A DNA stretch of 64,000 bases, from the NCBI GenBank assembly GCA_003712125.1, contig RHLF01000001.1:744001-808000 (forward strand), in the 5' to 3' direction. The notes under the pieces were generated by a model. It searched no databases. It was not told where the DNA came from and worked only from the letters and a program-made list of their open reading frames with translations. The translations under genes and the position numbers were made by a program. Below, piece by piece: positions 1 to 64,000 of this stretch; the stretch's first letter is position 1; every line of letters begins with the position of its first letter. Source of the DNA: Allomuricauda sp. GTDB taxonomy: Bacteria > Bacteroidota > Bacteroidia > Flavobacteriales > Flavobacteriaceae.

Positions 1-848
1 AACTGGAACAGGTAGACGGTAAGGCTTCGTTTAAACAAGATATTTGGCAACGCGCCGAAGGCGGTGGTGGGCGAACGCGTATTATAGAAAACGGTAACGT
101 TTTTGAAAAAGGCGGGGTAAATATTTCTGCTGTCCATGGTGAACTACCCAAAAGCATGCAACAGTATTTTGAAGTAGATGAAGCCGATTTTTTTGCGTGC
201 GGATTAAGTTTGGTACTCCATCCAAAAAACCCTTTCGTTCCTACGGTTCATGCCAACTGGCGCTATTTTGAAATGTATGATAAGCAAGGGAACATTGTAG
301 ACCAATGGTTTGGTGGCGGTCAAGACCTTACACCTTACTACCTGTTTGATGAAGATGCCAAACACTTTCATACCGTATGCAAAAATGCCTGTGATAAACA
401 CCATAGCAGTTTCTATGCCACCTACAAAAAACGTTGTGACGACTATTTTTGGAACAGTCACAGAAATGAGGCTCGAGGAATTGGTGGGTTATTCTTTGAC
501 TATTGCAAAGCGGATGACAACATGGATATGGAAGCATGGTATGCCTTTGTTACCGAAGTGGGCAATAGTTTTCTGAAGAGTTATGTACCCCTAGTTGAAA
601 AACGGAAAGATGCAGAATTTGGTCCTGAACATAGGGATTGGCAAGAGATTCGTAGGGGGCGGTATGTTGAATTTAATTTGGTTCATGACAAAGGCACCTT
701 GTTTGGTCTTCGAACCAACGGTCGCATCGAAAGTATTTTGATGAGCCTCCCACCACACGTGCAATGGCGTTATGATCATTCCCCAAAGCCAGGGAGCCAA
801 GAGCAACGCCTTGTTAGCGTTCTTAAAGAACCCCAGGAATGGGTATAA
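1..848 (+). CDS. hemF: Oxygen-dependent coproporphyrinogen III oxidase, 5' end outside window
   Basis: HemF decarboxylates coproporphyrinogen III to protoporphyrinogen IX with O2 in cytosolic haem synthesis. The reading frame is already open at base 3, so the true start lies before the window; an internal ATG at 156 is not the start. Visible family motifs are FKQDIWQRAEGGGGRTR near the left edge, FGGGQDLTPYY, GIGGLFFDY, and the near-terminal RGRYVEFNLVHDKGTLFGL and SLPPHVQWRY. About 280 residues are present of a usual ~300. A PhzF-like gene follows after 16 bases and hemB after that, which supports a haem cluster. The family assignment is secure. Confidence 0.96.
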   Translation, partial: LEQVDGKASFKQDIWQRAEGGGGRTRIIENGNVFEKGGVNISAVHGELPKSMQQYFEVDEADFFACGLSLVLHPKNPFVPTVHANWRYFEMYDKQGNIVDQWFGGGQDLTPYYLFDEDAKHFHTVCKNACDKHHSSFYATYKKRCDDYFWNSHRNEARGIGGLFFDYCKADDNMDMEAWYAFVTEVGNSFLKSYVPLVEKRKDAEFGPEHRDWQEIRRGRYVEFNLVHDKGTLFGLRTNGRIESILMSLPPHVQWRYDHSPKPGSQEQRLVSVLKEPQEWV

Positions 849-864
849 TGTTTAGATTTACGGT

Positions 865-2648
<1,784 letters not shown>

Positions 2649-2862
2649 AAGTAATGCTCGACTTTTAGGATTACCCACCTCATCTTTTATAGCAACGATT
2701 GATGTTCTTGGCCCGGTTTGCCACTATTACCTCTCTTCAACGGGGTTTTCGGTGAAAAAACAGGCATCACCCTTCGCTTTGATAAGGGGTGTTGGCCGTG
2801 GGTTGGCCGAGTGCCATTTTTCCAAATCCAGTTACGCATAACCCTACTTTCTATCATCATGT

Positions 2863-3081
2863 TTAATGAAGTTCTTCACATACATAACCTTCTTTCCGAA
2901 GTAGATTGGAAATGGCAACTACGTCCGGACGTTCGGTTTCGACCCGGAGAATGTTGTCACAATCCTCCAGGTCAAAATTCCACCTTCCGTTCTCATTGAT
3001 CAATCGATCCAGATAGGGTGTCAAATTTTTCACCCTACCCTTGTTCGATACAGAAGTTCTAAAAACCAAAATCGTTTTCAT
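2863..3081 (-). CDS. Small conserved-type protein of unknown function (72 aa)
   Basis: I do not recognise a named family. The ATG at 3081 is preceded by a purine-rich AAAGGAATT and gives a 72-residue product beginning MKTILVFRTSV; the open frame extends upstream only through a TTG inside the preceding gene. The product is soluble, with a predicted alpha/beta pattern and the segment RWNFDLEDCDNILRVE. Such small proteins beginning with a beta strand and ending in a short helix (RPDVVAISNLLRKEGYVCEEL) resemble ferredoxin-like or HMA-like folds, which is only a guess. It starts 2 bases after the DinB-type gene stop, so the two are almost certainly cotranscribed. Confidence 0.75.
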   Translation of the reverse strand: MKTILVFRTSVSNKGRVKNLTPYLDRLINENGRWNFDLEDCDNILRVETERPDVVAISNLLRKEGYVCEELH

Positions 3082-3082
3082 G

Positions 3083-3565
3083 TCAATTCCTTTCATAAAA
3101 TAATGGCGGTTCAACCCCCAGACTTCTTAAATACACATAAGCCTGGCCTCGATGATGGATCTCATTCTCGATAAAATAAAACAGCGAAGACTGAACAGTG
3201 CCCGGAAACTGACCAAACGATACCATCTCTTTTTGAAAATCTATATCAGTTAATTGGGCCCAGAGGGTATTGATATTTGCTGTCGATTTATCCCATGCCG
3301 CCAAAAGCAGGGTTTTTTGGCTTCCATAATCTCGGTGTTCATCAAATTTTTCCTGCTTTCCCGTGACAATTTCTCGCAAGCCTGGCTCGGCGATAGCCAA
3401 GAGTTCCTTGACCATATCAGAAAAAGGACGCATGCCCCCAATACGATATTCAAAAAGATCTTTTTCAGGAAAAGCTTCAATTACCTTTCTTGTTAAGCTA
3501 CGATGACTCTGCCAGTAGTCTAGAAGTTGGCCCGATGTAATAACTTCATTTACAGTGTTTACCAT
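3083..3565 (-). CDS. DinB/YfiT superfamily four-helix protein
   Basis: This protein of 160 residues from the ATG at 3565 has the DinB/YfiT four-helix pattern: an N-terminal helix with DYWQSHRSLTRKVIEAFPEKDLF, the central GGMRPFSDMVKELLAI with its histidine-equivalent position, and the C-terminal FIENEIHHRGQAYVYLRSLG, where the HHRGQ supplies metal ligands. Family members are metal-dependent thiol transferases or damage-inducible proteins; the substrate here is unknown. The longer frame to 3601 would need a TTG start and is less likely. It is divergent from a WYL regulator, and a -7 element and a palindrome lie just upstream, which suggests control by that regulator. Confidence 0.85.
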   Translation of the reverse strand: MVNTVNEVITSGQLLDYWQSHRSLTRKVIEAFPEKDLFEYRIGGMRPFSDMVKELLAIAEPGLREIVTGKQEKFDEHRDYGSQKTLLLAAWDKSTANINTLWAQLTDIDFQKEMVSFGQFPGTVQSSLFYFIENEIHHRGQAYVYLRSLGVEPPLFYERN

Positions 3566-3598
3566 TACAATTGATTTAAAGATTATTAATTCTTTCAG

Positions 3599-3606
3599 CA
3601 AATGTA
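3599..3606 (-). promoter_or_regulatory. Candidate -7 element of the DinB-type operon
   Basis: On the minus strand the sequence reads TACATTTG, a perfect match to the Bacteroidetes -7 consensus TAnnTTTG, 33 bases before the ATG at 3565. No clear TTG is seen at the usual -33 spacing. Instead, the palindrome at 3618-3633 occupies that region, which fits a regulated promoter. Confidence 0.5.
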
Positions 3607-3617
3607 AATGGGGGTAG

Positions 3618-3633
3618 TGACAGCCCTTTGTCA
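3618..3633. promoter_or_regulatory. Palindromic operator candidate, copy 1 (TGACA-N6-TGTCA)
   Basis: The sequence is a perfect inverted repeat, TGACA, six bases (gccctt), TGTCA. It lies 12 bases upstream of the minus-strand -7 element of the DinB-type gene, across the -33 region. A second copy with identical arms and spacing is at 3666-3681, centred 48 bases away. The adjacent divergent WYL regulator is the natural candidate binder, which is inference. Confidence 0.6.
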
Positions 3634-3665
3634 GTAGTAAAAATGTATCCCAAAAAAAAGGCAGT

Positions 3666-3681
3666 TGACATAGGGTTGTCA
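3666..3681. promoter_or_regulatory. Palindromic operator candidate, copy 2 (TGACA-N6-TGTCA)
   Basis: This second inverted repeat has the same arms as copy 1 and a different six-base spacer (tagggt). Conservation of arms but not spacer is what is expected of a dimeric DNA-binding protein. It lies between the divergent DinB-type operon and the regulator gene. Confidence 0.6.
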
Positions 3682-3738
3682 GTGGTCCTGTTTAAATTGA
3701 ACTTTTTAAAGGGCAAAAAATGAATACAAAACGACCTT

Positions 3739-3766
3739 TTGACCTTGGCTTGAAATCCTATCTTTG
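3739..3766 (+). promoter_or_regulatory. Candidate promoter of the WYL regulator
   Basis: TTG at 3739-3741, 17 bases, then TATCTTTG at 3759-3766 matches the Bacteroidetes promoter form. Transcription would begin near 3773, which excludes the ATG at 3720 and favours the ATG at 3786 or 3792 for the downstream gene. Confidence 0.45.
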
Positions 3767-3785
3767 GACAATAGGTCGCAACCTT

Positions 3786-4742
3786 ATGGGAATGGATACA
3801 GTAAAACGTTTTGACCGGATTGTGGCAATTTTGATTCAGCTGCAATCCAAACGCATTGTGAAAGCCCAAGAGCTTTCAGATAGGTTCGAAGTCAGCCTAA
3901 GAACCATTTACCGCGATATTCGAACCTTAGAAGCCGCTGGCGTACCCATCGCCAGTGAAGCAGGTGTTGGGTATTCCATCATGGAAGGTTATCGCCTTCC
4001 TCCTGTTATGTTCACCAAAGAAGAAGCTGGGAGTTTTGTGGCGGCAGAAAAGTTAATGCAGAATTTTACTGACAAATCGTTGGGGGGTCACTACGAATCT
4101 GCCATGATAAAATTAAAATCGGTACTGCGTGGTTCTGAAAAAGATTGGGTGGAAACTTTGGAGAACCAAATTCGCATTTTTCCGTCACAAGAAATATTCA
4201 ATGAAAAGGTGCCAAATGCCTTGGAAATACTATTCGAAAGCATGGCAGAAAAAACTCAGGTGTTACTTACCTATGAGGCCATAGAGGCTGAAAAACCTGG
4301 GAATAGAAAAATTGAACCGGTCGGTATTTTTAATGAAAATAATTTTTGGTACGTCATGGCCTACTGCCATTTACGAAAAGCCTATCGTCAATTTAGGGCT
4401 GACCGAATACAACGAATTTCGAGGACTACAGAACGTTTTCAATTGGTGCACCCCCCCTTAGAAGCGCTTCGCAGAGAAGAGCCTTCAGAAAAGACCAGGG
4501 TCAAGATATTAGTGGATAAGAAAATTTCAAAGTTTCTTCGGGGCAGCCGTAAAAGTTATGGCTTTGTCGAAGAACGGAAACTACAACATGATGTGGAAAT
4601 GACATTTCTTATAGAAGACACCCAGAATCATTTTGCCCGCTGGTATCTCATGTTTGGCGATTATGCCAAAATTTTAGAGCCCGCTTCCTTAAAAACCCGT
4701 GTATTGGAATTGTTGGATGCGCAAAAAAAACAGTTAGCCTAG
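3786..4742 (+). CDS. HTH and WYL domain transcriptional regulator (YafY type)
   Basis: This is a DNA-binding regulator with an N-terminal winged HTH (KRFDRIVAILIQLQSKRIV through SLRTIYRDIRTLEAAGVP, residues about 5-60) and a C-terminal WYL domain with the EPVGIFNENNFWYVMAYC segment and the WCX-like end region. WYL domains bind nucleic acid or small ligands and often report DNA damage or phage signals. I chose ATG 3786 because family proteins start just before 'TVKRFDRI' and because a promoter-like element lies at 3739-3766; an in-frame ATG at 3720 would add 22 atypical residues. It is divergent from the DinB-type operon, with two palindromes between them, so it probably regulates that operon and possibly itself. 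Confidence 0.88.
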   Translation: MGMDTVKRFDRIVAILIQLQSKRIVKAQELSDRFEVSLRTIYRDIRTLEAAGVPIASEAGVGYSIMEGYRLPPVMFTKEEAGSFVAAEKLMQNFTDKSLGGHYESAMIKLKSVLRGSEKDWVETLENQIRIFPSQEIFNEKVPNALEILFESMAEKTQVLLTYEAIEAEKPGNRKIEPVGIFNENNFWYVMAYCHLRKAYRQFRADRIQRISRTTERFQLVHPPLEALRREEPSEKTRVKILVDKKISKFLRGSRKSYGFVEERKLQHDVEMTFLIEDTQNHFARWYLMFGDYAKILEPASLKTRVLELLDAQKKQLA

Positions 4743-4745
4743 CGT

Positions 4746-6032
4746 ATGAAATGTCGTTTAAGTTTTATCGGCTTGCTTTTATTTTTTGGTCAGTTTTGTT
4801 GCGGACAAATGAGCGCCGCTGTAGAAAAAACATTACATGAAAAGGTTGATTCTATCATGGTTGACGGCATCCAACAAAAGGCCTTCCCAGGGGCACAGGT
4901 ATTGGTGGCCCACAAAGATAGTGTCATCTTTCACGAGACCTACGGCTTTCATACTTATGCCAATAAAACAAGGGTGTCTAAAGACGATATCTATGATTTG
5001 GCTTCTGTAACCAAAATAACTGGACCGCTACCGGCCTTGATGAAATTGGTGGATGAACAAAAGCTTGATTTAGACGCCCCTTTTTCAACCTATTGGAAAC
5101 CCTGGAAAAGACAAAAAAACAAGAAAGACCTAACGTTGCGCGAAATTTTGGCACACCAAGCTGGCCTTGTTCCGTACATCGTTTTTTTAAACAAGGTCAC
5201 CAAAAAAGAGGGGGCTTTAAAGCGAAGATTTGTACGCACAACTCCGTACAACAGGTTCGACAAACGAGCCTATCAAGATTTATTTGTTGCGAATCGATTT
5301 CAGCGTAAAATACATCGTATCATTAAACGATCTGAAGTATCCAACGATAAAACCTATCGCTATTCTGGATTGACTTTTTTAATTTTTCCACAACTGATAG
5401 CAGACCTATCAGGTCAAGATTATGAAAGCTACCTTCAAACAAATTTCTATCAACCGATTGGTGCAAATACCTTGGGTTTTCTCCCTTCAGAAAAGAACTT
5501 CTCAAATAAGATTGTACCCACCGAACGAGATTCACTCTTTAGGAACAGCCTTACCCAAGGGTGGGTGCATGATGAAAATGCTGCCCTTTTAGGAGGAATA
5601 TCGGGAAATGCAGGCCTTTTTGGCACCGCTGATGACCTCTTTAAAATGATGTCATTATACCAAAACCTTGGGCAATATCAGGGGCAGCAGCTACTTTCGC
5701 GGTCAGTAGTTGAAACCTTTATTTCAATTCAATTTCCGGAGAATGAAAATCGACGGGGCCTTGGTTTTGACAAGCCGTTACTGGGCAATGACACCTTGTC
5801 TATTTCAGAGGCCTACCCAGCTCCTGCGGCCAGTAAGAGAAGTTTTGGCCATGCCGGTTTCACCGGTACCTTTGTCTGGGCAGACCCAGAACATGAACTA
5901 ATTTTCATTTTTCTTTCGAATCGCGTGTATCCCACCAGAGAAAATCGAAATTTGTACGAACTGAACATAAGACCCAAATTACATCAATTGTTCTATGATG
6001 CCTTAGTTCCCAAAATTCCTTCGGCGAACTAG
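4746..6032 (+). CDS. Secreted serine hydrolase, beta-lactamase class C/PBP-like family
   Basis: The 428-residue protein starts with a cleavable signal peptide (FIGLLLFFGQFCCGQ, residues about 6-21) and acts in the periplasm or at the surface. It has the beta-lactamase-fold serine motif SVTK within YDLASVTKITG, the tyrosine motif YSG in YRYSGLTF, and a third motif HAG in SFGHAGFTGTF in place of KTG, as is common in esterase and D-aminopeptidase-like members. The mid-domain sequence NAALLGGISGNAGLFGTADDL is typical of the family. The substrate cannot be told; family members include carboxypeptidases, esterases and transesterases. It starts 3 bases after the WYL gene. Confidence 0.9.
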   Translation: MKCRLSFIGLLLFFGQFCCGQMSAAVEKTLHEKVDSIMVDGIQQKAFPGAQVLVAHKDSVIFHETYGFHTYANKTRVSKDDIYDLASVTKITGPLPALMKLVDEQKLDLDAPFSTYWKPWKRQKNKKDLTLREILAHQAGLVPYIVFLNKVTKKEGALKRRFVRTTPYNRFDKRAYQDLFVANRFQRKIHRIIKRSEVSNDKTYRYSGLTFLIFPQLIADLSGQDYESYLQTNFYQPIGANTLGFLPSEKNFSNKIVPTERDSLFRNSLTQGWVHDENAALLGGISGNAGLFGTADDLFKMMSLYQNLGQYQGQQLLSRSVVETFISIQFPENENRRGLGFDKPLLGNDTLSISEAYPAPAASKRSFGHAGFTGTFVWADPEHELIFIFLSNRVYPTRENRNLYELNIRPKLHQLFYDALVPKIPSAN

Positions 6033-6069
6033 GTAAATTTTGGCTATTTTTAGCACAATCTAAGCACGT

Positions 6070-7194
6070 ATGGGTCTACTCATTTTTTATGCCGTTATCT
6101 CTATTTTCTTCTCATTCCTGTGTTCTATTTTGGAGGCTGTGCTCCTCAGTGTAACCCCTACTTTTATCAATGTTAAAAAGCAAGAGGGTAAAGCCTATGC
6201 TGCAGATTTGGAACTTCTGAAAAGGGATGTGGACAAGCCCCTCATAGCCATTTTGACATTAAATACAGTGGCGCACACCGTTGGGGCAATTTTGGTTGGC
6301 GTACAGGCGAAGGCCGCTTACGCTGAAACATTTGGAACCCAACAAAGGAGTCTTTTTGGAATTGAATTCACCGAAGATCTTATGGTCGGGGTGGTATCCA
6401 CGATTATGACGATTCTTATTTTGGTTGCTTCCGAAATTATACCCAAGACCATCGGGGCCACCTATTGGAAACAATTGTCCAATTTTACGGCAAAAGCGTT
6501 AAATGCCATGGTCTTTGTGCTCAAATGGACTGGGCTCCTTTGGGTATTGCAACTGTTTACCAAGCTCATCGGAAAAAAAGGGTCGCATGGCAGTGTACTA
6601 AGTCGTGAAGATTTTACCGCAATGACCGATATCGCAGAGGAAGAAGGGGTTTTTGAAGAGTCTGAATCCAAGGTCATCAAGAACCTTTTGACTTTTGACG
6701 AAATTCAAGCGAAGGATATCATGACCCCCAGAACCGTAATGAAAATCGCTTCGGAAGATACCAGTATACAAGATTTTTTTGAGGCGAACAGACCGCTTCG
6801 CTTTTCCCGTATTCCTGTTTTCAAGGACAGGGCCGACAACATAACCGGATTTTTTTTAAAGGACGAAATGTTAGAGGCCATTATTAACAAAGAGGGTAAA
6901 AATCCATTATCAACCCTTCGCAGGGAGATTCTGGTTACCAATCGGATAAAACCTATCCCCGAACTTTTTGAAAAATTTGTTGAAAAGCGAGAGCATGTTT
7001 CTTTGGTGGTAGATGAATACGGTTCGGTAAGTGGTCTCGTGACCATGGAAGATGTCATTGAGACACTTCTTGGGTTGGAAATTATGGATGAAAGTGACAA
7101 TGTGGAAGACCTGCAGGTTTTGGCGCGCAAAAATTGGGAATCAAGAGCAAAACGTCTCGGTATAATTCCAGACCAAATACCCGATGAAGACTAA
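6070..7194 (+). CDS. CNNM (DUF21) and CBS domain membrane protein
   Basis: This is an inner-membrane protein of 374 residues. The N-terminal DUF21/CNNM domain has three to four membrane helices (residues about 1-25, 55-75, 95-120 and 150-170), followed by a tandem CBS pair beginning near MTPRTVMKIASEDTSIQDF and ending with VVDEYGSVSGLVTMEDVIETLLGLEI. The usual C-terminal CorC_HlyC domain seems to be absent or very short, since the protein ends about 45 residues after the second CBS. Relatives handle Mg2+/Co2+ export or resistance; the older label hemolysin is not informative. The stop overlaps the next start by one base (TAATG), indicating coupling. Confidence 0.9.
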   Translation: MGLLIFYAVISIFFSFLCSILEAVLLSVTPTFINVKKQEGKAYAADLELLKRDVDKPLIAILTLNTVAHTVGAILVGVQAKAAYAETFGTQQRSLFGIEFTEDLMVGVVSTIMTILILVASEIIPKTIGATYWKQLSNFTAKALNAMVFVLKWTGLLWVLQLFTKLIGKKGSHGSVLSREDFTAMTDIAEEEGVFEESESKVIKNLLTFDEIQAKDIMTPRTVMKIASEDTSIQDFFEANRPLRFSRIPVFKDRADNITGFFLKDEMLEAIINKEGKNPLSTLRREILVTNRIKPIPELFEKFVEKREHVSLVVDEYGSVSGLVTMEDVIETLLGLEIMDESDNVEDLQVLARKNWESRAKRLGIIPDQIPDED

Positions 7195-7664
7195 TGCAAA
7201 CGGCAGTGATCAATACCCCTTTGGGTTTTGCCAAACTTGAAGGCGATACTGACGGTATAGCCGCTATTACCGTTCTTGATTCGGGTCGTGCGAGCGATAG
7301 TATTCCCGAACCCCTTCAAGAAGTTGCACATCAATTGAAAGAATATTTTGAAGGTTCTCGTGTTGCTTTTGACCTGAAATTGAATGCCCAAGGAACCGAT
7401 TTCCAAAAAAAAGTTTGGGATGCCTTACTGCAAATTCCATATGGAAAAACAACCTCTTATTTAGCCCTATCAAAACAATTGGGTGATGTGAAGGCCATTC
7501 GAGCGGTTGCAGCAGCGAATGGCAAAAATCCCCTATGGATTGTTGTGCCATGCCATCGCGTTATTGGCTCTAATGGCGACTTAACGGGCTATGCGGGTGG
7601 CTTGCACAGAAAAAAGTGGTTGCTCGACCATGAAAACCCAGTAAAACAGCAAAGCTTGTTTTAA
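7194..7664 (+). CDS. ogt: Methylated-DNA--[protein]-cysteine S-methyltransferase
   Basis: This suicide repair protein moves alkyl groups from O6-alkylguanine (or O4-alkylthymine) to its own cysteine. The acceptor motif PCHRVIG is at residues 119-125 with C120, preceded by VAAANGKNPLWIVV and the DNA-binding helix segment FQKKVWDALLQIPYGKTTSY. At 156 residues it is of normal length for Ogt-type enzymes without an Ada N-terminal domain. It overlaps the CNNM/CBS gene by one base and converges with the following lipoprotein gene, overlapping it by four bases. The call is confident; Ogt versus Ada-type naming is a matter of convention. Confidence 0.95.
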   Translation: MQTAVINTPLGFAKLEGDTDGIAAITVLDSGRASDSIPEPLQEVAHQLKEYFEGSRVAFDLKLNAQGTDFQKKVWDALLQIPYGKTTSYLALSKQLGDVKAIRAVAAANGKNPLWIVVPCHRVIGSNGDLTGYAGGLHRKKWLLDHENPVKQQSLF

Positions 7665-8770
7665 TCCTGCACAAAGAATGTGGGGAAAAAGCGAACCTCC
7701 ACATTTTTAATGAGTTTTCCATCTGTTGAAATTTGAAGAACACCTCCTGAGACCCCAGTTTGCAAAAGTCGATACCCTACTAAAAAAACATTTTTGGTCG
7801 CACTGAAAACCAGGGTTGTGATAGTGATATCGGTTTCAATTTCTTGCTCGAGTTCCGTAATTATACCGGTAAGATCAATCTGAAAATCTTCTTGAGTGGT
7901 CAAATCAAAAATAGCGGGTTCTGCAAACAAGCGTGCAGGTTGTATGGTCGGTCGGGCATAGTAGAATCTGTTTCCGACCAAGACCGCGCCAGGAATCGGC
8001 CCCTGACTCAGCGCAGTTCCAAAGTTCAGCGGCGTTTCATCCAATAAGGCCAAGCTTTCCGGATCATAGTTGCCCAAGTTTGGTGAAGTCCCATTCTCGA
8101 TAATTACAATATCGCCCACATCACTTACCAAAAAGCTAATCGGAATCGGCCCAAAATTGAGAATAGGGCCTGACATTCGCGTCAAGGTATTGTAAAAGGT
8201 GAACTTGTAGTTGTTCTGGTTGTCACGGTAGGCAAAATAGACTTTGTCATCATAGAGCAAGGGTTGAAAAACAAAATCAATATCAAAGTCAATAGTAACA
8301 TCATTGCTGTCAGTGCCTTCGAGCTGTACATCTTGGATACCTAAATTTCTAGCATTGTTCGGGCCGAAAAATCCGAAGAAAACATTGGTATCGTTATTGA
8401 TCCCCCAAGCGACAGATCGGCCAGGACTGTTTGCAAAAAAATCGTCATAGGTATTGGTTTGGTTGGTCCGAAGATTTTTTTGGGCCAATGAAAATGCCCC
8501 ATCGGCAAAAGAGTAAAAAGAGATTAAATCACCGGATTGACGCAGTGTCAAATAATCCAAACCAACGTTGATCTCTTCGGTCAGGTTAAAGCTTTGCTCA
8601 CTATCAGAACTGGCTTCATAAGTTAATTGAACTACCGAATTTGCATTCTCTCCAATTACGATAAAATCAACTGGGTCTATCTCTTCAACAACCGGAATGC
8701 CCGCATCATCGGAAGAACAACCAATGATAAAGACAGCCATAAGTGGCAGCAGTATCTTTTTCAATTTCAT
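7661..8770 (-). CDS. Lipoprotein of unknown function (369 aa)
   Basis: I do not recognise a named domain. The ATG at 8770 gives an N terminus MKLKKILLPLMAVFIIGC with a lipobox cysteine at residue 18 followed by SSDD, so the product is a lipoprotein likely destined for the outer membrane. An upstream in-frame ATG at 8806 would add 12 residues and spoil the signal peptide. The mature part is rich in beta strands with repeated Asp/Asn-rich turns (for example NPVDFIVIG-like and DDKVYFAYRDNQNNY), consistent with a beta-propeller-like fold; this is inference. It sits alone on the minus strand, converging with ogt. Confidence 0.85.
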   Translation of the reverse strand: MKLKKILLPLMAVFIIGCSSDDAGIPVVEEIDPVDFIVIGENANSVVQLTYEASSDSEQSFNLTEEINVGLDYLTLRQSGDLISFYSFADGAFSLAQKNLRTNQTNTYDDFFANSPGRSVAWGINNDTNVFFGFFGPNNARNLGIQDVQLEGTDSNDVTIDFDIDFVFQPLLYDDKVYFAYRDNQNNYKFTFYNTLTRMSGPILNFGPIPISFLVSDVGDIVIIENGTSPNLGNYDPESLALLDETPLNFGTALSQGPIPGAVLVGNRFYYARPTIQPARLFAEPAIFDLTTQEDFQIDLTGIITELEQEIETDITITTLVFSATKNVFLVGYRLLQTGVSGGVLQISTDGKLIKNVEVRFFPTFFVQD

Positions 8771-8843
8771 AGCTTTAGCATAACAATATACAATTAATTG
8801 CACCATTCAAAGGCTATTGAAAACAAATTAGTACTTTTCAAGT

Positions 8844-9557
8844 ATGCTGAAAAAACTCAACTTAGAGCACATTTTATTCCTGGATATTGAGACCATCCCC
8901 GAGGAGGAACACTTTGAATCCCTAAGCAGTGATAAACAGTCTTTATGGGAGTTAAAATCGCAGTACCAACGAAAAGATGGCGTTACGGCGAAGGAATTTT
9001 ATGAACGTGCCGGAATTTGGGCCGAATTTGGAAGAATTATTTGTATTTCGGTTGGGTATTTTACACAAGAGCATACCGTTCGAAAATTTAAGGTACGATC
9101 TTTTCAGGGAGAAGAGGTAAAACTGCTGAAAGATTTCAAAAATATATTGATTGAAAATTTTAGTAGCACCAAGCACCTGCTATGTGCGCACAATGGTAAA
9201 GAGTTTGATTTTCCGTATATCGCCCGCAGAATGATCATACATGGCATTGAACTCCCCTACAAATTAAATCTCTTTGGCAAAAAACCTTGGGAAGTTCCGC
9301 ATCTTGACACCATGGAGCTTTGGAAATTTGGCGATTACAAACACTACACCTCTTTAAAACTAATGGCTCATGTATTGGGTATCCCCTCTCCAAAGGAAGA
9401 TATGGATGGAAGCATGGTACGTTCGGTTTATTATGAGGAAAATGACATAGATCGGATTGTCAACTATTGCGAATTGGATGTGGTGACCACGGCTCAAGTA
9501 TTCTTAAGATTGCGAAATGAGAAACTGATGAACGATTCGGAAATCATAAAGAACTAA
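8844..9557 (+). CDS. Predicted 3'-5' exonuclease, PolB-like exonuclease family
   Basis: This 237-residue RNase H-fold protein matches the stand-alone exonuclease family related to the proofreading domain of DNA polymerase B. The DEDDy motifs are complete: D14 and E16 in FLDIETIP, D122 in AHNGKEFDFPYIARR, and Y208 with D212 in NYCELDVVTTAQ. It should remove nucleotides from the 3' end of DNA or RNA; its in vivo substrate is unknown. The downstream gene begins one base after its stop codon, so they probably form a two-gene operon. Confidence 0.9.
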   Translation: MLKKLNLEHILFLDIETIPEEEHFESLSSDKQSLWELKSQYQRKDGVTAKEFYERAGIWAEFGRIICISVGYFTQEHTVRKFKVRSFQGEEVKLLKDFKNILIENFSSTKHLLCAHNGKEFDFPYIARRMIIHGIELPYKLNLFGKKPWEVPHLDTMELWKFGDYKHYTSLKLMAHVLGIPSPKEDMDGSMVRSVYYEENDIDRIVNYCELDVVTTAQVFLRLRNEKLMNDSEIIKN

Positions 9558-9558
9558 A

Positions 9559-9918
9559 ATGTCAAATTTTATTCATATTGAACCTGTTCTCCCCTCACAA
9601 GATATTAAACGGGATATCGTCTGGCACAAAAAGCACACTGGCTTTGAATTTGTTTTTGGAGATGCGATGTACGCCGGATTAAAACGCGATGATTTATGCC
9701 TGCATCTGCAATGGCATGCCGATACTGCAGACGATCCCTTATTGGGGGGATCTGTGATAAAAATTTTCGTTAAGGACATTGCCCCTTTGGTTGATGAGTT
9801 TGTAGAAAGGGGGACTATCAAAAGAGATAAGCTCCGTATGAATACCCGTTGGGGCACCCACGAATTTGGTTTTTTTGACTTGAATAAAAATGCCCTATTT
9901 ATTGTTCAGGACATTTAG
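9559..9918 (+). CDS. Glyoxalase/bleomycin-resistance-like VOC protein
   Basis: This 119-residue protein has the length and beta-alpha-beta-beta-beta pattern of the vicinal oxygen chelate superfamily. It has the segments EPVLPSQDIKRDIVWHKKHTGF, an internal LHLQWHADTADDPLLGGS with a possible metal-ligand histidine, and ends in WGTHEFGFFDLNKNALFIVQD, where the conserved glutamate of the fold is placed. The substrate cannot be predicted, since members range from antibiotic-binding proteins to dioxygenases. It starts immediately after the exonuclease gene and converges with the subtilase gene, whose stop codon is at the next base. Confidence 0.8.
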   Translation: MSNFIHIEPVLPSQDIKRDIVWHKKHTGFEFVFGDAMYAGLKRDDLCLHLQWHADTADDPLLGGSVIKIFVKDIAPLVDEFVERGTIKRDKLRMNTRWGTHEFGFFDLNKNALFIVQDI

Positions 9919-12117
9919 TCAATTTTTGTAAAATTTTGAACTTTTTATGCCTGCATAATCTTGTACCAAGAGTACATAAAGCCCCGAAGAAAGATCGGAA
10001 ATGGGAATTGCACCCTCCAATTCACCTTGTTTAATAATGGTGCCCGATGCCGTGACAATTGAATAGACCGCATCTTTTGAAGCATCGGCAGCTACTCTGA
10101 TTTCATCAGCGGCAGGGTTAGGATACAGCGCTATATCAAGTGTGGCAGGGTAATTTAGCGGTGCGTTGATGAGTTCTTGGGTGGTTTCTCCTTGAAAAAT
10201 AAATTCGAAAACCTCACTATATTCCGAAAGCATGTTTTCGGTGCATACCGAGCGAAGGCGTACCTGATACCTTGTTCCTATTTTTAGGTCTTGAAGGTCT
10301 AATTCATTGGTCCAAGAATGGGTAGTAACCCATGGTTGCTCGTCTTCCTTGACCTGTATTTCGTAGAGGGTCTCTTCTGTAAAGTCCCAATTGAAGGTGG
10401 TCCCCTCTTCTGAAGATGCCACCATATCCAAATTTTTTGGAACAGTTATGCTACAAGGTGTAAGTTCTACTCCACTTACGATTAGTGAAAAGTTTTGAAG
10501 ACCATTGGTCAGTGCCCCTTTGTGTGAAATGGTAATGGTATACTCCCCGGTAGCGTTTTCAATATCGATACGCTCAAAGGGGTCAACACGATTATCGCCC
10601 CTACTGGCCGCATCATTGGCTTTCGCAGCATTCAAGCGCCATGGCAAATACGTTTGTTGATGCTGGGTTATTCGAATATCCAAGTCGTTGGTGAGGGCTG
10701 CCGTGACATCGTTTAGATTTCCTCTATTTACAAATTCACCCTTGGGGTCGGTCCAGGAAATAGAGGCTGAAAGTGGGCCATCTCCTAGTGCCTTTACGGT
10801 AATCGAATATGTGGTACCATGATTCAAGGTCTGTTCAGAAACGATACTTGAAAAATCTTTTGATTTTAATAGCTCGGCAGCGCTTTTACTGTTTAATACC
10901 CCCCATCCCATTTTATAATCCGGTCCTGGGGCGTCAACATCATCCGCTGTATGAAGCGCCAAGCCCTTTAAGGTGGAAGCTTTCATATAATTTCCGAACA
11001 ATTGTTCGTGGTATTGCTGTAAGAGGAGCAATGACCCAGTAACACCAGGAGTTGCCATCGATGTTCCACTGGAACTGGTGTAACTGCTATTGCTATTTGA
11101 AGTGGTTGAAAAAACCGAAGTGCCATCACCTGCGATATCAGGTTTAACGCGACCATCGTCTACCGGTCCCAAGCTGCTATAGGTAGTCACCGAAGCACTC
11201 AACAATTGCCCTTTTTCATCGATTCGTGTATTGGCACCAGCCACTGTTATCCCGTTTTTTGAGGTTGCAAAACCCAACAACAAATCAAAACCGTCTTGGG
11301 TCTTACCAAATATGGGCAACTCATTATCATAGGCATTTTGTGCGTTACCAGCAGCGGTCACCATTAAATAATAGGGTGCATTATACATAATATCATCCCA
11401 GTCTTGGGAAACTTTAATATACGATCCAAAATACCAATCAGGAACCCGATCCGATTTGATCCCATAAGAATGATTGGACAATAACATACCATTGGAGGCA
11501 GCTTCGACAACTTCAATTTTGTCACGCGTCCAATCATTGGTCAATGCCTGCGCAGCATAGGCTACACCTTTGGCCTTGTTCTTTACACCAGATGACACCA
11601 AAGTACCCGTGACCAGGGTAGCGTGGGAGCTAGTTTCATTGGAGCCGTCATTAGTGGATACCCTAGTATCAAATTCTTGATGGGTTTCAAGTGCTGGTCC
11701 AGCATCCCATACCCCAATTTGCAATCCATTTCCATCCAATTCCAATCCTAAATCCCCGCCCTTGTGAAGGGTATTCGCTCGAGACACCTTACTTGTCGGA
11801 TCCATTAAGGTGGTATAAAACAAAGGGGTGCCGTCGTCGCCAAAGTCGTTTAGAGCGACAACACTGCCATCAACAAGTACTTCCTTCTTTTTCCATCCAT
11901 TGGAGAACTCCAACTGTTGCATCCTTGAGGTATTGTATAGGTATTCCTTTTCAAGCTTAGCCTGAAGCTTAACAATCTCATTCTGATTACTGGCATAATA
12001 AATAGTTCGTTTTTGTTGCTTCGACTGGGGAAACAACGTATGAGAGAGAAAAAAACATCCAAAAAGCACCGCATAAGAGTACGAACGAAGCGCATAATGT
12101 TTGTAATCAGCAATCAT
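9919..12117 (-). CDS. Secreted subtilisin-like (S8) protease with T9SS sorting domain
   Basis: This 732-residue secreted protease has a signal sequence in the first ~31 residues. The S8 catalytic triad is visible: D138 in GVWDAGPALETHQEFD, H165 in SSHATLVTGTLVSSG, and S353 in SGTSMATPGVTG; the oxyanion region is TAAGNAQNAYD. A proprotein-convertase-like beta domain and a fibronectin type III-like segment follow, and the last ~75 residues (from DIALYPNPAADEIRVAADAS) form a type A T9SS C-terminal sorting domain. It is therefore likely exported across the outer membrane by the gliding-linked type IX system and anchored or released at the surface. It converges with the VOC-protein gene. Confidence 0.94.
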   Translation of the reverse strand: MIADYKHYALRSYSYAVLFGCFFLSHTLFPQSKQQKRTIYYASNQNEIVKLQAKLEKEYLYNTSRMQQLEFSNGWKKKEVLVDGSVVALNDFGDDGTPLFYTTLMDPTSKVSRANTLHKGGDLGLELDGNGLQIGVWDAGPALETHQEFDTRVSTNDGSNETSSHATLVTGTLVSSGVKNKAKGVAYAAQALTNDWTRDKIEVVEAASNGMLLSNHSYGIKSDRVPDWYFGSYIKVSQDWDDIMYNAPYYLMVTAAGNAQNAYDNELPIFGKTQDGFDLLLGFATSKNGITVAGANTRIDEKGQLLSASVTTYSSLGPVDDGRVKPDIAGDGTSVFSTTSNSNSSYTSSSGTSMATPGVTGSLLLLQQYHEQLFGNYMKASTLKGLALHTADDVDAPGPDYKMGWGVLNSKSAAELLKSKDFSSIVSEQTLNHGTTYSITVKALGDGPLSASISWTDPKGEFVNRGNLNDVTAALTNDLDIRITQHQQTYLPWRLNAAKANDAASRGDNRVDPFERIDIENATGEYTITISHKGALTNGLQNFSLIVSGVELTPCSITVPKNLDMVASSEEGTTFNWDFTEETLYEIQVKEDEQPWVTTHSWTNELDLQDLKIGTRYQVRLRSVCTENMLSEYSEVFEFIFQGETTQELINAPLNYPATLDIALYPNPAADEIRVAADASKDAVYSIVTASGTIIKQGELEGAIPISDLSSGLYVLLVQDYAGIKSSKFYKN

Positions 12118-12260
12118 ATTGATGTAAGATTTGGACTACAAATATGATGTATTACAAAATTAGGGTCGTCAAAAAGCCTTTTTATTCGACGAAATACTCC
12201 TAAATTTTTAGAAGTTGTTGTGAAACAAAGAAAAATAGATGTGTAGGATTTTTCTCTCTT

Positions 12261-13220
12261 TTATTTTTTCTCAAAGATGACATAAACTGGAAAGTGATCG
12301 CTATACCCCCCTAGATATTTCTTGCCCACATACGTTCGAAACGGATTGCCCTTGTACTTGCCCTTCCATTCTTTGACAAGCTTAGGCGAAAATATGCCCG
12401 CTTTTTTGAACATATGTGTATTTGGTTCATGATTTAGGAAGGTATGTGAAATGATGACCTGATCAAAGAGACTCCATTTGCCCTTGTAGTTGGCACTGCC
12501 TTTATCCCAGGACAACAATTTTTTCATGGGATTTATAAAATGCCCCGAATCCATCAACATCCTAATGCTTTTAGAATTTGGGTCATCATTAAAATCTCCC
12601 ATAATAATGCAGTTGTCACCTCCATTATCAGAAGTCCTAATTTTTTGAAGAATCGTTTGTGCAGCGCGTTCCCGTTTTGGACTGGAAAGCTCGGCCCCAT
12701 CTCTTCGAGAGGGCCAATGATTCACAAAAACCTGCACCTGTTCACCATTAAGTCTGCCTTGAACATAGAGAATGTCACGGGTCCAATCGCGTTCCCCAGA
12801 TTCATTTTCGACAACAACCTCAACCGTTTCAGCACTATCGACCTTGAAATGCTTTTTGTGATAGAGCAGCGCTGTATCAATCCCCCGTTCATCCTGTGAG
12901 TCAAAATGAACAAAGCCATAGTCGATATCTTCCAATGCCTTATCGTCTAACAAACTTTCCAACACCTTGCTATTTTCAACCTCTGCCACACCCACTAGCA
13001 CTGGCGGATAGGCTGAGTGTTCCAAACCAATCTCACTGATAACCTTGGCCAGCTTTTTTCGTTTCTTTTTAAACCGCTTTTCAGTCCACTTTTTAGGTCC
13101 CTTTGGGGTAAAGTCATCGTCCAATTTGGTCGGATCGTCATGCGTATCAAAAAAATTTTCAAGATTGTAAAAAGCAATGGTATATCGTTGCTTGAAGGAA
13201 CCCTTATCAGCCATGGTCAT
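12261..13220 (-). CDS. Endonuclease/exonuclease/phosphatase (EEP) family hydrolase
   Basis: The 319-residue protein has the DNase I-like fold signatures: the metal-binding FYNLENFFDTHDDP, VAEVENSKVLESLL with its catalytic glutamate, NHWPSRRDG, the GDFNDDPNS aspartate pair, and a terminal SDHFPVYV. Members are Mg2+-dependent nucleases or phosphodiesterases. There is no obvious signal peptide when translation begins at ATG 13220 (MTMADKG); ATG 13253 would add a hydrophobic MFPFFVFWVKP stretch, so a secreted form cannot be excluded. It is divergent from hflX with only 59 bases between starts. Confidence 0.88.
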   Translation of the reverse strand: MTMADKGSFKQRYTIAFYNLENFFDTHDDPTKLDDDFTPKGPKKWTEKRFKKKRKKLAKVISEIGLEHSAYPPVLVGVAEVENSKVLESLLDDKALEDIDYGFVHFDSQDERGIDTALLYHKKHFKVDSAETVEVVVENESGERDWTRDILYVQGRLNGEQVQVFVNHWPSRRDGAELSSPKRERAAQTILQKIRTSDNGGDNCIIMGDFNDDPNSKSIRMLMDSGHFINPMKKLLSWDKGSANYKGKWSLFDQVIISHTFLNHEPNTHMFKKAGIFSPKLVKEWKGKYKGNPFRTYVGKKYLGGYSDHFPVYVIFEKK

Positions 13221-13257
13221 TGGTTTGACCCAAAATACAAAAAACGGAAACATTGTT

Positions 13258-13265
13258 TAGCTTTG
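13258..13265 (+). promoter_or_regulatory. Candidate -7 element of hflX
   Basis: TAGCTTTG matches the TAnnTTTG consensus and lies 14 bases before the hflX ATG, so the leader would be very short. No TTG is seen at the standard upstream spacing, so confidence is limited. Confidence 0.35.
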
Positions 13266-13279
13266 CTTTTTGATTTCCT

Positions 13280-14491
13280 ATGCTTGAGAAAAAAGAACTG
13301 GCTTACGAAAAGGCGGTATTGATCGGAGTGATCAATAGTGCACAGAATGAAGAAAAAGTAGCCGAATATCTTGATGAACTCGAATTCTTGACGTTTACCG
13401 CTGGAGGAGAGGTTTGCAAACGATTTGTTCAACGTGTCGAAACACCAAATCCGAAAACCTATATTGGCAGTGGTAAGATGGAAGAGGTGCAGCAATTTGT
13501 AAAAACCAATGACATCGGTTCTGTAATTTTTGACGATGAACTATCACCAGCACAACAGAACAATATTGAAAAAATACTACGCTGTAAAATCTTGGACCGG
13601 ACAGGACTTATATTGGATATTTTCGCCCAACGTGCCAAGACAAGTTATGCGCGAACACAGGTCGAATTGGCCCAATACGAATACCTGCTACCCCGATTAA
13701 CCGGATTATGGACGCACTTGGAAAGGCAACGTGGGGGTATCGGAATGCGCGGACCTGGGGAAACTGAAATTGAAACCGACCGTCGTATCGTACGCGACCG
13801 TATTGCGCTACTCAAAAAGAAGTTGGTGAAAATTGACAAGCAAATGGAGACCCAAAGAGGTAATCGGGGATCTTTGGTTCGTGTTGCTTTGGTCGGTTAT
13901 ACCAACGTCGGCAAATCTACCCTGATGAATGTCATTAGTAAAAGCCACGTATTCGCCGAGAACAAACTTTTTGCTACCCTTGATACCACGGTACGAAAAG
14001 TAGTTATTGGAAATCTACCCTTTCTGATGAGCGATACCGTTGGTTTTATTAGAAAACTGCCTACCCAGCTTGTTGAAAGTTTTAAAAGCACCTTAGATGA
14101 AGTACGGGAGGCAGACCTATTGCTGCATGTTGTAGATATTTCGCATCCCAATTTTGAAGAGCATATTGCTTCCGTTAATCAAATATTAGAGGAGATAAAA
14201 AGTGTTCATAAGCCCACCCTAATGGTCTTTAACAAAATAGACCGGTATACCCCTGAAGAAATTGAGGATGACGATCTGGTAACTGAAAAAACTTCGGCAC
14301 ATTTCAGTTTGGAAGAATGGAAGCTGACCTGGTTTGGAAAAATGGGTGAAAATGTCCTTTTTATTTCGGCCTTGAACAAAGAAAATCTGGACGAGTTTAG
14401 AAAACGGGTCTATAAGGAAGTGCGCGACATTCATGTGACGCGATTCCCCTACAATAATTTCCTCTACCCCGAACATCTCGATGAATTCTAA
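13280..14491 (+). CDS. hflX: Ribosome-associated GTPase HflX
   Basis: HflX is a GTPase that splits or rescues 70S ribosomes, notably under heat stress. The 403-residue protein has the N-terminal HflX domain (TFTAGGEVCKRFVQR, NPKTYIGSGKMEE, FDDELSPAQQNNIEK), the glycine-rich linker GGIGMRGPGETEIETDRR, and a G domain with G1 GYTNVGKST, G3 DTVGFIRKLP and G4 NKID. The C-terminal ~45 residues after LFISALNKENLDEFRKR complete the usual length. It converges, across a terminator, with the DUF3078 gene. The call is very secure. Confidence 0.97.
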   Translation: MLEKKELAYEKAVLIGVINSAQNEEKVAEYLDELEFLTFTAGGEVCKRFVQRVETPNPKTYIGSGKMEEVQQFVKTNDIGSVIFDDELSPAQQNNIEKILRCKILDRTGLILDIFAQRAKTSYARTQVELAQYEYLLPRLTGLWTHLERQRGGIGMRGPGETEIETDRRIVRDRIALLKKKLVKIDKQMETQRGNRGSLVRVALVGYTNVGKSTLMNVISKSHVFAENKLFATLDTTVRKVVIGNLPFLMSDTVGFIRKLPTQLVESFKSTLDEVREADLLLHVVDISHPNFEEHIASVNQILEEIKSVHKPTLMVFNKIDRYTPEEIEDDDLVTEKTSAHFSLEEWKLTWFGKMGENVLFISALNKENLDEFRKRVYKEVRDIHVTRFPYNNFLYPEHLDEF

Positions 14492-14779
14492 GCGTTTGAA
14501 TTGCGATTTGAACATTCCGTATTCCATGAAATGCATTTTTTTGGGTTCAATTGAATTCTCCAAAATGAAACACATTGGGGGCCTTGGTGTCATTCATCGT
14601 TAAAATCAAGCCGTTCATAAGACCCACAACAAAAAAATAGGGGTTGACAACAAATAATTCGCATCCTGGCCAAACCGCCCTAAGTTTACACTGTATTTAA
14701 GTTATAGTGTTTCCCCAAAGCACTTTGAACTAACTGCTTAAGTTTATGATATAACCCCAATTAAAAACCCTACTTAATT
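14492..14779. other. Intergenic stretch after hflX with no gene seen
   Basis: About 290 bases lie between the hflX stop and the bidirectional terminator. I see no ORF with plausible composition, no tRNA cloverleaf and no strong promoter. Short frames here, including one antisense to the hflX 3' end, lack coding character. The region contains TTGACA-like and AT-rich segments only. Confidence 0.5.
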
Positions 14780-14810
14780 AAAAAACCCCGGCTTTTACCG
14801 GGGTTTTTTA
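14780..14810. terminator. Bidirectional intrinsic terminator between hflX and DUF3078 gene
   Basis: CCCCGG (14786-14791), a six-base loop, and CCGGGG (14798-14803) form a perfect stem flanked by A-runs on the left and T-runs on the right, extending the stem by A:T pairs. The symmetric shape serves both converging genes. Confidence 0.92.
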
Positions 14811-14827
14811 CATGTAATTGTATCTTA

Positions 14828-15763
14828 TTATTGGAAAGAGTAACTGAGTCCCAATGTCCAATAGGTTTGCAACTCATTGTCAAGATTCTCAAAAGTTGCA
14901 TTTGGATCTGGGGTTGGCGCCAAGTTTCTAACAAAATTCAACGCTTCCTGCTTGTTGTTTCTCAAACCAAAATCAAAACCTACCCCAATCACTTTCCACA
15001 AGGTATAGGAAAACGAATTGATCCAAGTCCAGTTGCTCAAATCTCCACTTTCGTAGCTCTGAAACATCGAAAGGTTTGATTTAAAATTCACCGCACCGAT
15101 CTGACGGGTATAATCTGCAACAATTTTGGCCCCCGCAGAAGAATTAAAAATGGTTTCGTCATCGGCAAAAACAAAATTGTAGTTCAAGGGGTGTATCACC
15201 ACAACCAAATCTGTGATTGGGGTCCATGTGAAACCTACACCTAAATCCAAATACCCTGGATCGTTAAAGTTGTTCAAAATAGTCGTACGGTATTCCATCA
15301 AACCCGATACCGCCCATTTGTCGCTCAATTTGCGGCCATAAAGTGAGGTCAAATTAAAAACATCAACCGCTTGTCTAAAACCATCCTCATCGTTGGGGTC
15401 ATCTTTATCATCAAGTTTTACCCAAGAAAAATTGGTGTTCAATGCATTTCTCCAAAAGAATTTTTCTTGCTGTAAATTGGCAAAGGCGTTCACCGTGAAT
15501 CCAATGTTTCCCGAGGAGTTATTCGGGAAGCCTTGGGCATACCAATTGCTAAATTCTGAAATGTTGCCTCCTATGGTTCCAAAGGCTCCCACACGCCAAC
15601 CTGGCAATGCATCAATTTGCGCCTGAAGGGCATCAACCCTACCTTGAATGGCTGCAATCGAATCTTTCTTAGGTGCCATTTCAGCCTCAAGTTCTTCTTT
15701 GGTTTGTGACCAACCCATGCTTAGGGTGAGCATGGCCATTACGGTCAAGATTAAGTTCTTCAT
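14828..15763 (-). CDS. DUF3078 outer-membrane beta-barrel protein
   Basis: This 311-residue protein starts with a signal peptide (MKNLILTVMAMLTLSMGWSQ) followed by a short coiled coil (ELEAEMAPKKDSIAAIQGRVDALQAQID written in part; residues about 22-50). The remainder matches the flavobacterial DUF3078 pattern: SEFSNWYAQGFPNNSSGN, WRNALNTNFSWVKLDD, amphipathic strands ending in SYSF, and a final residue pair YSFQ. The role is unknown; it is an outer-membrane protein common in this phylum. It lies at the promoter-distal end of the suf gene run, 59 bases after DUF2480, so it may be partly cotranscribed. Confidence 0.85.
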   Translation of the reverse strand: MKNLILTVMAMLTLSMGWSQTKEELEAEMAPKKDSIAAIQGRVDALQAQIDALPGWRVGAFGTIGGNISEFSNWYAQGFPNNSSGNIGFTVNAFANLQQEKFFWRNALNTNFSWVKLDDKDDPNDEDGFRQAVDVFNLTSLYGRKLSDKWAVSGLMEYRTTILNNFNDPGYLDLGVGFTWTPITDLVVVIHPLNYNFVFADDETIFNSSAGAKIVADYTRQIGAVNFKSNLSMFQSYESGDLSNWTWINSFSYTLWKVIGVGFDFGLRNNKQEALNFVRNLAPTPDPNATFENLDNELQTYWTLGLSYSFQ

Positions 15764-15822
15764 AATTTATGAGTGTTTATCGATTTAGAACCCCAAAGGT
15801 ACAAATAGTCACTTGTAGCAGC

Positions 15823-16329
15823 CTATTTTTTCTTGTAGATGGGCACCGAAGAGCAGGCCTCACCATACATTACCCCTTTCGCTACGGTTTGGATTTTTGC
15901 CACTGCCATCAAATAAGCATTTTCGGGAACGGGTTTGTTCGAGCACCCCTTGATGATCACAGGTTTATCAGTAAACTCTACAACATCAAGTTGATCGATA
16001 ATGGCTTGATAAATACTGGTTTCCAATACCTCCAGATTGCCCTTGACCACGCGCTTCGCAAACGGATTTAAATGAGATGCCACAAGCATATAAGCCCAAC
16101 CGGGGACAATTGCATCTGTAGAACAGGTCACCGCAACAAAGGCATCTTGGTATTGTTCCCAATGGTGTTTTGAAACAAAATCGCGGAATTCCTTTTCACG
16201 AAGTATCAAACCTTCATACAACCAGTCTTTGATATCCAAAAGAATCCGATCACCTGCTGGGTATAAGGCCTCCAAGTCGAAGGTGACCAACTTGCTATTT
16301 GCGACTCTATTTACTATTTCACCTTCCAT
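15823..16329 (-). CDS. DUF2480 family protein
   Basis: This 168-residue cytosolic protein matches DUF2480, a Bacteroidetes family of unknown function. Conserved-looking segments are VTFDLEALYPAGDRILLDIKDWLYEGLILREKEFR (in two parts), CSTDAIVPGWAYMLVASHL and VIIKGCSNKPVPENAYL with a cysteine. It lies 3 bases after the sufT-like gene in the suf run, and this neighbourhood is typical of the family, so a link to Fe-S metabolism is possible but unproved. Confidence 0.85.
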   Translation of the reverse strand: MEGEIVNRVANSKLVTFDLEALYPAGDRILLDIKDWLYEGLILREKEFRDFVSKHHWEQYQDAFVAVTCSTDAIVPGWAYMLVASHLNPFAKRVVKGNLEVLETSIYQAIIDQLDVVEFTDKPVIIKGCSNKPVPENAYLMAVAKIQTVAKGVMYGEACSSVPIYKKK

Positions 16330-16332
16330 ATT

Positions 16333-16662
16333 CTAAAGAAGACCAAGTTCTAATTTTGCCTCTTCGCTCATCAAATCTTGGCTCCAAGGAGGTTCAAAGG
16401 TAATTTCGACCTCGGCATCCTTAATGGCATCAAGCGACTTTACTTTTTCTTCAACCTCAACGGGTAAGGTTTCGGCAACCGGGCAATTGGGTGATGTCAG
16501 GGTCATCAAGATCTTCACCTCATCATCTTCATTGACCAGCACATCATATATCAACCCCAGCTCATAAATGTCAACAGGAATCTCAGGGTCATAAATTGTC
16601 TTTAAAACCCCAACTATTTTTTCGCCCAGTTCTGCAGTATCTCTCACTGTATCTTCACTCAT
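16333..16662 (-). CDS. sufT: SUF-system DUF59/MIP18 protein (SufT/PaaD-like)
   Basis: This 109-residue protein is a stand-alone DUF59 (MIP18-like) domain. It has the conserved IYDPEIPVDIYELGLIYDV and TLTSPNCPVAETLP with the reactive cysteine, then FEPPWSQDLMSEEAKLELGLL. DUF59 proteins help mature or deliver Fe-S clusters to target proteins. Its start overlaps the sufE stop by one base (TGATG), which places it firmly in the suf operon. The symbol is by analogy; some annotations call it SufT or a PaaD-like SUF protein. Confidence 0.9.
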   Translation of the reverse strand: MSEDTVRDTAELGEKIVGVLKTIYDPEIPVDIYELGLIYDVLVNEDDEVKILMTLTSPNCPVAETLPVEVEEKVKSLDAIKDAEVEITFEPPWSQDLMSEEAKLELGLL

Positions 16663-17084
16663 CAGTTCAATTGGGTTTGGTAGGCCACCGCGTACAGTTT
16701 CAATTGTTTGATCATACTTACCAAACCATTGGCCCGCGTAGGTGACAAATGTTCTTTTAAACCTATCTCATCTATAAAATTGGTGTCCGCATCAATAATG
16801 TCTTGGGGCTTTTGGTTGCTAAACGCCCGGATCAATATGGCGATGATACCCTTTGTAATAATGGCATCACTATCTGCCGTAAACACCAGTTTGTCATGAT
16901 CGAGTTCAGCATGCACCCATACCTTACTCTGGCAACCTTTGATAATGTTATCATCGGTCTTGTACTGGTCGGCAATTATGGGCAGAGATTTGCCCAATTC
17001 AATCATATACTCATAGCGTTGCATCCAATCTTCAAACATGGAAAACTCATCTACTATTTCTTCTTGAATGGTTTGAATGGTCAT
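16662..17084 (-). CDS. sufE: Cysteine desulfuration protein SufE
   Basis: SufE accepts persulfide sulfur from SufS and passes it to the SufBCD scaffold. The ATG at 17084 gives 140 residues with the family pattern DEFSMFEDWMQRYEYMIELG, the active cysteine in IIKGCQSKVWVHAEL (residue ~51), and the ending GLKEHLSPTRANGLVSMI. An in-frame start at 17129 would add 15 atypical residues. It lies 70 bases after sufS and overlaps the DUF59 gene by one base. Confidence 0.95.
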   Translation of the reverse strand: MTIQTIQEEIVDEFSMFEDWMQRYEYMIELGKSLPIIADQYKTDDNIIKGCQSKVWVHAELDHDKLVFTADSDAIITKGIIAILIRAFSNQKPQDIIDADTNFIDEIGLKEHLSPTRANGLVSMIKQLKLYAVAYQTQLN

Positions 17085-17154
17085 TGCATGAATTTTAGCA
17101 AAAATACGATTAAGGACACTGCCAATCAAAAGATTGGGAAATTGTTAAGGCGTG

Positions 17155-18369
17155 TTACACCAACATGTTTTTGGCCTTTTTTACACCTTCTACCAGGGTA
17201 TCAACTTCTTCCTTAGTATTATAAAAACTAAAGCTAGCCCTCACCGTTCCAGGAATCTTATAGAAATCCATGATGGGCTGGGCGCAGTGGTGCCCGGTAC
17301 GAACAGCAATGCCTAGTTTGTCAAGAATGGTGCCAATATCATAGGGGTGAATGCCCTCGATATTAAAGGAAATCACCGATGCCTTATTTCTTTTCGGACC
17401 ATAAATTTTTAAGCCCTCTATTTGTCCTAATTTTTCGGTGGCGTACGCCAAAAGTTCTTTTTCATAGGTTTCGATGGCATCAAAACCTATGGCATTCATA
17501 TAATCTATGGCAGCTCCAAAGGCGATGCCTCCGCAAATATTTGGGGTGCCTGCTTCAAACTTATGCGGCAATTCGGCATAGGTAGTTTTTTCAAAGGTGA
17601 CTTCGGCAATCATCTCGCCTCCCCCTTGGTAAGGCGGTAATTTTTTGAGCCACTCTTCTTTTCCGTAAAGCACTCCAACACCCGTGGGGCCACATATTTT
17701 ATGGGCCGAAACCGTGTAAAAATCAACATCCAACGCCTGCATATCAGCCTTTACATGAGGTGCCGCCTGTGCCCCATCGATCAATACGGCCGCGCCAATC
17801 TTATGGGCAGCATTAATAAGCGCTTTGATCGGGTTGATGGTGCCCAAGGCATTCGACACATGGTTTACAAAGACCAACTTGGTTTTGGGGCCGAGCAGTT
17901 TGTGGTATTCGTCTATCACGAGCTCTCCCTCATCACTCATTGGAATCACTCTAAGTACTGCTCCAGTTCGTTCGCATAGCATTTGCCAGGGTACAATATT
18001 GCTATGATGCTCCATTGCTGAAACCAATATTTCATCTCCTTTACGCAGCAGCGAAGAAAACCCATTGGCGACCAAATTTATGCTATGGGTTGTGCCCGAA
18101 GTGAAGATGATCTCATAGGCCTTCTGGGCATTGAAATGCTTTTGGATTTTGATACGTGCCGCTTCATACGCATCGGTAGCTTCTTGCGATAGCGTATGCA
18201 CTCCTCGATGAATATTGGCGTTGTACCGCTGGTAATAATCCACGATAACGTCAATGACTTGTTGGGGTGTCTGGGAAGTAGCCGCATTGTCTAAATAGAC
18301 CAAGGGCCTGCCATTGACCTCTCGATGTAAAATGGGGAAATCCTTACGGATTTTTTCAATATTCAACAT
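17155..18369 (-). CDS. sufS: Cysteine desulfurase SufS
   Basis: SufS is a PLP enzyme converting cysteine to alanine with transfer of sulfur to SufE. The PLP lysine is in YTVSAHKICGPTGVGVLYG, the active-site cysteine in RTGHHCAQPIMDFY, and LDNAATSQTPQQVID and NIHRGVHTLSQEAT are typical. ATG 18369 (MLNIEKIRKDFPIL) is favoured over the frame start at 18390 because it matches the family N terminus. It is separated from sufD by an outer-membrane barrel gene, which is not the usual arrangement. Confidence 0.97.
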   Translation of the reverse strand: MLNIEKIRKDFPILHREVNGRPLVYLDNAATSQTPQQVIDVIVDYYQRYNANIHRGVHTLSQEATDAYEAARIKIQKHFNAQKAYEIIFTSGTTHSINLVANGFSSLLRKGDEILVSAMEHHSNIVPWQMLCERTGAVLRVIPMSDEGELVIDEYHKLLGPKTKLVFVNHVSNALGTINPIKALINAAHKIGAAVLIDGAQAAPHVKADMQALDVDFYTVSAHKICGPTGVGVLYGKEEWLKKLPPYQGGGEMIAEVTFEKTTYAELPHKFEAGTPNICGGIAFGAAIDYMNAIGFDAIETYEKELLAYATEKLGQIEGLKIYGPKRNKASVISFNIEGIHPYDIGTILDKLGIAVRTGHHCAQPIMDFYKIPGTVRASFSFYNTKEEVDTLVEGVKKAKNMLV

Positions 18370-18452
18370 AGGAACAATTCCAGAATACAAAGATACAATC
18401 GTATTAAGTCATCACCTATTGGTCATCCATATTTTAAATTGATATGGGTATA

Positions 18453-18974
18453 TCAGAATTTAAATCCTAAACCAACTCTAAGGTTGTTAAATCCAGCTCC
18501 AATTGACCTTGAATATACGTAATCATATTGCGCTTGGATGAACCATTGCCTTGATAGGTCATACTTTAAACCTAAATTATAATTAAACCCACCGAAAGAA
18601 TCAAATTGATTTCGACCACTTTCAAAAAATGTATATCCAAAACCTATAAAAGGTTTCAGGTTTTGTGCAAAGGGCAAATTGACTTCTGAAAATAACCTGG
18701 GTTGAAAAAGAAATATCGTATCGCTTTCAAGAACACCAGAAGCATCAAAGCCTAAGGGTCGACTATAAAACCCTCCATTAATTCCAAAGCCAAGATTAAA
18801 TCTTTCCTTTTCAATGAAACGATATTTTAGACCAATATCAAAGACATTATCCGGACCGCCAAAACCATCAGCAGGGATTACCCCATAATTGATTTCAGCA
18901 TTCCATTTTTTTTCTTGAGCGTGAGATAGTGATAGAATTAAGAGCGACAGGACAAGTAGAAATCTTAATTTCAT
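18453..18974 (-). CDS. Small outer-membrane beta-barrel protein inserted in the suf operon
   Basis: The 173-residue product has a signal peptide (MKLRFLLVLSLLILSLSHAQ) and about eight amphipathic strands ending in the C-terminal aromatic pattern NLRVGLGFKF, typical of an eight-stranded OmpA/OmpX-like or porin-family barrel. It has no visible link to Fe-S chemistry. Gaps of 118 and 83 bases separate it from sufD and sufS, much wider than elsewhere in the operon, and its base use looks slightly AT-richer. This suggests later insertion. The fold call is good; the function is unknown. Confidence 0.85.
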   Translation of the reverse strand: MKLRFLLVLSLLILSLSHAQEKKWNAEINYGVIPADGFGGPDNVFDIGLKYRFIEKERFNLGFGINGGFYSRPLGFDASGVLESDTIFLFQPRLFSEVNLPFAQNLKPFIGFGYTFFESGRNQFDSFGGFNYNLGLKYDLSRQWFIQAQYDYVYSRSIGAGFNNLRVGLGFKF

Positions 18975-19092
18975 GGGAAAGTGTTTTTTGAATTAGCACT
19001 GTAAATCAAAAAAATATTATTGCCCAAAAAACCCAAAGCATTGCTAATTGGGAAACTATTATCAGAAGAAATTGTTAACCGTTAGGGTTATA

Positions 19093-20409
19093 TCACAAAT
19101 CAAATCCGATACGAACGCCCAGTTTATTGGCAATAATTTTGTTGATTCTTGTTTTTAACTCAGGAATTCGCACACTTTCCAATACATTGTTGGCAAAGGC
19201 ATACATTAACAGCCCTGAGGCCTCCTTTTTTGGTATGCCACGTGACTGCAGATAAAACAAGGCCTCTTCATCCAACTGACCTATGGTACAGCCGTGGGAA
19301 CAGCGCACATCGTCTGCAAAAATTTCAAGCTGAGGTTTTGTATTGACCTCTGCCTTATCACTGATCAGAATATTGTTGTTCTGCTGGAAGGCATTTGTTT
19401 TTTGGGCGATTTTATCAACAATGATCTTGCCATTAAAAACCCCTGTGGAACGCCCTCCAAATATCCCTTTGTAGTCTTGATGGCTTTCACAGTTCGGTTG
19501 GGCATGGTGCACCAAGGTGTAATGGTCAACATGTTGTTTCTCCCCTAAAATGGTCACCCCTTTCAAAGTCGAGTCAATGTGCTCGCCGTTTTGGTAGTAA
19601 TTCAGGTTGTTTCGAATCAATTTTCCCCCAAACGAAAAGGTATGTACGCGAACAATGCTATTGTCTTTTTGTGATATATAGGTGTTGTCTATCAATGACG
19701 CCTCCGCATTGTCGTTCTGTATTTTGTAATAATCGACATGGGCATCTTTGCCTGCAAAAATCTCGGTGACCGAATTCGTGAACACCTCATTTTCTGTAAG
19801 GCTTTGGTGCCTTTCTATGATTTGAACCTCCGCATTTTGTTCTGCGATTATCAAATTTCGCGGCTGTAACATCAACGAAGCTTCATTGCCCGTTGCCAAG
19901 TGCAAGATTTGAATCGGTTTTCGGGGGGCTTTGCTTTTTGGAATATAAACATAGGCCCCTTCTTTACTGAATGCCGTATTTAAGGTGGTCAAGGATTCAT
20001 CTTTTGAAGCAACCTTATTGAAATAAAGCTCAATGATCTGTTTGTACTCAGGCTTATTCAGGGCTGAACTCATTAGGCATACGTCAACGCCATCATGGGT
20101 TGTCTCTGAAAGATAAGAACTATAGACCCCATCAATAAACACAATTTTGTAGGTGTCTATTTCATGCAGAAAATACTTTTTTATATCCTTGTATTCCAGC
20201 GCACCACTCTCTTTTGGGAATACACTAAAATCAACTTTTTGCAAGCCATTCAATGAAGTGTATTTCCAGGCCTCCTCCTTTTTCGTGGGAAACCCTTTGG
20301 ACTCGAAATTTTTAATCGCCTCCGAACGAATTTCATGCACTGGGTCATTCACATTCACCTTGTCTTCGAATGCCAGGAAAGAGGATAACAATTTGTCCTT
20401 TAAATCCAT
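19093..20409 (-). CDS. sufD: Fe-S cluster assembly scaffold protein SufD
   Basis: SufD is the partner of SufB in the SufBC2D scaffold where clusters are built in the cytosol. The 438-residue protein has the N-terminal helical region with TKKEEAWKYTSLNGL, the beta-helix core, and the conserved RCSHGCTIGQLDEEALFYLQSRGI near the C terminus, with the key histidine and cysteine. The start at 20409 is directly adjacent to the sufC stop at 20410, so the two are coupled. Confidence 0.97.
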   Translation of the reverse strand: MDLKDKLLSSFLAFEDKVNVNDPVHEIRSEAIKNFESKGFPTKKEEAWKYTSLNGLQKVDFSVFPKESGALEYKDIKKYFLHEIDTYKIVFIDGVYSSYLSETTHDGVDVCLMSSALNKPEYKQIIELYFNKVASKDESLTTLNTAFSKEGAYVYIPKSKAPRKPIQILHLATGNEASLMLQPRNLIIAEQNAEVQIIERHQSLTENEVFTNSVTEIFAGKDAHVDYYKIQNDNAEASLIDNTYISQKDNSIVRVHTFSFGGKLIRNNLNYYQNGEHIDSTLKGVTILGEKQHVDHYTLVHHAQPNCESHQDYKGIFGGRSTGVFNGKIIVDKIAQKTNAFQQNNNILISDKAEVNTKPQLEIFADDVRCSHGCTIGQLDEEALFYLQSRGIPKKEASGLLMYAFANNVLESVRIPELKTRINKIIANKLGVRIGFDL

Positions 20410-21162
20410 CTATGCAACCGTTTCTTGTTTGATCCAATCATAACCTTTGGCTTCGAGCTCTACAGCCAGTTCCTTTCCGCCCGACTTTACAATCTTGCCA
20501 TCGTGCAGTACATGTACGTAATCTGGAACGATGTAATCCAACAAACGTTGGTAGTGGGTAATGACAACAATGGCCCGGTCTTCACTTCGCAACTTATTGA
20601 CACCATTGGCCACAATTCGCAGGGCATCGATATCCAAACCAGAATCGGTTTCATCCAAAATGGCCAACTTGGGTTCCAACATGGCCATCTGAAATATTTC
20701 ATTACGTTTCTTTTCACCTCCCGAGAATCCTTCGTTCAAAGAACGCGACAAGAATTTCCGGTCAATATCAAGAAGCTCAGATTTCTCACGAATGAGTTTT
20801 AGCATTTCATTGGCCGGCATGTCTTCAAGACCTCTTGCCTTGCGCGATTCATTGATTGCGGTCTTCATAAAATTGGTCACAGAAACTCCTGGAATTTCAA
20901 CAGGGTACTGAAACGAAAGAAAGATACCGGAATGAGCACGCTCTTCGGGTGCCATATCTTCAAGGTCTTCACCATCCAATTCAATACTTCCTTTTTTTAC
21001 CTCGTACTCTTCATGACCGGCAATAACCTCGGCCAGAGTGCTTTTTCCTGATCCATTTGGGCCCATTATAGCGTGGACCTCACCGGCATTTACCTCGAGA
21101 TTGATTCCCTTTAATATTTTCTTGTCTTCTACACTCGCGTGTAAATCCTTTATTCTTAGCAT
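20410..21162 (-). CDS. sufC: Fe-S assembly ATPase SufC
   Basis: SufC is the ABC-type ATPase that drives conformational change in the SufBCD scaffold. The 250-residue protein has Walker [11 protein letters not shown]-loop [14 protein letters not shown], signature [10 protein letters not shown], Walker [13 protein letters not shown] and the switch histidine in [13 protein letters not shown]. Length and motif order are standard. It lies 15 bases after sufB and abuts sufD. Confidence 0.98.
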
Positions 21163-21177
21163 TTCTTAAGTGATTTA

Positions 21178-22623
21178 TTATCCTACAGACCCTTCCAGAC
21201 TGATTTCCAATAATTTTTGTGCTTCCACGGCAAACTCCATGGGTAGTTTGTTCAATACCTCCTTACTAAAGCCGTTCACAATGAGTGCAATGGCCTTTTC
21301 AGTATCGATACCTCTTTGATTGCAATAAAAAATCTGGTCTTCCCCAATCTTACTTGTAGTGGCTTCGTGTTCAATTTGGGCTGATTTATTGCTCGCCTCG
21401 ATGTAAGGAAAGGTATGCGCGCCGCATTCGTTACCCATAAGTAACGAATCACATTGCGAGAAATTCCTGGCGTTTTCAGCCCTACTATTTACTTTAACCA
21501 AACCTCTGTAACTGTTTTGGGATTTTCCCGCAGAAATTCCTTTTGATATGATGGTACTCTTGGTATTCTTACCAAGATGTATCATTTTGGTGCCTGTATC
21601 TGCCTGCTGAAAATTATTGGTAACGGCTATGGAATAGAATTCTCCAATGGAATTATTTCCTTTCAAGACACAAGATGGATACTTCCATGTTACCGCAGAG
21701 CCCGTTTCTACCTGAGTCCATGAAATTTTTGCATTCTTTTCGCACAATCCACGCTTTGTGACAAAGTTGAAAACGCCTCCTTTACCATTCTTGTCCCCTG
21801 GAAACCAGTTTTGAACCGTAGAATATTTGATTTCAGCATCATCCATCGCAATCAACTCTACAACTGCAGCATGTAACTGGTTTTCATCGCGCATTGGAGC
21901 CGTACATCCTTCCAAATAACTTACATAACTCTCCTCATCTGCAATGACCAAGGTACGCTCAAATTGCCCTGTTCCTGCCTCATTAATTCGGAAATAGGTA
22001 GACAATTCCATAGGACAACGTACTCCCTTTGGGATGTAGCAAAAACTTCCGTCAGAGAATACCGCTGAATTTAGGGCGGCATAAAAGTTGTCTTTCTTTG
22101 GTACAACGGTTCCCAAATACTTTTTTACCAGTTCGGGATGCTCTTGTATCGCCTCAGAAATCGAGCAAAAGATGATCCCTTTTTCGGCCAGGGTTTTCTT
22201 GAAGGTCGTGGCCACTGAGACTGAGTCCATTACGATGTCAACAGCAACGCCAGCCAATTTTTTCTGTTCATCAATTGAAATTCCCAACTTTTTGAAGGTT
22301 TCCAATAGTTCGGGGTCGACCTCATCCAAACTGTTGTACTTCGGTTTTTTATTGGGAGCTGAGTAATAGGAAATGTTCTGAAAATCAGGTTTTTCGTAGG
22401 TGACATTGGGCCATTCGGGTTCCTCCATGTCTTTCCATATACGAAAAGCATCAAGTCGCCAATCCGTCATCCACTGGGGCTCTCCCTTCTTTTTGGAGAT
22501 GGCGATCACAATATCTTCATTCAAGCCTTTAGGAAGTGTGTCGGACTCAATATCAGTATAAAAACCGTACTCGTATTCCTTGGTCTCGAGTTCTTTTTTT
22601 AATTCTTCTTCGGTATAAGCCAT
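21178..22623 (-). CDS. sufB: Fe-S cluster assembly scaffold protein SufB
   Basis: SufB holds the nascent Fe-S cluster and receives sulfur from SufE. The 481-residue protein shows the conserved [53 protein letters not shown] and the C-terminal [21 protein letters not shown]. These are standard for the family, as is the length. It lies 15 bases after the sufA-like gene. Confidence 0.98.
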
Positions 22624-22638
22624 ATCCCCAATTTCTTT

Positions 22639-22968
22639 TTAAAGCGAAAAACTTTCCCCACAACCACAAGTGCGTTGGGCATTCGGGTTGTTGAAAACAA
22701 ACCCTTTTCCATTTAACCCTCCTGAATATTCCAAGGTTGTGCCAATCAAATACAAAAAGCTTTTCTTATCAACTATGATGCGTATCGAATTGTCTTCAAA
22801 AACCTTATCCGTTTCTTCAGAGGTATCATCAAATTTCAACTCGTAAGAAAGTCCACTGCAACCGCCACTTTTCACCCCTACGCGCACAAAATCTTTGTTC
22901 GCATCGAAACCCTCTTCGGTCATCAATGCCACCACCTTTTGTTTTGCCGTTTCAGAAACCTTTATCAT
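22639..22968 (-). CDS. A-type Fe-S assembly protein (HesB/IscA/SufA family)
   Basis: This 109-residue A-type carrier moves Fe-S clusters from the scaffold to client proteins. The three ligand cysteines are present in the canonical pattern: VKSGGCSGLSYEL and the C-terminal TCGCGESF. It is the first gene of the suf operon and is preceded by a promoter-like element. It could be named sufA or iscA; position alone favours sufA. Confidence 0.95.
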   Translation of the reverse strand: MIKVSETAKQKVVALMTEEGFDANKDFVRVGVKSGGCSGLSYELKFDDTSEETDKVFEDNSIRIIVDKKSFLYLIGTTLEYSGGLNGKGFVFNNPNAQRTCGCGESFSL

Positions 22969-22997
22969 TCTTACTAAGATTTATTCTAAATAGCCCA

Positions 22998-23027
22998 CAA
23001 ATATACTGTATTGGTAGTGTTTTACCA
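22998..23027 (-). promoter_or_regulatory. suf operon promoter with adjacent inverted repeat
   Basis: On the minus strand TATATTTG (22998-23005) is a perfect TAnnTTTG -7 element, about 30 bases before the first suf ATG. Just upstream, 23012-23027 holds a perfect inverted repeat, TGGTA, six bases, TACCA. It lies between the -7 element and the expected -33 position and may be a regulator site, for example for Fe-S or iron sensing, which is inference. Confidence 0.5.
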
Positions 23028-23085
23028 TACTTCCTAACATTATAATAACGAATAATTTGATAAGGGTTTTCTATGGAATAAATAC

Positions 23086-24426
23086 CTATTCCAGTTTGAT
23101 TACAACGAGGTCGATTCCGCCATTAGGATTGACTTGGGGAAAATCAGTACTGGCCGTTTCCCCCACCAAGATCACAGCACCTTCGCTGCTCTCCAAGACA
23201 TCGTAACCAAAATCGAGGTCTGATCCACCGAAAGAGCGCTGGTAGTCCAGGTTGCCCTCGCTATCTGTCTTAATGAGCCATAAATCGTTTTCACCAAAAT
23301 TCTCGGAGGCGTCACCATTATTGCTTTTTGAATTTCCGGCTATAAGCAGACCGCCATCAGAAGCCAAATACACCCCATGGGCAGCTTCAAAATTGCTGCC
23401 TCCAAAGCTTTGTTGCCAAAGCAGGTTTCCATTGTCGTCAATTTTTATCAGCCAAACATCAGACTCCCCATTGTTTTTTGAAACCTGTGTGTCAGCACTA
23501 AAGGTATTACCCACAATAACATAAGCCCCATCTTTGGTGCGAATAATGTCTTGCGCCTGGTCAATGCCACTTCCACCAAAGGAACGTTCCCATTCCATAT
23601 CCCCATTCTTATTAACCTTGACGACCCAAAAATCATAGCTCCCTTTGGGGTTTGAAATATCAAAATCATCACTCTCTGAAGCTCCAGCCAAAACAAATCC
23701 ACCGTCCTCGGCATTTACCACCCCAAACGAGCGGTCGTTATTTGTGCCGCCAAAGAATTTGCGCCACAGCAGGTTTCCCTGGGCATCAATTCGGGTGCCC
23801 CAAAATTCACCAACACCATGGGCCGAAAGACTCGAAGTTTTACTTGTGGCTCCTTCGCCATTCGAAGAAGTTACATCCAAAAATCCTGAAAAAAAGAACC
23901 CACCATCAACGGTTTCGACAATATCATAGGAATGATCATGGCCTGAAAAACCAAAGCTTTTTTCCCATAGAATATTGCCCGAAGAATCCAATCGGATTAT
24001 CCAATTGTCATGAAATCCCTCATTGTTGCTCCCATCACCATCATCACTCATCGCATATCCTGCAAGTGCATAACCCCCATCGGATGTTTGGATAACTTGC
24101 TGACCCCGATCATCACCACTACCCCCATAGGTGCGCTGCCATTGTACCTCACCGTCAGCATTTAATTTTAAAAGCCAATAATCATTTACCACAGTGTTCT
24201 TAAATGCCAAATCGCCATTGGTACTATTGGTAAATCCTAATACGGCATAGCCGCCATCCATAGTTTGTATCACCGATCTTGGGGTGTCATCTCCAGCGCC
24301 TCCAAAGGACCTAACCCATAAAACGTTCTCAATACCAGAAGCCCCAGGAAAATCTTCAAGACGGTAAACATCTTTCGAACAAGACCATAAAATAACCGCT
24401 ACCAAAAATGGAATCGCCTTTTTCAT
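23086..24426 (-). CDS. Lipoprotein built of seven tandem propeller-like repeats
   Basis: This 446-residue protein has a lipobox (VAVILWSC, cysteine at residue 16), so it is a lipoprotein. The mature part consists of seven repeats of about 52-60 residues, each with W/Y-x-(R/K/Q)-(S/T)-(F/Y)-GG-(S/A)-x-x-D, then a DGG-(Y/F)-x-(L/V)-x-G turn: starts near WVRSFGGAGDD, WQRTYGGSGDD, WEKSFGFSGHD, WRKFFGGTNND, WERSFGGSGID, WQQSFGGSNFE and YQRSFGGSDLD. Seven repeats suggest a closed seven-bladed beta-propeller. No enzyme motif is seen; binding or surface display is likely. It is followed upstream by another large lipoprotein gene, 10 bases away. Confidence 0.85.
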   Translation of the reverse strand: MKKAIPFLVAVILWSCSKDVYRLEDFPGASGIENVLWVRSFGGAGDDTPRSVIQTMDGGYAVLGFTNSTNGDLAFKNTVVNDYWLLKLNADGEVQWQRTYGGSGDDRGQQVIQTSDGGYALAGYAMSDDGDGSNNEGFHDNWIIRLDSSGNILWEKSFGFSGHDHSYDIVETVDGGFFFSGFLDVTSSNGEGATSKTSSLSAHGVGEFWGTRIDAQGNLLWRKFFGGTNNDRSFGVVNAEDGGFVLAGASESDDFDISNPKGSYDFWVVKVNKNGDMEWERSFGGSGIDQAQDIIRTKDGAYVIVGNTFSADTQVSKNNGESDVWLIKIDDNGNLLWQQSFGGSNFEAAHGVYLASDGGLLIAGNSKSNNGDASENFGENDLWLIKTDSEGNLDYQRSFGGSDLDFGYDVLESSEGAVILVGETASTDFPQVNPNGGIDLVVIKLE

Positions 24427-24435
24427 AATGGCCTT

Positions 24436-26361
24436 TTAATTTGATTTTCGAATGATAAATAGGCCTGAATTGATGTCATTCACCAATATTTTTCCGCTTG
24501 GCAAATAAGGGTAAACACTCCATGCCCCCTCAAAATCTGTGCGATCGTCGGCGGGGAAGGTGTCAAAAAACCCGATCTCTTGAATCACCTCATTTTCAAT
24601 TTGTGAAATATCCAATACCCGGATACCCGCAGTGTAGTTCGCTAGAAAATATTCATTGCCTAACACATAACCATTATGGTCGATGGCCGGAGTCGGCCCC
24701 GTATAGGTGGTATGCAAACTTGGGGCATCTAAATCTGTCAAGTCAAACACCAGGGTTCTCGAATTGAAACCAAAATTAGCCTCGTCAAGTTCGTCTCCCA
24801 ATATAAAATAACGCTGATCCTCGGTAAACCAGCCTTGGTGGGTATATCCCAGCTGGGCATAGCTCAAAGTGGCAATTTCTGAAGGATTTGATTTATCGGT
24901 AATGTCTACAATTGCTATTTGTGTCTCATTCGACCCAATAAAAATCTCGCGGCCGCTATAGTCCGAATCAGGCCCGATATAGGTAACAACTTGGGCGTCA
25001 TGGGTATAACCGTTCGCCCCGTAGCCCCCCACCAAAGTTGGGCTCAAAGGGTTTTGAATGTCAATAAAATGCACCCCACCGTTAAATGTATCGCTCCTTG
25101 CGGTACCTACGGGGTAAGCATACCCCATTTCCTCATTGATAACAATATTATGCGCGTTACCAAAACCCGTATATCGGGTAGAGGCGTTGAAGGTCACAGG
25201 TGGGTTGTTTACATTCCGAAGTTGACCCAAGCTGAACACCTGCATACCATGTCCACCAGCTTCTGAAACAATAAAGGCATGATCCGCATAGACCTTTACA
25301 TCTCTCCATGTACTTGCGCCCGTTGCCGTGGGGAGTTTTCCGAGGTAAATGGGCTCATCTCCTGAAACATCTACAAAAGCGGTACCATCATCTAAACCGA
25401 CCAGGGCATATTCGTCTCCATTGGCTGGATCTGTCCATCCCCAAACATCATTGCCCGCGCTAGAACCAAATTCATTCAGTGATATTCTACCCAAGAAATC
25501 GTATCCGTTACAAGGAAAACCCTGTGCGCTGCCGTCTTCACAGGTGGCAATCCCTGTAATTTCATAGCGCGTGTTGGTAAATCGCAAGATGCTTTCATCT
25601 TGGGCACTCAAACTCAATTCAAAGAATTCAGTTTCCTCCACAAGGTCATCATCAATAATTTGCAGTGTCGGTATGCTTAATTGGGATTGCTCAGAACCAT
25701 CATAACTTCCTACAGGGATGGTAATATCTTGCGGAGACTGAAAGTCATAATCAAGACCCACTGTGGCATTGCCACTGCCGTCATCGGTTATGGTGACCAC
25801 AATTTCCTCAGTGACCGATCCCGTTACCAACAATTTGGGCAAGTTATCCGTATTGCTTTCAGAACCAGATGCAATGGCTCTTAAAAAGGAAACGCTCAGA
25901 CTGTCGTTGTCCAATATGCTGTACACCGTACTTTCGCGGTTGCCCAAAACGGCATCGCCAGTAGGGTCGGTTAATGTCAGTTCAATTGTTTCAGTCTCTT
26001 CTTCTTCGGCATCATCTATTATGGTTAGCCCAGCCAGGGGTATAGCGGTATTTTCTGTGCCATCATAAGTACCCACTGGAATATTAATGACCAAGGGTGA
26101 TGCAAAGTTAAAGTCACTCCCATTTCCAGTAGCTGTACTTGAACTCCCTAAAACAACTGTTACACTTGATGCGCTTTCTACATTTCCATCTAAAAACAAC
26201 ATTGGTAGACTATCAAAATCACCTTCAATATCGAAACTGGAGCTTTGCGAAAACTGTACAGTTACACTGGCCGAAGTAATAGGACCAGGACCATCATCAT
26301 TGCCGCAAGCAAATAGCAAAAAGACTAGAGAAAAGACAAAAAAATTATGGATAGGTTTCAT
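24436..26361 (-). CDS. Choice-of-anchor B family lipoprotein with Calx-beta-like region
   Basis: The ATG at 26361 gives a 641-residue protein with lipobox LLFACGNDD (cysteine ~19). Residues about 35-270 contain two Calx-beta-like units (VTVVLGSSSTATGNGSDFNF and VVTITDDGSGNATVGLDYDF, each with a following IIDDxxEEETExxEL motif). A LVIVD-type beta-propeller follows (ALVGLDDGTAFVDVSGDEPI, GGVHFIDIQNPLSPTLVGGY, IAIVDITDKSNPSEIATLSY and VFDLTDLDAPSLHTTY). This is the choice-of-anchor B architecture, in which the same propeller occurs with different surface anchors; here the anchor is a lipid. The ligand is unknown. Confidence 0.87.
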   Translation of the reverse strand: MKPIHNFFVFSLVFLLFACGNDDGPGPITSASVTVQFSQSSSFDIEGDFDSLPMLFLDGNVESASSVTVVLGSSSTATGNGSDFNFASPLVINIPVGTYDGTENTAIPLAGLTIIDDAEEEETETIELTLTDPTGDAVLGNRESTVYSILDNDSLSVSFLRAIASGSESNTDNLPKLLVTGSVTEEIVVTITDDGSGNATVGLDYDFQSPQDITIPVGSYDGSEQSQLSIPTLQIIDDDLVEETEFFELSLSAQDESILRFTNTRYEITGIATCEDGSAQGFPCNGYDFLGRISLNEFGSSAGNDVWGWTDPANGDEYALVGLDDGTAFVDVSGDEPIYLGKLPTATGASTWRDVKVYADHAFIVSEAGGHGMQVFSLGQLRNVNNPPVTFNASTRYTGFGNAHNIVINEEMGYAYPVGTARSDTFNGGVHFIDIQNPLSPTLVGGYGANGYTHDAQVVTYIGPDSDYSGREIFIGSNETQIAIVDITDKSNPSEIATLSYAQLGYTHQGWFTEDQRYFILGDELDEANFGFNSRTLVFDLTDLDAPSLHTTYTGPTPAIDHNGYVLGNEYFLANYTAGIRVLDISQIENEVIQEIGFFDTFPADDRTDFEGAWSVYPYLPSGKILVNDINSGLFIIRKSN

Positions 26362-26395
26362 AGCAAGATAAAGATACAATTTAAATAATTGCATT

Positions 26396-26403
26396 TACTT
26401 TTG
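26396..26403 (+). promoter_or_regulatory. Candidate -7 element of thiL
   Basis: TACTTTTG is a perfect TAnnTTTG match ending only 4 bases before the thiL ATG at 26408. If it is used, the transcript would have essentially no 5' leader. Confidence 0.4.
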
Positions 26404-26407
26404 CCAA

Positions 26408-27454
26408 ATGCTGGAGGATAAAAATCAAAATCGGACTTCGCTCGGCGATATGGGTGAGTTCGGACTCATTACACATTTAACAAAAGAATTTGAAATGTTG
26501 CATACCACATCCGTAAAAGGTGTTGGTGACGATGCAGCCGTTGTGGATCATGGAAACAAGAAAACAGTGGTAACCACCGATTTGTTACTTGAAGGGGTTC
26601 ACTTTGATTTAAGTTATATGCCCTTGAAGCACCTGGGGTATAAGGCTGTTATAGTCAACCTTTCCGACCTTTATGCCATGAATGCCACCCCACAGCAAAT
26701 TACGGTTTCGATTGCAGTGTCGAACAGGTTTCCGTTGGAAGCCCTGGAAGAATTATACGCTGGTATAAAGACCGCTTGTTCACTTTATAAGGTTGATTTG
26801 GTCGGCGGAGATACCTCTGCCTCACAAAAAGGTATGTTGATCAGTGTTACAGCATTGGGTATTGCCAATGAAGCAGATCTTGTGTACCGCTCGGGAGCCC
26901 AACCCAACGATTTATTGGTGCTCTCTGGAGACTTAGGTGGAGCATACCTAGGCCTGCAGGTCTTGAATCGGGAAAAAGAGGTCTTCAAGGCCAACCCTCT
27001 AAACCAACCAGACCTTGATGCATATACCTATATTGTCGAAAGGCAGCTTAAACCTGAAGCCCGAAAAGATGTTGTTGAGCTCTTGCATAAATTGGAAGTA
27101 AGGCCTTCTTCCATGATCGATGTGAGTGACGGACTCTCATCTGAAATACTTCATTTATGTGAACAGAGTGGTGTGGGCTGCAATTTGTTCGAAGACAAGA
27201 TACCTTTAGATCCAACTGTGATTTCTGCCTGTGAAGAATTCCAAATGGACAGTACGCTGGTAGCACTGAGCGGGGGCGAAGATTATGAACTACTGTTTAC
27301 AATTGGTATGGATGACTACCCAAAAATAAAGGCAAATCCCAATTTGACCGTTATTGGCCATATGGTTGAAAAGAAGGAAGGAGCGCATTTAATTACCAGG
27401 GCAGAAACAAAAATACCTTTGACCGCCCAAGGGTGGAATGCCATGCAGTCTTAG
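26408..27454 (+). CDS. thiL: Thiamine-monophosphate kinase
   Basis: ThiL phosphorylates thiamine monophosphate to thiamine diphosphate with ATP in the cytosol. The 348-residue protein has the AIR-synthase-like pattern: GVGDDAAVVDHG near residue 40, TDLLLEGVHFDLSYMPL, GYKAVIVNLSDLYAMNATPQ, VGGDTSASQKG, SGDLGGAYLGLQVL and MIDVSDGLSSEI, and ends near ALSGGEDYELLFTI. No other thiamine gene is nearby. It overlaps the convergent small zinc-finger-like gene by four bases at its 3' end. Confidence 0.97.
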   Translation: MLEDKNQNRTSLGDMGEFGLITHLTKEFEMLHTTSVKGVGDDAAVVDHGNKKTVVTTDLLLEGVHFDLSYMPLKHLGYKAVIVNLSDLYAMNATPQQITVSIAVSNRFPLEALEELYAGIKTACSLYKVDLVGGDTSASQKGMLISVTALGIANEADLVYRSGAQPNDLLVLSGDLGGAYLGLQVLNREKEVFKANPLNQPDLDAYTYIVERQLKPEARKDVVELLHKLEVRPSSMIDVSDGLSSEILHLCEQSGVGCNLFEDKIPLDPTVISACEEFQMDSTLVALSGGEDYELLFTIGMDDYPKIKANPNLTVIGHMVEKKEGAHLITRAETKIPLTAQGWNAMQS

Positions 27455-27711
27455 GCAGCGTTTTGCACTACTTTGATACGTTGTTGACGCTTACGGTACA
27501 TATCACTTAGTACCATATTGATTTCACGGAGCGCTGGAGTAAGAATCGAAAGTTTACCACTCACATCAGTAGTCACCTGTTTTTGGCAATGCGCACACTT
27601 GTACTCTTTGATATGACCAGTGACTTTGTTGGAGACCACATAATGGTGGCCGAATAAATTACAATATAGCTTACCGAGAAGATTTCCGCCGGGGGTAGTG
27701 TTTTTCTTCAT
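27451..27711 (-). CDS. Small protein with a CxxC zinc-ribbon-like pattern (86 aa)
   Basis: I do not recognise a named function. From the ATG at 27711 the product is 86 residues, starting MKKNTTPGGNLLGKLYC. It contains YCNLFGHHYVV followed about 20 residues later by YKCAHCQKQV, together a possible four-ligand (C/H-HH-C-x2-C) zinc site, then a basic C-terminal helix (MYRKRQQRIKVV). This pattern occurs in small conserved proteins of the Flavobacteriaceae. Nucleic-acid binding is plausible but not shown. It is convergent with thiL and overlaps it by four bases. Confidence 0.75.
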   Translation of the reverse strand: MKKNTTPGGNLLGKLYCNLFGHHYVVSNKVTGHIKEYKCAHCQKQVTTDVSGKLSILTPALREINMVLSDMYRKRQQRIKVVQNAA

Positions 27712-27927
27712 AAGTTGGAAGTTTGGTAGCATTACGATTTGGGGACCGAAGATGCCATAAATAATTGTCTGGTTTAAAAAAGCAACGGGTTACTGTTCAT
27801 TTTATTTTTTAAGATTCTGTATTTTCGACGAAATACCCATTTTCGACCAAGTGTGTCATTTTATCGGTCAACTACTGGGCCGGCCAATATACAATTTTGA
27901 ACTATTTTAACAAATATTTCTGAGCCA

Positions 27928-29208
27928 ATGAACCCTAAAAAATCTGTTTTCATTACGGCATTTGCACTTTTTTCCTTGTTTTTTGGTGCGGGCAATTTGA
28001 TACTGCCTCCCCAACTAGGATTTAAGGCTGGTGAATCTTGGTGGTTAGTGGCGGTAGGATTTTGTATCTCCGCCGTCTTGATCCCCATTTTGGGAATCCT
28101 CGCGCATGCACGTTTGCAGGGTACAATGTTTGATTTCGCAAAAAAAGTGTCGCCGGTATTTAGTCTGATTTATTGCTATTTGGTGTACGCCATTTCCATC
28201 AGCTTACCCTCTCCGAGAACAGCTTCGGTAACCCATGAAATGGGGATAGCACCCGTGTTTGGGTCTTCTTCTTGGCTAACCAGTTTCATCTACTTTTTAC
28301 TGGTTTTCATTTTTGTAATGAACCGTTCCAAAATATTGGATGTCATTGGAAAAATATTGACCCCTGGCATCATTATTATACTCATCGCTATGGTTGGGAT
28401 TACCATTTTTTCAATTGATTTTAATCTTGGTCCGTCTGCATTTCCAAGCCCTTTTTCCCATGGCATTGTTGAAGGCTATCAGACCTTTGATGCCATTGGA
28501 GCTGTTGTGGTAGGCGGTGTCATCATCATATCGATCAATTTGAAAAATTCTGGTCTGCCCTATGCTGAGAAAAAAAGTCTAATTGCCAAATCAGGCTGGT
28601 TTGCAGGACTCGGTCTTGGATTAATTTATATAGGCCTCATCATAACCGGGGCGTTAATGGGCAATGAATTTTCAAACGATATTTCGCGAACAGCTTTATT
28701 AAGTGGGATCAGCCTAAAAACCCTGGGAAGCATGGCCAATCTTTTGCTCTGCGTTTTGGTGTGTCTGGCGTGTTTTACTACAGCAGTCGGTATTGTTACG
28801 GGAACTGCCGATTTTATCAAGGGACGCTTTGGAAATTCACAACGCGCTTATACCATAACCGCTATTTTGGGTTGTGTTTTGGGGGTTTTAATGGGGCAAT
28901 TTGACGTGCATTATATCATTGCTGTAGCCATTCCTGCACTAATGTTCATTTACCCTGTAACCATAGTGTTGATCGTATTGAATCTGTTGCCAGAACGGTA
29001 TGCGTCACCAAATGTCTTTCGCGCTGTAGTAATGGCCGCACTAATTTTCAGTATTCCTGACTTTCTGGGCAGTATTGGTTGGGGTGAATCAATAACCCAA
29101 GTGACCAAGTTTATACCACTAGGAAATTTTCATATGGGATGGGTATTACCCGCCTTTCTTACTTATGTGGGAATGAATCTTTTCAAAAGGCAAAACGAAA
29201 ATTCATAG
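27928..29208 (+). CDS. brnQ: Branched-chain amino acid transport carrier BrnQ
   Basis: BrnQ (LIV-II) is an inner-membrane symporter for leucine, isoleucine and valine driven by Na+ or H+. The 426-residue protein starts with the family hallmark ITAFALFSLFFGAGNLILPPQLG and has about 12 membrane helices. Other hallmarks are YQTFDAIGAVVVGGVIIISI and LACFTTAVGIVTGTADFI. A weak inverted repeat TTCGACGAA lies upstream at 27821. No amino acid biosynthesis gene is adjacent; a single-gene unit is likely. Confidence 0.95.
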   Translation: MNPKKSVFITAFALFSLFFGAGNLILPPQLGFKAGESWWLVAVGFCISAVLIPILGILAHARLQGTMFDFAKKVSPVFSLIYCYLVYAISISLPSPRTASVTHEMGIAPVFGSSSWLTSFIYFLLVFIFVMNRSKILDVIGKILTPGIIIILIAMVGITIFSIDFNLGPSAFPSPFSHGIVEGYQTFDAIGAVVVGGVIIISINLKNSGLPYAEKKSLIAKSGWFAGLGLGLIYIGLIITGALMGNEFSNDISRTALLSGISLKTLGSMANLLLCVLVCLACFTTAVGIVTGTADFIKGRFGNSQRAYTITAILGCVLGVLMGQFDVHYIIAVAIPALMFIYPVTIVLIVLNLLPERYASPNVFRAVVMAALIFSIPDFLGSIGWGESITQVTKFIPLGNFHMGWVLPAFLTYVGMNLFKRQNENS

Positions 29209-29276
29209 CGATTGCTATAGCCAAAATCGGAGCCCACGGCAAAATTCTACCAAGACTTTTCGAGCAAAAAGAAATG

Positions 29277-30569
29277 CTAGGCATTCATTAACTCTTCTAT
29301 TTCATCAGCTTCAATGGGGATGTTTCGCATTAAGTTAAAGGGTGCTCCCTTGTCTTGAATCACCACATCATCTTCCAACCGAATGCCAAATCCTTCTTCC
29401 GGAACATAAATACCAGGCTCAACGGTGAATACCATATTGGCTTTCATTGGGGTTTTTAATTCTCCATAGTCATGGGTATCTAAACCTATATGGTGACTGG
29501 TTCCGTGCATAAAGTACTTCTTGTAGGCAGGCCAATCAGGGTTTTCATTTTTCACATCCGCTTTGTCGAGCAATCCCAAGCTTAAAAGTTCAGAAGTCAT
29601 AATCTTGCCCACTTCCTTATGATATTCTGCCCAAATCGTTCCGGGCACCAACATTTTTGTTGCCTCATTCTTAACCCGCAATACGGCTTGATACACCTCT
29701 TTTTGACGCTTCGAAAACTTCCCATTTACGGGAATGGTCCGGGTCATATCACTAGAATAGTTGGCGTATTCCGCACCTACATCCATAAGAATCAAATCCC
29801 CATCTTGGCACCTTTGGTTGTTTTCAATATAGTGTAGCACATTGGCATTATTGCCTGAAGCGATGATAGGTGTATAGGCAAACCCTTGTGAGCGGTTACG
29901 AATGAATTCATGCAAGAATTCTGCTTCCAATTCATATTCCCATACTCCAGGTTTTGTAAATGCCAATATTCTTCGGAAGCCTTTTTCAGTGATATCACAT
30001 GCCTTTTGCATTAAATCAAATTCCTCAGCTTCCTTAACCCCACGAATTTGTTGTAAAATGGGATTGCTCTTTGCCATTTGATGGGCAGGAAAATCTTTTT
30101 TACAGGCTTCAATAAAACGATCTTCACGTGTTTGGGTCACCACCGCTTGCCGGTAGTGTTCGTTTGTGTTGAAATAAATGGTGTCGGCTTCGGTCATCAG
30201 GTCAAAAAACACCTTCTTGAAATCAGAGAGCCAATACACGGTTTCAATGCCAGAAACAGCGGTTGCTTGCGCTTTAGTTAATTTGGCGCCTTCCCAAATG
30301 GCAATATGATCGTTGGTCTCTCGAACGAACAAAATTTCACGGTGGGCCTTATGAATGGCATCGGGAAATAACAACAATATGGTTTCCTCTTGATCGGCAC
30401 CGCTTAGATAAAAAATATCGCGATGTTGTTTGAAGGGCATGGTGCTGTCTGCACTAATCGGGTAGATGTCATTGGAATTAAAAACCGCAATACTTTTTGA
30501 CCTCATTTGGGCCATAAATTTTTTACGATTCTTTTTAAAAAGAGTGCTAGGTATTAAATCGTACTTCAT
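29277..30569 (-). CDS. pepP: Aminopeptidase P family (Xaa-Pro aminopeptidase)
   Basis: This 430-residue M24B enzyme removes N-terminal residues preceding proline. It has an N-terminal creatinase-like domain (residues about 1-170) and the pita-bread catalytic domain with the dinuclear metal ligands: two aspartates in LMDVGAEYANYSSDMTRTIPV, a histidine in HGTSHHIGLDTHD, and glutamates in FTVEPGIYVPEEGFGIRLEDDV. No signal peptide is visible, so it is cytosolic. A perfect -7 element lies 20 bases upstream (minus strand). It converges with brnQ. The gene symbol is by family analogy. Confidence 0.94.
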   Translation of the reverse strand: MKYDLIPSTLFKKNRKKFMAQMRSKSIAVFNSNDIYPISADSTMPFKQHRDIFYLSGADQEETILLLFPDAIHKAHREILFVRETNDHIAIWEGAKLTKAQATAVSGIETVYWLSDFKKVFFDLMTEADTIYFNTNEHYRQAVVTQTREDRFIEACKKDFPAHQMAKSNPILQQIRGVKEAEEFDLMQKACDITEKGFRRILAFTKPGVWEYELEAEFLHEFIRNRSQGFAYTPIIASGNNANVLHYIENNQRCQDGDLILMDVGAEYANYSSDMTRTIPVNGKFSKRQKEVYQAVLRVKNEATKMLVPGTIWAEYHKEVGKIMTSELLSLGLLDKADVKNENPDWPAYKKYFMHGTSHHIGLDTHDYGELKTPMKANMVFTVEPGIYVPEEGFGIRLEDDVVIQDKGAPFNLMRNIPIEADEIEELMNA

Positions 30570-30588
30570 TCTTATTTTTCGGTTTCTT

Positions 30589-30596
30589 CAAAAGTA
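30589..30596 (-). promoter_or_regulatory. Candidate -7 element of the aminopeptidase P gene
   Basis: Minus-strand TACTTTTG matches TAnnTTTG 20 bases before the ATG. The -33 TTG is not evident, partly because the neighbouring terminator of the next gene occupies that region. Confidence 0.4.
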
Positions 30597-30611
30597 CCAA
30601 TTCAATTGTAT

Positions 30612-30638
30612 AAAAAAAGGGCCTTTCGGCCCTTTGTG
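30612..30638 (-). terminator. Intrinsic terminator of the glycine-rich membrane protein gene
   Basis: AAAGGGCC, loop tttc, GGCCCTTT forms a perfect 8-bp stem (30616-30635). Read on the minus strand it is followed by a run of T, so it ends transcription of the gene at 30657-30938. Confidence 0.88.
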
Positions 30639-30656
30639 GTTTGGTTGAAAAGTTCC

Positions 30657-30938
30657 TTATTTCGACATAGCGCCCTTGATGGCTCCAATGATGGCCATAA
30701 TAACACCACCACCAACACCACCACCGGCTACGCTGCCCAAAATTCCCGCTGCGTCCATACCGCCATCACCGCCGAGCCCGAGCATGCCCAACAGGTAACC
30801 TCCTAGGCCACCTCCTAAAATTCCAGAGATGGAGTTACCCAGAGTGCCCAAATTTAATTTTGGCAACAATTTTCCGGCTAAATTACCTCCGACTGCACCT
30901 GATACGAGTTGAATAATCAACGGTAGATACTCTTCCAT
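30657..30938 (-). CDS. Glycine-rich small membrane protein (93 aa)
   Basis: This 93-residue product is very rich in Gly, Leu, Ile and Ala. It has two or three hydrophobic glycine-zipper-like segments (for example SGAVGGNLAGKLL, ISGILGGGLGGYLLGMLGL and GSVAGGGVGGGVIMAIIGAI), ending in KGAMSK. Such glycine-zipper proteins commonly form or insert into membranes, and similar short proteins are widespread in Bacteroidetes as hypothetical proteins. It has its own terminator and seems monocistronic. The function is unknown; membrane location is likely. Confidence 0.8.
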   Translation of the reverse strand: MEEYLPLIIQLVSGAVGGNLAGKLLPKLNLGTLGNSISGILGGGLGGYLLGMLGLGGDGGMDAAGILGSVAGGGVGGGVIMAIIGAIKGAMSK

Positions 30939-31100
30939 ACTTATAGTTTTAATGGTTATTTGATAATAAATAAACGCTTTTTTGTCATATTAACAAAATT
31001 TTAAGTTTTTTATTTTCAATTTGCTAATTCTTGTTTTGTAATTCGTTTGTCCCAACAAGTACTAATTCATACCTTCCGCGTCTAATTCAATTCTGCTCAA

Positions 31101-33950
31101 ATGAGACACTTTTTAGCTTGCCTATCACTTCTTTTATTTCAATTACTATCCGCCCAACAACCTGCGACATCCGCAGATCAAATAAGTGCTTCCCTTTCCC
31201 AAAAAAAGGAAATGGAGAAAACCTCTTTGGTCAAAAACATTCCGCTTAAAAATATAGGTCCTACCATAATGAGCGGCCGTGTGGTAGACCTAGAAGTAAA
31301 CCCCAATGATCCCACAGAATTCTATGTGGCCTATGCATCTGGTGGGCTTTGGCATACAACAAGTAATGGTATTTCATTTACTCCATTATTGGATTCCTCG
31401 GATACCCAGAACATTGGAGACATCGCCATTGATTGGACTAATAATATCCTATGGGTCGGCACGGGTGAAAACAACGCCTCGCGTTCTTCCTATGGAGGCA
31501 TTGGTGTTTTAAAATCAAGCGATGGCGGACAGACCTGGCAAAACATGGGGCTTCATGATTCGCACCATATCGGACGCATCCTGATCAATCCTCAAAATCC
31601 GAAAGAAGTTGTGGTTGGGGCAACAGGGCATTTGTATTCCACCAATGAAGAACGTGGTGTTTATAAAACAACTGATGGTGGCGAAACCTGGAGCAAAACT
31701 TTATTCGTAAATAATGAAACTGGAATAATTGACCTTGCTGCCGCACCCAATAATTTTAACATCCAATATGCCGCGGCCTGGCAAAAAGATCGCAAGGCCT
31801 GGGATTTTACGGGAAATGGCGCAGGATCAGGTATCTATAAAAGTGTTGATGGGGGTACAAACTGGACCTTGGTTTCTACTTCGGAAAGTGGTTTTCCAAC
31901 AGGTAAGGGCGTAGGTAGAATTGGGTTGGCAGTTTTTGATGACACAACCGTTTATGCCATTCATGACAGTCAATTTCGTAGAGAAAAAAAGGAAAGCACC
32001 CAAAAGAAAAGTGATGGTCTAGTAAAGGACGACTTTAAAACAATGTCGACAGCCACGTTTATGGCTTTGGACAACAAAAAATTAAACGATTTCCTGAAAA
32101 CCAACGGTTTTCAGGAAAAATACCGTGCAGAAAACGTAAAGAACATGGTGCAAGATGGTGCGGTTCAACCCCTTGATCTAGCCAAATATTTAGAGAATGC
32201 CAATTCATTGTTGTTTGATACCCCTGTGATTGGAGCCGAAGTGTATCGCAGCGATGATGCAGGCAAGAGTTGGAAAAAGATGAATGAGGACTATATTGAT
32301 GATTTGGTATATAGTTATGGCTATTATTTTGGTCAGATTCGTGTCGACCCTAATGATAAAGAGAAAATTTATTTGGCAGGGGTGCCTTTGATTATGTCAA
32401 GGGACGGTGGAAATACCTTTGAATCCATAAGCAAAGAAAATGTGCACTCAGACCATCATGCCCTTTGGATCAATCCCAAGAAACCAGGGCACCTCATTAA
32501 TGGGAATGATGGAGGGGTCAATATCACCTATGATGACGGGCAAACCTGGATGAAGAACAATTCTCCTTCAGTAGGACAGTTTTATGCGATTAATGTAGAC
32601 AATGACCAACCCTATAATGTTTATGGGGGCCTACAGGATAACGGTGTGTGGAAAGGCGCCCACAATAACACGCAAGACAGCAGGTGGCATTCTTCTGGAA
32701 AAAACCCCTGGCAAGGCATCATGGGCGGCGACGGTATGCAGGTTCAAATTGATAATCGAAACTCTAATATCGTCTATACCGGATTTCAATTTGGAAATTA
32801 TTTCCGATTGGATCTGGCCAAACGAAAAAACACAAGAATACAGCCAAAACACGAACTGGGTGAAGCTCCGTATCGCTTCAATTGGCAAACCCCTATTTTG
32901 CTAAGTTCTCATAACCAAGATATTCTGTACTTGGGTGGAAACAAATTGCATCGTTCGATGAACCAGGGCGATGATTGGACTGCCATCTCGGATGATCTTA
33001 CACAAGGCGGCAAAAAGGGCAATGTCGCCTACGGAACACTTACCACCATATCTGAGTCTCCTTTTCAATTTGGGTTAATTTATGTGGGCAGTGATGATGG
33101 ATTGGTGCAGGTCACTAAAAATGGCGGTGGAAATTGGGCAAGAATTTCAACTTCCTTTCCCAAAGATTTATGGGTAAGTGAAGTTGCGGCAAGTAAGCAT
33201 AAAAAAGAACGGGTTTATGCCACTTTGAACGGATACCGTTGGGATGATTTTACGCCCTATGTTTATGTCAGTGACGACTACGGGGCCAGTTGGAAAAATA
33301 TTTCGAAGGGCATTGCGACATCACCGGTGAATGCGCTTGTCGAAGATCCCGAAAATGAAAACCTGCTATTTGTAGGTACTGACAACGGTCTTTATGTCTC
33401 ATTTGATCGCGGGGATTCTTGGGAACTCATGCAAAACGGAATGCCCAATGTAGCGGTACACGACTTGGTCATTCAACCTAGAGACAAACATCTTTTAGTG
33501 GGAACCCACGGAAGAAGTATCTATAAGGCTGACATTTCCAAGTTACAAGAGGTAAATGCGGACCTCTTGAACACTAAGCTTCATGTTTTTAGTGTTGGTA
33601 ATATCAAACATTCAAGACGTTGGGGAAATAGTTGGAGTTCGTGGAGCAACCCAAATACCCCAGGAGTTGACCTTACTTTTTATAGCAGTGCCAAAGGTAA
33701 ATTTCAAGCCTCGGTACAAACCACAGATGGTATAGAGGTAAGCACAGCCGAAATAGATGGCGACAAAGGGCTGAACATCTTATCCTATGATGTTGCCTTT
33801 AGCAAAGAAGGTAAAAAGAACTATTTGAAAAAGAACAAGGCTAAATTAAGCGCGGCAAAAAATGGAAAAACCTATTTGCCAAAGGGAACATACCGGGTAG
33901 AGATTTCCGGCAATGGGGCCACAGAAAAAATCTCTTTTAAGATAGAGTAG
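31101..33950 (+). CDS. Secreted sortilin/VPS10-like BNR-repeat protein
   Basis: This 949-residue protein has a signal peptide (MRHFLACLSLLLFQLLSAQQ) and is otherwise a large beta-propeller array of BNR/Asp-box repeats: SSDGGQTWQNMG, TTDGGETWSKT, SVDGGTNWTL, SDDAGKSWKK, SRDGGNTFES, YDDGQTWMKN, SDDYGASWKN and SFDRGDSWEL. It matches the family often annotated as VPS10 domain-containing protein or glycosyl hydrolase in Bacteroidetes. Enzyme activity is not proven, since Asp-box propellers also bind. The C-terminal ~140 residues form a beta-rich tail (TFYSSAKGKFQASVQ) without an obvious T9SS domain. The start at 31101 gives the best signal peptide. Confidence 0.88.
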   Translation: MRHFLACLSLLLFQLLSAQQPATSADQISASLSQKKEMEKTSLVKNIPLKNIGPTIMSGRVVDLEVNPNDPTEFYVAYASGGLWHTTSNGISFTPLLDSSDTQNIGDIAIDWTNNILWVGTGENNASRSSYGGIGVLKSSDGGQTWQNMGLHDSHHIGRILINPQNPKEVVVGATGHLYSTNEERGVYKTTDGGETWSKTLFVNNETGIIDLAAAPNNFNIQYAAAWQKDRKAWDFTGNGAGSGIYKSVDGGTNWTLVSTSESGFPTGKGVGRIGLAVFDDTTVYAIHDSQFRREKKESTQKKSDGLVKDDFKTMSTATFMALDNKKLNDFLKTNGFQEKYRAENVKNMVQDGAVQPLDLAKYLENANSLLFDTPVIGAEVYRSDDAGKSWKKMNEDYIDDLVYSYGYYFGQIRVDPNDKEKIYLAGVPLIMSRDGGNTFESISKENVHSDHHALWINPKKPGHLINGNDGGVNITYDDGQTWMKNNSPSVGQFYAINVDNDQPYNVYGGLQDNGVWKGAHNNTQDSRWHSSGKNPWQGIMGGDGMQVQIDNRNSNIVYTGFQFGNYFRLDLAKRKNTRIQPKHELGEAPYRFNWQTPILLSSHNQDILYLGGNKLHRSMNQGDDWTAISDDLTQGGKKGNVAYGTLTTISESPFQFGLIYVGSDDGLVQVTKNGGGNWARISTSFPKDLWVSEVAASKHKKERVYATLNGYRWDDFTPYVYVSDDYGASWKNISKGIATSPVNALVEDPENENLLFVGTDNGLYVSFDRGDSWELMQNGMPNVAVHDLVIQPRDKHLLVGTHGRSIYKADISKLQEVNADLLNTKLHVFSVGNIKHSRRWGNSWSSWSNPNTPGVDLTFYSSAKGKFQASVQTTDGIEVSTAEIDGDKGLNILSYDVAFSKEGKKNYLKKNKAKLSAAKNGKTYLPKGTYRVEISGNGATEKISFKIE

Positions 33951-34104
33951 TTACCTTGTGCTCCTTTGTTAAAGCAAGTGGTATATGTTACCGATACGTT
34001 TACTATTGTAAGGTTTTACTTTACATTTCAATAACCTTTTCCTAAGTAATTATTGCCATATTTTCAATATCTTAGAAGGCTAATCCGAACCAAACTTTAC
34101 AACT

Positions 34105-34557
34105 ATGAAAAAGGTCAAAGAACTTGACTTTTTCAAGAACATAAAAGAAATACGTGAGTACCAATTTGGTAGCTTCTATTTCTTCGAAGGCCTTGTTATT
34201 GGCGAATTGAACGCGGGCATCACTTTTGGTTGGGAAATGGGAAAAAAAGCAATTGATGCAGCCAAAGAGATTTTTGGTGAAGATTTGCCCATCGCCTACA
34301 TCTCCAACCGCATCAACGATTACTATGTCGTTCCTGCCGATTGGGGTAAATTTTTTAAAAATCGTCATCAATTGGATTTCTATTGTGTGGTTGGTGAAAC
34401 AAAAGGCAGTTTTGCAAGTTTGGTGATGGAACGTGTGTTCTTCAAAAATTCGATCAAGCAGTTTACCGATTTGGAAAAAGCTATTGAATGGAGTTTAAAG
34501 CGTATCGCCGAACGAAATGCAAAAAAATCTTCTTCTTTATCGCCCAACATGAAATAA
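34105..34557 (+). CDS. SpoIIAA/SEC14-like (STAS-type) small protein
   Basis: This 150-residue protein resembles the STAS/SEC14 domain-like family of Bacteroidetes. It has a beta strand at YQFGSFYFFEGLVIGELNAG, a helix WEMGKKAIDAAKEIF, and the segment IAYISNRINDYYVVPADW, with a C-terminal helix FTDLEKAIEWSLKRI. It is soluble and of unknown role; STAS domains often bind nucleotides or partner proteins. It converges with the aspartoacylase-like gene and overlaps its 3' end by 21 bases. The fold assignment is moderate. Confidence 0.75.
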   Translation: MKKVKELDFFKNIKEIREYQFGSFYFFEGLVIGELNAGITFGWEMGKKAIDAAKEIFGEDLPIAYISNRINDYYVVPADWGKFFKNRHQLDFYCVVGETKGSFASLVMERVFFKNSIKQFTDLEKAIEWSLKRIAERNAKKSSSLSPNMK

Positions 34558-35490
34558 GGCATCGCCTTGATTCACGACTGCCTGATGGTTGATACAAAAT
34601 ACCACACCATCAAAAGGCGCTTTGACCTGCCGGGTCTTTTTCGAATACACATCGGTAATCATCCCCAAAACCTGTCCCTTGGTTATTTTGCTCCCATTAT
34701 GAATTTCGGGAATAAACATTCCGGCCCTGGAAGACCGCACCCATTTTGTGCTTTCTAAATGGTTGGACTTAGGCATTTTCTTTGCCTTGGGCAACATCCC
34801 CAATTTGCTTAAAACATTTTGGATGCCGGCAATCCCCCTTTCTATTGCTTGATCATCAAATCGCATACTTTCACCGGCTTCGTAAACAATGGTGGGCTTG
34901 TTTAATTTGGACATGGTCTTTCGAAAAGAACCGGCTATTAATCTTGACGCAAAATAGATGGGTGCTCCAAAAGCTGCCGCTAGCGCTTTACTGTTTTCAT
35001 CATCAGCAGTATATCTGACTTGCGGAAAATTGCTGCGTTGCCCACCCCCAGTATGCAAATCTATCGCCAAGTCAACTTGGGGCATTACCATACTGGTATA
35101 ATTAAAGGCTATCCTGCTGGCCAATGATCCCGTCTTTCGACCTGGAAAGCTTCGATTCACATCTTTCCCATCAGGTACATCTCTAGAAAAATGAATAAAG
35201 CCAAAAATGTTAAGAATGGGAACGACAATAACGGCCCCTTTTTTTATCTTGAACCTATCTTGCTGAAGCATTCTTCGCAAGGTTTCGACCCCATTAATTT
35301 CATCACCGTGCAGACCAGCTTGGAGTAGTACAGTAGGCCCTGCTTTTTTGGCATTGAAGACGTGGATGGGAATATCGATCAAGGTACCTGTGGGCAATCG
35401 TGCTATCTCGATACGGACCAATTTATTCTTTCCTGGCGGCACTTTTTCCCCATTAATGACAATGGTCTTATTTTCTTCTGGTGTATGCAT
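34537..35490 (-). CDS. Succinylglutamate desuccinylase/aspartoacylase-like zinc hydrolase
   Basis: This 317-residue protein has the M14-like zinc site of the AstE/AspA family: LLQAGLHGDEINGVETLRRM supplies His and Glu, and VDLAIDLHTGGG the second His. The C-terminal segment includes KAPFDGVVFCINHQAVVNQGDALFHV, a biotinyl-lipoyl-like fold seen in this subfamily. True AstE substrate use is unlikely because no arginine succinyltransferase genes are present. ATG 35490 is used; the frame to 35502 would need a TTG. It overlaps rimK by 23 bases and is clearly coupled to it, suggesting that it trims or counters a ligase product, which is inference. Confidence 0.87.
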   Translation of the reverse strand: MHTPEENKTIVINGEKVPPGKNKLVRIEIARLPTGTLIDIPIHVFNAKKAGPTVLLQAGLHGDEINGVETLRRMLQQDRFKIKKGAVIVVPILNIFGFIHFSRDVPDGKDVNRSFPGRKTGSLASRIAFNYTSMVMPQVDLAIDLHTGGGQRSNFPQVRYTADDENSKALAAAFGAPIYFASRLIAGSFRKTMSKLNKPTIVYEAGESMRFDDQAIERGIAGIQNVLSKLGMLPKAKKMPKSNHLESTKWVRSSRAGMFIPEIHNGSKITKGQVLGMITDVYSKKTRQVKAPFDGVVFCINHQAVVNQGDALFHVGR

Positions 35491-36358
35491 TTCGTTCAAC
35501 AAATTGAATGATATGTTTAGCTACATTGACACCTGATGCACCTTCAATCCCTTTTAGACCGGGAGAGGCGTTAACCTCGATCAGTACAGGTCCGTGTTTT
35601 GATCGCATGACATCTACACCGGCCACCCCTAGCCCTAAGTACTTGCATGCATTTAATGCAATAAACTCTTCTTTTGAGGTGGGTTTCACGGCCTCTGTGT
35701 CCCCACCCCTATGCACATTTGACCTAAACTCTCCTATCTCACTCTTGCGTTTCATTGCGGCCACTACCTTGTTCCCAACCACAATAATCCTGATATCTTC
35801 GCCCTGGGCCTCTTCAATATAACGTTGCAATAAAATACTGGTGTCCATCTTATAAAATGTATCAATAATCGACTTCGCTGATTTTTTGCTTTCAGCAAGT
35901 ATTACACCGAGCCCGTGGGTGCCTTCTTGAAGCTTTATGATTACCGGTGGTCCGCCTAAAAGTTGGATTTGTTCTTCAATATTATCAGGATTTATCGAAA
36001 AAACGGTTTCGGGTATTGGAATGTTCTTTCGGGCCATTATCTGAAGGGTCCTCACCTTATTCCTTGCCCTAGTTATGCCCAATGACCTCGCCGTACTGAA
36101 CACGTTGTTCATCTCGAACTGCTTTACTATCGCAGCGCCGTGTTTTGTGACTTTTGCCCCAATACGTGGAATGATTGCATCAAAATCATTGGTCACCTCT
36201 TCTTCACCAAGATAAATCTTAGGGTCCCCCTCACCCAATTTGACCGAGCATTTGGTATGGTCGATCAACTCCACGTGGTGACCCAGCTTTTGGGCTTCTT
36301 CCATGATTCGCTGGGTAGAAAAGACATTGAGGCTGACCGAAAGAATGGCGATATTCAT
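35468..36358 (-). CDS. rimK: RimK-type ATP-grasp ligase
   Basis: This 296-residue protein matches RimK, which adds glutamate residues to the C terminus of ribosomal protein S6 in enteric bacteria. The N-terminal pre-ATP-grasp region and the ATP-grasp core are visible in GPPVIIKLQEGTHGLGVIL, DTSILLQRYIEEAQGEDIRI, VVAAMKRKSEIGEFRSNVHRGG and LIEVNASPGLKGIEGASGV. Length equals the E. coli enzyme (300 aa). The real substrate in this organism is not proved. It is the first gene of a two-gene operon with the aspartoacylase-like protein. Confidence 0.92.
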   Translation of the reverse strand: MNIAILSVSLNVFSTQRIMEEAQKLGHHVELIDHTKCSVKLGEGDPKIYLGEEEVTNDFDAIIPRIGAKVTKHGAAIVKQFEMNNVFSTARSLGITRARNKVRTLQIMARKNIPIPETVFSINPDNIEEQIQLLGGPPVIIKLQEGTHGLGVILAESKKSAKSIIDTFYKMDTSILLQRYIEEAQGEDIRIIVVGNKVVAAMKRKSEIGEFRSNVHRGGDTEAVKPTSKEEFIALNACKYLGLGVAGVDVMRSKHGPVLIEVNASPGLKGIEGASGVNVAKHIIQFVERNAYTRRK

Positions 36359-36534
36359 CTAAAAGTGTGGCTGCTTTACGCTTTACAATATCGTTAAAAA
36401 ACCAAAACCGCTAATAGCACCGTCTTTTTGTTTACCTTTTTTTAAAAAAACAGGGGTTTTTAACAGTATTTATCAAACGTTTTCGCCTCTTGCTTAAAAC
36501 GCTTCTAAATAAGCTTGAGCTAGTCATTGAAAAC

Positions 36535-36565
36535 TTGTTAAAAACGCTATCCTGCCGTAAATTTG
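36535..36565 (+). promoter_or_regulatory. sdhCAB promoter (Bacteroidetes type)
   Basis: TTG at 36535-36537, 20 bases, TAAATTTG at 36558-36565 is an excellent match to the Bacteroidetes promoter (-33 TTG, -7 TAnnTTTG). It lies 20 bases before the sdhC ATG, so transcription would begin near 36571. Confidence 0.75.
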
Positions 36566-36584
36566 TGGGATAAACCAGCTACTA

Positions 36585-37253
36585 ATGAGCGGATTGATAA
36601 AATCTTCGATTGCCCGTAAAGTGGTGATGGCACTTTCGGGTCTTTTTTTAGTCTTTTTTTTACTACAGCATTTTACCATAAACATTACTTCGGTAATCGA
36701 TCCAGAAACGTTCAATTCTTGGTCACATTTTATGGGGTATAACCCCTTGGTTCAATATGTGCTGCAACCTATTTTGATAGCAGGAGTAATCATACATTTT
36801 GTAATGGGTTTCGTATTGGAAATTCAGAACAAAAAGGCGCGTGGCACCTCATATGTTAAGTACAGAGGTGGTGCCAATGCACCTTGGGTGTCGCGCAATA
36901 TGATTTATTCCGGACTTGTGGTGTTGGCCTTCTTAGGACTGCATATGTATGATTTTTGGGTGCATGAAATGGCATATAAATATGTTGAAGTACTGCCAGA
37001 AAACCCAACAAGATATCATGAGGAGACAGTTGAGAAATTTGCTCCTTTTTGGAGAACGGTCATTTATGTGATTTCGTTTTTGTTATTATCGCTTCACTTA
37101 TGGCACGGCTTTGCCTCGTCATTCCAAACCATTGGAGTTAACAACAAATACTCTTCAGCTATCAGACTGTTCACGAAATTATTTGCAATAGCAGTACCTC
37201 TCGGATTCGCTTTTATTGCCATATATCATCATCTTAACCCAATAACACATTAA
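36585..37253 (+). CDS. sdhC: Succinate dehydrogenase cytochrome b subunit
   Basis: SdhC anchors complex II in the inner membrane and passes electrons to menaquinone. The 222-residue protein has five membrane helices of the fused type-B anchor (residues about 12-35, 65-85, 105-125, 155-180 and 195-218) with conserved histidines in [29 protein letters not shown] and [11 protein letters not shown], which ligate two haems. It is the first gene of sdhCAB, directly after a good promoter, and sdhA starts 2 bases after its stop codon. Confidence 0.95.
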
Positions 37254-37254
37254 T

Positions 37255-39258
37255 ATGGGCGTATTGGATTCAAAAGTTCCTTCAGGGCCATTGGCCGAAA
37301 AATGGACGAAGCATAAAAATGAAATCAACCTTGTTAACCCAGCGAACAAGCGTTTAATTGACATCATTGTTGTTGGTACCGGTTTGGCGGGTGGTGCCGC
37401 TGCTGCGACCTTGGCAGAGTTGGGCTATAATGTCAAGACGTTTTGCTACCAAGATTCACCGAGACGGGCGCATTCAATTGCCGCGCAGGGAGGTATCAAT
37501 GCTGCCAAAAATTATCAGGGTGACGGAGACAGCCCTTACCGACTTTTCTATGATACGGTCAAAGGTGGGGACTACCGTTCACGAGAGGCTAATGTATACC
37601 GTTTGGCAGAAGAATCTGTAAACATCATAGACCAGTGTGTGGCCCAAGGAGTACCTTTTGCGAGGGAATATGGGGGCCTTTTAGATAACCGGTCCTTTGG
37701 TGGGGTCTTGGTCTCAAGAACCTTTTATGCCAAAGGTCAGACCGGACAACAGTTACTGCTAGGGGCATATTCAGCCATGAATCGTCAGATCAACAGGGGA
37801 AAAATCACCCCTTACAACCGCCATGAAATGATGGATTTAGTTTTGGTTGATGGCAAAGCTCGGGGCATAATCGCCCGTAATTTGGTCACCGGTGAGATTG
37901 AAAGACATGCTGCGCACGCAGTAGTTTTGGCCACCGGAGGGTACGGAAATGTGTTCTTTCTTTCGACAAATGCCATGGGAAGCAATGTAATGGCTGCTTG
38001 GAGAGCACACCGCAAGGGGGCATTTTTCGCTAATCCTTGCTTTACACAAATCCATCCCACCTGTATTCCTGTATCGGGGGACCATCAATCGAAATTGACG
38101 TTAATGTCAGAGTCGCTACGGAACGATGGCCGAATTTGGGTGCCAAAACGAAAGGAAGATGCCGAAGCCATCCGTGCAGGAAAATTGAAACCCACACAAC
38201 TTGGCGAAGAAGAGCGCGACTATTATTTGGAGCGTCGCTATCCGGCATTTGGAAATTTAGTGCCAAGAGACGTGGCATCAAGGGCGGCAAAAGAACGTTG
38301 CGATGCGGGCTATGGAGTCAATAAAACAGGAGAGGCGGTATATCTTGATTTTGCCGCGGCAATTCAACGCTACGGAAAGGAAAAAGCCTTAACATCTGGA
38401 TTAAAAAATCCTGATGCGGCGACCATTACCAAGCTTGGTGAGGAAGTCATCGAGAATAAGTATGGAAACCTTTTCCAGATGTACGAAAAGATTGTAGATG
38501 AAAATCCGTACAAAACCCCGATGATGATTTATCCCGCGGTACACTACACCATGGGTGGCCTTTGGGTCGATTACAATTTAATGACCACCATTCCGGGTTG
38601 TTATTCCGCAGGTGAGGCCAACTTTAGTGATCATGGCGCCAACAGGTTAGGGGCTTCTGCATTAATGCAAGGTTTAGCGGATGGATATTTTGTTTTGCCT
38701 TATACCATTGGTGACTACTTAAGTGATGATATTCGAACAGGACCTATTTCGCCAGACACAGACGAATTCGTAAAAGCGGAAGAAGAAGTAAAGGCGCGCT
38801 TGGAAAAATTAATGTCAGGTAACGGGCTGCATTCCGTTGACCATTACCACAAGAAATTAGGTAAAATCATGTGGAACAAGTGCGGAATGGCCAGAAACGA
38901 AAAGGATCTTAAAAGTGCCATCAAAGAGATTTCTGAACTTCGCAAAGACTTCTGGGAGAATGTTAAAATACCTGGAGAAATCAACGCAAAGAATCAAGAG
39001 CTTGAAAAAGCAGGACGTGTGGCCGACTTTTTGGAACTGGGAGAATTATTCGCTAAAGACGCGCTCACCAGAAACGAATCTTGTGGAGGTCATTTTAGGG
39101 AAGAATACCAAACCGAAGAAGGGGAAGCATTGCGTGATGATAAAAATTTCACCTTCGTTTCAGCTTGGGAATACAAAGGTGAGCCCAAAGATGCCGTACT
39201 GCATAAAGAAGAATTGAAATACGAAAATATCGAGCTTAAAACTCGTTCATATAAATAA
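37255..39258 (+). CDS. sdhA: Succinate dehydrogenase/fumarate reductase flavoprotein subunit
   Basis: SdhA oxidises succinate to fumarate with covalently bound FAD. The 667-residue protein has the dinucleotide-binding [20 protein letters not shown], the FAD-histidine motif [24 protein letters not shown] (split here), the active-site [11 protein letters not shown] region and the substrate-binding [11 protein letters not shown]. Other family motifs are [12 protein letters not shown] and [21 protein letters not shown]. It lies between sdhC and sdhB with 1-8 base gaps and forms the soluble part of complex II. Confidence 0.98.
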
Positions 39259-39266
39259 CGATTGCT

Positions 39267-40013
39267 ATGAAGTTATTTCTAAAAATTTGGAGGCAAAAAA
39301 GTGCCCAAGATAATGGCAGCATGAAAGACTATACCCTCGACGGAGTTGAAGGGGATATGTCATTTCTAGAAATGCTGGATGTTTTAAATGAAGAATTAAT
39401 TTCCAAAGGGGAAGAGCCTGTTGAATTTGACCATGATTGTAGAGAAGGTATTTGTGGCATGTGTTCCTTGCAAATTAATGGGGAACCTCACGGCCCGGAT
39501 CGTTTAGTTACCACCTGTCAATTGCATATGCGCAAGTTTAATGATGGGGACACTATTGTAATAGAACCCTTTCGCGCCAAGGCCTTTCCGGTAATCAAAG
39601 ACCTTGTCGTTGACCGCAGTGCTTTTGACCGCATTCAACAGGCAGGTGGTTATGTTTCAGTTAACACCTCTGGGAATACCATTGATGCCAACGCCATACC
39701 AATTGAAAAAGAAAAGGCAGATGATGCCTTTAATGCCGCTACCTGTATTGGTTGTGGTGCTTGCGTGGCCGCCTGTAAAAATGCTAGTGCCATGCTCTTT
39801 ACATCGGCAAAGGTCTCGCAGTACGCCCTACTGCCCCAAGGCCGGGTTGAAGCTACCGACCGTGTATTGAATATGGTAAAACAAATGGATTTGGAAGGTT
39901 TTGGTAACTGTACCAATACCGGTGCATGTGAAGTAGAGTGCCCGAAAGGAATTTCCCTTGAAAATATTGCCCGGTTGAATCGCGAATATCTCGCTGCGAG
40001 CATTAAGGGGTAA
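39267..40013 (+). CDS. sdhB: Succinate dehydrogenase iron-sulfur subunit
   Basis: SdhB carries electrons from FAD to cytochrome b through three Fe-S centres. The [2Fe-2S] ligands are in [17 protein letters not shown] with a downstream TTCQLH, and the remaining clusters in [13 protein letters not shown] and [14 protein letters not shown]. The 248-residue length is typical of the menaquinone-linked type. It is the last gene of the operon and is followed by a strong intrinsic terminator. Confidence 0.98.
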
Positions 40014-40036
40014 CGATGATATAACGTACAGCTAAT

Positions 40037-40077
40037 GACCTGTTGGATAACTACATTCAACAGGTCTTTGTATTTTT
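40037..40077 (+). terminator. Intrinsic terminator of sdhCAB
   Basis: GACCTGTTG (40037-40045), a 12-base loop, CAACAGGTC (40058-40066) form a perfect 9-bp stem followed by TTTGTATTTTT. It ends 5 bases before the vsr-like ATG, so the downstream gene needs its own promoter or read-through. Confidence 0.9.
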
Positions 40078-40081
40078 AGGA

Positions 40082-40561
40082 ATGTCCAAAACCTATGCTG
40101 AGAAACCGATCAAAGTGCCTCGTTTTCGCGAGGAAGATGGTTTTTATACTACCCCACAGCGGTCAAAAATCATGGGTAAAATACGAGCTAAGAATACCAA
40201 ACCTGAACTGGCGTTTCGAAAAGCTTTGTGGGCCACAGGTTATCGCTACCGAATTGATTATAAAAAATTGATTGGCAAGCCTGATATTCTTCTAAAGAAA
40301 TACAAGACGGCCATTTTTATTGATGGTGAGTTTTGGCATGGGCATAATTGGAATGAACGAAAACATAAGATCAAGACCAATCGCGAATTTTGGATTCCAA
40401 AAATAGAGCGTAATATGCAGCGAGACCGTGAAGTTAATCACGGCCTGGAAAATTTGGGTTATACCGTTTTCCGTTTTTGGGAAGGTGAAATTAAGAAGGA
40501 TCTTCCACGATGCCTATCGACTGTGTTATCACATTTAGACACCCATTTGAAAAAGCAGTAA
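40082..40561 (+). CDS. Very short patch repair-like endonuclease (Vsr family)
   Basis: Vsr enzymes nick DNA 5' of T:G mismatches produced by deamination of 5-methylcytosine. From ATG 40082 the product is 159 residues with RSKIMGKIRAKNTKPELAFRKAL, YRIDYKKLIGKPDILLKKYKTAIFIDGEFWHGHNW, and LGYTVFRFWEGEIKKDL. The catalytic aspartate (GKPDILL) and the HGH motif are present. The zinc-ligand cysteines of the classic enzyme are not seen: the place of GCFWHxHxC is GEFWHGHNW. No cytosine-5 methyltransferase lies nearby. It may be a divergent member with another role, so the symbol is left blank. Confidence 0.82.
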   Translation: MSKTYAEKPIKVPRFREEDGFYTTPQRSKIMGKIRAKNTKPELAFRKALWATGYRYRIDYKKLIGKPDILLKKYKTAIFIDGEFWHGHNWNERKHKIKTNREFWIPKIERNMQRDREVNHGLENLGYTVFRFWEGEIKKDLPRCLSTVLSHLDTHLKKQ

Positions 40562-40595
40562 TCAACCTATGTTTATATCATCCTGATTCAGAACT

Positions 40596-41750
40596 ATGCT
40601 TCCCGATATCACCACCAACTCGAAAATGCCAAATCTTAAGACGACTATTTTCACCATCGTGAACGAATTGGCCAGAGCGCACGATGCGGTAAATCTATCC
40701 CAGGGATTTCCTGATTTCGATGCTTCCCCAGAGCTGCTCTCGCAAGTTTCTAAGGCCATGCAATCAGGGCATAACCAATATGCTCCAATGCGCGGTATAC
40801 TTTCGCTTCGAGAGACGATAGCAGCTACCATTGAAAACCTTCATGGACATCGTTATAATCCTGAAAGTGAAATCACCATCACAGCAGGTGCCACGCAAGG
40901 AATTTTTACGGCAATCAGTGCATTTGTAAAAAAAGGAGATGAAGTCATTGTCTTGACTCCAGCTTACGATTCCTATATTCCCGCCATTAATCTCAATGGA
41001 GGGGTAGTTGTGCCGGTGGCATTGTCAAGTGAAGACTTTGCGATGGACATCGAAGGTATCAAAGAGGCCATCTCCCCAAAAACGAGAATGCTGATAATAA
41101 ATACACCGCATAATCCATCTGGGCGAATATTTTCCAAAAATCAAATGCAACTGCTTCAAGAGGTATTGCGTACTACTGATATCATTGTTTTAAGCGATGA
41201 GGTTTACGAGCATATTGTTTTTGATGGTAAAACACATCAAAGTGTAGCAAAGTTTGAAAATCTTGCCTCGAGAAGCATTATCTGTAGTTCTTTTGGAAAA
41301 ACCTTTCACGTCACCGGTTGGAAAATAGGATATTGTGTTGGTCCCAAATACCTCATTGATGAGTTTAACAAAGTGCACCAATACAATGTATTCTGCGTCA
41401 ATCATCCCATTCAAAAAGGACTAAACGCCTATCTTCAAGAAGCGACAACATATCTCAATCTGGGCTCTTTTTATCAAAAAAAACGCGACTATTTTCTTAA
41501 GGCCATTGGCCCCTCAAGATTTAAATTTGCCCCAAGTGAAGGTACCTTCTTTCAATTATTGGATTATTCGGCCATTACTGATGACCTTGATCTTCATTTT
41601 GTGGAACGATTGATAAAGCAGCATAAATTGGCGAGCATCCCTGTTTCGGTGTTCCATGCGAATCACTTAAAGAACAAATACCTTAGATTTTGTTTCGCAA
41701 AGAGCAATGAAACTTTAGATAAAGCTGCGGCCATCATCAATAAGATCTAA
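40596..41750 (+). CDS. PLP-dependent aminotransferase (methionine/kynurenine type, YbdL-like)
   Basis: This 384-residue class I/II fold enzyme transfers the amino group of an amino acid to a keto acid. Diagnostic segments are NLSQGFPDFDASPELLSQ, ITAGATQGIFTAISA, VIVLTPAYDSYIPAI, NTPHNPSGRIFS, and the PLP lysine in SSFGKTFHVTGWKIGY. The latter is the pattern of the YbdL/kynurenine aminotransferase group, which prefers methionine or kynurenine. Start ATG 40596 is used; ATG 40626 (MPNLKTTIF) is an alternative. It is convergent with the GNAT gene with 3 bases between them. Confidence 0.92.
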   Translation: MLPDITTNSKMPNLKTTIFTIVNELARAHDAVNLSQGFPDFDASPELLSQVSKAMQSGHNQYAPMRGILSLRETIAATIENLHGHRYNPESEITITAGATQGIFTAISAFVKKGDEVIVLTPAYDSYIPAINLNGGVVVPVALSSEDFAMDIEGIKEAISPKTRMLIINTPHNPSGRIFSKNQMQLLQEVLRTTDIIVLSDEVYEHIVFDGKTHQSVAKFENLASRSIICSSFGKTFHVTGWKIGYCVGPKYLIDEFNKVHQYNVFCVNHPIQKGLNAYLQEATTYLNLGSFYQKKRDYFLKAIGPSRFKFAPSEGTFFQLLDYSAITDDLDLHFVERLIKQHKLASIPVSVFHANHLKNKYLRFCFAKSNETLDKAAAIINKI

Positions 41751-41753
41751 CTC

Positions 41754-42269
41754 TTACAGGTCACATCGCATCAACCAATCAATTTGTCTGTCACTGCCTA
41801 TAAAGAAGGCGTGTTCTCCAAACTTTTTAAACCCAAACCGTTCGTAAAATTTAATGGCTTTTTGGTTGCGTTCCCACACGCCTAACCAAATGTATTGTTT
41901 CTTGCTTTTTTTCGCGAGTTGAAAGGTCTGTTCTAAGGCCCATGAGCCTAAATTTTTTCCTTGATATGTGTTCAGAATATAAATTCGTTCGAGCTCAAGG
42001 GAATTTGGATCATGAATATCGGATTGGGCATCGTCAAAATTTATTTTTAGGTAACCCACTATGGCTTCCCCAAGTAAAACAAAGTAGAATGATGAATTGG
42101 GATTTTCGAGTTCACTAAGCAGTTTCTCGCTATTAAATGCTGATGTGAGATACGCCTCAAAATCGTCTGGATCATTCTGTGTTCCAAATGCATCGCTGAA
42201 GGTCTCAAGGGAAAGGTTCGCTAATTGCTGTACATCGCTGATGTCACATTTGATAAGCTTAGGTTGCAT
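41754..42269 (-). CDS. GNAT family N-acetyltransferase
   Basis: The product (171 residues from ATG 42269) has the GNAT fold: an N-terminal CDISDVQQLANLSLETFSDAFG, the beta4-alpha3 acetyl-CoA segment LERIYILNTYQGKNLGSWALEQTFQLAKK, and the terminal YIWLGVWERNQKAIKFYERFGFKKFGEHAFF. It transfers an acetyl group from acetyl-CoA to an unknown amine or alcohol. An in-frame ATG at 42287 lies at the end of the U-tract of the preceding terminator and is less likely. It converges with the aminotransferase gene. Confidence 0.88.
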   Translation of the reverse strand: MQPKLIKCDISDVQQLANLSLETFSDAFGTQNDPDDFEAYLTSAFNSEKLLSELENPNSSFYFVLLGEAIVGYLKINFDDAQSDIHDPNSLELERIYILNTYQGKNLGSWALEQTFQLAKKSKKQYIWLGVWERNQKAIKFYERFGFKKFGEHAFFIGSDRQIDWLMRCDL

Positions 42270-42290
42270 TTCGTAAAAATAGCGCATAAA

Positions 42291-42315
42291 AAAAACAGGG
42301 GTTAACCCTGTTTGT
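42291..42315 (-). terminator. Intrinsic terminator of a 35-residue small ORF
   Basis: AAACAGGG and CCCTGTTT form the stem around the loop gttaa (42293-42313). Read on the minus strand the stem is followed by a run of eight T, which makes it a good minus-strand terminator just after the small ORF at 42340-42447. Confidence 0.85.
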
Positions 42316-42339
42316 GCTTATTTGTTCAGAAACAATATC

Positions 42340-42447
42340 CTAGAACATAAACAACTTCCTCACCAATCTGGTAAACCCAGAAAAGAAGTCGTTATGATAA
42401 ACCTGAATATCTTCCTGTAAGGTTGTTTGTGAGAGTTCGGCAGCCAT
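42340..42447 (-). CDS. Possible small protein of 35 residues
   Basis: An ATG at 42447 opens a 35-codon frame ending TAG at 42340. The product is MAAELSQTTLQEDIQVYHN, then DFFSGFTRLVRKLFMF, whose end is a basic amphipathic segment. It is followed 24 bases on by a strong minus-strand terminator that would otherwise have no gene to serve. A TATTTTTG -7 element is present at 42514-42521. I cannot assign a function. It is too short for ordinary ORF filters and needs comparative support. Confidence 0.5.
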   Translation of the reverse strand: MAAELSQTTLQEDIQVYHNDFFSGFTRLVRKLFMF

Positions 42448-42587
42448 AGTTATAGGTTTTAGTCGATTTGGAAAACAAATGAGTCATAAATATATGAATA
42501 AGCGTCAGTTAGCCAAAAATATTGTTGTGAACTGAAAAAAAAATGTTGCAAAAAAAATCAAGGATAGGTAAATCTTGAGAAATAACG

Positions 42588-43241
42588 TCAAATTTGCATC
42601 TCCGGAATATCCCCTGGGATAATCAAGTTCCCCGCTGTAGCAGCCTCAATTTCAGCAACTGTAACTCCTGGCGCGCGTTCTAATAACAAGAACCCTTCAT
42701 TGGTAATTTCAAGTACCGCTAAATTGGTCACTATTTTTTTTACACACCGAACCCCGGTCAAGGGCAAACTGCATTGTTTAAGCAGCTTAGATTGCCCGGC
42801 CTTGTTGGTATGCATCATGGCTACGATGATATTTTCTGCGGAGGCGACCAAATCCATGGCACCGCCCATGCCTTTGACCATTTTTCCGGGAATCTTCCAA
42901 TTGGCAATATCACCGTTTTCAGCTACTTCCATCGCCCCTAAAATTGTCAGATCAACGTGCTGGCCACGAATCATGGAAAAACTTGTTGCTGAATCAAAAA
43001 AAGAAGCCCCTGGCAATGTTGTTATGGTTTGTTTCCCTGCATTGATAATATCTGCATCTTCTTCGCCCTCAAAAGGGAATGGCCCCATACCCAAAACTCC
43101 GTTCTCACTTTGAAACTCGACTTCAATATCATCTCTCACAAAATTTGCAACCAAGGTAGGGATACCAATACCCAGGTTCACATAGTACCCATCCTTAACC
43201 TCTTGGGCAATTCGTTTTGCGATTCCGTTTTTGTCTAACAT
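42588..43241 (-). CDS. scoB: 3-oxoacid CoA-transferase, B subunit
   Basis: This subunit carries the catalytic glutamate of the succinyl-CoA:3-ketoacid CoA-transferase, which activates acetoacetate using succinyl-CoA. The 217-residue protein has NLGIGIPTLVANF, the active-site motif SENGVLGMGP with the conserved glutamate, GGAMDLVAS and LPLTGVRCVKKIVTNLAVLEI. It follows scoA with a 1-base overlap. Acetoacetyl-CoA metabolism or ketone utilisation is the expected role. Confidence 0.95.
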   Translation of the reverse strand: MLDKNGIAKRIAQEVKDGYYVNLGIGIPTLVANFVRDDIEVEFQSENGVLGMGPFPFEGEEDADIINAGKQTITTLPGASFFDSATSFSMIRGQHVDLTILGAMEVAENGDIANWKIPGKMVKGMGGAMDLVASAENIIVAMMHTNKAGQSKLLKQCSLPLTGVRCVKKIVTNLAVLEITNEGFLLLERAPGVTVAEIEAATAGNLIIPGDIPEMQI

Positions 43242-43942
43242 TAGGCCTTTTGTCTTACCGTTCGTTGTTCGATGCGTTTCTCATAGTGCTTTCCTTGAAA
43301 AATGCGCTGCACAAATATGCCAGGCACATGTATTTGATTGGGGTCTAAACTACCTACAGGAAGTAGCTCTTCCACCTCAGCCACCGTAATTCTGGCAGCA
43401 CCACACATGTTTGGGTTAAAATTGCGTGAGGTACCCTTAAAAATCAAATTGCCAGCTTCGTCTCCCTTCCAGGCTTTTACGAAGGCAAAATCGGCTTTGA
43501 ACGCTTCCTCAAGCACGTACATTTTACCATTAAATTCTCTGGTTTCTTTGCCTTCGGCCACCTCAGTTCCGTATCCAGCAGGCGTATAAAAGGCAGGAAA
43601 TCCACCTTGTGCAGCTCTACACTTTTCAGCTAAAGTGCCTTGAGGCGTTAACTCAACTTCCAACTCCCCGCTCAGCATCTGACGCTCGAACTCATCATTT
43701 TCTCCCACATAGGAAGAAATCATTTTCTTTATTTGGCGGTTCTGGAGTAACAACCCTAAACCAAAATCATCTACCCCGGCATTGTTTGAGATGCAGGTAA
43801 TATCCTTAACCCCCAATTGTACAAGTTCACCAATGGCATTTTCAGGAATACCGCATAGGCCGAAACCACCCAGCATAAAGGTCATGCCGTCAGTTACCCC
43901 TTCAAGGGCTTTTTGAACGCTAGTTACTGTTTTGGAAATCAT
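43241..43942 (-). CDS. scoA: 3-oxoacid CoA-transferase, A subunit
   Basis: The A subunit binds CoA in the heterotetrameric transferase. The 233-residue protein has [68 protein letters not shown] (in two parts) and the CoA-binding [16 protein letters not shown]. Length and motif order are usual. It is the first of the sco pair, and its stop overlaps the start of scoB by one base. Confidence 0.95.
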
Positions 43943-43990
43943 AAGGAAACTTCTTTCTATGCAGAAAAGTACAATTTTATTGATGAGCCA

Positions 43991-46321
43991 TCAAAAGTCC
44001 AGGTCATCTAAATCATCTTCAGTATCCCGCTCTTCTTTTCTTTCCTCAAGAATCTTGGTACAGTCTACATTGATGGATAAATCTTCAGGTTCTTCAAAAG
44101 CATCTGTGGAGACCCCAAGTTCCTCGTTTTGGTAATTTTTCTTCATGTAGATTGCCCAAATGGGAAGGGCCATAGACGCCCCCTGGCCATAGGCCAAAGA
44201 ACGAAAGTGTGTTGAGCGTTCTTCGCCACCTACCCAAACTCCAGTTACGAGGTTGGGCACCATGCCCATAAACCAACCATCACTTTGGTTTTGGGTTGTC
44301 CCTGTTTTTCCTGCAATTGGATTGTTGAGTTCGTAAGGGTATCCTGTAATTATTTCTTTATATACCGTGTTTTCTTTATTAAAAGAATGTCTTAATCGGC
44401 CCCCAGAACCGTATTGGGTTACCCCTTCCATTAGGTTGATCATGGTATAGGCCACATCCTTACTAAGCACATCTTTTGTTTCAGGAACGTATTCGTAGAG
44501 CACGGTTCCATTTTTATCTTCGATCCGGGCTATGGCCACAGGTTTTACATAAACTCCTTGATTGGCAAATGTGCCATAGGCCCCAACCATTTCGTAAACA
44601 TTCATATCAGGAGTCCCTAAAGCGATTGCTGGAGCTTCGACCATCTCCCGCGTTATTCCCATGCTTTTTGCGATGCTTACTACGGAACCTGGTCCTACCT
44701 GATCGATCAAACGCGCGGTAAGGGTATTCACTGAATTCGCCAATCCTTTTTTGAGGGTCATTTTTTCCAACGAATATTTGCCGTCCGAATTTTTGGGGCA
44801 CCATGCTTCGGGGTTTCCATGTTTTAAGGGTTCGATACAATATTGGGTGTCTGGTAACGAATCACATGGTGAATAGCGCAATTGATCAATTGCAGCGGCA
44901 TATACAAAAGGTTTGAAGGTTGATCCTGCTTGCCTTGCCCCTTGGTATACATTGTCGTATTGAAAGTGCTTAAAGTCGACTCCGCCAACCCAAGCTTTTA
45001 TATGTCCGGTTTGGGGCTCCATAGACATCATGGCTGCCCGAAGGAAGGTTTTATAATACCTGATAGAATCCATAGGAGTCATTATGGTATCCTTTTCATA
45101 GGAGTCACTGTTCCAATCAAATACCGTCATTTCTGTTTTCTCACGAAACGAAGCCCGAATCTCATTTTCTGATTTCCCCTGTCGCTTCATTGCACGCCAC
45201 CGTGCCGAACTTTTAATGGCCCGCTCCATGATTCGCTCGATTTCAAAGGTCTCCAAATCCAAAAACGGGGTGGTGGGATTCCGTTCGGGTGTGTTTTGTA
45301 CAAAAAACTCTGCCTGTAATCTTTTCATATGCGCTTCAACCGCTTCCTCAGCATTGCGTTGCATTCGGGAATCAATGGTGGTAAAAATCTTAAGCCCATC
45401 AAGGTAAATGTTGTACTTGCTTCCATCAGGTTTCGGATTGTCTTCAATCCACCGATTTAACCAGCGTTGTAAATACATTCTGAAATAGGTTCCTAAACCT
45501 TCGCGATGTGACTCTGGACTAAAATTGATATCCATTCTAAGGTTTTGAAGGGAATCCTTTTCTGCTTCAGTGAGGTATTCGTATTTCGCCATTTGACCCA
45601 ATACCGTATTTCTACGATTCAAGACCAATTCTTCTCTTCGAATAGGGTTGTAATACGAGGAATTTTTTAACATCCCTACCAAAACGGCTGATTCTTCAGG
45701 ACGTAACCCCGAGGGTTCTTTGCCAAAATAAATTCGAGCAGCAGAGCGTATCCCGTCTGCCGCATAACCAAAATCATAAATATTAAGGTACATGGCAATG
45801 ATTTCCTCTTTGGTATAATTGCGTTCCAATCGCGTTGCGATGACCCATTCCTTGATCTTCTGGAAAATGGCATTGGTTGTACTTTCCTTATCCCTAACAC
45901 CGATAAATAATTGTCGGGCCAATTGTTGTGAAATGGTACTGGCACCTCCTCGTTTTCCCAGAAACGCCAATGCCCGCAAAAATCCCCTTGCATCAATTCC
46001 CGCATGATCGTAATAACGGGCATCTTCTGTAGCAATTAGGGCATCAACCAAATTCTGTGGCAAGCTATCGTAAGGTACGGGCGTGCGATTATCATCTAAA
46101 TAATACTTGCCCAAGGTCAATCCGTCGGATGAAATAATCTCTGTGGCGAGGTTGGTCTGGGGATTTTCGAGTCGTTCAAAAGTTGGCATTTCACCAAAGA
46201 CGCCCCAGCCTGCCAATAAAAAGACCAGAACAGCGACAAGAAGGCCAGAACCGAACAAAATCCAAAACCACTTGATAAATCTGAAAAAATTATTCCCTTT
46301 TGCTTTTCTTTTCTGTGCCAT
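43991..46321 (-). CDS. Penicillin-binding protein 1A (bifunctional murein synthase)
   Basis: This 776-residue inner-membrane enzyme polymerises and cross-links peptidoglycan. A single N-terminal membrane helix (residues about 17-40) precedes the GT51 glycosyltransferase domain with ATEDARYYDHAGIDARG and GGASTISQQLARQLF. The transpeptidase domain follows, with SxxK in AGSTFKPFVYAAAID, SxN in LANSVNTLTA, and KTG in GKTGTTQNQSDGWFMG. The acidic tail ERDTEDDLDDLDF is unusual but short. It follows gldH by 5 bases and is probably cotranscribed with ricT and gldH. Confidence 0.95.
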   Translation of the reverse strand: MAQKRKAKGNNFFRFIKWFWILFGSGLLVAVLVFLLAGWGVFGEMPTFERLENPQTNLATEIISSDGLTLGKYYLDDNRTPVPYDSLPQNLVDALIATEDARYYDHAGIDARGFLRALAFLGKRGGASTISQQLARQLFIGVRDKESTTNAIFQKIKEWVIATRLERNYTKEEIIAMYLNIYDFGYAADGIRSAARIYFGKEPSGLRPEESAVLVGMLKNSSYYNPIRREELVLNRRNTVLGQMAKYEYLTEAEKDSLQNLRMDINFSPESHREGLGTYFRMYLQRWLNRWIEDNPKPDGSKYNIYLDGLKIFTTIDSRMQRNAEEAVEAHMKRLQAEFFVQNTPERNPTTPFLDLETFEIERIMERAIKSSARWRAMKRQGKSENEIRASFREKTEMTVFDWNSDSYEKDTIMTPMDSIRYYKTFLRAAMMSMEPQTGHIKAWVGGVDFKHFQYDNVYQGARQAGSTFKPFVYAAAIDQLRYSPCDSLPDTQYCIEPLKHGNPEAWCPKNSDGKYSLEKMTLKKGLANSVNTLTARLIDQVGPGSVVSIAKSMGITREMVEAPAIALGTPDMNVYEMVGAYGTFANQGVYVKPVAIARIEDKNGTVLYEYVPETKDVLSKDVAYTMINLMEGVTQYGSGGRLRHSFNKENTVYKEIITGYPYELNNPIAGKTGTTQNQSDGWFMGMVPNLVTGVWVGGEERSTHFRSLAYGQGASMALPIWAIYMKKNYQNEELGVSTDAFEEPEDLSINVDCTKILEERKEERDTEDDLDDLDF

Positions 46322-46326
46322 AAGTG

Positions 46327-46812
46327 CTATTGAATTTCTTCTATCTGTATCCCAACGTCGGTTATTCCTTCGAGCATTTGAATACCTTCTACATCGCCAT
46401 TTTTTCGCATGGCATGGGACACTCTTACCTTATATACGCCAGAATCCTTAAAAACGATGTTTTCTTTGTACCATAATTTGTTCTCCTTGATGCTGCCATA
46501 ACCGGTTCCCAACCAATTTCCGTCTGGTTTGGTCATGACATACTCCAAGGTATCTCTTATCGTTTCTCCGTTTGGATGCTCAAATTCGGTTATCAAAAAA
46601 AGGTTGCTGAATTCGAAAGTTTCATCGTTGCGTATGTTGATAAAAAGATTGTGACCTTGAAGTGAATCCATTTCAGCAATATCAAATTTCATTACCTCAT
46701 CGGCCAGCCACTTTCCATTTGCAGTGGGTCTAAATTCAGTATAAACCAAGTTGTCTTGACATGAGGTCATCAATACACCAAGTAACAAGAAAAGTAGGAG
46801 GAAGTTACGCAT
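46327..46812 (-). CDS. gldH: Gliding-motility lipoprotein GldH
   Basis: GldH is a lipoprotein required for gliding motility in Flavobacterium johnsoniae. From ATG 46812 the product is 161 residues with signal MRNFLLLFLLLGVLMTSC (lipobox cysteine at 18), followed by the beta-rich body (LVYTEFRPTANGKWLADEV, HNLFINIRNDETFEFSNLFL, GIQMLEGITDVGIQIEEI). The upstream frame to 46881 would overlap ricT heavily and lose the signal peptide. It overlaps ricT by 8 bases, an arrangement conserved in the family. It shows that the organism carries gliding/T9SS-related genes. Confidence 0.9.
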   Translation of the reverse strand: MRNFLLLFLLLGVLMTSCQDNLVYTEFRPTANGKWLADEVMKFDIAEMDSLQGHNLFINIRNDETFEFSNLFLITEFEHPNGETIRDTLEYVMTKPDGNWLGTGYGSIKENKLWYKENIVFKDSGVYKVRVSHAMRKNGDVEGIQMLEGITDVGIQIEEIQ

Positions 46813-47962
46813 TGGGCTTTGCCGTTTTCTTTTTATTTCTTCTTTTTTTATTCTTTCTTCGCTTCTTTTGGGGCCTATCAAATCGGGTCAGACTATCTTG
46901 ACCTACCACATTTTCAAATACTGTTTTGTCCTCAGAAAGGTTTTCAACCGCATATTCTTCTAGACTTGCAATCTTTTTTTCCTTTTTATTGAGATCTAAA
47001 ATTTCAAGAACTTGATGTTTGGTCAAGGCGTGCCAATTCGACGGGTCATTTTTATAGGAGAACCATAGCGTTTCTTTGAAAATATCTGCCTTTTGGCAGA
47101 AAGCAACTCCTTTTTCCGTTTGCAACTTGCTGTCTTGTGGCGGAAAATCCTTAAGCGCTTCCAAATACATATCTAACTCATAGTTCAGACAGCATTTTAG
47201 TTTGCCGCATTGCCCAGCTAATTTTTGTGGGTTCAGGGCCAACTGTTGATAGCGTGCTGAAGCAGTACTTACGGATCTAAAATCGGTCAACCAAGTAGAA
47301 CAGCAAAGTTCGCGACCGCATGAACCTATTCCGCCTAAACGTTGGGCTTCTTGTCGGTATCCGATTTGGCGCATTTCGATTCGAATTCGAAAGGCTTGGG
47401 CCATATCCTTAATCAGCTGTCTAAAATCTACACGGTCCTCAGCAGTGTAATAAAAGGTAGCCTTAGAACCATCACCTTGAAATTCAACATCGCTGAGTTT
47501 CATCTGCAAGTTAAGGGCGATGGCAATTTCGCGTGATCTCTTTTTGATTTCTTCCTCTTTATCGCGACTTTTTTGCCATATATCAATATCGCGTTGAGAA
47601 GCTTTTCTGTAAACTTTAAGAATGTTTTTGTCCTTCGGGTCAATCTTTTTTTTCCGCATTTGCACCTTGACCAATTCTCCGGTAAGGGTTACAATGCCAA
47701 CGTCATGTCCTGATTTTGCCTGGGTTGCTACTACATCACCAATGGAAAGGGGAAGGCCCTCCGCATTTCTAAAAAATTCTTTTCTGCTATTCTTAAAGCG
47801 CACCTCAACACAGTCAAAGGGAGTTTGACCACTGGGCAATGACATATTGGAAAGCCAATCGAAAACGGTTAGTTTATTACAACCATCAGTGCCACAAGTA
47901 CCATTATTCTTGCAGCCACGCGGTTGTCCATCCGTTCCGGTTGAACAACTGCTACACGCCAT
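46805..47962 (-). CDS. ricT: PSP1-domain protein RicT (YaaT-like)
   Basis: This 385-residue protein has the PSP1 core (residues about 35-290) with the hallmarks ATFYYTAEDRVDFRQLIKDMAQAFRIRIEMRQIGYRQEA (in parts), LGGIGSCGRELCCSTWL, and QCGKLKCCLNYELDMY. The paired cysteines ligate Fe-S clusters in the Bacillus Y-complex, which affects mRNA maturation. The N-terminal region has further cysteines (CSSCSTG and GCKNNGTCG). The C-terminal basic tail (RPQKKRRKNKKRRNKKKT) may bind RNA. It is the first gene of the ricT-gldH-PBP1A group. Confidence 0.92.
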   Translation of the reverse strand: MACSSCSTGTDGQPRGCKNNGTCGTDGCNKLTVFDWLSNMSLPSGQTPFDCVEVRFKNSRKEFFRNAEGLPLSIGDVVATQAKSGHDVGIVTLTGELVKVQMRKKKIDPKDKNILKVYRKASQRDIDIWQKSRDKEEEIKKRSREIAIALNLQMKLSDVEFQGDGSKATFYYTAEDRVDFRQLIKDMAQAFRIRIEMRQIGYRQEAQRLGGIGSCGRELCCSTWLTDFRSVSTASARYQQLALNPQKLAGQCGKLKCCLNYELDMYLEALKDFPPQDSKLQTEKGVAFCQKADIFKETLWFSYKNDPSNWHALTKHQVLEILDLNKKEKKIASLEEYAVENLSEDKTVFENVVGQDSLTRFDRPQKKRRKNKKRRNKKKTAKPNA

Positions 47963-48064
47963 ATATTGTATCTTGAATTAAAGTATTCCGCTTAGGGAAA
48001 CTTTAATTTAGGTTCATAAATTACTCTAGGTAAATATAGCACAAAATGCAGCAAGCGAGAAATG

Positions 48065-49096
48065 TTACCGCTTATACTTTAGCACTTCAGACCGTCCCTT
48101 TTTGAAAATTTTATTGCTGGCGTGCTTTCCCTTGCGAAGCTTTTTTTGTTCTTGATAAGGAAGCGCAACGGTCTGCATACAAGCCTCTGAACAACATGAG
48201 TTCATTGTGGCAGCACATTCGTCGCATTGCAAAAACAATAGGTGGCAGGCCTCGTTAGCACAATTTACATGGGTGTCACAAGGTTTGCCACATTGATGGC
48301 AATTTGATATGACCTCATCTGAAATGCGCTCTCCACGCCTGTGGTCAAACACAAAATTTTTGCCCCTGAATTTATTTTTAAGATTTTGCTCCCTTACCTG
48401 GCGTGTGTATTCAATAATACCCCCTTCTAACTGGTAGACATTTTTGAATCCTTTGTGTTTATAGTATGCACTGGCCTTTTCACAACGTATGCCCCCGGTA
48501 CAATACATAACCAATTTTTTGTCTTCTTTATGTTCCGACAATTGTTCTTCAATAATGTCAAGCGAATCTCGAAAGGTATCAACATCAGGAGTAATGGCTT
48601 TTTCAAAATGCCCTATTTCACTTTCATAATGATTGCGCATATCAACCACTACTGCATTGGGATCATCAATTAGGTCGTTGAATTGTTCCGCATTTACATG
48701 AATCCCCTTATCCGTTACATCAAAAGAGGTGTCATTCAAACCATCAGCCACAATTTTGTCGCGAACCTTTACTTTAAGTTTTAGGAAAGACTTGTTGTCT
48801 TGTTGGATGGCAATATTCAACCGTACCCCATTCAAAAAGGAAATACTGTCAAGATGTGATTTGAATGCCTCAAATTTTTCAGCTGGAACAGAAAGCTGTG
48901 CATTCACCCCTTCATGGGCAACATAAATACGCCCAAGAACTTCCAATTCGTTCCAATTGATAAATAGGTGGTTTCTGAATATTCGTGTATTGCCAATGTG
49001 CGCATATTTGTAGAACGAGATGGTGAGACGATCTTGGCCTGCCTCTTCAATGAGCTGTTCCCGTTCTTTCGCACTTAACGTATTGTACAGTTGCAT
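48065..49096 (-). CDS. trhO: tRNA uridine(34) hydroxylase, rhodanese-like
   Basis: TrhO uses oxygen to convert U34 of certain tRNAs to 5-hydroxyuridine. The 343-residue protein has the N-terminal FYKYAHIGN...GRIYVAHEGVNAQLS region, the rhodanese domain (residues about 140-235) with active-site VMYCTGGIRCEKASAYY, and a cysteine-rich C terminus (CHQCGKPCDTHVNCANEAC then CDECAATMNSCCSEAC) of the kind that binds zinc. This is the normal YceA architecture. It lies alone on the minus strand, divergent from recA. Confidence 0.93.
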   Translation of the reverse strand: MQLYNTLSAKEREQLIEEAGQDRLTISFYKYAHIGNTRIFRNHLFINWNELEVLGRIYVAHEGVNAQLSVPAEKFEAFKSHLDSISFLNGVRLNIAIQQDNKSFLKLKVKVRDKIVADGLNDTSFDVTDKGIHVNAEQFNDLIDDPNAVVVDMRNHYESEIGHFEKAITPDVDTFRDSLDIIEEQLSEHKEDKKLVMYCTGGIRCEKASAYYKHKGFKNVYQLEGGIIEYTRQVREQNLKNKFRGKNFVFDHRRGERISDEVISNCHQCGKPCDTHVNCANEACHLLFLQCDECAATMNSCCSEACMQTVALPYQEQKKLRKGKHASNKIFKKGRSEVLKYKR

Positions 49097-49157
49097 GCTA
49101 TACCAATGTCTTAAGTTAAAAAGAATCTATTATTAAGCTCCGGCAAAAATACAGATA

Positions 49158-49186
49158 AAAAAAGCATCCGCTTGTGCGGATGCTTT
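49158..49186 (-). terminator. Minus-strand terminator in the trhO-recA divergent gap
   Basis: GCATCCGC, loop ttgt, GCGGATGC is a perfect 8-bp stem (49164-49183). On the minus strand it is followed by TTTTTTT. No annotated minus-strand gene lies upstream of it, so it seems to close an unannotated transcript starting between 49187 and 49376. Confidence 0.75.
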
Positions 49187-49327
49187 TCGACCACACATTT
49201 TCTTTTTCATACAGATTAAATCTCTTTGAATGCGGTCTTCCAATCCCCTATGACAAGAGGGATTGCATATATTTATTTGAATCAGTCGCTCTTTAGATGG
49301 TATGCTATCAAAAAGGTTGCGTCCGCG

Positions 49328-49358
49328 TTGTGCCTTGCAAAAAGAAGTGGTACTTTAG
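49328..49358 (+). promoter_or_regulatory. recA promoter
   Basis: TTG at 49328-49330, 20 bases, TACTTTAG at 49351-49358 matches the Bacteroidetes promoter with one mismatch in the last two positions of TAnnTTTG. It ends 18 bases before the recA ATG. No LexA-like palindrome was evident. Confidence 0.6.
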
Positions 49359-49376
49359 TCTTCCTAAGATGATACT

Positions 49377-50384
49377 ATGAGCAACGAAAAAGACGCAAAA
49401 TTAAAGGCACTTAAATTAACCCTTGATAAGTTAGACAAGACCTATGGCAGGGGAACCGTAATGAAATTGGGGGACGACGTGGTTGAAGATATTGACGTCA
49501 TCCCATCTGGTTCATTGGGTCTTGATATTGCCTTGGGCGTTGGTGGCTATCCGAGAGGTCGAGTCATTGAAATCTATGGTCCAGAATCTTCAGGTAAAAC
49601 CACCCTTACCTTACATGCCATAGCCGAAGCACAAAAAAATGGCGGTATCGCTGCGTTTATTGATGCTGAACATGCTTTTGATCGTTTTTATGCAAAAAAT
49701 CTTGGTGTCGATATCGATAACCTTATCATATCCCAACCCGACCATGGGGAGCAAGCTTTAGAAATTGCCGACAACTTAATCAGGTCGGGTGCCATCGATA
49801 TTGTAATCATAGACTCGGTGGCCGCGTTGACACCCAAGAGCGAAATCGAAGGTGAAATGGGAGATTCTAAAATGGGCCTTCATGCGCGTTTAATGTCGCA
49901 AGCTTTAAGAAAGCTGACTTCAACCATAAGCAAGACCAATTGCACTGTAGTTTTCATCAACCAATTGCGAGAAAAAATCGGTGTGATGTTCGGCAACCCT
50001 GAAACAACCACCGGAGGTAACGCCCTTAAATTTTATGCCTCGGTTCGACTTGATATTCGCAGATCTACACAAATCAAGGACACCGATGGCAATGTGCAAG
50101 GAAACAAGACACGGGTCAAAGTTGTCAAAAACAAAGTGGCTCCACCATTTAAAACTGCTGAGTTTGATATCATGTATGGCCAAGGCATCTCCAAAATTGG
50201 GGAAGTTTTGGACATGGGGGTCGCTTATGAAATTGTGAAAAAGAGTGGCTCATGGTTTAGTTATGGTGACACCAAATTAGGGCAGGGTCGCGATGCCGTT
50301 AAATCGTTACTCGCAGACAACCCAGAATTGGCCGAAGAGCTCGAAGCAAAGATCAAAGAGGCTATCACGGTTATCCAAAATTAG
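49377..50384 (+). CDS. recA: Recombinase RecA
   Basis: RecA forms filaments on single-stranded DNA, pairs homologous strands and triggers the SOS response. The 335-residue protein has Walker [10 protein letters not shown], the MAW motif region, Walker [13 protein letters not shown], loop L1 [18 protein letters not shown], loop L2 [18 protein letters not shown] and [10 protein letters not shown]. The C-terminal tail is short and ends AITVIQN. Its normal loading partner for natural transformation, DprA, is disrupted a few kb downstream (54.8-58.2 kb). Confidence 0.98.
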
Positions 50385-50473
50385 ACAAGGCCCATTATTT
50401 CATCGTTTTTCGGTGCACTTCCTTACGCAACCCTTGATTAACAAGACCATCTAGCTTTTACAGTAAAGGAATT

Positions 50474-50911
50474 ATGAAAAGGATAGTTCGTGTAATTTTT
50501 TGGGTTGTTTTTGTGCTATCAGTTCAAGGTTGTGCCATTGATAGTGAGCAAAACTTTCATTTTGTAACCCTGCGTATTGTAGATGCTGAAGTACCTGAAT
50601 CATTTGATTTAAACGGCGTGTATGACATTCAGGTTACCTATGCGAGACCCAATGGTTGCACCTTTTTTGAGGGTTTTGATGTTTTTCCGGTGGAAAATAC
50701 AATTCGAAATATTGTTGCCATTGGCTCTGAGTTTGATGATGGTGAAACCGCATGTACACAAGCGGTTGAAAACGTGGTGGCAGATTTTCGGTTCGAAGTA
50801 CTTTATGAAGGCACCTATACGTTCCGATTTTATAACGGCGATGATGCCGAAGGAAATCCAATTTATTTGGAGTATGACGTTCAGGTCAACGCGGTAGAAC
50901 CGACCAACTAA
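50474..50911 (+). CDS. Small lipoprotein of unknown function (145 aa)
   Basis: The product is a lipoprotein: signal peptide RIVRVIFWVVFVLSVQGC with the lipobox cysteine near residue 20. The mature part has a single Ig-like or beta-sandwich look (GVYDIQVTYARPNGCTFFEG, RFEVLYEGTYTFRFYNGDD) and two further cysteines (GCTFFEG and TACTQAV). I do not recognise a named family. It sits between recA and the ECF sigma factor, 31 bases before the latter, so it may belong to the same transcript. Confidence 0.8.
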   Translation: MKRIVRVIFWVVFVLSVQGCAIDSEQNFHFVTLRIVDAEVPESFDLNGVYDIQVTYARPNGCTFFEGFDVFPVENTIRNIVAIGSEFDDGETACTQAVENVVADFRFEVLYEGTYTFRFYNGDDAEGNPIYLEYDVQVNAVEPTN

Positions 50912-50942
50912 ACAAAGAACCTTTAATACTTGACCAACAATT

Positions 50943-51473
50943 TTGACTCTTGAAGAGATCATAAACAATTGCAAAAAGGGAAAACGGGCAGCTCAAGAAG
51001 AACTGTATCGAAATTATTCGAGTGTTCTTTTTGGAATGTGCCTTAAGTACTCGCGCAATAAAACGGAGGCGGAAGACAATCTGCACGATAGTTTTATGAC
51101 GATTTTCAACAAGATAAGCCAATACAATTTTAAAGGTTCATTTGAGGGGTGGATGAAAAGGATAACAATAAATACCGTATTGCAAAAATATCGCAAGGAG
51201 CAATACTTAAATGTTGTTTCTGAAAATTACAGTGACATTTCCGCTGATGATGATATCCCAGAAGATATAAGCTTATCAACACTGTTGGGGCATATTCAAG
51301 AATTGCCCAACAAGTATCGAATGACATTCAATCTCTACGTTTTAGATGGCTATACCCATAAGGAGATTGGTGAAATGCTAGGGACAACCATAGGCACCTC
51401 AAAATCAAATTTGGCCCGGGCCAAAATGATTTTAAGACAAAAATTAGAAAAAGAAAATATAAACATTGCTTAA
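50943..51473 (+). CDS. ECF-type RNA polymerase sigma factor
   Basis: This 176-residue sigma-70 family member has region 2 (AAQEELYRNYSSVLFGMCLKYSRNKTEAEDNLHDSF and FEGWMKRITINTVLQKYRK) and region 4 (LPNKYRMTFNLYVLDGYTHKEIGEMLGTTIGTSKSNLARAKMILRQKL). It directs RNA polymerase to a set of promoters in response to envelope or surface signals. The start is a TTG: an in-frame stop lies 12 bases upstream and no ATG exists before residue 32, so a non-ATG start is needed. It is followed after 11 bases by the putative anti-sigma gene. Confidence 0.93.
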   Translation: MTLEEIINNCKKGKRAAQEELYRNYSSVLFGMCLKYSRNKTEAEDNLHDSFMTIFNKISQYNFKGSFEGWMKRITINTVLQKYRKEQYLNVVSENYSDISADDDIPEDISLSTLLGHIQELPNKYRMTFNLYVLDGYTHKEIGEMLGTTIGTSKSNLARAKMILRQKLEKENINIA

Positions 51474-51484
51474 CTCATTAAACA

Positions 51485-52951
51485 ATGGAAAAAAAGGATT
51501 TAGAACAACTCTTTAGGGACAAGTTCAAAGATTTTCAAGAAACACCCGATCCACGGGTTTGGAAATCAATTGAAACTTCGCTTGAAAAGAAGAAAAAGAA
51601 AAGAGTGGTCCCCATTTGGTGGAAAGTAGGTGGGGTGGCCGCGTTATTGGCTGTTCTGTTCTATGTGGTTAACCCCTTTGCGGGCGACACGGAGCTCGAC
51701 GGTATCAAAATCACAGAAACCGAACTTCAAAAAGGTATCAAGGAAAAAGGTGTACGTAAAGATGTTCAGAACCCTATCGAAGCCTCAGGTTCACAAGCCG
51801 ACACAAACGAATTGACCGATTCCAATTCGATTGAGCAAGGTGCTGAAGAGAAGGCAACTGTACCCCAAAAGCAAGACGCCTCTACCACACGAAATGCTGA
51901 CTATCAGTTTACCCAACAACAAGACGGACAATTAACTTCCAATGACGAAGTGCGGCAACCCGCAAGCACTCAAGAGGAAGAAGATGTGTTGGGTGTCAAT
52001 ACCCTACAGGATAGCGAAAAGGTCGTTGCTGCGGCAGTAGAAGAGCCAAAGGAGGCCATTGCCGAGAAAAAGGGATTTGAAGCTCTTAATCAAGGAGATT
52101 TCGAGTCCAAAGAGGAGGAAAACACAGTTGCTGGCACTGACAATATCTCGGACAAAAAATCAATTTTGGAGGCCATCAAAGAGCAAGAAGAAGAAGAAGA
52201 AACAGCAGTTGCCAAGAACTCGGGCAACAAATGGTCGGTTGCACCTGCTGTTGCACCCATCTATTTTAATGGTGTTGGTGAGGGTTCTCCTGTGCATTCC
52301 AACTTCAGTGCGAATTCGAAGTCGGGAAATGTGAATCTGAGCTATGGTGTGAATGTAGCCTATGAGTTGAATAATAAACTTTCTATACGCACGGGCCTAC
52401 ACCGCGTGAATTTCGGTTATGACACGAATGAAATTGTCTTCTCCTCGTCCTTAAATGCTTCGACCAACGAGGATATCGACAATATCAATTACAACGATAC
52501 CTCTAGAGGCTTGGTGATACAGAGTAAAGCGTCGCCTTCGCCGGCGGATGCCAACTCGACTGCTGATTTTGTGGCAAGATCACCCCAATTTGAAGGGCGC
52601 ATGGTTCAACAGATTGGTTATATGGAGGTTCCGCTGGAGCTAAACTATGCGTTGATTGACAAAAAATTTGGTGTAACCCTAATCGGAGGTATGAGTTCAT
52701 TGTTTTTAGTTGACAATGCTGTCTCCTTGGAGTCTGATGGCCTCGTTACTGAAATGGGTGAGGCGAATAATGTGAACGATATTAATTTCAGCACCAATGT
52801 TGGTGTGGGTCTCAATTATAAATTTTCGGACAAGATGCAAGCTAATATTGAGCCTGTTTTTAAATATCAACTGAATACTTTTTCGAATACAGCGGGCAAT
52901 TTCAGGCCGTTTTCAGTTGGTGTTTACAGTGGGCTTAGTTTTAAGTTTTAA
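51485..52951 (+). CDS. Putative anti-sigma factor with outer-membrane beta-barrel domain
   Basis: The 488-residue protein has three parts. Residues 1-42 are cytosolic and charged (LFRDKFKDFQETPDPRVWKSI), as in anti-sigma proteins of this phylum. Residues about 44-63 form one membrane helix (WWKVGGVAALLAVLFYVV). Residues about 65-250 are an acidic Gln/Glu/Asp-rich low-complexity linker, long enough to cross the periplasm. Residues about 255-488 are a beta-barrel-like domain (NLSYGVNVAYELNNKLSIRTG, GVGLNYKFSDKMQANIEP) ending in SGLSFKF with a terminal aromatic. This matches the dual membrane-spanning anti-sigma factors known from Bacteroides. It follows the ECF gene by 11 bases. The exact barrel fold is inference. 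Confidence 0.82.
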   Translation: MEKKDLEQLFRDKFKDFQETPDPRVWKSIETSLEKKKKKRVVPIWWKVGGVAALLAVLFYVVNPFAGDTELDGIKITETELQKGIKEKGVRKDVQNPIEASGSQADTNELTDSNSIEQGAEEKATVPQKQDASTTRNADYQFTQQQDGQLTSNDEVRQPASTQEEEDVLGVNTLQDSEKVVAAAVEEPKEAIAEKKGFEALNQGDFESKEEENTVAGTDNISDKKSILEAIKEQEEEEETAVAKNSGNKWSVAPAVAPIYFNGVGEGSPVHSNFSANSKSGNVNLSYGVNVAYELNNKLSIRTGLHRVNFGYDTNEIVFSSSLNASTNEDIDNINYNDTSRGLVIQSKASPSPADANSTADFVARSPQFEGRMVQQIGYMEVPLELNYALIDKKFGVTLIGGMSSLFLVDNAVSLESDGLVTEMGEANNVNDINFSTNVGVGLNYKFSDKMQANIEPVFKYQLNTFSNTAGNFRPFSVGVYSGLSFKF

Positions 52952-52988
52952 AGATGTTGGTTAGGTAGGTCACGAAAGTGACCCATTG

Positions 52989-53020
52989 AACGCCCCACTT
53001 AATCGTGGGGCGTTTCTTTT
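52989..53020 (+). terminator. Terminator after the sigma/anti-sigma operon
   Basis: AACGCCCCAC (52989-52998), a six-base loop and GTGGGGCGTT (53005-53014) form a perfect 10-bp stem followed by TCTTTTT. The convergent plsC stop codon lies inside the loop. Confidence 0.9.
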
Positions 53021-53748
53021 TCCAATTCATTCAAAATTACCTCGCGTACCTCTTCTCGCAAGGTCGATTTATCTTCAAGTGCCAAAATACCGGTCTCAAA
53101 AAATTGATGTACCCTTACCCGCAGCCTTCCCGGCCGTCCCTTGAAAAAGGTAAAAGGAAATCGTTTTTTGCAATCATAAAAGGTCATGGGCACCACAGGA
53201 ATATTATGGGCTATGGCCATTTTGAACGCCCCATCTTTAAATTGATCCAAAACCAATTGCTCATCGGGTACGCCTCCTTCGGGAAAAATGCAAATGCTCA
53301 ACCCTTCATTCAAACGACGTTGTGCTCTCCAATAGACTCCGGCCCTACTTTTAAGATCATCACGGTCGACCATAATGCTCACGCGTTTATAAAAAAATCC
53401 AAAAACAGGAATTTTTACCAATTCTTTCTTGCCCACAAAAACGAAGGGGTTCTTGCTCGCACGAAGCATGAGCATGATATCAAGCATACTGGTATGATTG
53501 GCAACCAACATATAACTTTTTCGCTTATCCATAAGCTGCTCCCTTTTTATCTGTGGAATGCAACCCATGCCGTATAAAATTGTGCCAGCCCAGAGGTTTC
53601 GGGCCAACCAAAAAAACTGATGGTACGTTTTTTCAGATAAGGTGGTCAGGAGCAACAAAGGGAAAAACACTAAAATTGGTAAGGTGACCAAAATGTAGAA
53701 CCAGACACGGTACAAAATGTGGCCGAGATTCGTTGCCAGTCGATGCAT
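52999..53748 (-). CDS. plsC: 1-acyl-sn-glycerol-3-phosphate acyltransferase
   Basis: PlsC transfers a second acyl chain to lysophosphatidate to make phosphatidate at the inner membrane. The 249-residue protein has two N-terminal hydrophobic segments, the catalytic HX4D motif in ANHTSMLDIMLMLR, the FVGKKELVKIPVFG block and CIFPEGGVPDEQ. No acyl-ACP partner gene is nearby. It is divergent from trpS, with 75 bases between starts. Confidence 0.92.
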   Translation of the reverse strand: MHRLATNLGHILYRVWFYILVTLPILVFFPLLLLTTLSEKTYHQFFWLARNLWAGTILYGMGCIPQIKREQLMDKRKSYMLVANHTSMLDIMLMLRASKNPFVFVGKKELVKIPVFGFFYKRVSIMVDRDDLKSRAGVYWRAQRRLNEGLSICIFPEGGVPDEQLVLDQFKDGAFKMAIAHNIPVVPMTFYDCKKRFPFTFFKGRPGRLRVRVHQFFETGILALEDKSTLREEVREVILNELEKETPHD

Positions 53749-53766
53749 GGTATCAAAAGTACTAAT

Positions 53767-53800
53767 TTGTATAGGCTTTTATTGATTTCTTTTACCTTTG
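53767..53800 (+). promoter_or_regulatory. trpS promoter
   Basis: TTG at 53767-53769, 23 bases, TACCTTTG at 53793-53800 fits the TTG-TAnnTTTG form, with the spacing at the long end of the usual range. The trpS ATG follows 23 bases after the -7 element. Confidence 0.55.
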
Positions 53801-53823
53801 TCGCTTTATCCTTAACTAGGCAG

Positions 53824-54792
53824 ATGGCTCGTATTTTAACAGGCATACAAAGTACAGGTACCCCACATTTGGGAAATATTTTGGGGGCTATAATCCCGGC
53901 GATAGAAATGGCCCAGCAACCAGAAAATGAATCTTTTCTCTTTATTGCTGATATGCATTCGCTTACACAGATCAAAGATGGTTCGCAATTGCGACAAAAC
54001 ACTTATGCCACTGCTGCGGCTTGGTTGGCCTTTGGTCTTGATATTGAGAAGACCGTTTTTTACCGTCAAAGTGATGTGCCGCAAGTCACTGAATTAGCAT
54101 GGTACTTGGGGTGTTTTTTTCCTTATCAAAGATTGACATTGGCCCATTCATTCAAGGATAAAGCTGACCGACTTGACGATGTAAATGCTGGCATATTCAC
54201 TTACCCCATGCTGATGGCGGCAGATATCTTATTGTATGATGCTGAAATTGTTCCTGTTGGTAAAGATCAATCTCAACATTTGGAAATGACTAGGGATGTG
54301 GCATCTCGCTTTCACAATAAATTTGGGGAAACTTTTGTATTGCCAGAAACACGCTTGCAAGAAGAAACGATGTACGTTCCGGGAACTGACGGTGAAAAAA
54401 TGAGCAAGAGCAAGGGAAATACGATTAACCTATTTCAGCCAGATAAGAAACTGCGAAAACAGGTCATGGGCATTGTTACGGATAGTACCCCAATGGAAGA
54501 TCCAAAAGACCCCACTCAAGATAATGTTTTTGCTTTGTACAAGCTATTGGCATCACAAGAACAAATCGAAGAAATGAGCGCTAATTATTTGGCCGGCAAT
54601 TATGGTTATGGCCATGCCAAACAAGCCCTTTTTGAACGTATGGTCCAAAAATTCGAAGAACCAAGAGAAAAGTTCGAGTATTATATGGCCCATTTGAACG
54701 AGGTAGATGAAGCCTTGGCTGTTGGTGCCGAAAAGGCCAAAAAGGTGGCTGACGAGGTTTTGAAAAGGGTACGCGAAAAGGTTGGTTACTAA
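53824..54792 (+). CDS. trpS: Tryptophanyl-tRNA synthetase
   Basis: TrpS charges tRNA-Trp. From ATG 53824 (MARILTGIQSTGTPHLGN) the product is 322 residues, the normal length. It shows the HIGH-type motif TPHLGN and the KMSKS motif GEKMSKSKGNT. Other family segments are FIADMHSLTQIKD, PMLMAADILLYDAEIVPVGKDQSQHLEMTRD. An upstream in-frame ATG at 53719 lies before the promoter and gives atypical residues. It converges with the dprA C-terminal remnant, overlapping it by 4 bases. Confidence 0.97.
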   Translation: MARILTGIQSTGTPHLGNILGAIIPAIEMAQQPENESFLFIADMHSLTQIKDGSQLRQNTYATAAAWLAFGLDIEKTVFYRQSDVPQVTELAWYLGCFFPYQRLTLAHSFKDKADRLDDVNAGIFTYPMLMAADILLYDAEIVPVGKDQSQHLEMTRDVASRFHNKFGETFVLPETRLQEETMYVPGTDGEKMSKSKGNTINLFQPDKKLRKQVMGIVTDSTPMEDPKDPTQDNVFALYKLLASQEQIEEMSANYLAGNYGYGHAKQALFERMVQKFEEPREKFEYYMAHLNEVDEALAVGAEKAKKVADEVLKRVREKVGY

Positions 54793-54983
54793 ATAGCTTC
54801 AAACATTTTACCCGGTAAGGGACGAATAACCCCTTTCATTTCCATGGCAATCAAGGTAGAGGAAGCTTTGAATATGGGCAATTTGCACTCGAGGGCCAAT
54901 GTGTCCAATAGTTCTTTCCCTTGTGCCTGTAAATAGGTATAAATCTTCTCTTCGATGGCATCAAGTTCTACAAACAATTGTTT
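54789..54983 (-). pseudogene. dprA: dprA, C-terminal remnant (winged-helix domain)
   Basis: The translated remnant KQLFVELDAIEEKIYTYLQ, then GKELLDTLALECKLPIFKASS and MEMKGVIRPLPGKMFEAI, is the winged-helix end of DprA, about 64 residues with the intact stop TAG at 54789. It has no start codon of its own (only a TTG at 54977). Upstream of residue K in the same frame are a few non-homologous codons and then a stop at 55011. The central Rossmann domain is missing. The N-terminal part is at 57829-58162 on the same strand, beyond the restriction-modification genes. Gene identity is confident; loss of function is inferred. Confidence 0.9.
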
Positions 54984-54995
54984 TGCCCAACGAAA

Positions 54996-55003
54996 TAACC
55001 AAA
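54996..55003. repeat. TAACCAAA, left copy
   Basis: This 8-base word recurs in the same orientation at the right end of the cassette (57826-57833), where it overlaps the methyltransferase stop. It may be short homology used in the rearrangement, or coincidence in AT-rich sequence. Confidence 0.4.
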
Positions 55004-55049
55004 AGTGGTTTCACTAACGAGCCACCACCCAAAAAATAAATAAACTGAA

Positions 55050-55092
55050 TTGAAACAAAAAAGAAGTAGTTATATTTGACATATATTGTCAA
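55050..55092 (+). promoter_or_regulatory. Promoter and operator of the controller gene
   Basis: TTG at 55050-55052, 18 bases, TATATTTG at 55071-55078 is a good Bacteroidetes promoter. A perfect inverted repeat, TTGACA, tatat, TGTCAA at 55076-55092, overlaps the last bases of the -7 element and the expected start site, ending 15 bases before the controller ATG. This is the layout of a repressor site; the controller protein is the likely binder. Confidence 0.65.
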
Positions 55093-55107
55093 GTCAAAAA
55101 AAGGCGA

Positions 55108-55413
55108 ATGAAAAGTATAGGACAGACATTACGAGAATTACGAGAATCGAGAGGCTTATTATTGCGAGAAGTCGGTGCATCTTTATCAATTGACCCGACT
55201 CTTTTAAGCAAAATTGAACGCAATGACAGAATGCCAACAAAAGGGCAAGTTAATGCACTTTCGGAATTTTATGAAGACAAAAAGCATGAAGTCATAATTG
55301 CTTGGTTAAGTGATAAACTTGTTTATGAAATCCAAGACGAAGATTTGGCATTAACTGCTATGAAAGTTGCAGAACAAAAAATTGAACACTTAAAAACTTA
55401 TAAAGCTCAATGA
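55108..55413 (+). CDS. XRE-family controller (C) protein of an R-M system
   Basis: This 101-residue protein has an N-terminal XRE helix-turn-helix: GQTLRELRESRGLLLREVGASLSIDPTLLSKIERNDRMPT (in parts; residues about 5-45). C proteins usually activate or repress their own and the endonuclease gene to delay restriction after entry into a new host. It is the first gene of the cassette, overlaps the endonuclease gene by the ATGA arrangement, and has a perfect inverted repeat at its promoter. The C-terminal half (IIAWLSDKLVYEIQDEDLALTAM) is not a known C-protein extension I can name. An AT-rich, transferred gene. Confidence 0.87.
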   Translation: MKSIGQTLRELRESRGLLLREVGASLSIDPTLLSKIERNDRMPTKGQVNALSEFYEDKKHEVIIAWLSDKLVYEIQDEDLALTAMKVAEQKIEHLKTYKAQ

Positions 55414-56324
55414 ATATATCAAAAGATACAGCTAAGAATAAAGCAGAACTTCTTAAATACTTTAGGGACAGGGCAAGTGAATTTCTGGCTGAAGTAAATG
55501 GTGAATTTGGTAATACTGAATACAAAAAGAAAGCAAAAAAATTAAATACACTTCTTGTTAGAGCCAGAACTATTATAATTGAAATAATCGAGCAAAAAGG
55601 TAAAAAGGAAAACTGGACAAATAAAGAAATTCTTGAATGTGTTTTAATGGTTACTTACTGCAATTATGTTGTAATGCTTGAAGTTCGCAATTCGGTTTGG
55701 CCTTATGAATATATGACGTTCTCACGCAGGATTGGTGAATTATGGGAACCATTTTGCAAGTTAACTTTTGAATATCCAATAAATGATTTGGAGCTTTTTG
55801 TACCACCGTTATTTGCAGACGTTAAAAAGCAACTGGCTGATGAAATTGAAGAATATATAAACGGTCTTAAACTAACTGATGAAGAAAAAGGGCAACTAAT
55901 TAAATATTACAACAAAGTTTGGAGCTTGGTAATGTCTGGTGAAATACAACTTGAACTTGACTTACATTTCATTTTTGAAGGCAAAAAACATGTTGTCGAT
56001 TTCAAAAGTGGTTTTGGGTCAAATGAAAAAGGAAATACAAACAGACTGTTATTGGTAGCAAGTATCTATCATAATCTCGAAGATAATTATGAACCTTTAA
56101 TTTTTGTGAGAGCTTCTGAAAATAACAACTACTTCAACACTTTAAAAAACTCAGGTATCTGGAGCGCTTATTCAGGTACAGAAACTTATGATGAACTTCA
56201 TAAATATTCTGGCTTTGATATTCGCACGTGGATAACACAAAATATTAATTGGACAGAAGATTTAGATGACGCTTTTGTTCAGCATATTGAAGCCAATGAC
56301 CTCACTCAATATTTAACTTGGTAA
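55410..56324 (+). CDS. Predicted type II restriction endonuclease (PD-(D/E)xK-like)
   Basis: This 304-residue protein has no name I can assign. Residues 182-199 show a nuclease-like metal site, E182-L-D184 in LELDLHF and D197-F-K199 in VVDFKSGF, which is a D-X12-D-x-K arrangement (PD-(D/E)xK type). The first 150 residues are alpha-helical (DRASEFLAEVNGEFG, SRRIGELWEPFCKL). It starts by overlapping the controller stop (ATGA) and is followed after 1 base by the methyltransferase, so the trio is one unit. Position and the nuclease motif make it the restriction partner; recognition sequence is unknown. Confidence 0.8.
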   Translation: MNISKDTAKNKAELLKYFRDRASEFLAEVNGEFGNTEYKKKAKKLNTLLVRARTIIIEIIEQKGKKENWTNKEILECVLMVTYCNYVVMLEVRNSVWPYEYMTFSRRIGELWEPFCKLTFEYPINDLELFVPPLFADVKKQLADEIEEYINGLKLTDEEKGQLIKYYNKVWSLVMSGEIQLELDLHFIFEGKKHVVDFKSGFGSNEKGNTNRLLLVASIYHNLEDNYEPLIFVRASENNNYFNTLKNSGIWSAYSGTETYDELHKYSGFDIRTWITQNINWTEDLDDAFVQHIEANDLTQYLTW

Positions 56325-56325
56325 T

Positions 56326-57828
56326 ATGATAAGTGAACAGAGAATATTTCAGGCATATTATACAAAATCAGAACCGATTGTAACTTATATGGTCGACTTA
56401 TTAGAACTTAAAGGTTCTGAATTTATTTTTGAACCGTGTGCTGGTGACGGAGTTTTTTTAGACCCAATTTTAGACAAACACCAAGAAGTAAAAGTTGATG
56501 CTTTTGAGCTCAATCCAGTTGCTTATAATAAAATTAAAAACAAATATTCAGATTTAGATAATGTTACTGTAAAACAAACAGATACATTAACAGATTTAGA
56601 TTTAGAGTTATTGTGTTCTATGGGTGGTAAATATGACGCAGTTATAGCCAACCCACCTTATGGAGCTTGGCGAAACACAGAAGATAGAGCGTCTCTTAAA
56701 CGGAGATTTAATGGTTTTTATGCAAAAGAAAGTTACTCTTTGTTTTTATACAGAAGTATTGAATCTTTGAAAGAAGGCGGTAAACTTGTTTTCATTATAC
56801 CAGACACCTATTTAAACCTGAATATGCATAAGGATATCCGAAAATACATCCTTACAAAAACCCAAATAAAGGAAATTTCATTATTTCCATCTTCATATTT
56901 TCCAGGTGTCAATTTTGGTTATGCAAACTTATCCATTATAGCATTAGAAAAATCGAGCAACCTTTCTTTAAACCTAAAGAATTCGTTCAACATTTTTAAG
57001 GATTTTAGATCGGTTGATGAACTCGGAAAAAATAAATTACCACATCTAACAAAATTGAAATTCAAACAGAAAGATGTTTTGAGTAATGCAGGTCATATTT
57101 TCCTGACAAGTAAAAATCAACAGGTTTCAGATACAATTAGAAATGCGAAAATTACTATTGGAGACATTTGTGATTGTGCTACTGGTTTTTATTCTGGGAA
57201 TGACAAAGAAAGGTTAAAGGTCTTGAATAAGTCAATTAGAAACTCGAAAAGATATATTGAAGTTGATAAGAATAAAATCACTTATGATTGTAGTTCTAGA
57301 CCATTAGACGGGATTGAAACCGAAAAGATATTTGTTCCAATTGTTAAGGGTGGCAATGTAAAGTATTTTAAAGCTGATAATTGGTTTATGAAATGGTCCA
57401 AAGAGATTGTAGACTTCTACAAAAAGGATAAAAAAGCTCGTTATCAGAATTCTTCTTACTATTTCCGAAAAGGTATTGCTGTTCCAATGGTTAGTTCAAG
57501 TTCAATAACAGGTGCAATATTAGAAAACAGATTATTTGACCAGTCAATTGTTGGTATATTTCCTAAAAATGAAGAATTGCTTCACTATTTGCTAGCATTT
57601 TTCAACTCACCAACTTGTAATAAATTAATTAGGACAATTAATCCTTCAACAAATAATTCTTCAAATTATATTAAAAAGATACCATTTATTAAACCTCAAT
57701 CAAAACAAAAGGCATTAATAACCGAAAACATAAAACTAATAATCGAACAAGTTAAACTTTCAGGTGATTATGATTTGGAACTTGAAAATACAAACAACAA
57801 ACTGATAAATAAACTCTACGGATTTTAA
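56326..57828 (+). CDS. N6-adenine DNA methyltransferase, gamma type
   Basis: This 500-residue methyltransferase protects host DNA by methylating adenine. Motif X-like YYT (residues 11-13), motif I FEPCAGDG (35-42) for S-adenosylmethionine, and motif IV NPPY (109-112) occur in gamma-class order. A C-terminal target-recognition region (about residues 260-480) follows, including the hallmark SPTCNKLIRTINPSTNNSSNY. Size is close to M.PstI/M.BsuBI-type enzymes (~500 aa), but I cannot state the recognised sequence. The stop TAA lies exactly at the junction with dprA. It is AT-rich like the rest of the cassette. Confidence 0.92.
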   Translation: MISEQRIFQAYYTKSEPIVTYMVDLLELKGSEFIFEPCAGDGVFLDPILDKHQEVKVDAFELNPVAYNKIKNKYSDLDNVTVKQTDTLTDLDLELLCSMGGKYDAVIANPPYGAWRNTEDRASLKRRFNGFYAKESYSLFLYRSIESLKEGGKLVFIIPDTYLNLNMHKDIRKYILTKTQIKEISLFPSSYFPGVNFGYANLSIIALEKSSNLSLNLKNSFNIFKDFRSVDELGKNKLPHLTKLKFKQKDVLSNAGHIFLTSKNQQVSDTIRNAKITIGDICDCATGFYSGNDKERLKVLNKSIRNSKRYIEVDKNKITYDCSSRPLDGIETEKIFVPIVKGGNVKYFKADNWFMKWSKEIVDFYKKDKKARYQNSSYYFRKGIAVPMVSSSSITGAILENRLFDQSIVGIFPKNEELLHYLLAFFNSPTCNKLIRTINPSTNNSSNYIKKIPFIKPQSKQKALITENIKLIIEQVKLSGDYDLELENTNNKLINKLYGF

Positions 57829-57833
57829 CCAAA
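57826..57833. repeat. TAACCAAA, right copy
   Basis: The right copy of the 8-base direct repeat; its TAA is the methyltransferase stop and the rest is the first dprA sequence on that side. Confidence 0.4.
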
Positions 57834-58162
57834 GCGATGTTTCCTTTTTTGAATAGCAGCACTGGTGCATCGATGCAGTGCTTCAGATAGTGGGGATAGT
57901 CTGCATCCCAAAAACAACTGACTCCTATTTCATTGCTCTTGATAAACTCAAATTCTCGTTCGGCAGCCAATCTATGTTTCCTGTCATGAAGACCTTTAAG
58001 GGTTGCTTTCCCAATTCCTTCCAACTTGAGAAGATGGTGCGGTTTATCCTCAAAAATTGCCGTTGGACTGCCACAGGATGCAATTAATTTTTTGGCAGTC
58101 ACATCCCCAATATTCGGAACCCGCAGCAAGCGAAGCAGGGCAATAATTTCGTTTTCAGACAT
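57829..58162 (-). pseudogene. dprA: dprA, N-terminal remnant
   Basis: DprA loads RecA on single-stranded DNA taken up in natural transformation. The first ~111 codons are intact from ATG 58162: LRLLRVPNIGDVTAKKLIAS, KLEGIGKATLKGLHDRKHRL (helix-hairpin-helix domain), SCFWDADYPHYLKHCIDAPVLLFKKGNIAL. Homology ends at that leucine, at the methyltransferase stop. The frame runs on for 25 non-homologous codons (VKIRRVYLSVC...) to about 57752 within the methyltransferase. The Rossmann fold should follow (SIVGTR and the conserved GLA/GID motifs) but is absent. Confidence 0.93.
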
Positions 58163-58266
58163 TTAAAATTCGGCTGAGGTTTTTCACAAATTAGTGAAAA
58201 TAGAATGTTAATAAAAAGTTATCGCCCCTATTTTAATCCCCTTGATTTTTTTTAATATTTGACGCC

Positions 58267-59211
58267 ATGCGAGCTGAACACTATATAGCGGAATTACTGT
58301 ATAGATACCACTGTGTAGTGGTACCCGAGTTCGGTGCTTTTTTGACACAAACGAAATCTGCGGAAATCCATTCCGATTCAAATACCATTTATCCGCCGTC
58401 AAAAAGTGTTTCTTTTAACCAACAACTTTCCAAAAATGATGGGCTCTTGGTATCTCATATGGCTGAAGTTTCCCATACTTCGTACGAGGAGATGTTGGAA
58501 GAAGTTTCACTCATTGTCAAGGATTGGAACAAACGTCTTAAAAATGGCGACGCCATTGAACTTTTCGGCATCGGAAAATTATCGCATAATACCGATGGCA
58601 GGGTGTTATTCGAGCCAGAAAACAAAATCAATTATCTAACCTCATCGTTTGGCCTGTCGTCTTTTGTGGCAAGCCCTGTTAAACGTCAAATTCTCAAGGA
58701 AGAAGTTGAAGAACTGGAAGAACGTATCCCTTTTATCATCACCCCCGAAAAAAGAGAAGAATCTTCCTTTAGGCCGCTTCTCAAATATGCTGCCGTTGTT
58801 CTTTTGGCACTATCCACAGGGTTTACGGCTTACCGTTTTTACAACCAAAATTTAGTCAATCAAGAAGTAGCAAGGCAGGACGCCGATCAACAAGTTTCCA
58901 AATACATTCAAGAAGCCACTTTTTTTGACAGTCAGCCTATTGAATTGCCTGCCTTCAACATTACTATCAAGAAGGTTGAAAAAGGTTCGCATCACGTCAT
59001 CGCCGGAGCCTTTAGAGTTCGGAAAAACGCAGATAAAAAAATAGCAGCACTCAAGAAAAAGGGATATAATGCCGTTCATGTGGGCACCAACAAATATGGG
59101 TTGCATCAAATTGCGTATGCCAGTTTTGAAAACCCTAAAGAGGCCCTTGCCTTCTTAAAACAAGTGCGTCGTTCCGAGTCTTCCGATGCTTGGCTGCTTT
59201 CTGAAAAATAA
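58267..59211 (+). CDS. HU-CCDC81 and SPOR domain membrane protein
   Basis: This 314-residue protein has an N-terminal HU-like (CCDC81-type) domain (residues about 1-135, with YRYHCVVVPEFGAFLTQ and GIGKLSHNTDGRVLFEP), a charged stretch, one membrane helix (LLKYAAVVLLALSTGFTAY, residues about 166-184), and a C-terminal SPOR domain (HVIAGAFRVRKNADKKIAALKKKGYNAVHVG, then IAYASFENPKEALAFLKQV). SPOR binds glycan strands lacking peptides at the division septum. The HU-like part would face the cytosol, perhaps touching DNA or a partner. It sits next to dprA in this group and heads the run toward dut. Confidence 0.88.
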   Translation: MRAEHYIAELLYRYHCVVVPEFGAFLTQTKSAEIHSDSNTIYPPSKSVSFNQQLSKNDGLLVSHMAEVSHTSYEEMLEEVSLIVKDWNKRLKNGDAIELFGIGKLSHNTDGRVLFEPENKINYLTSSFGLSSFVASPVKRQILKEEVEELEERIPFIITPEKREESSFRPLLKYAAVVLLALSTGFTAYRFYNQNLVNQEVARQDADQQVSKYIQEATFFDSQPIELPAFNITIKKVEKGSHHVIAGAFRVRKNADKKIAALKKKGYNAVHVGTNKYGLHQIAYASFENPKEALAFLKQVRRSESSDAWLLSEK

Positions 59212-59246
59212 GTCATCTTCATTTATAACTTGCTTCGAAACTGCCT

Positions 59247-59254
59247 TATCTTTG
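59247..59254 (+). promoter_or_regulatory. Candidate -7 element of the thioesterase gene
   Basis: TATCTTTG is a perfect TAnnTTTG match, 15 bases before the ATG at 59270. The TTG upstream is only 14 bases away, so the -33 element is uncertain. Confidence 0.4.
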
Positions 59255-59269
59255 CCCAAATTTAAAGGT

Positions 59270-59782
59270 ATGCAGCCCAAGACACCTAGTGAATCAAGAA
59301 CCATTATGACCGATATGGTCCTGCCAAGTGAGACCAATCCATTGAACAATCTTTTTGGTGGTGAATTATTGGCTCGAATGGATCGTGCTGCCAGTATTGC
59401 CGCTCGCCGTCATAGTCGTAGAATAACCGTAACAGCCTCGGTCAATCACGTGGCCTTCAACCGCAATGTTCCATTGGGTAGTGTTGTCACGGTTGAAGCA
59501 GCGATTTCAAGAGCTTTCCGAACATCTATGGAGGTGTTTATCGATGTGTGGATGGAAGATCGATTTACAGGGGAACGGGCTAAGGCCAATGAGGCCATAT
59601 ATACTTTTGTTGCTGTTGATGATACGGGCCAGCCCACCGAAGTGCCAGCTTTGCAACCAGAAACCGATATTGAAAAAGAACGCTACGACGCGGCCCTTAG
59701 GCGGAAACAGTTGAGTTTGGTTCTTGCAGGTAAAATGAAGCCTTCTGAGGCTTCTGAACTTAAGGCTCTATTTACAGATTAA
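59270..59782 (+). CDS. Acyl-CoA thioesterase (hotdog fold)
   Basis: This 170-residue hotdog-fold enzyme hydrolyses acyl-CoA thioesters. Conserved segments are VLPSETNPLNNLFGGELLARMDRAASIAARRHSRR (in parts), VNHVAFNRNVPLGSVVTVEA, and GERAKANEAIYTFVAVDD. ATG 59270 follows a perfect AAAGG ribosome-binding site; upstream frame to 59186 would overlap the SPOR gene. It belongs to the YciA/Acot-like group; acyl preference is unknown. It converges with the EnvC-like gene. Confidence 0.92.
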   Translation: MQPKTPSESRTIMTDMVLPSETNPLNNLFGGELLARMDRAASIAARRHSRRITVTASVNHVAFNRNVPLGSVVTVEAAISRAFRTSMEVFIDVWMEDRFTGERAKANEAIYTFVAVDDTGQPTEVPALQPETDIEKERYDAALRRKQLSLVLAGKMKPSEASELKALFTD

Positions 59783-59813
59783 GTCTTAGAATTTTAGGAG
59801 ACCCTGTGCGCTT

Positions 59814-61037
59814 TTACAGTTGGTAGATCCATTCTTCCGGATTCAGTTTACTCGTATCACGATACAAGTAAAACTTCAGCTTTGTTGATCCATCAAGCCT
59901 ATTGGTATAAATATCTCCCAAAACTTCCTTGGTGGTCACCCTATCGCCCTTTTTTACGAAAACATTTGACAAGTTGTAGTACATGCTAATATAGTTTCCG
60001 TGCCTAACTAGCACGCCACGTCTCCCCAACCTATTGGTAATGACATTCATGACCTCTCCTTCAAATATTGCCCTTGCTTTTTCTCCTTTATCTGTAGCTA
60101 TGGTCACCCCATTGTTTTGGTGTTTGATCCCAGGGTATACCTTATCTGCGTAAACGCCAAATCCTTGGCTCTTAATTCCTTTTTCGACCGGCCAAATAAG
60201 ATTGCCCTTGTTGGAAGAAAAGTTGTCGGCAACCATTTTTGCCTCAGGGGTAAGTACAAAAGTGTTCGCACTTGTGCTCCCAGCTCTTTTATTTGAACTT
60301 GCAATAGCGCTTCGTATGAGACGCTCGATCTCACGATCTATTCTTCGGGCTTCTTTTTCTTTTTCTGCAATGGCAGCAGTATATTTTGTCTCGTTTTGAC
60401 GAATACTCCTCAAAAGGTCTTTTTGAGCACTTATCTCACGATATAAAGTGTTTTTGACCTGAGTATTCTCTGAGATAAGCACATCCTTCGCCTTTCGTTG
60501 TGCCGTCAAGTCGATATTCAATTTTAATATTTCATCAGTTTTCAAGGCAATTTTCTCTCCTTGCGATTTTCTATGCGCGGCATATTGTTTCATGTATTGG
60601 AACCTCTTATAGGCTTCAAAAAAACCATCTGAGGAAAGCAAAAACATTAGGCGGTTGTTCTGGGTTTTGTTTTGATACGAACGAAGAATGAGATTTGCAT
60701 AATCTTCTTTAAGCAACTTGAGATCTTCCCTGAGTTTTGCAACACTTCGAATATTCGCATTGATTTGACGGTTCAACAAATTAGATTGCTGATTGGTCAC
60801 ACGAATCAACTGCTGACGCATATTAATCTTCTTGTCCAGGGCTTCAACTTGTTCGATGACATTGCCTTTTTCCTTCTTTTCTGATAGCAGCAAACGGTTG
60901 ATTTCTTGAATCTCTTTTTGAATTCGTGCCCTTTTTAATTCAAGGGCTTTTTGCTCACTGGACTGGGATAGCGCAAAAGAAGAGCACAATAAAGCAGCAA
61001 CAATAAAAAGTGATTTATATATACTGCTTAGCTTCAT
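59814..61037 (-). CDS. EnvC-like murein hydrolase activator (degenerate M23)
   Basis: This 407-residue protein has a signal peptide (LFIVAALLCSSFALSQS), a long coiled coil (residues about 25-250, heptad pattern in EIQEINRLLLSEKKEK and TKYTAAIAEKEKEARR) and a C-terminal LytM-like domain. Of the M23 zinc ligands, H is present in KHQNNGVTIAT but the usual D is replaced, and the HxH motif appears as SMYYNLS instead of TLYAHLS. The domain is therefore probably inactive and serves, as in EnvC, to activate an amidase during septum splitting. It overlaps DUF4292 by one base. Confidence 0.88.
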   Translation of the reverse strand: MKLSSIYKSLFIVAALLCSSFALSQSSEQKALELKRARIQKEIQEINRLLLSEKKEKGNVIEQVEALDKKINMRQQLIRVTNQQSNLLNRQINANIRSVAKLREDLKLLKEDYANLILRSYQNKTQNNRLMFLLSSDGFFEAYKRFQYMKQYAAHRKSQGEKIALKTDEILKLNIDLTAQRKAKDVLISENTQVKNTLYREISAQKDLLRSIRQNETKYTAAIAEKEKEARRIDREIERLIRSAIASSNKRAGSTSANTFVLTPEAKMVADNFSSNKGNLIWPVEKGIKSQGFGVYADKVYPGIKHQNNGVTIATDKGEKARAIFEGEVMNVITNRLGRRGVLVRHGNYISMYYNLSNVFVKKGDRVTTKEVLGDIYTNRLDGSTKLKFYLYRDTSKLNPEEWIYQL

Positions 61038-61825
61038 TATTCAAGAGCGATCTTTTTGTACCCCTTTGGTATCTTATAGGGAAAGTTCAGATTTTTATCC
61101 AATTCCATCCCGCGAAATTCGAGGTCAATATCATTTTGGCCTTCCTTTTCAACTGCTAAGATAGAAACCTTGCTTGGAATTATGGCTTGATCTAGTTGTT
61201 GGTAATTGTAGTTGACCTGTAGATGCCTTCGTTCTAGAGGTTGGGTAAGTTGCTGCTCCGAAATCTTGAAATGTTGTGGTTCAACCAAGAACAACGATTT
61301 CAAGGTTGCTGCCAACTTCTTGGGTGTAAGCTCATAATTGTTCCCATTGATTTCACTAAAATACTTCTGCTCTCGCAAATCGATAATCGCTTGCCCCATT
61401 AGAACATTTTGAAGTTTTTGAAAGTCAAGGTCGATGCCTAAAAATTGACTTAAATAGCCATAATCCCCTTCGAAATATTCACCTTCTAACTTATTATAGA
61501 ATGATACTTCATCGGGTGTGATGTGCGCCTTGACCATCCCCAAAGGTGCGCTGATCCAAATCACCTCATCTTTTTTCATCCGAAAACTGACCGTCACTCC
61601 TTGTGAATTACTTCCGTCTGAATAATCAATTTTAATACGTCCGTTCAACGTATTAAAGTTTAATCCATTCTTATAATGATTGTCAATTATCCTCTTTGTT
61701 GACAATGAACGATCTACTTCACCGCTTGAAATGTCTTTGGTCGCCTTACAAGAAACCAATACCAAAAACCCTATAGAAAACCATAGGATTACTTTGATGC
61801 TTTTCGTGATCCACTTGTTTATCAT
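61037..61825 (-). CDS. DUF4292 lipoprotein (LolA/B-like)
   Basis: This 262-residue lipoprotein has the lipobox LVLVSC (cysteine near residue 26) after a hydrophobic start. The remainder has the beta-rich pattern of DUF4292 (GVTVSFRMKKDEVIWISAPLGMVKAHITPDEVSFYNKLEG, in parts), which is related to LolA/LolB-like lipoprotein-carrier folds. It may handle lipoproteins or LPS in the periplasm. It overlaps both the TPR gene (4 bases) and the EnvC-like gene (1 base), so all three are one translational unit. Confidence 0.85.
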   Translation of the reverse strand: MINKWITKSIKVILWFSIGFLVLVSCKATKDISSGEVDRSLSTKRIIDNHYKNGLNFNTLNGRIKIDYSDGSNSQGVTVSFRMKKDEVIWISAPLGMVKAHITPDEVSFYNKLEGEYFEGDYGYLSQFLGIDLDFQKLQNVLMGQAIIDLREQKYFSEINGNNYELTPKKLAATLKSLFLVEPQHFKISEQQLTQPLERRHLQVNYNYQQLDQAIIPSKVSILAVEKEGQNDIDLEFRGMELDKNLNFPYKIPKGYKKIALE

Positions 61826-62769
61826 AAGCCGTTTTTGATTTTAGCCAAATATTCATTTGCCTTTGATGTATTGCCCAAACTCCTGTAGGCATTTGAGAAT
61901 TCTTCAAAAAACTTATTTGAAAGTTCTTGGTTGTCAAACAAATAATCGAAGCCTGTTTCAAGTGTTTCAACAGCGGCTGAATGATTCCCTTTACTGTTTT
62001 GTGCCAAAGCCAGGGCATAATAAAAAAAAGGCTGTAAGGGATACTCTTCAACGGCTGAACTGGCCAATTCATAAACCTTTTCAATATTCATGGTTGAAAT
62101 ATATCCTGCTAGCGCTAACTGAATTTCTTCTACAGGGTTGACTGCAACCGTATTTTGCGGTGTTTCGCCAACAACCACTGGGTCGTCTGAGGAAAGGTGT
62201 TTTATCTTATCTATTGAATCGGTTATTTTAAGTCTCAATTCTTCCAGCTCCTTTGTTCTTTTTAATCCTTTTACTATTTGTAAAGCAGCATCATAGCGCT
62301 TGCTTTTGAAATAGATGTTGGCCAAATTTTGCTGTAAAAAAGGATTGTCAAAAGGAATACGCTCTTTTTTCATTTCGAGCGCAGTACCCTGTCTTTCCAA
62401 AATGGTGTTTAAGGTATTCAAATACCAAAAGTTTGCCGGTTCTGAATTTAGCGCCTCAATGCCGTATTGTTCAGCCAAAACATACTTTTTGTCCAGTAAA
62501 TTTACCTTGGCCAATTCATGGTCAATAGATGAGTCGTCGGGTCTAAGCTGCTTGCATTCCAATAAAAGGTTGGCTGCCCTATCGTAATTTTGAATCCCTT
62601 TTTGTTTTAGCGCTTCGAAGAAAGCTTCTTGGAAATCATCGGTATATTCCTCTAAAAACACTTCGGCACTTTCTTCCTGATCAATAGGCTGCTGGTCTTC
62701 TTGTGCAGCAACCGTTAGGGCCATCAAAACTAATAGCAGTAGTAAAACCCTATGTAATTGCATCTTCAT
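61822..62769 (-). CDS. Tetratricopeptide-repeat protein, secreted
   Basis: From ATG 62769 the product is 315 residues with a signal peptide (MKMQLHRVLLLLLVLMALTVAAQ). The body has several helical TPR units (YDRAANLLLECKQLRPDDSS, AEQYGIEALNSEPANFWYL, YALALAQNSKGNHSAAVETLETGFDYL), consistent with a periplasmic scaffold. The frame to 62775 would need a GTG start. It lies 44 bases after the nucleotidyltransferase gene and overlaps DUF4292 by 4 bases. Its exact partner is unknown. Confidence 0.85.
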   Translation of the reverse strand: MKMQLHRVLLLLLVLMALTVAAQEDQQPIDQEESAEVFLEEYTDDFQEAFFEALKQKGIQNYDRAANLLLECKQLRPDDSSIDHELAKVNLLDKKYVLAEQYGIEALNSEPANFWYLNTLNTILERQGTALEMKKERIPFDNPFLQQNLANIYFKSKRYDAALQIVKGLKRTKELEELRLKITDSIDKIKHLSSDDPVVVGETPQNTVAVNPVEEIQLALAGYISTMNIEKVYELASSAVEEYPLQPFFYYALALAQNSKGNHSAAVETLETGFDYLFDNQELSNKFFEEFSNAYRSLGNTSKANEYLAKIKNGL

Positions 62770-62813
62770 CAGCACCCAAATTCTAAGTAAGCGCGTTTAA
62801 TTGTAAGCAGAAA

Positions 62814-63830
62814 TCATTCCAAAACAGAATAGTCTCCAATGCTAATGGTTTTAAAATCACCATCATATTTTACAAAATTACCAATCATGGCATTATCCAG
62901 ATTGGCATTTTTAATTTGTGTTTCATTTTGAATGATGCTGTTTTTAATCGTAGAGTTTTCGATTGTAGTCCCATTTCCAATTGAAACATAAGGTCCAATT
63001 TGTGTATTTCTTAAAACAACATCGTCTCCAATAAAACAGGGCTCGATAATGGTCGCCTTATCCAGGGTCACCGAATTGGACACCAGATTTTCTCCATCAT
63101 GGCTTAAAAAGCCAAGCATCTTTTGATTGGTTTCAACGGTCACGTTTTTGTTCCCACAATCCATCCACTCATCAACCTTTCCCGTCACAAATACCTTTCC
63201 ATCTGCCATCATCCTTTTGATCCCATCATTAATCTGATATTCTCCGCCATTTATGATGTCATTATCTAAGACGAATTGCAGTTCGTTTCTTAACACCGCA
63301 ACATCCTTAAAATAATAAATACCGATTACCGCTTGATCGCTTATGAACTCGGAAGGTTTTTCAACGAGCTCTATGATCTCGTTCCGTTCATTCAGATTGA
63401 CCACCCCATACGCCTCAGGATTATCCACTTTTTTGGTCCAAATTACGCTATCGGCCGTTTTGTCTAGGTTGAAATCTGCACGAATCAAGGTGTCGGCATA
63501 TGCTATTACCGCCGGACCCGAAAGTGATGGCTCGGCACACATAATGGCATGACCGGTACCCTTTGGATCCAATTGCCTGTATATACTAGGTTTTGCACCC
63601 AAGCTTTTTGCAAGGGATTCAAGGCTTGCAACAACGTCCTCACCGAAAAATGCCGGGTCGCCCAAAATGAATGCAATTTCTTCAATGGGCTCACCCAATA
63701 CTTTGGCAATATCGCTAACTAAACGATGCACAATTGGCTGCCCTGCAACCGGTATCAATGGTTTTGGCACGGTCAAGGTATGAGGTCGTAGTCGTGAGCC
63801 GCGTCCTGCCATTGGAACAATTATCTTCAT
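62814..63830 (-). CDS. Sugar-phosphate nucleotidyltransferase with hexapeptide-like tail
   Basis: This 338-residue enzyme has the nucleotidyltransferase N-terminal motif MKIIVPMAGRGSRLRPHTL, PKPLIPVAGQPIV, and the DT-type site YADTLI. It is related to glucose-1-phosphate thymidylyltransferase and GlmU-type enzymes that build NDP-sugars. The C-terminal ~70 residues (VVLRNTQIGPYVSIGNGTTIENSTIKNSIIQNETQI in parts) show hexapeptide-like turns of a left-handed beta-helix. The substrate is uncertain. It belongs to the conserved run ending in dut. Confidence 0.9.
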   Translation of the reverse strand: MKIIVPMAGRGSRLRPHTLTVPKPLIPVAGQPIVHRLVSDIAKVLGEPIEEIAFILGDPAFFGEDVVASLESLAKSLGAKPSIYRQLDPKGTGHAIMCAEPSLSGPAVIAYADTLIRADFNLDKTADSVIWTKKVDNPEAYGVVNLNERNEIIELVEKPSEFISDQAVIGIYYFKDVAVLRNELQFVLDNDIINGGEYQINDGIKRMMADGKVFVTGKVDEWMDCGNKNVTVETNQKMLGFLSHDGENLVSNSVTLDKATIIEPCFIGDDVVLRNTQIGPYVSIGNGTTIENSTIKNSIIQNETQIKNANLDNAMIGNFVKYDGDFKTISIGDYSVLE

Positions 63831-63869
63831 ACTAAAAGTTTCTTGTTTAAGCGTTAAAAGGTTTTTGTA

Positions 63870-64000
63870 TTATTTTGTTCCGGTGCTGCCAAAACCCCCT
63901 GTGCCCCTATCCGTAGAAGATAATTCTTCAACTTCAATCCATTCGGCACGTTCGTGTTTTGCAATGACCAACTGGGCAATACGCTCCCCATTTTCGATGG
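63870..64000 (-). CDS. dut: dUTP diphosphatase, 3' end only in window
   Basis: Only the C-terminal ~43 residues are visible, from the window edge to the TAA at 63870: [18 protein letters not shown] and the flexible-tail motif GTGGFGSTG that closes over the nucleotide in trimeric dUTPases. Dut hydrolyses dUTP to dUMP and keeps uracil out of DNA. Its presence next to the nucleotidyltransferase is typical of Flavobacteriaceae. The 5' part lies outside the window. Confidence 0.93.

Follow-up and report, generated by a model that had tools for sequence, protein, structure and literature searches.

In Escherichia coli, outer-membrane stress acts on the ECF sigma factor sigmaE, whose core targets include envelope factors and small RNAs. 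Its partner RseA does not reach the outer membrane, and the separate proteins DegS and RseB are the sensors. The FecI/FecR system also connects an ECF sigma factor and an inner-membrane anti-sigma factor with input from the outer membrane; FecR contains a FecR domain and is accompanied by a separate TonB-dependent receptor. A pair known from Bacteroides fragilis carries the name EcfO/Reo.

The closest described systems are Dma1/Das1 and Dma2/Das2 of Bacteroides thetaiotaomicron. In the available portion of the source, Dma proteins are defined as having an N-terminal anti-sigma domain (the head), followed by one membrane helix, a long disordered tether, and a barrel at the C-terminus, with the gene of an ECF21 sigma factor next to them. 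Deletion is expected to raise the regulon and vesiculation, and the effect of a Dma2 deletion is reported to require Das2 (PMC13088901). The Phocaeicola vulgatus pair M0N98_03760-61 has the same architecture, including a predicted periplasm-spanning anti-sigma factor with an outer-membrane barrel; excerpts of its report describe its induction when a toxin that targets the lipid A-core damages the envelope, along with signs of envelope stress (PMC9308784). That report also mentions NigD orthologues and a longer O-antigen, and this pair is compared here by description only. The same excerpts describe EcfO/Reo as a similar sigma/anti-sigma pair (PMC9308784). It differs in its link to oxidative stress. 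The literature found on trans-envelope anti-sigma factors concerns gut Bacteroides and Phocaeicola, and the design is now recognized in a second major branch.

The DNA analyzed here, referred to as the window, is a stretch of 64,000 nucleotides from Allomuricauda sp. in the family Flavobacteriaceae (GCA_003712125.1, contig RHLF01000001.1, positions 744,001 to 808,000). All coordinates below are positions in the window unless another contig is given.

The sigma/anti-sigma cassette

Two open reading frames 11 bp apart encode the pair. The first (50943-51473, + strand) starts with TTG and encodes an ECF sigma factor of 176 residues, in which Sigma70_r2 and Sigma70_r4_2 are above the Pfam cut-offs. 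The second (51485-52951, +) encodes a protein of 488 residues, recognized as a Dma-type trans-envelope anti-sigma factor through Pfam, its homologues, an AlphaFold2 model, Foldseek, and hhalign. They are preceded by a gene for a 145-residue lipoprotein (50474-50911, +) with the lipobox cysteine Cys20 and a predicted Ig-like beta-sandwich (mean pLDDT of the AlphaFold2 model, 91.2), and a hairpin followed by a T-rich run at 52989-53014 (+) is the likely terminator by sequence and fold. As judged from this layout, the lipoprotein, sigma, and anti-sigma genes constitute an operon. The preliminary description of this locus, made from the sequence alone, rightly recognized the sigma and anti-sigma genes but overlooked the upstream lipoprotein gene and the regulon promoter in front of it.

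Homologues of the anti-sigma protein were found in 44 of 79 related genomes, including 41 of 48 within the same family, Flavobacteriaceae. In each of the 30 loci read, the sigma gene immediately precedes the anti-sigma gene at a gap of -4 to 58 bp; thus, the pairing is not due to chance. A homologue of the lipoprotein gene lies upstream of the sigma gene in 23 of these 30 loci, and in one more the gene is truncated where the locus ends. The order in the closest loci is recA, lipoprotein, sigma, anti-sigma, and acyltransferase, with recA and the acyltransferase named by eye. The start codon of the sigma gene is never ATG among the 30 homologues (L015-L044): by our own reading, 7 are GTG and 23 are TTG, the latter including three otherwise unclassified cases that begin with Leu. 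It is as if translation were kept low.

The preliminary description proposed a short anti-sigma head, one inner-membrane helix, an acidic linker of ~185 residues, and a C-terminal barrel-like domain for the 488-residue protein, and Pfam, AlphaFold2, and Foldseek agree with this anatomy. The AlphaFold2 model was built from an alignment of 30 sequences (mean pLDDT 65.9, pTM 0.51). The head, residues 1-42 (51485-51610, +), contains two helices at residues 4-13 and 23-37, predicted with modest confidence (pLDDT about 59-76), and an invariant Trp26. The stretch KKKKKR precedes a hydrophobic helix at residues 44-62 (51614-51670, +), which is present in the model and is predicted to insert in the inner membrane. 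The acidic periplasmic tether, residues 65-248 (51677-52228, +), has 184 residues, of which 24% are D or E, and a net charge of -25; it is mostly disordered in the model, with pLDDT below 50 at residues 65-223 and a helix at 227-244. Among the 30 homologues the tether is 159-223 residues long, and its net charge is negative in 29.

Residues 250-488 (52232-52948, +) are predicted to form an 8-stranded OmpA/NspA-like beta-barrel ending with a C-terminal Phe, rather than a soluble periplasmic fold. The strands, from residue 250 to 487, are long and mostly show pLDDT above 90, except for the loop region near 321-370. The Pfam family OMP_b-brl_2 matches residues 275-446 with 29.2 bits (cut-off 27) and is matched by 23 of the 30 homologues, while OMP_b-brl is matched by 28 of them at E ≤ 0.1. 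The best Foldseek rows include the 8-stranded outer-membrane barrels OmpA, NspA, Ail, and OmpW, with TM-scores by target of 0.58-0.69; the value against a full-length OmpA model is 0.34, and larger OmpT-type barrels are likewise among the top rows. The sequence search of solved structures returned one weak, unrelated row (E 0.9). Neither Pfam nor NCBIfam gives the protein a FecR-family match at E ≤ 1, and it carries its own barrel, in contrast to the FecI/FecR system. It is predicted, mainly through the structure model, to bridge the cytosol and the outer membrane as one chain, which would be inserted in two membranes.

For the comparison with Bacteroides, NigD_C was found in 5 of 296 genomes of a phylum-wide sample, and six NigD loci were read in two of these genomes. 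Sigma/anti-sigma pairs are present beside NigD in two of the six loci. One of the genomes is that of Bacteroides ihuae, and a relative of its anti-sigma protein occurs in 40 of 41 genomes of the genus, from which 20 loci were aligned. The comparison thus covers B. ihuae and other members of its genus, and the Dma sequences of B. thetaiotaomicron itself are not among them. Whole-protein profiles of the flavobacterial and Bacteroides anti-sigma proteins match through the barrel with an E-value of 2e-13. The head alone scores 29.0 with hhalign against the heads of the 20 Bacteroides sigma-linked anti-sigma proteins (best of 100 column shuffles, 18.9), and the barrel alone scores 48.1 (best of 50 shuffles, 24.8). 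The head core common to both is FKDFQETPDPRVWKSIETSL in the flavobacterial proteins and LKDYSEPYPPDGWQRLEKEL in Bacteroides. The profile of the flavobacterial sigma factors matches the sigma factors beside the Bacteroides Dma-type proteins with an E-value of 6.7e-44, with the caveat that ECF sigma factors all resemble each other.

Since the head, the barrel, and the sigma factor are homologous to those of the Bacteroides trans-envelope pairs, the 488-residue protein is, on the grounds of homology, a flavobacterial Dma. The head, helix, tether, barrel, and adjacent sigma gene of the Dma definition are all present, and by this homology the head would bind the sigma factor. The parallel to Bacteroides drawn in the preliminary description is therefore supported. 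For the Dma1-subtype feature, a NigD-family lipoprotein as output, this genome gives no match by sequence.

The cassette promoter in related genomes

An ECF-type promoter, ACGCAACC-N15-CATCTA, is located at 50425-50453 (+) as an exact match, 20 bp before the start codon of the lipoprotein gene. A shorter form of it has two matches in the window against 0.03 expected by chance. The first scan of the cassette loci with GCAAC...CATCT matched 22 of 30, and the spacing was 16 in all 22 where 15-21 was allowed. The exact form or a close form, defined as [AG]CGCAAC[CT] plus [CT]ATCT, occurs exactly once in each of the 27 loci that extend far enough upstream; the other three are too short there. The distance from the promoter to the sigma gene is 455-557 bp where the lipoprotein gene is present, versus 80-178 bp in six loci in which no such gene was found. 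Thus, its position follows whichever gene opens the operon.

A search of 78 related genomes with the exact 14-base form gave 79 sites in 31 genomes, against 1 site for the reversed pattern. The exact form tracks the anti-sigma gene: it is present in 31 of 44 genomes with an anti-sigma homologue and in none of the 34 without (Fisher p 1.3e-11), and within the family in 31 of 41 versus 0 of 7 (p 2.6e-4). The remaining 13 of the 44 genomes with a homologue lack the exact form.

The upstream regions differ between the two lineages. In the Bacteroides loci (L110-L129), the NigD gene is divergent to the sigma/anti-sigma genes in 14 of 20, some of the others being cut by locus ends, whereas the flavobacterial cassette begins with a lipoprotein that has no sequence similarity to NigD. 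The element TGCARTATTT is conserved before the sigma gene in 17 of the 20 Bacteroides loci and a mirrored element is seen in 14; both occur in 12, then mostly 56-57 bp apart. ACGCAACC-N15-CATCTA was not seen by eye upstream of the sigma gene in any of these 20 loci, and a promoter shared with Bacteroides was rejected.

One other flavobacterial ECF motif was found described, namely SM6 of Flavobacterium psychrophilum. According to the accessible part of its report, it has a CGT -10 box and its targets include T9SS genes, a YceA/rhodanese gene, and an ECF sigma/anti-sigma pair (PMC9723704). This -10 box differs from CATCTA, and the pair is known here by description only. No report of the ACGCAACC-N15-CATCTA promoter or its regulon was found in the open-access literature searched, which excludes the founding Dma paper (10.1073/pnas.2321910121) and the EcfO paper; the founding paper could list flavobacterial members. 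What is new is a cassette usually headed by a gene for a beta-sandwich lipoprotein, the conserved ECF promoter before it, and a regulon of lipoproteins and micropeptides. Such a precise consensus enables target prediction genome by genome.

Predicted targets and the transcript beside recA

Sorted by position, the 79 exact sites comprise 21 at the cassette, 16 close to the cassette but pointing away from it (the recA-flank class, including that of the window), and 42 others. All 42 other sites and 15 recA-flank sites were fetched for reading. Thirty of the 42 lead into lipoprotein genes. The median distance from the -10 box to the start codon is 22 bp, taken over 31 sites as the classifier also counts the 36-residue peptide of L228. 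As background, this classifier picks out 9 of 61 ORFs in the window, a count that covers the cassette lipoprotein as well as some false calls. In other loci it picks out 26 of 179 ORFs, and many of these are cassette lipoproteins. Compared to 15%, the proportion of 30 in 42 is a clear excess (p 3e-16). As judged from these positions, lipoprotein genes are frequent predicted targets of the promoter in the relatives.

Seven of the 42 sites (L195, L199, L207, L219, L228, L229, and L234) lead into single-helix micropeptides of 28-36 residues, such as MKIILIMSLLIIFNIILLVFSVNKRTDP; six were recognized by script and that of L228 by eye. Two others precede proteins with a signal-like start (L223 and L225), two lead into genes named by eye as TonB-receptor-like at 111 bp (L226) and 141 bp (L222), and one is unclassified (L210). 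The regulon lipoproteins, with L228 left out, fall into 12 sequence groups. Domain matches above the cut-off in some of the 20 lipoproteins scanned are Lactonase, LVIVD repeats, Recep_L_domain, VWA_4, DUF6970, and DUF6252. Many of the regulon lipoproteins start with C-S-N-D-D-like residues. Signals for surface export are given as SDDDD for B. fragilis and SDDFE for F. johnsoniae in the part of the source available (PMC5080379), and based on this resemblance the regulon lipoproteins are likely to be displayed on the cell surface.

In the Allomuricauda genome, exact sites are found only at the cassette and in the recA flank. A third site with a spacing one base shorter is located at C2:301727-301752 (L134), 35 bp before the micropeptide MDIFLGIITLLLLVNALILLISFDRQKNKG. 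A similar ORF, peptidylprolyl-isomerase-like by eye, is present in the flank of this site and in L229, where the site is exact and the peptide is likewise similar. Each of three relatives from the same genus has one exact site. With two exact sites and one shorter-gap site here, and one each in the same-genus relatives, the broad lipoprotein regulon is shown in other relatives rather than in this genome, where few sites are visible. A single-mismatch site, the only one in this genome, lies 209 bp before a SusD-like lipoprotein gene (named by eye), and may be due to chance. The 11 two-mismatch sites were rejected as background: no lipoprotein gene is found among the 8 with an ORF in reach, and the search gave 14 matches in all, versus 14 for the reversed control.

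The second exact site of the window (49294-49322, - strand) is across recA and reads away from the cassette; recA was read between cassette and site only in the window and in a small number of close loci. An intrinsic terminator with a 12-bp stem and a T-run (49157-49187, -) is predicted to end a short transcript before trhO. By position, an exact site of this class is present in 16 of 78 genomes, the window's included, and trhO is downstream in 14 of the 15 fetched relatives. In 11 of these 15 (L180-L194), the transcript would contain an ORF of 28-30 residues, MKFFKKTI..ALGVSVA..NSNCKADGG. Ten of these were aligned, and a count over ten sequences gives a third-position excess (558 versus 319 and 258). 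The peptide ends with CKADGG or similar, and an inverted repeat then lies over or near the stop codon. Inverted repeats are found in all 11, the longest of L189 being elsewhere, but a consensus hairpin was set aside, its energy being only -0.19 versus 0.0 in 100 shuffles of the columns. An ORF of this kind was not seen in the transcript of the window (49157-49322, -), and Rfam gave no match to this transcript at gathering scores.

The gene trhO itself (48065-49096, named by eye) was considered as the target of the second promoter and is unlikely to be so, since the terminator lies between them in the window; terminator-like hairpins were also seen by eye before trhO in the relatives read. A TAnnTTTG-like box precedes trhO, by eye only. 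The YceA/rhodanese gene of F. psychrophilum is listed behind the SM6 promoter in the portion of the report at hand (PMC9723704), which makes read-through, or another ECF promoter, possible for trhO.

Proposed mechanism and alternative readings

The cassette is best interpreted, with a probability of about 0.8, as a Dma-type switch that responds to outer-membrane stress and regulates its own expression. In this model, the head of the 488-residue protein would keep the ECF sigma factor bound at the inner membrane, while the tether would span the periplasm and connect to the 8-stranded outer-membrane barrel. If this barrel misfolds, is displaced, or meets a ligand, the head would be removed, most probably through proteolytic cleavage at the inner membrane, and the sigma factor, once free, would initiate transcription at ACGCAACC-N15-CATCTA. 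By analogy with the described systems, sequestration with proteolytic release is likely. The output would be its own lipoprotein-sigma-anti-sigma operon, the short transcript beside recA, and single-helix micropeptides; many relatives would add a set of small lipoproteins whose N-termini resemble surface-export signals. The cell may thereby read the state of its outer membrane directly and respond to it, and a role in vesicle formation, if any, would be an extension from Bacteroides.

The promoter could be shared by another ECF sigma factor, as ECF promoters can overlap and the genome contains 25 matches to sigma70 region 2. That the motif belongs to a different sigma factor, with the cassette as only one of its targets, is nevertheless improbable given its absence from every genome without an anti-sigma homologue and its presence, in exact or close form, before every cassette with sufficient upstream DNA. 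Hardly more probable is a protein cut during export, with the helix acting as a signal sequence or the tether constitutively cleaved, so that head and barrel act apart and no bridging molecule exists. The tether is long, disordered, and poorly conserved, and cleavage there would be tolerated; however, a signal peptide would not usually have as many as 42 residues of charged head ahead of its helix, no conserved small-x-small motif follows the helix by eye in the 30 homologues, and head and barrel are one chain in 30 of 30, both homologous to the Bacteroides protein.

The nature of the signal leaves more room. The barrel might sense a surface ligand (glycan, LPS, or peptide), as proposed for Dma2, rather than general folding or envelope stress, and this is a real possibility, although it falls short of being the expected one. 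The predicted outward loops near residues 265-278 and 418-432 hold the invariant or nearly invariant residues G267, S268, F274, N277, G425, A427, and N429, while the long loop 322-368 has no such residues, and the authors of the Dma2 study hypothesize a glycan signal in the part of the paper available (PMC13088901). On the other side, no ligand is known, the placement of the loops comes from the model, and in the excerpts on the P. vulgatus pair the response is to envelope damage (PMC9308784). It is doubtful that the upstream lipoprotein corresponds, in flavobacteria, to the lipoprotein NigD, which Dma1-dependent vesiculation requires. Its position is related to that of the mostly divergent NigD gene in Bacteroides, and in a second look at the structure with VIA the NigD-like chains 3k0y and 3qwn appeared at Z 6.3 among many Ig-like rows, where Z below 8 may mean only a common fold. 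Sequence comparison argues against it: a first profile match (E 4e-6) apparently came from the signal peptides, and the mature parts alone scored 15.7, inside the range of 50 column shuffles (best 20.0), with a probability of 0.5%. NigD_C has no match in this genome or, with Pfam, in the 23 lipoprotein homologues scanned, and Foldseek returned no match below E 0.03 for the lipoprotein model.

The Dma-type stress switch, in its most extended form, would be a one-polypeptide sensor of Flavobacteriaceae that uses its own barrel to test how well outer-membrane assembly works. A barrel that could not be folded or held in place would free the sigma factor onto a regulon defined by destination, namely small surface lipoproteins, single-helix micropeptides, and a short RNA or peptide transcript beside recA, as a Bacteroidota counterpart of the sigmaE response built from unrelated parts. 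This extension is tentative, and rather less than probable as a whole. The predicted targets in the relatives, mainly lipoproteins and micropeptides, provide ready reporters and gene sets for tests of the sensor.

Elsewhere in the genome, a frame of 245 residues (C1:219481-219900) encodes another protein with this type of head, adjoining another sigma factor match at C1:220202-220402. In the window, positions 55108-58162 appear by eye to be a restriction-modification-like island, consisting of an HTH regulator, a 304-residue protein, and a 500-residue DNA methylase, and a short, perhaps truncated, DprA-like ORF, also recognized by eye, adjoins it.
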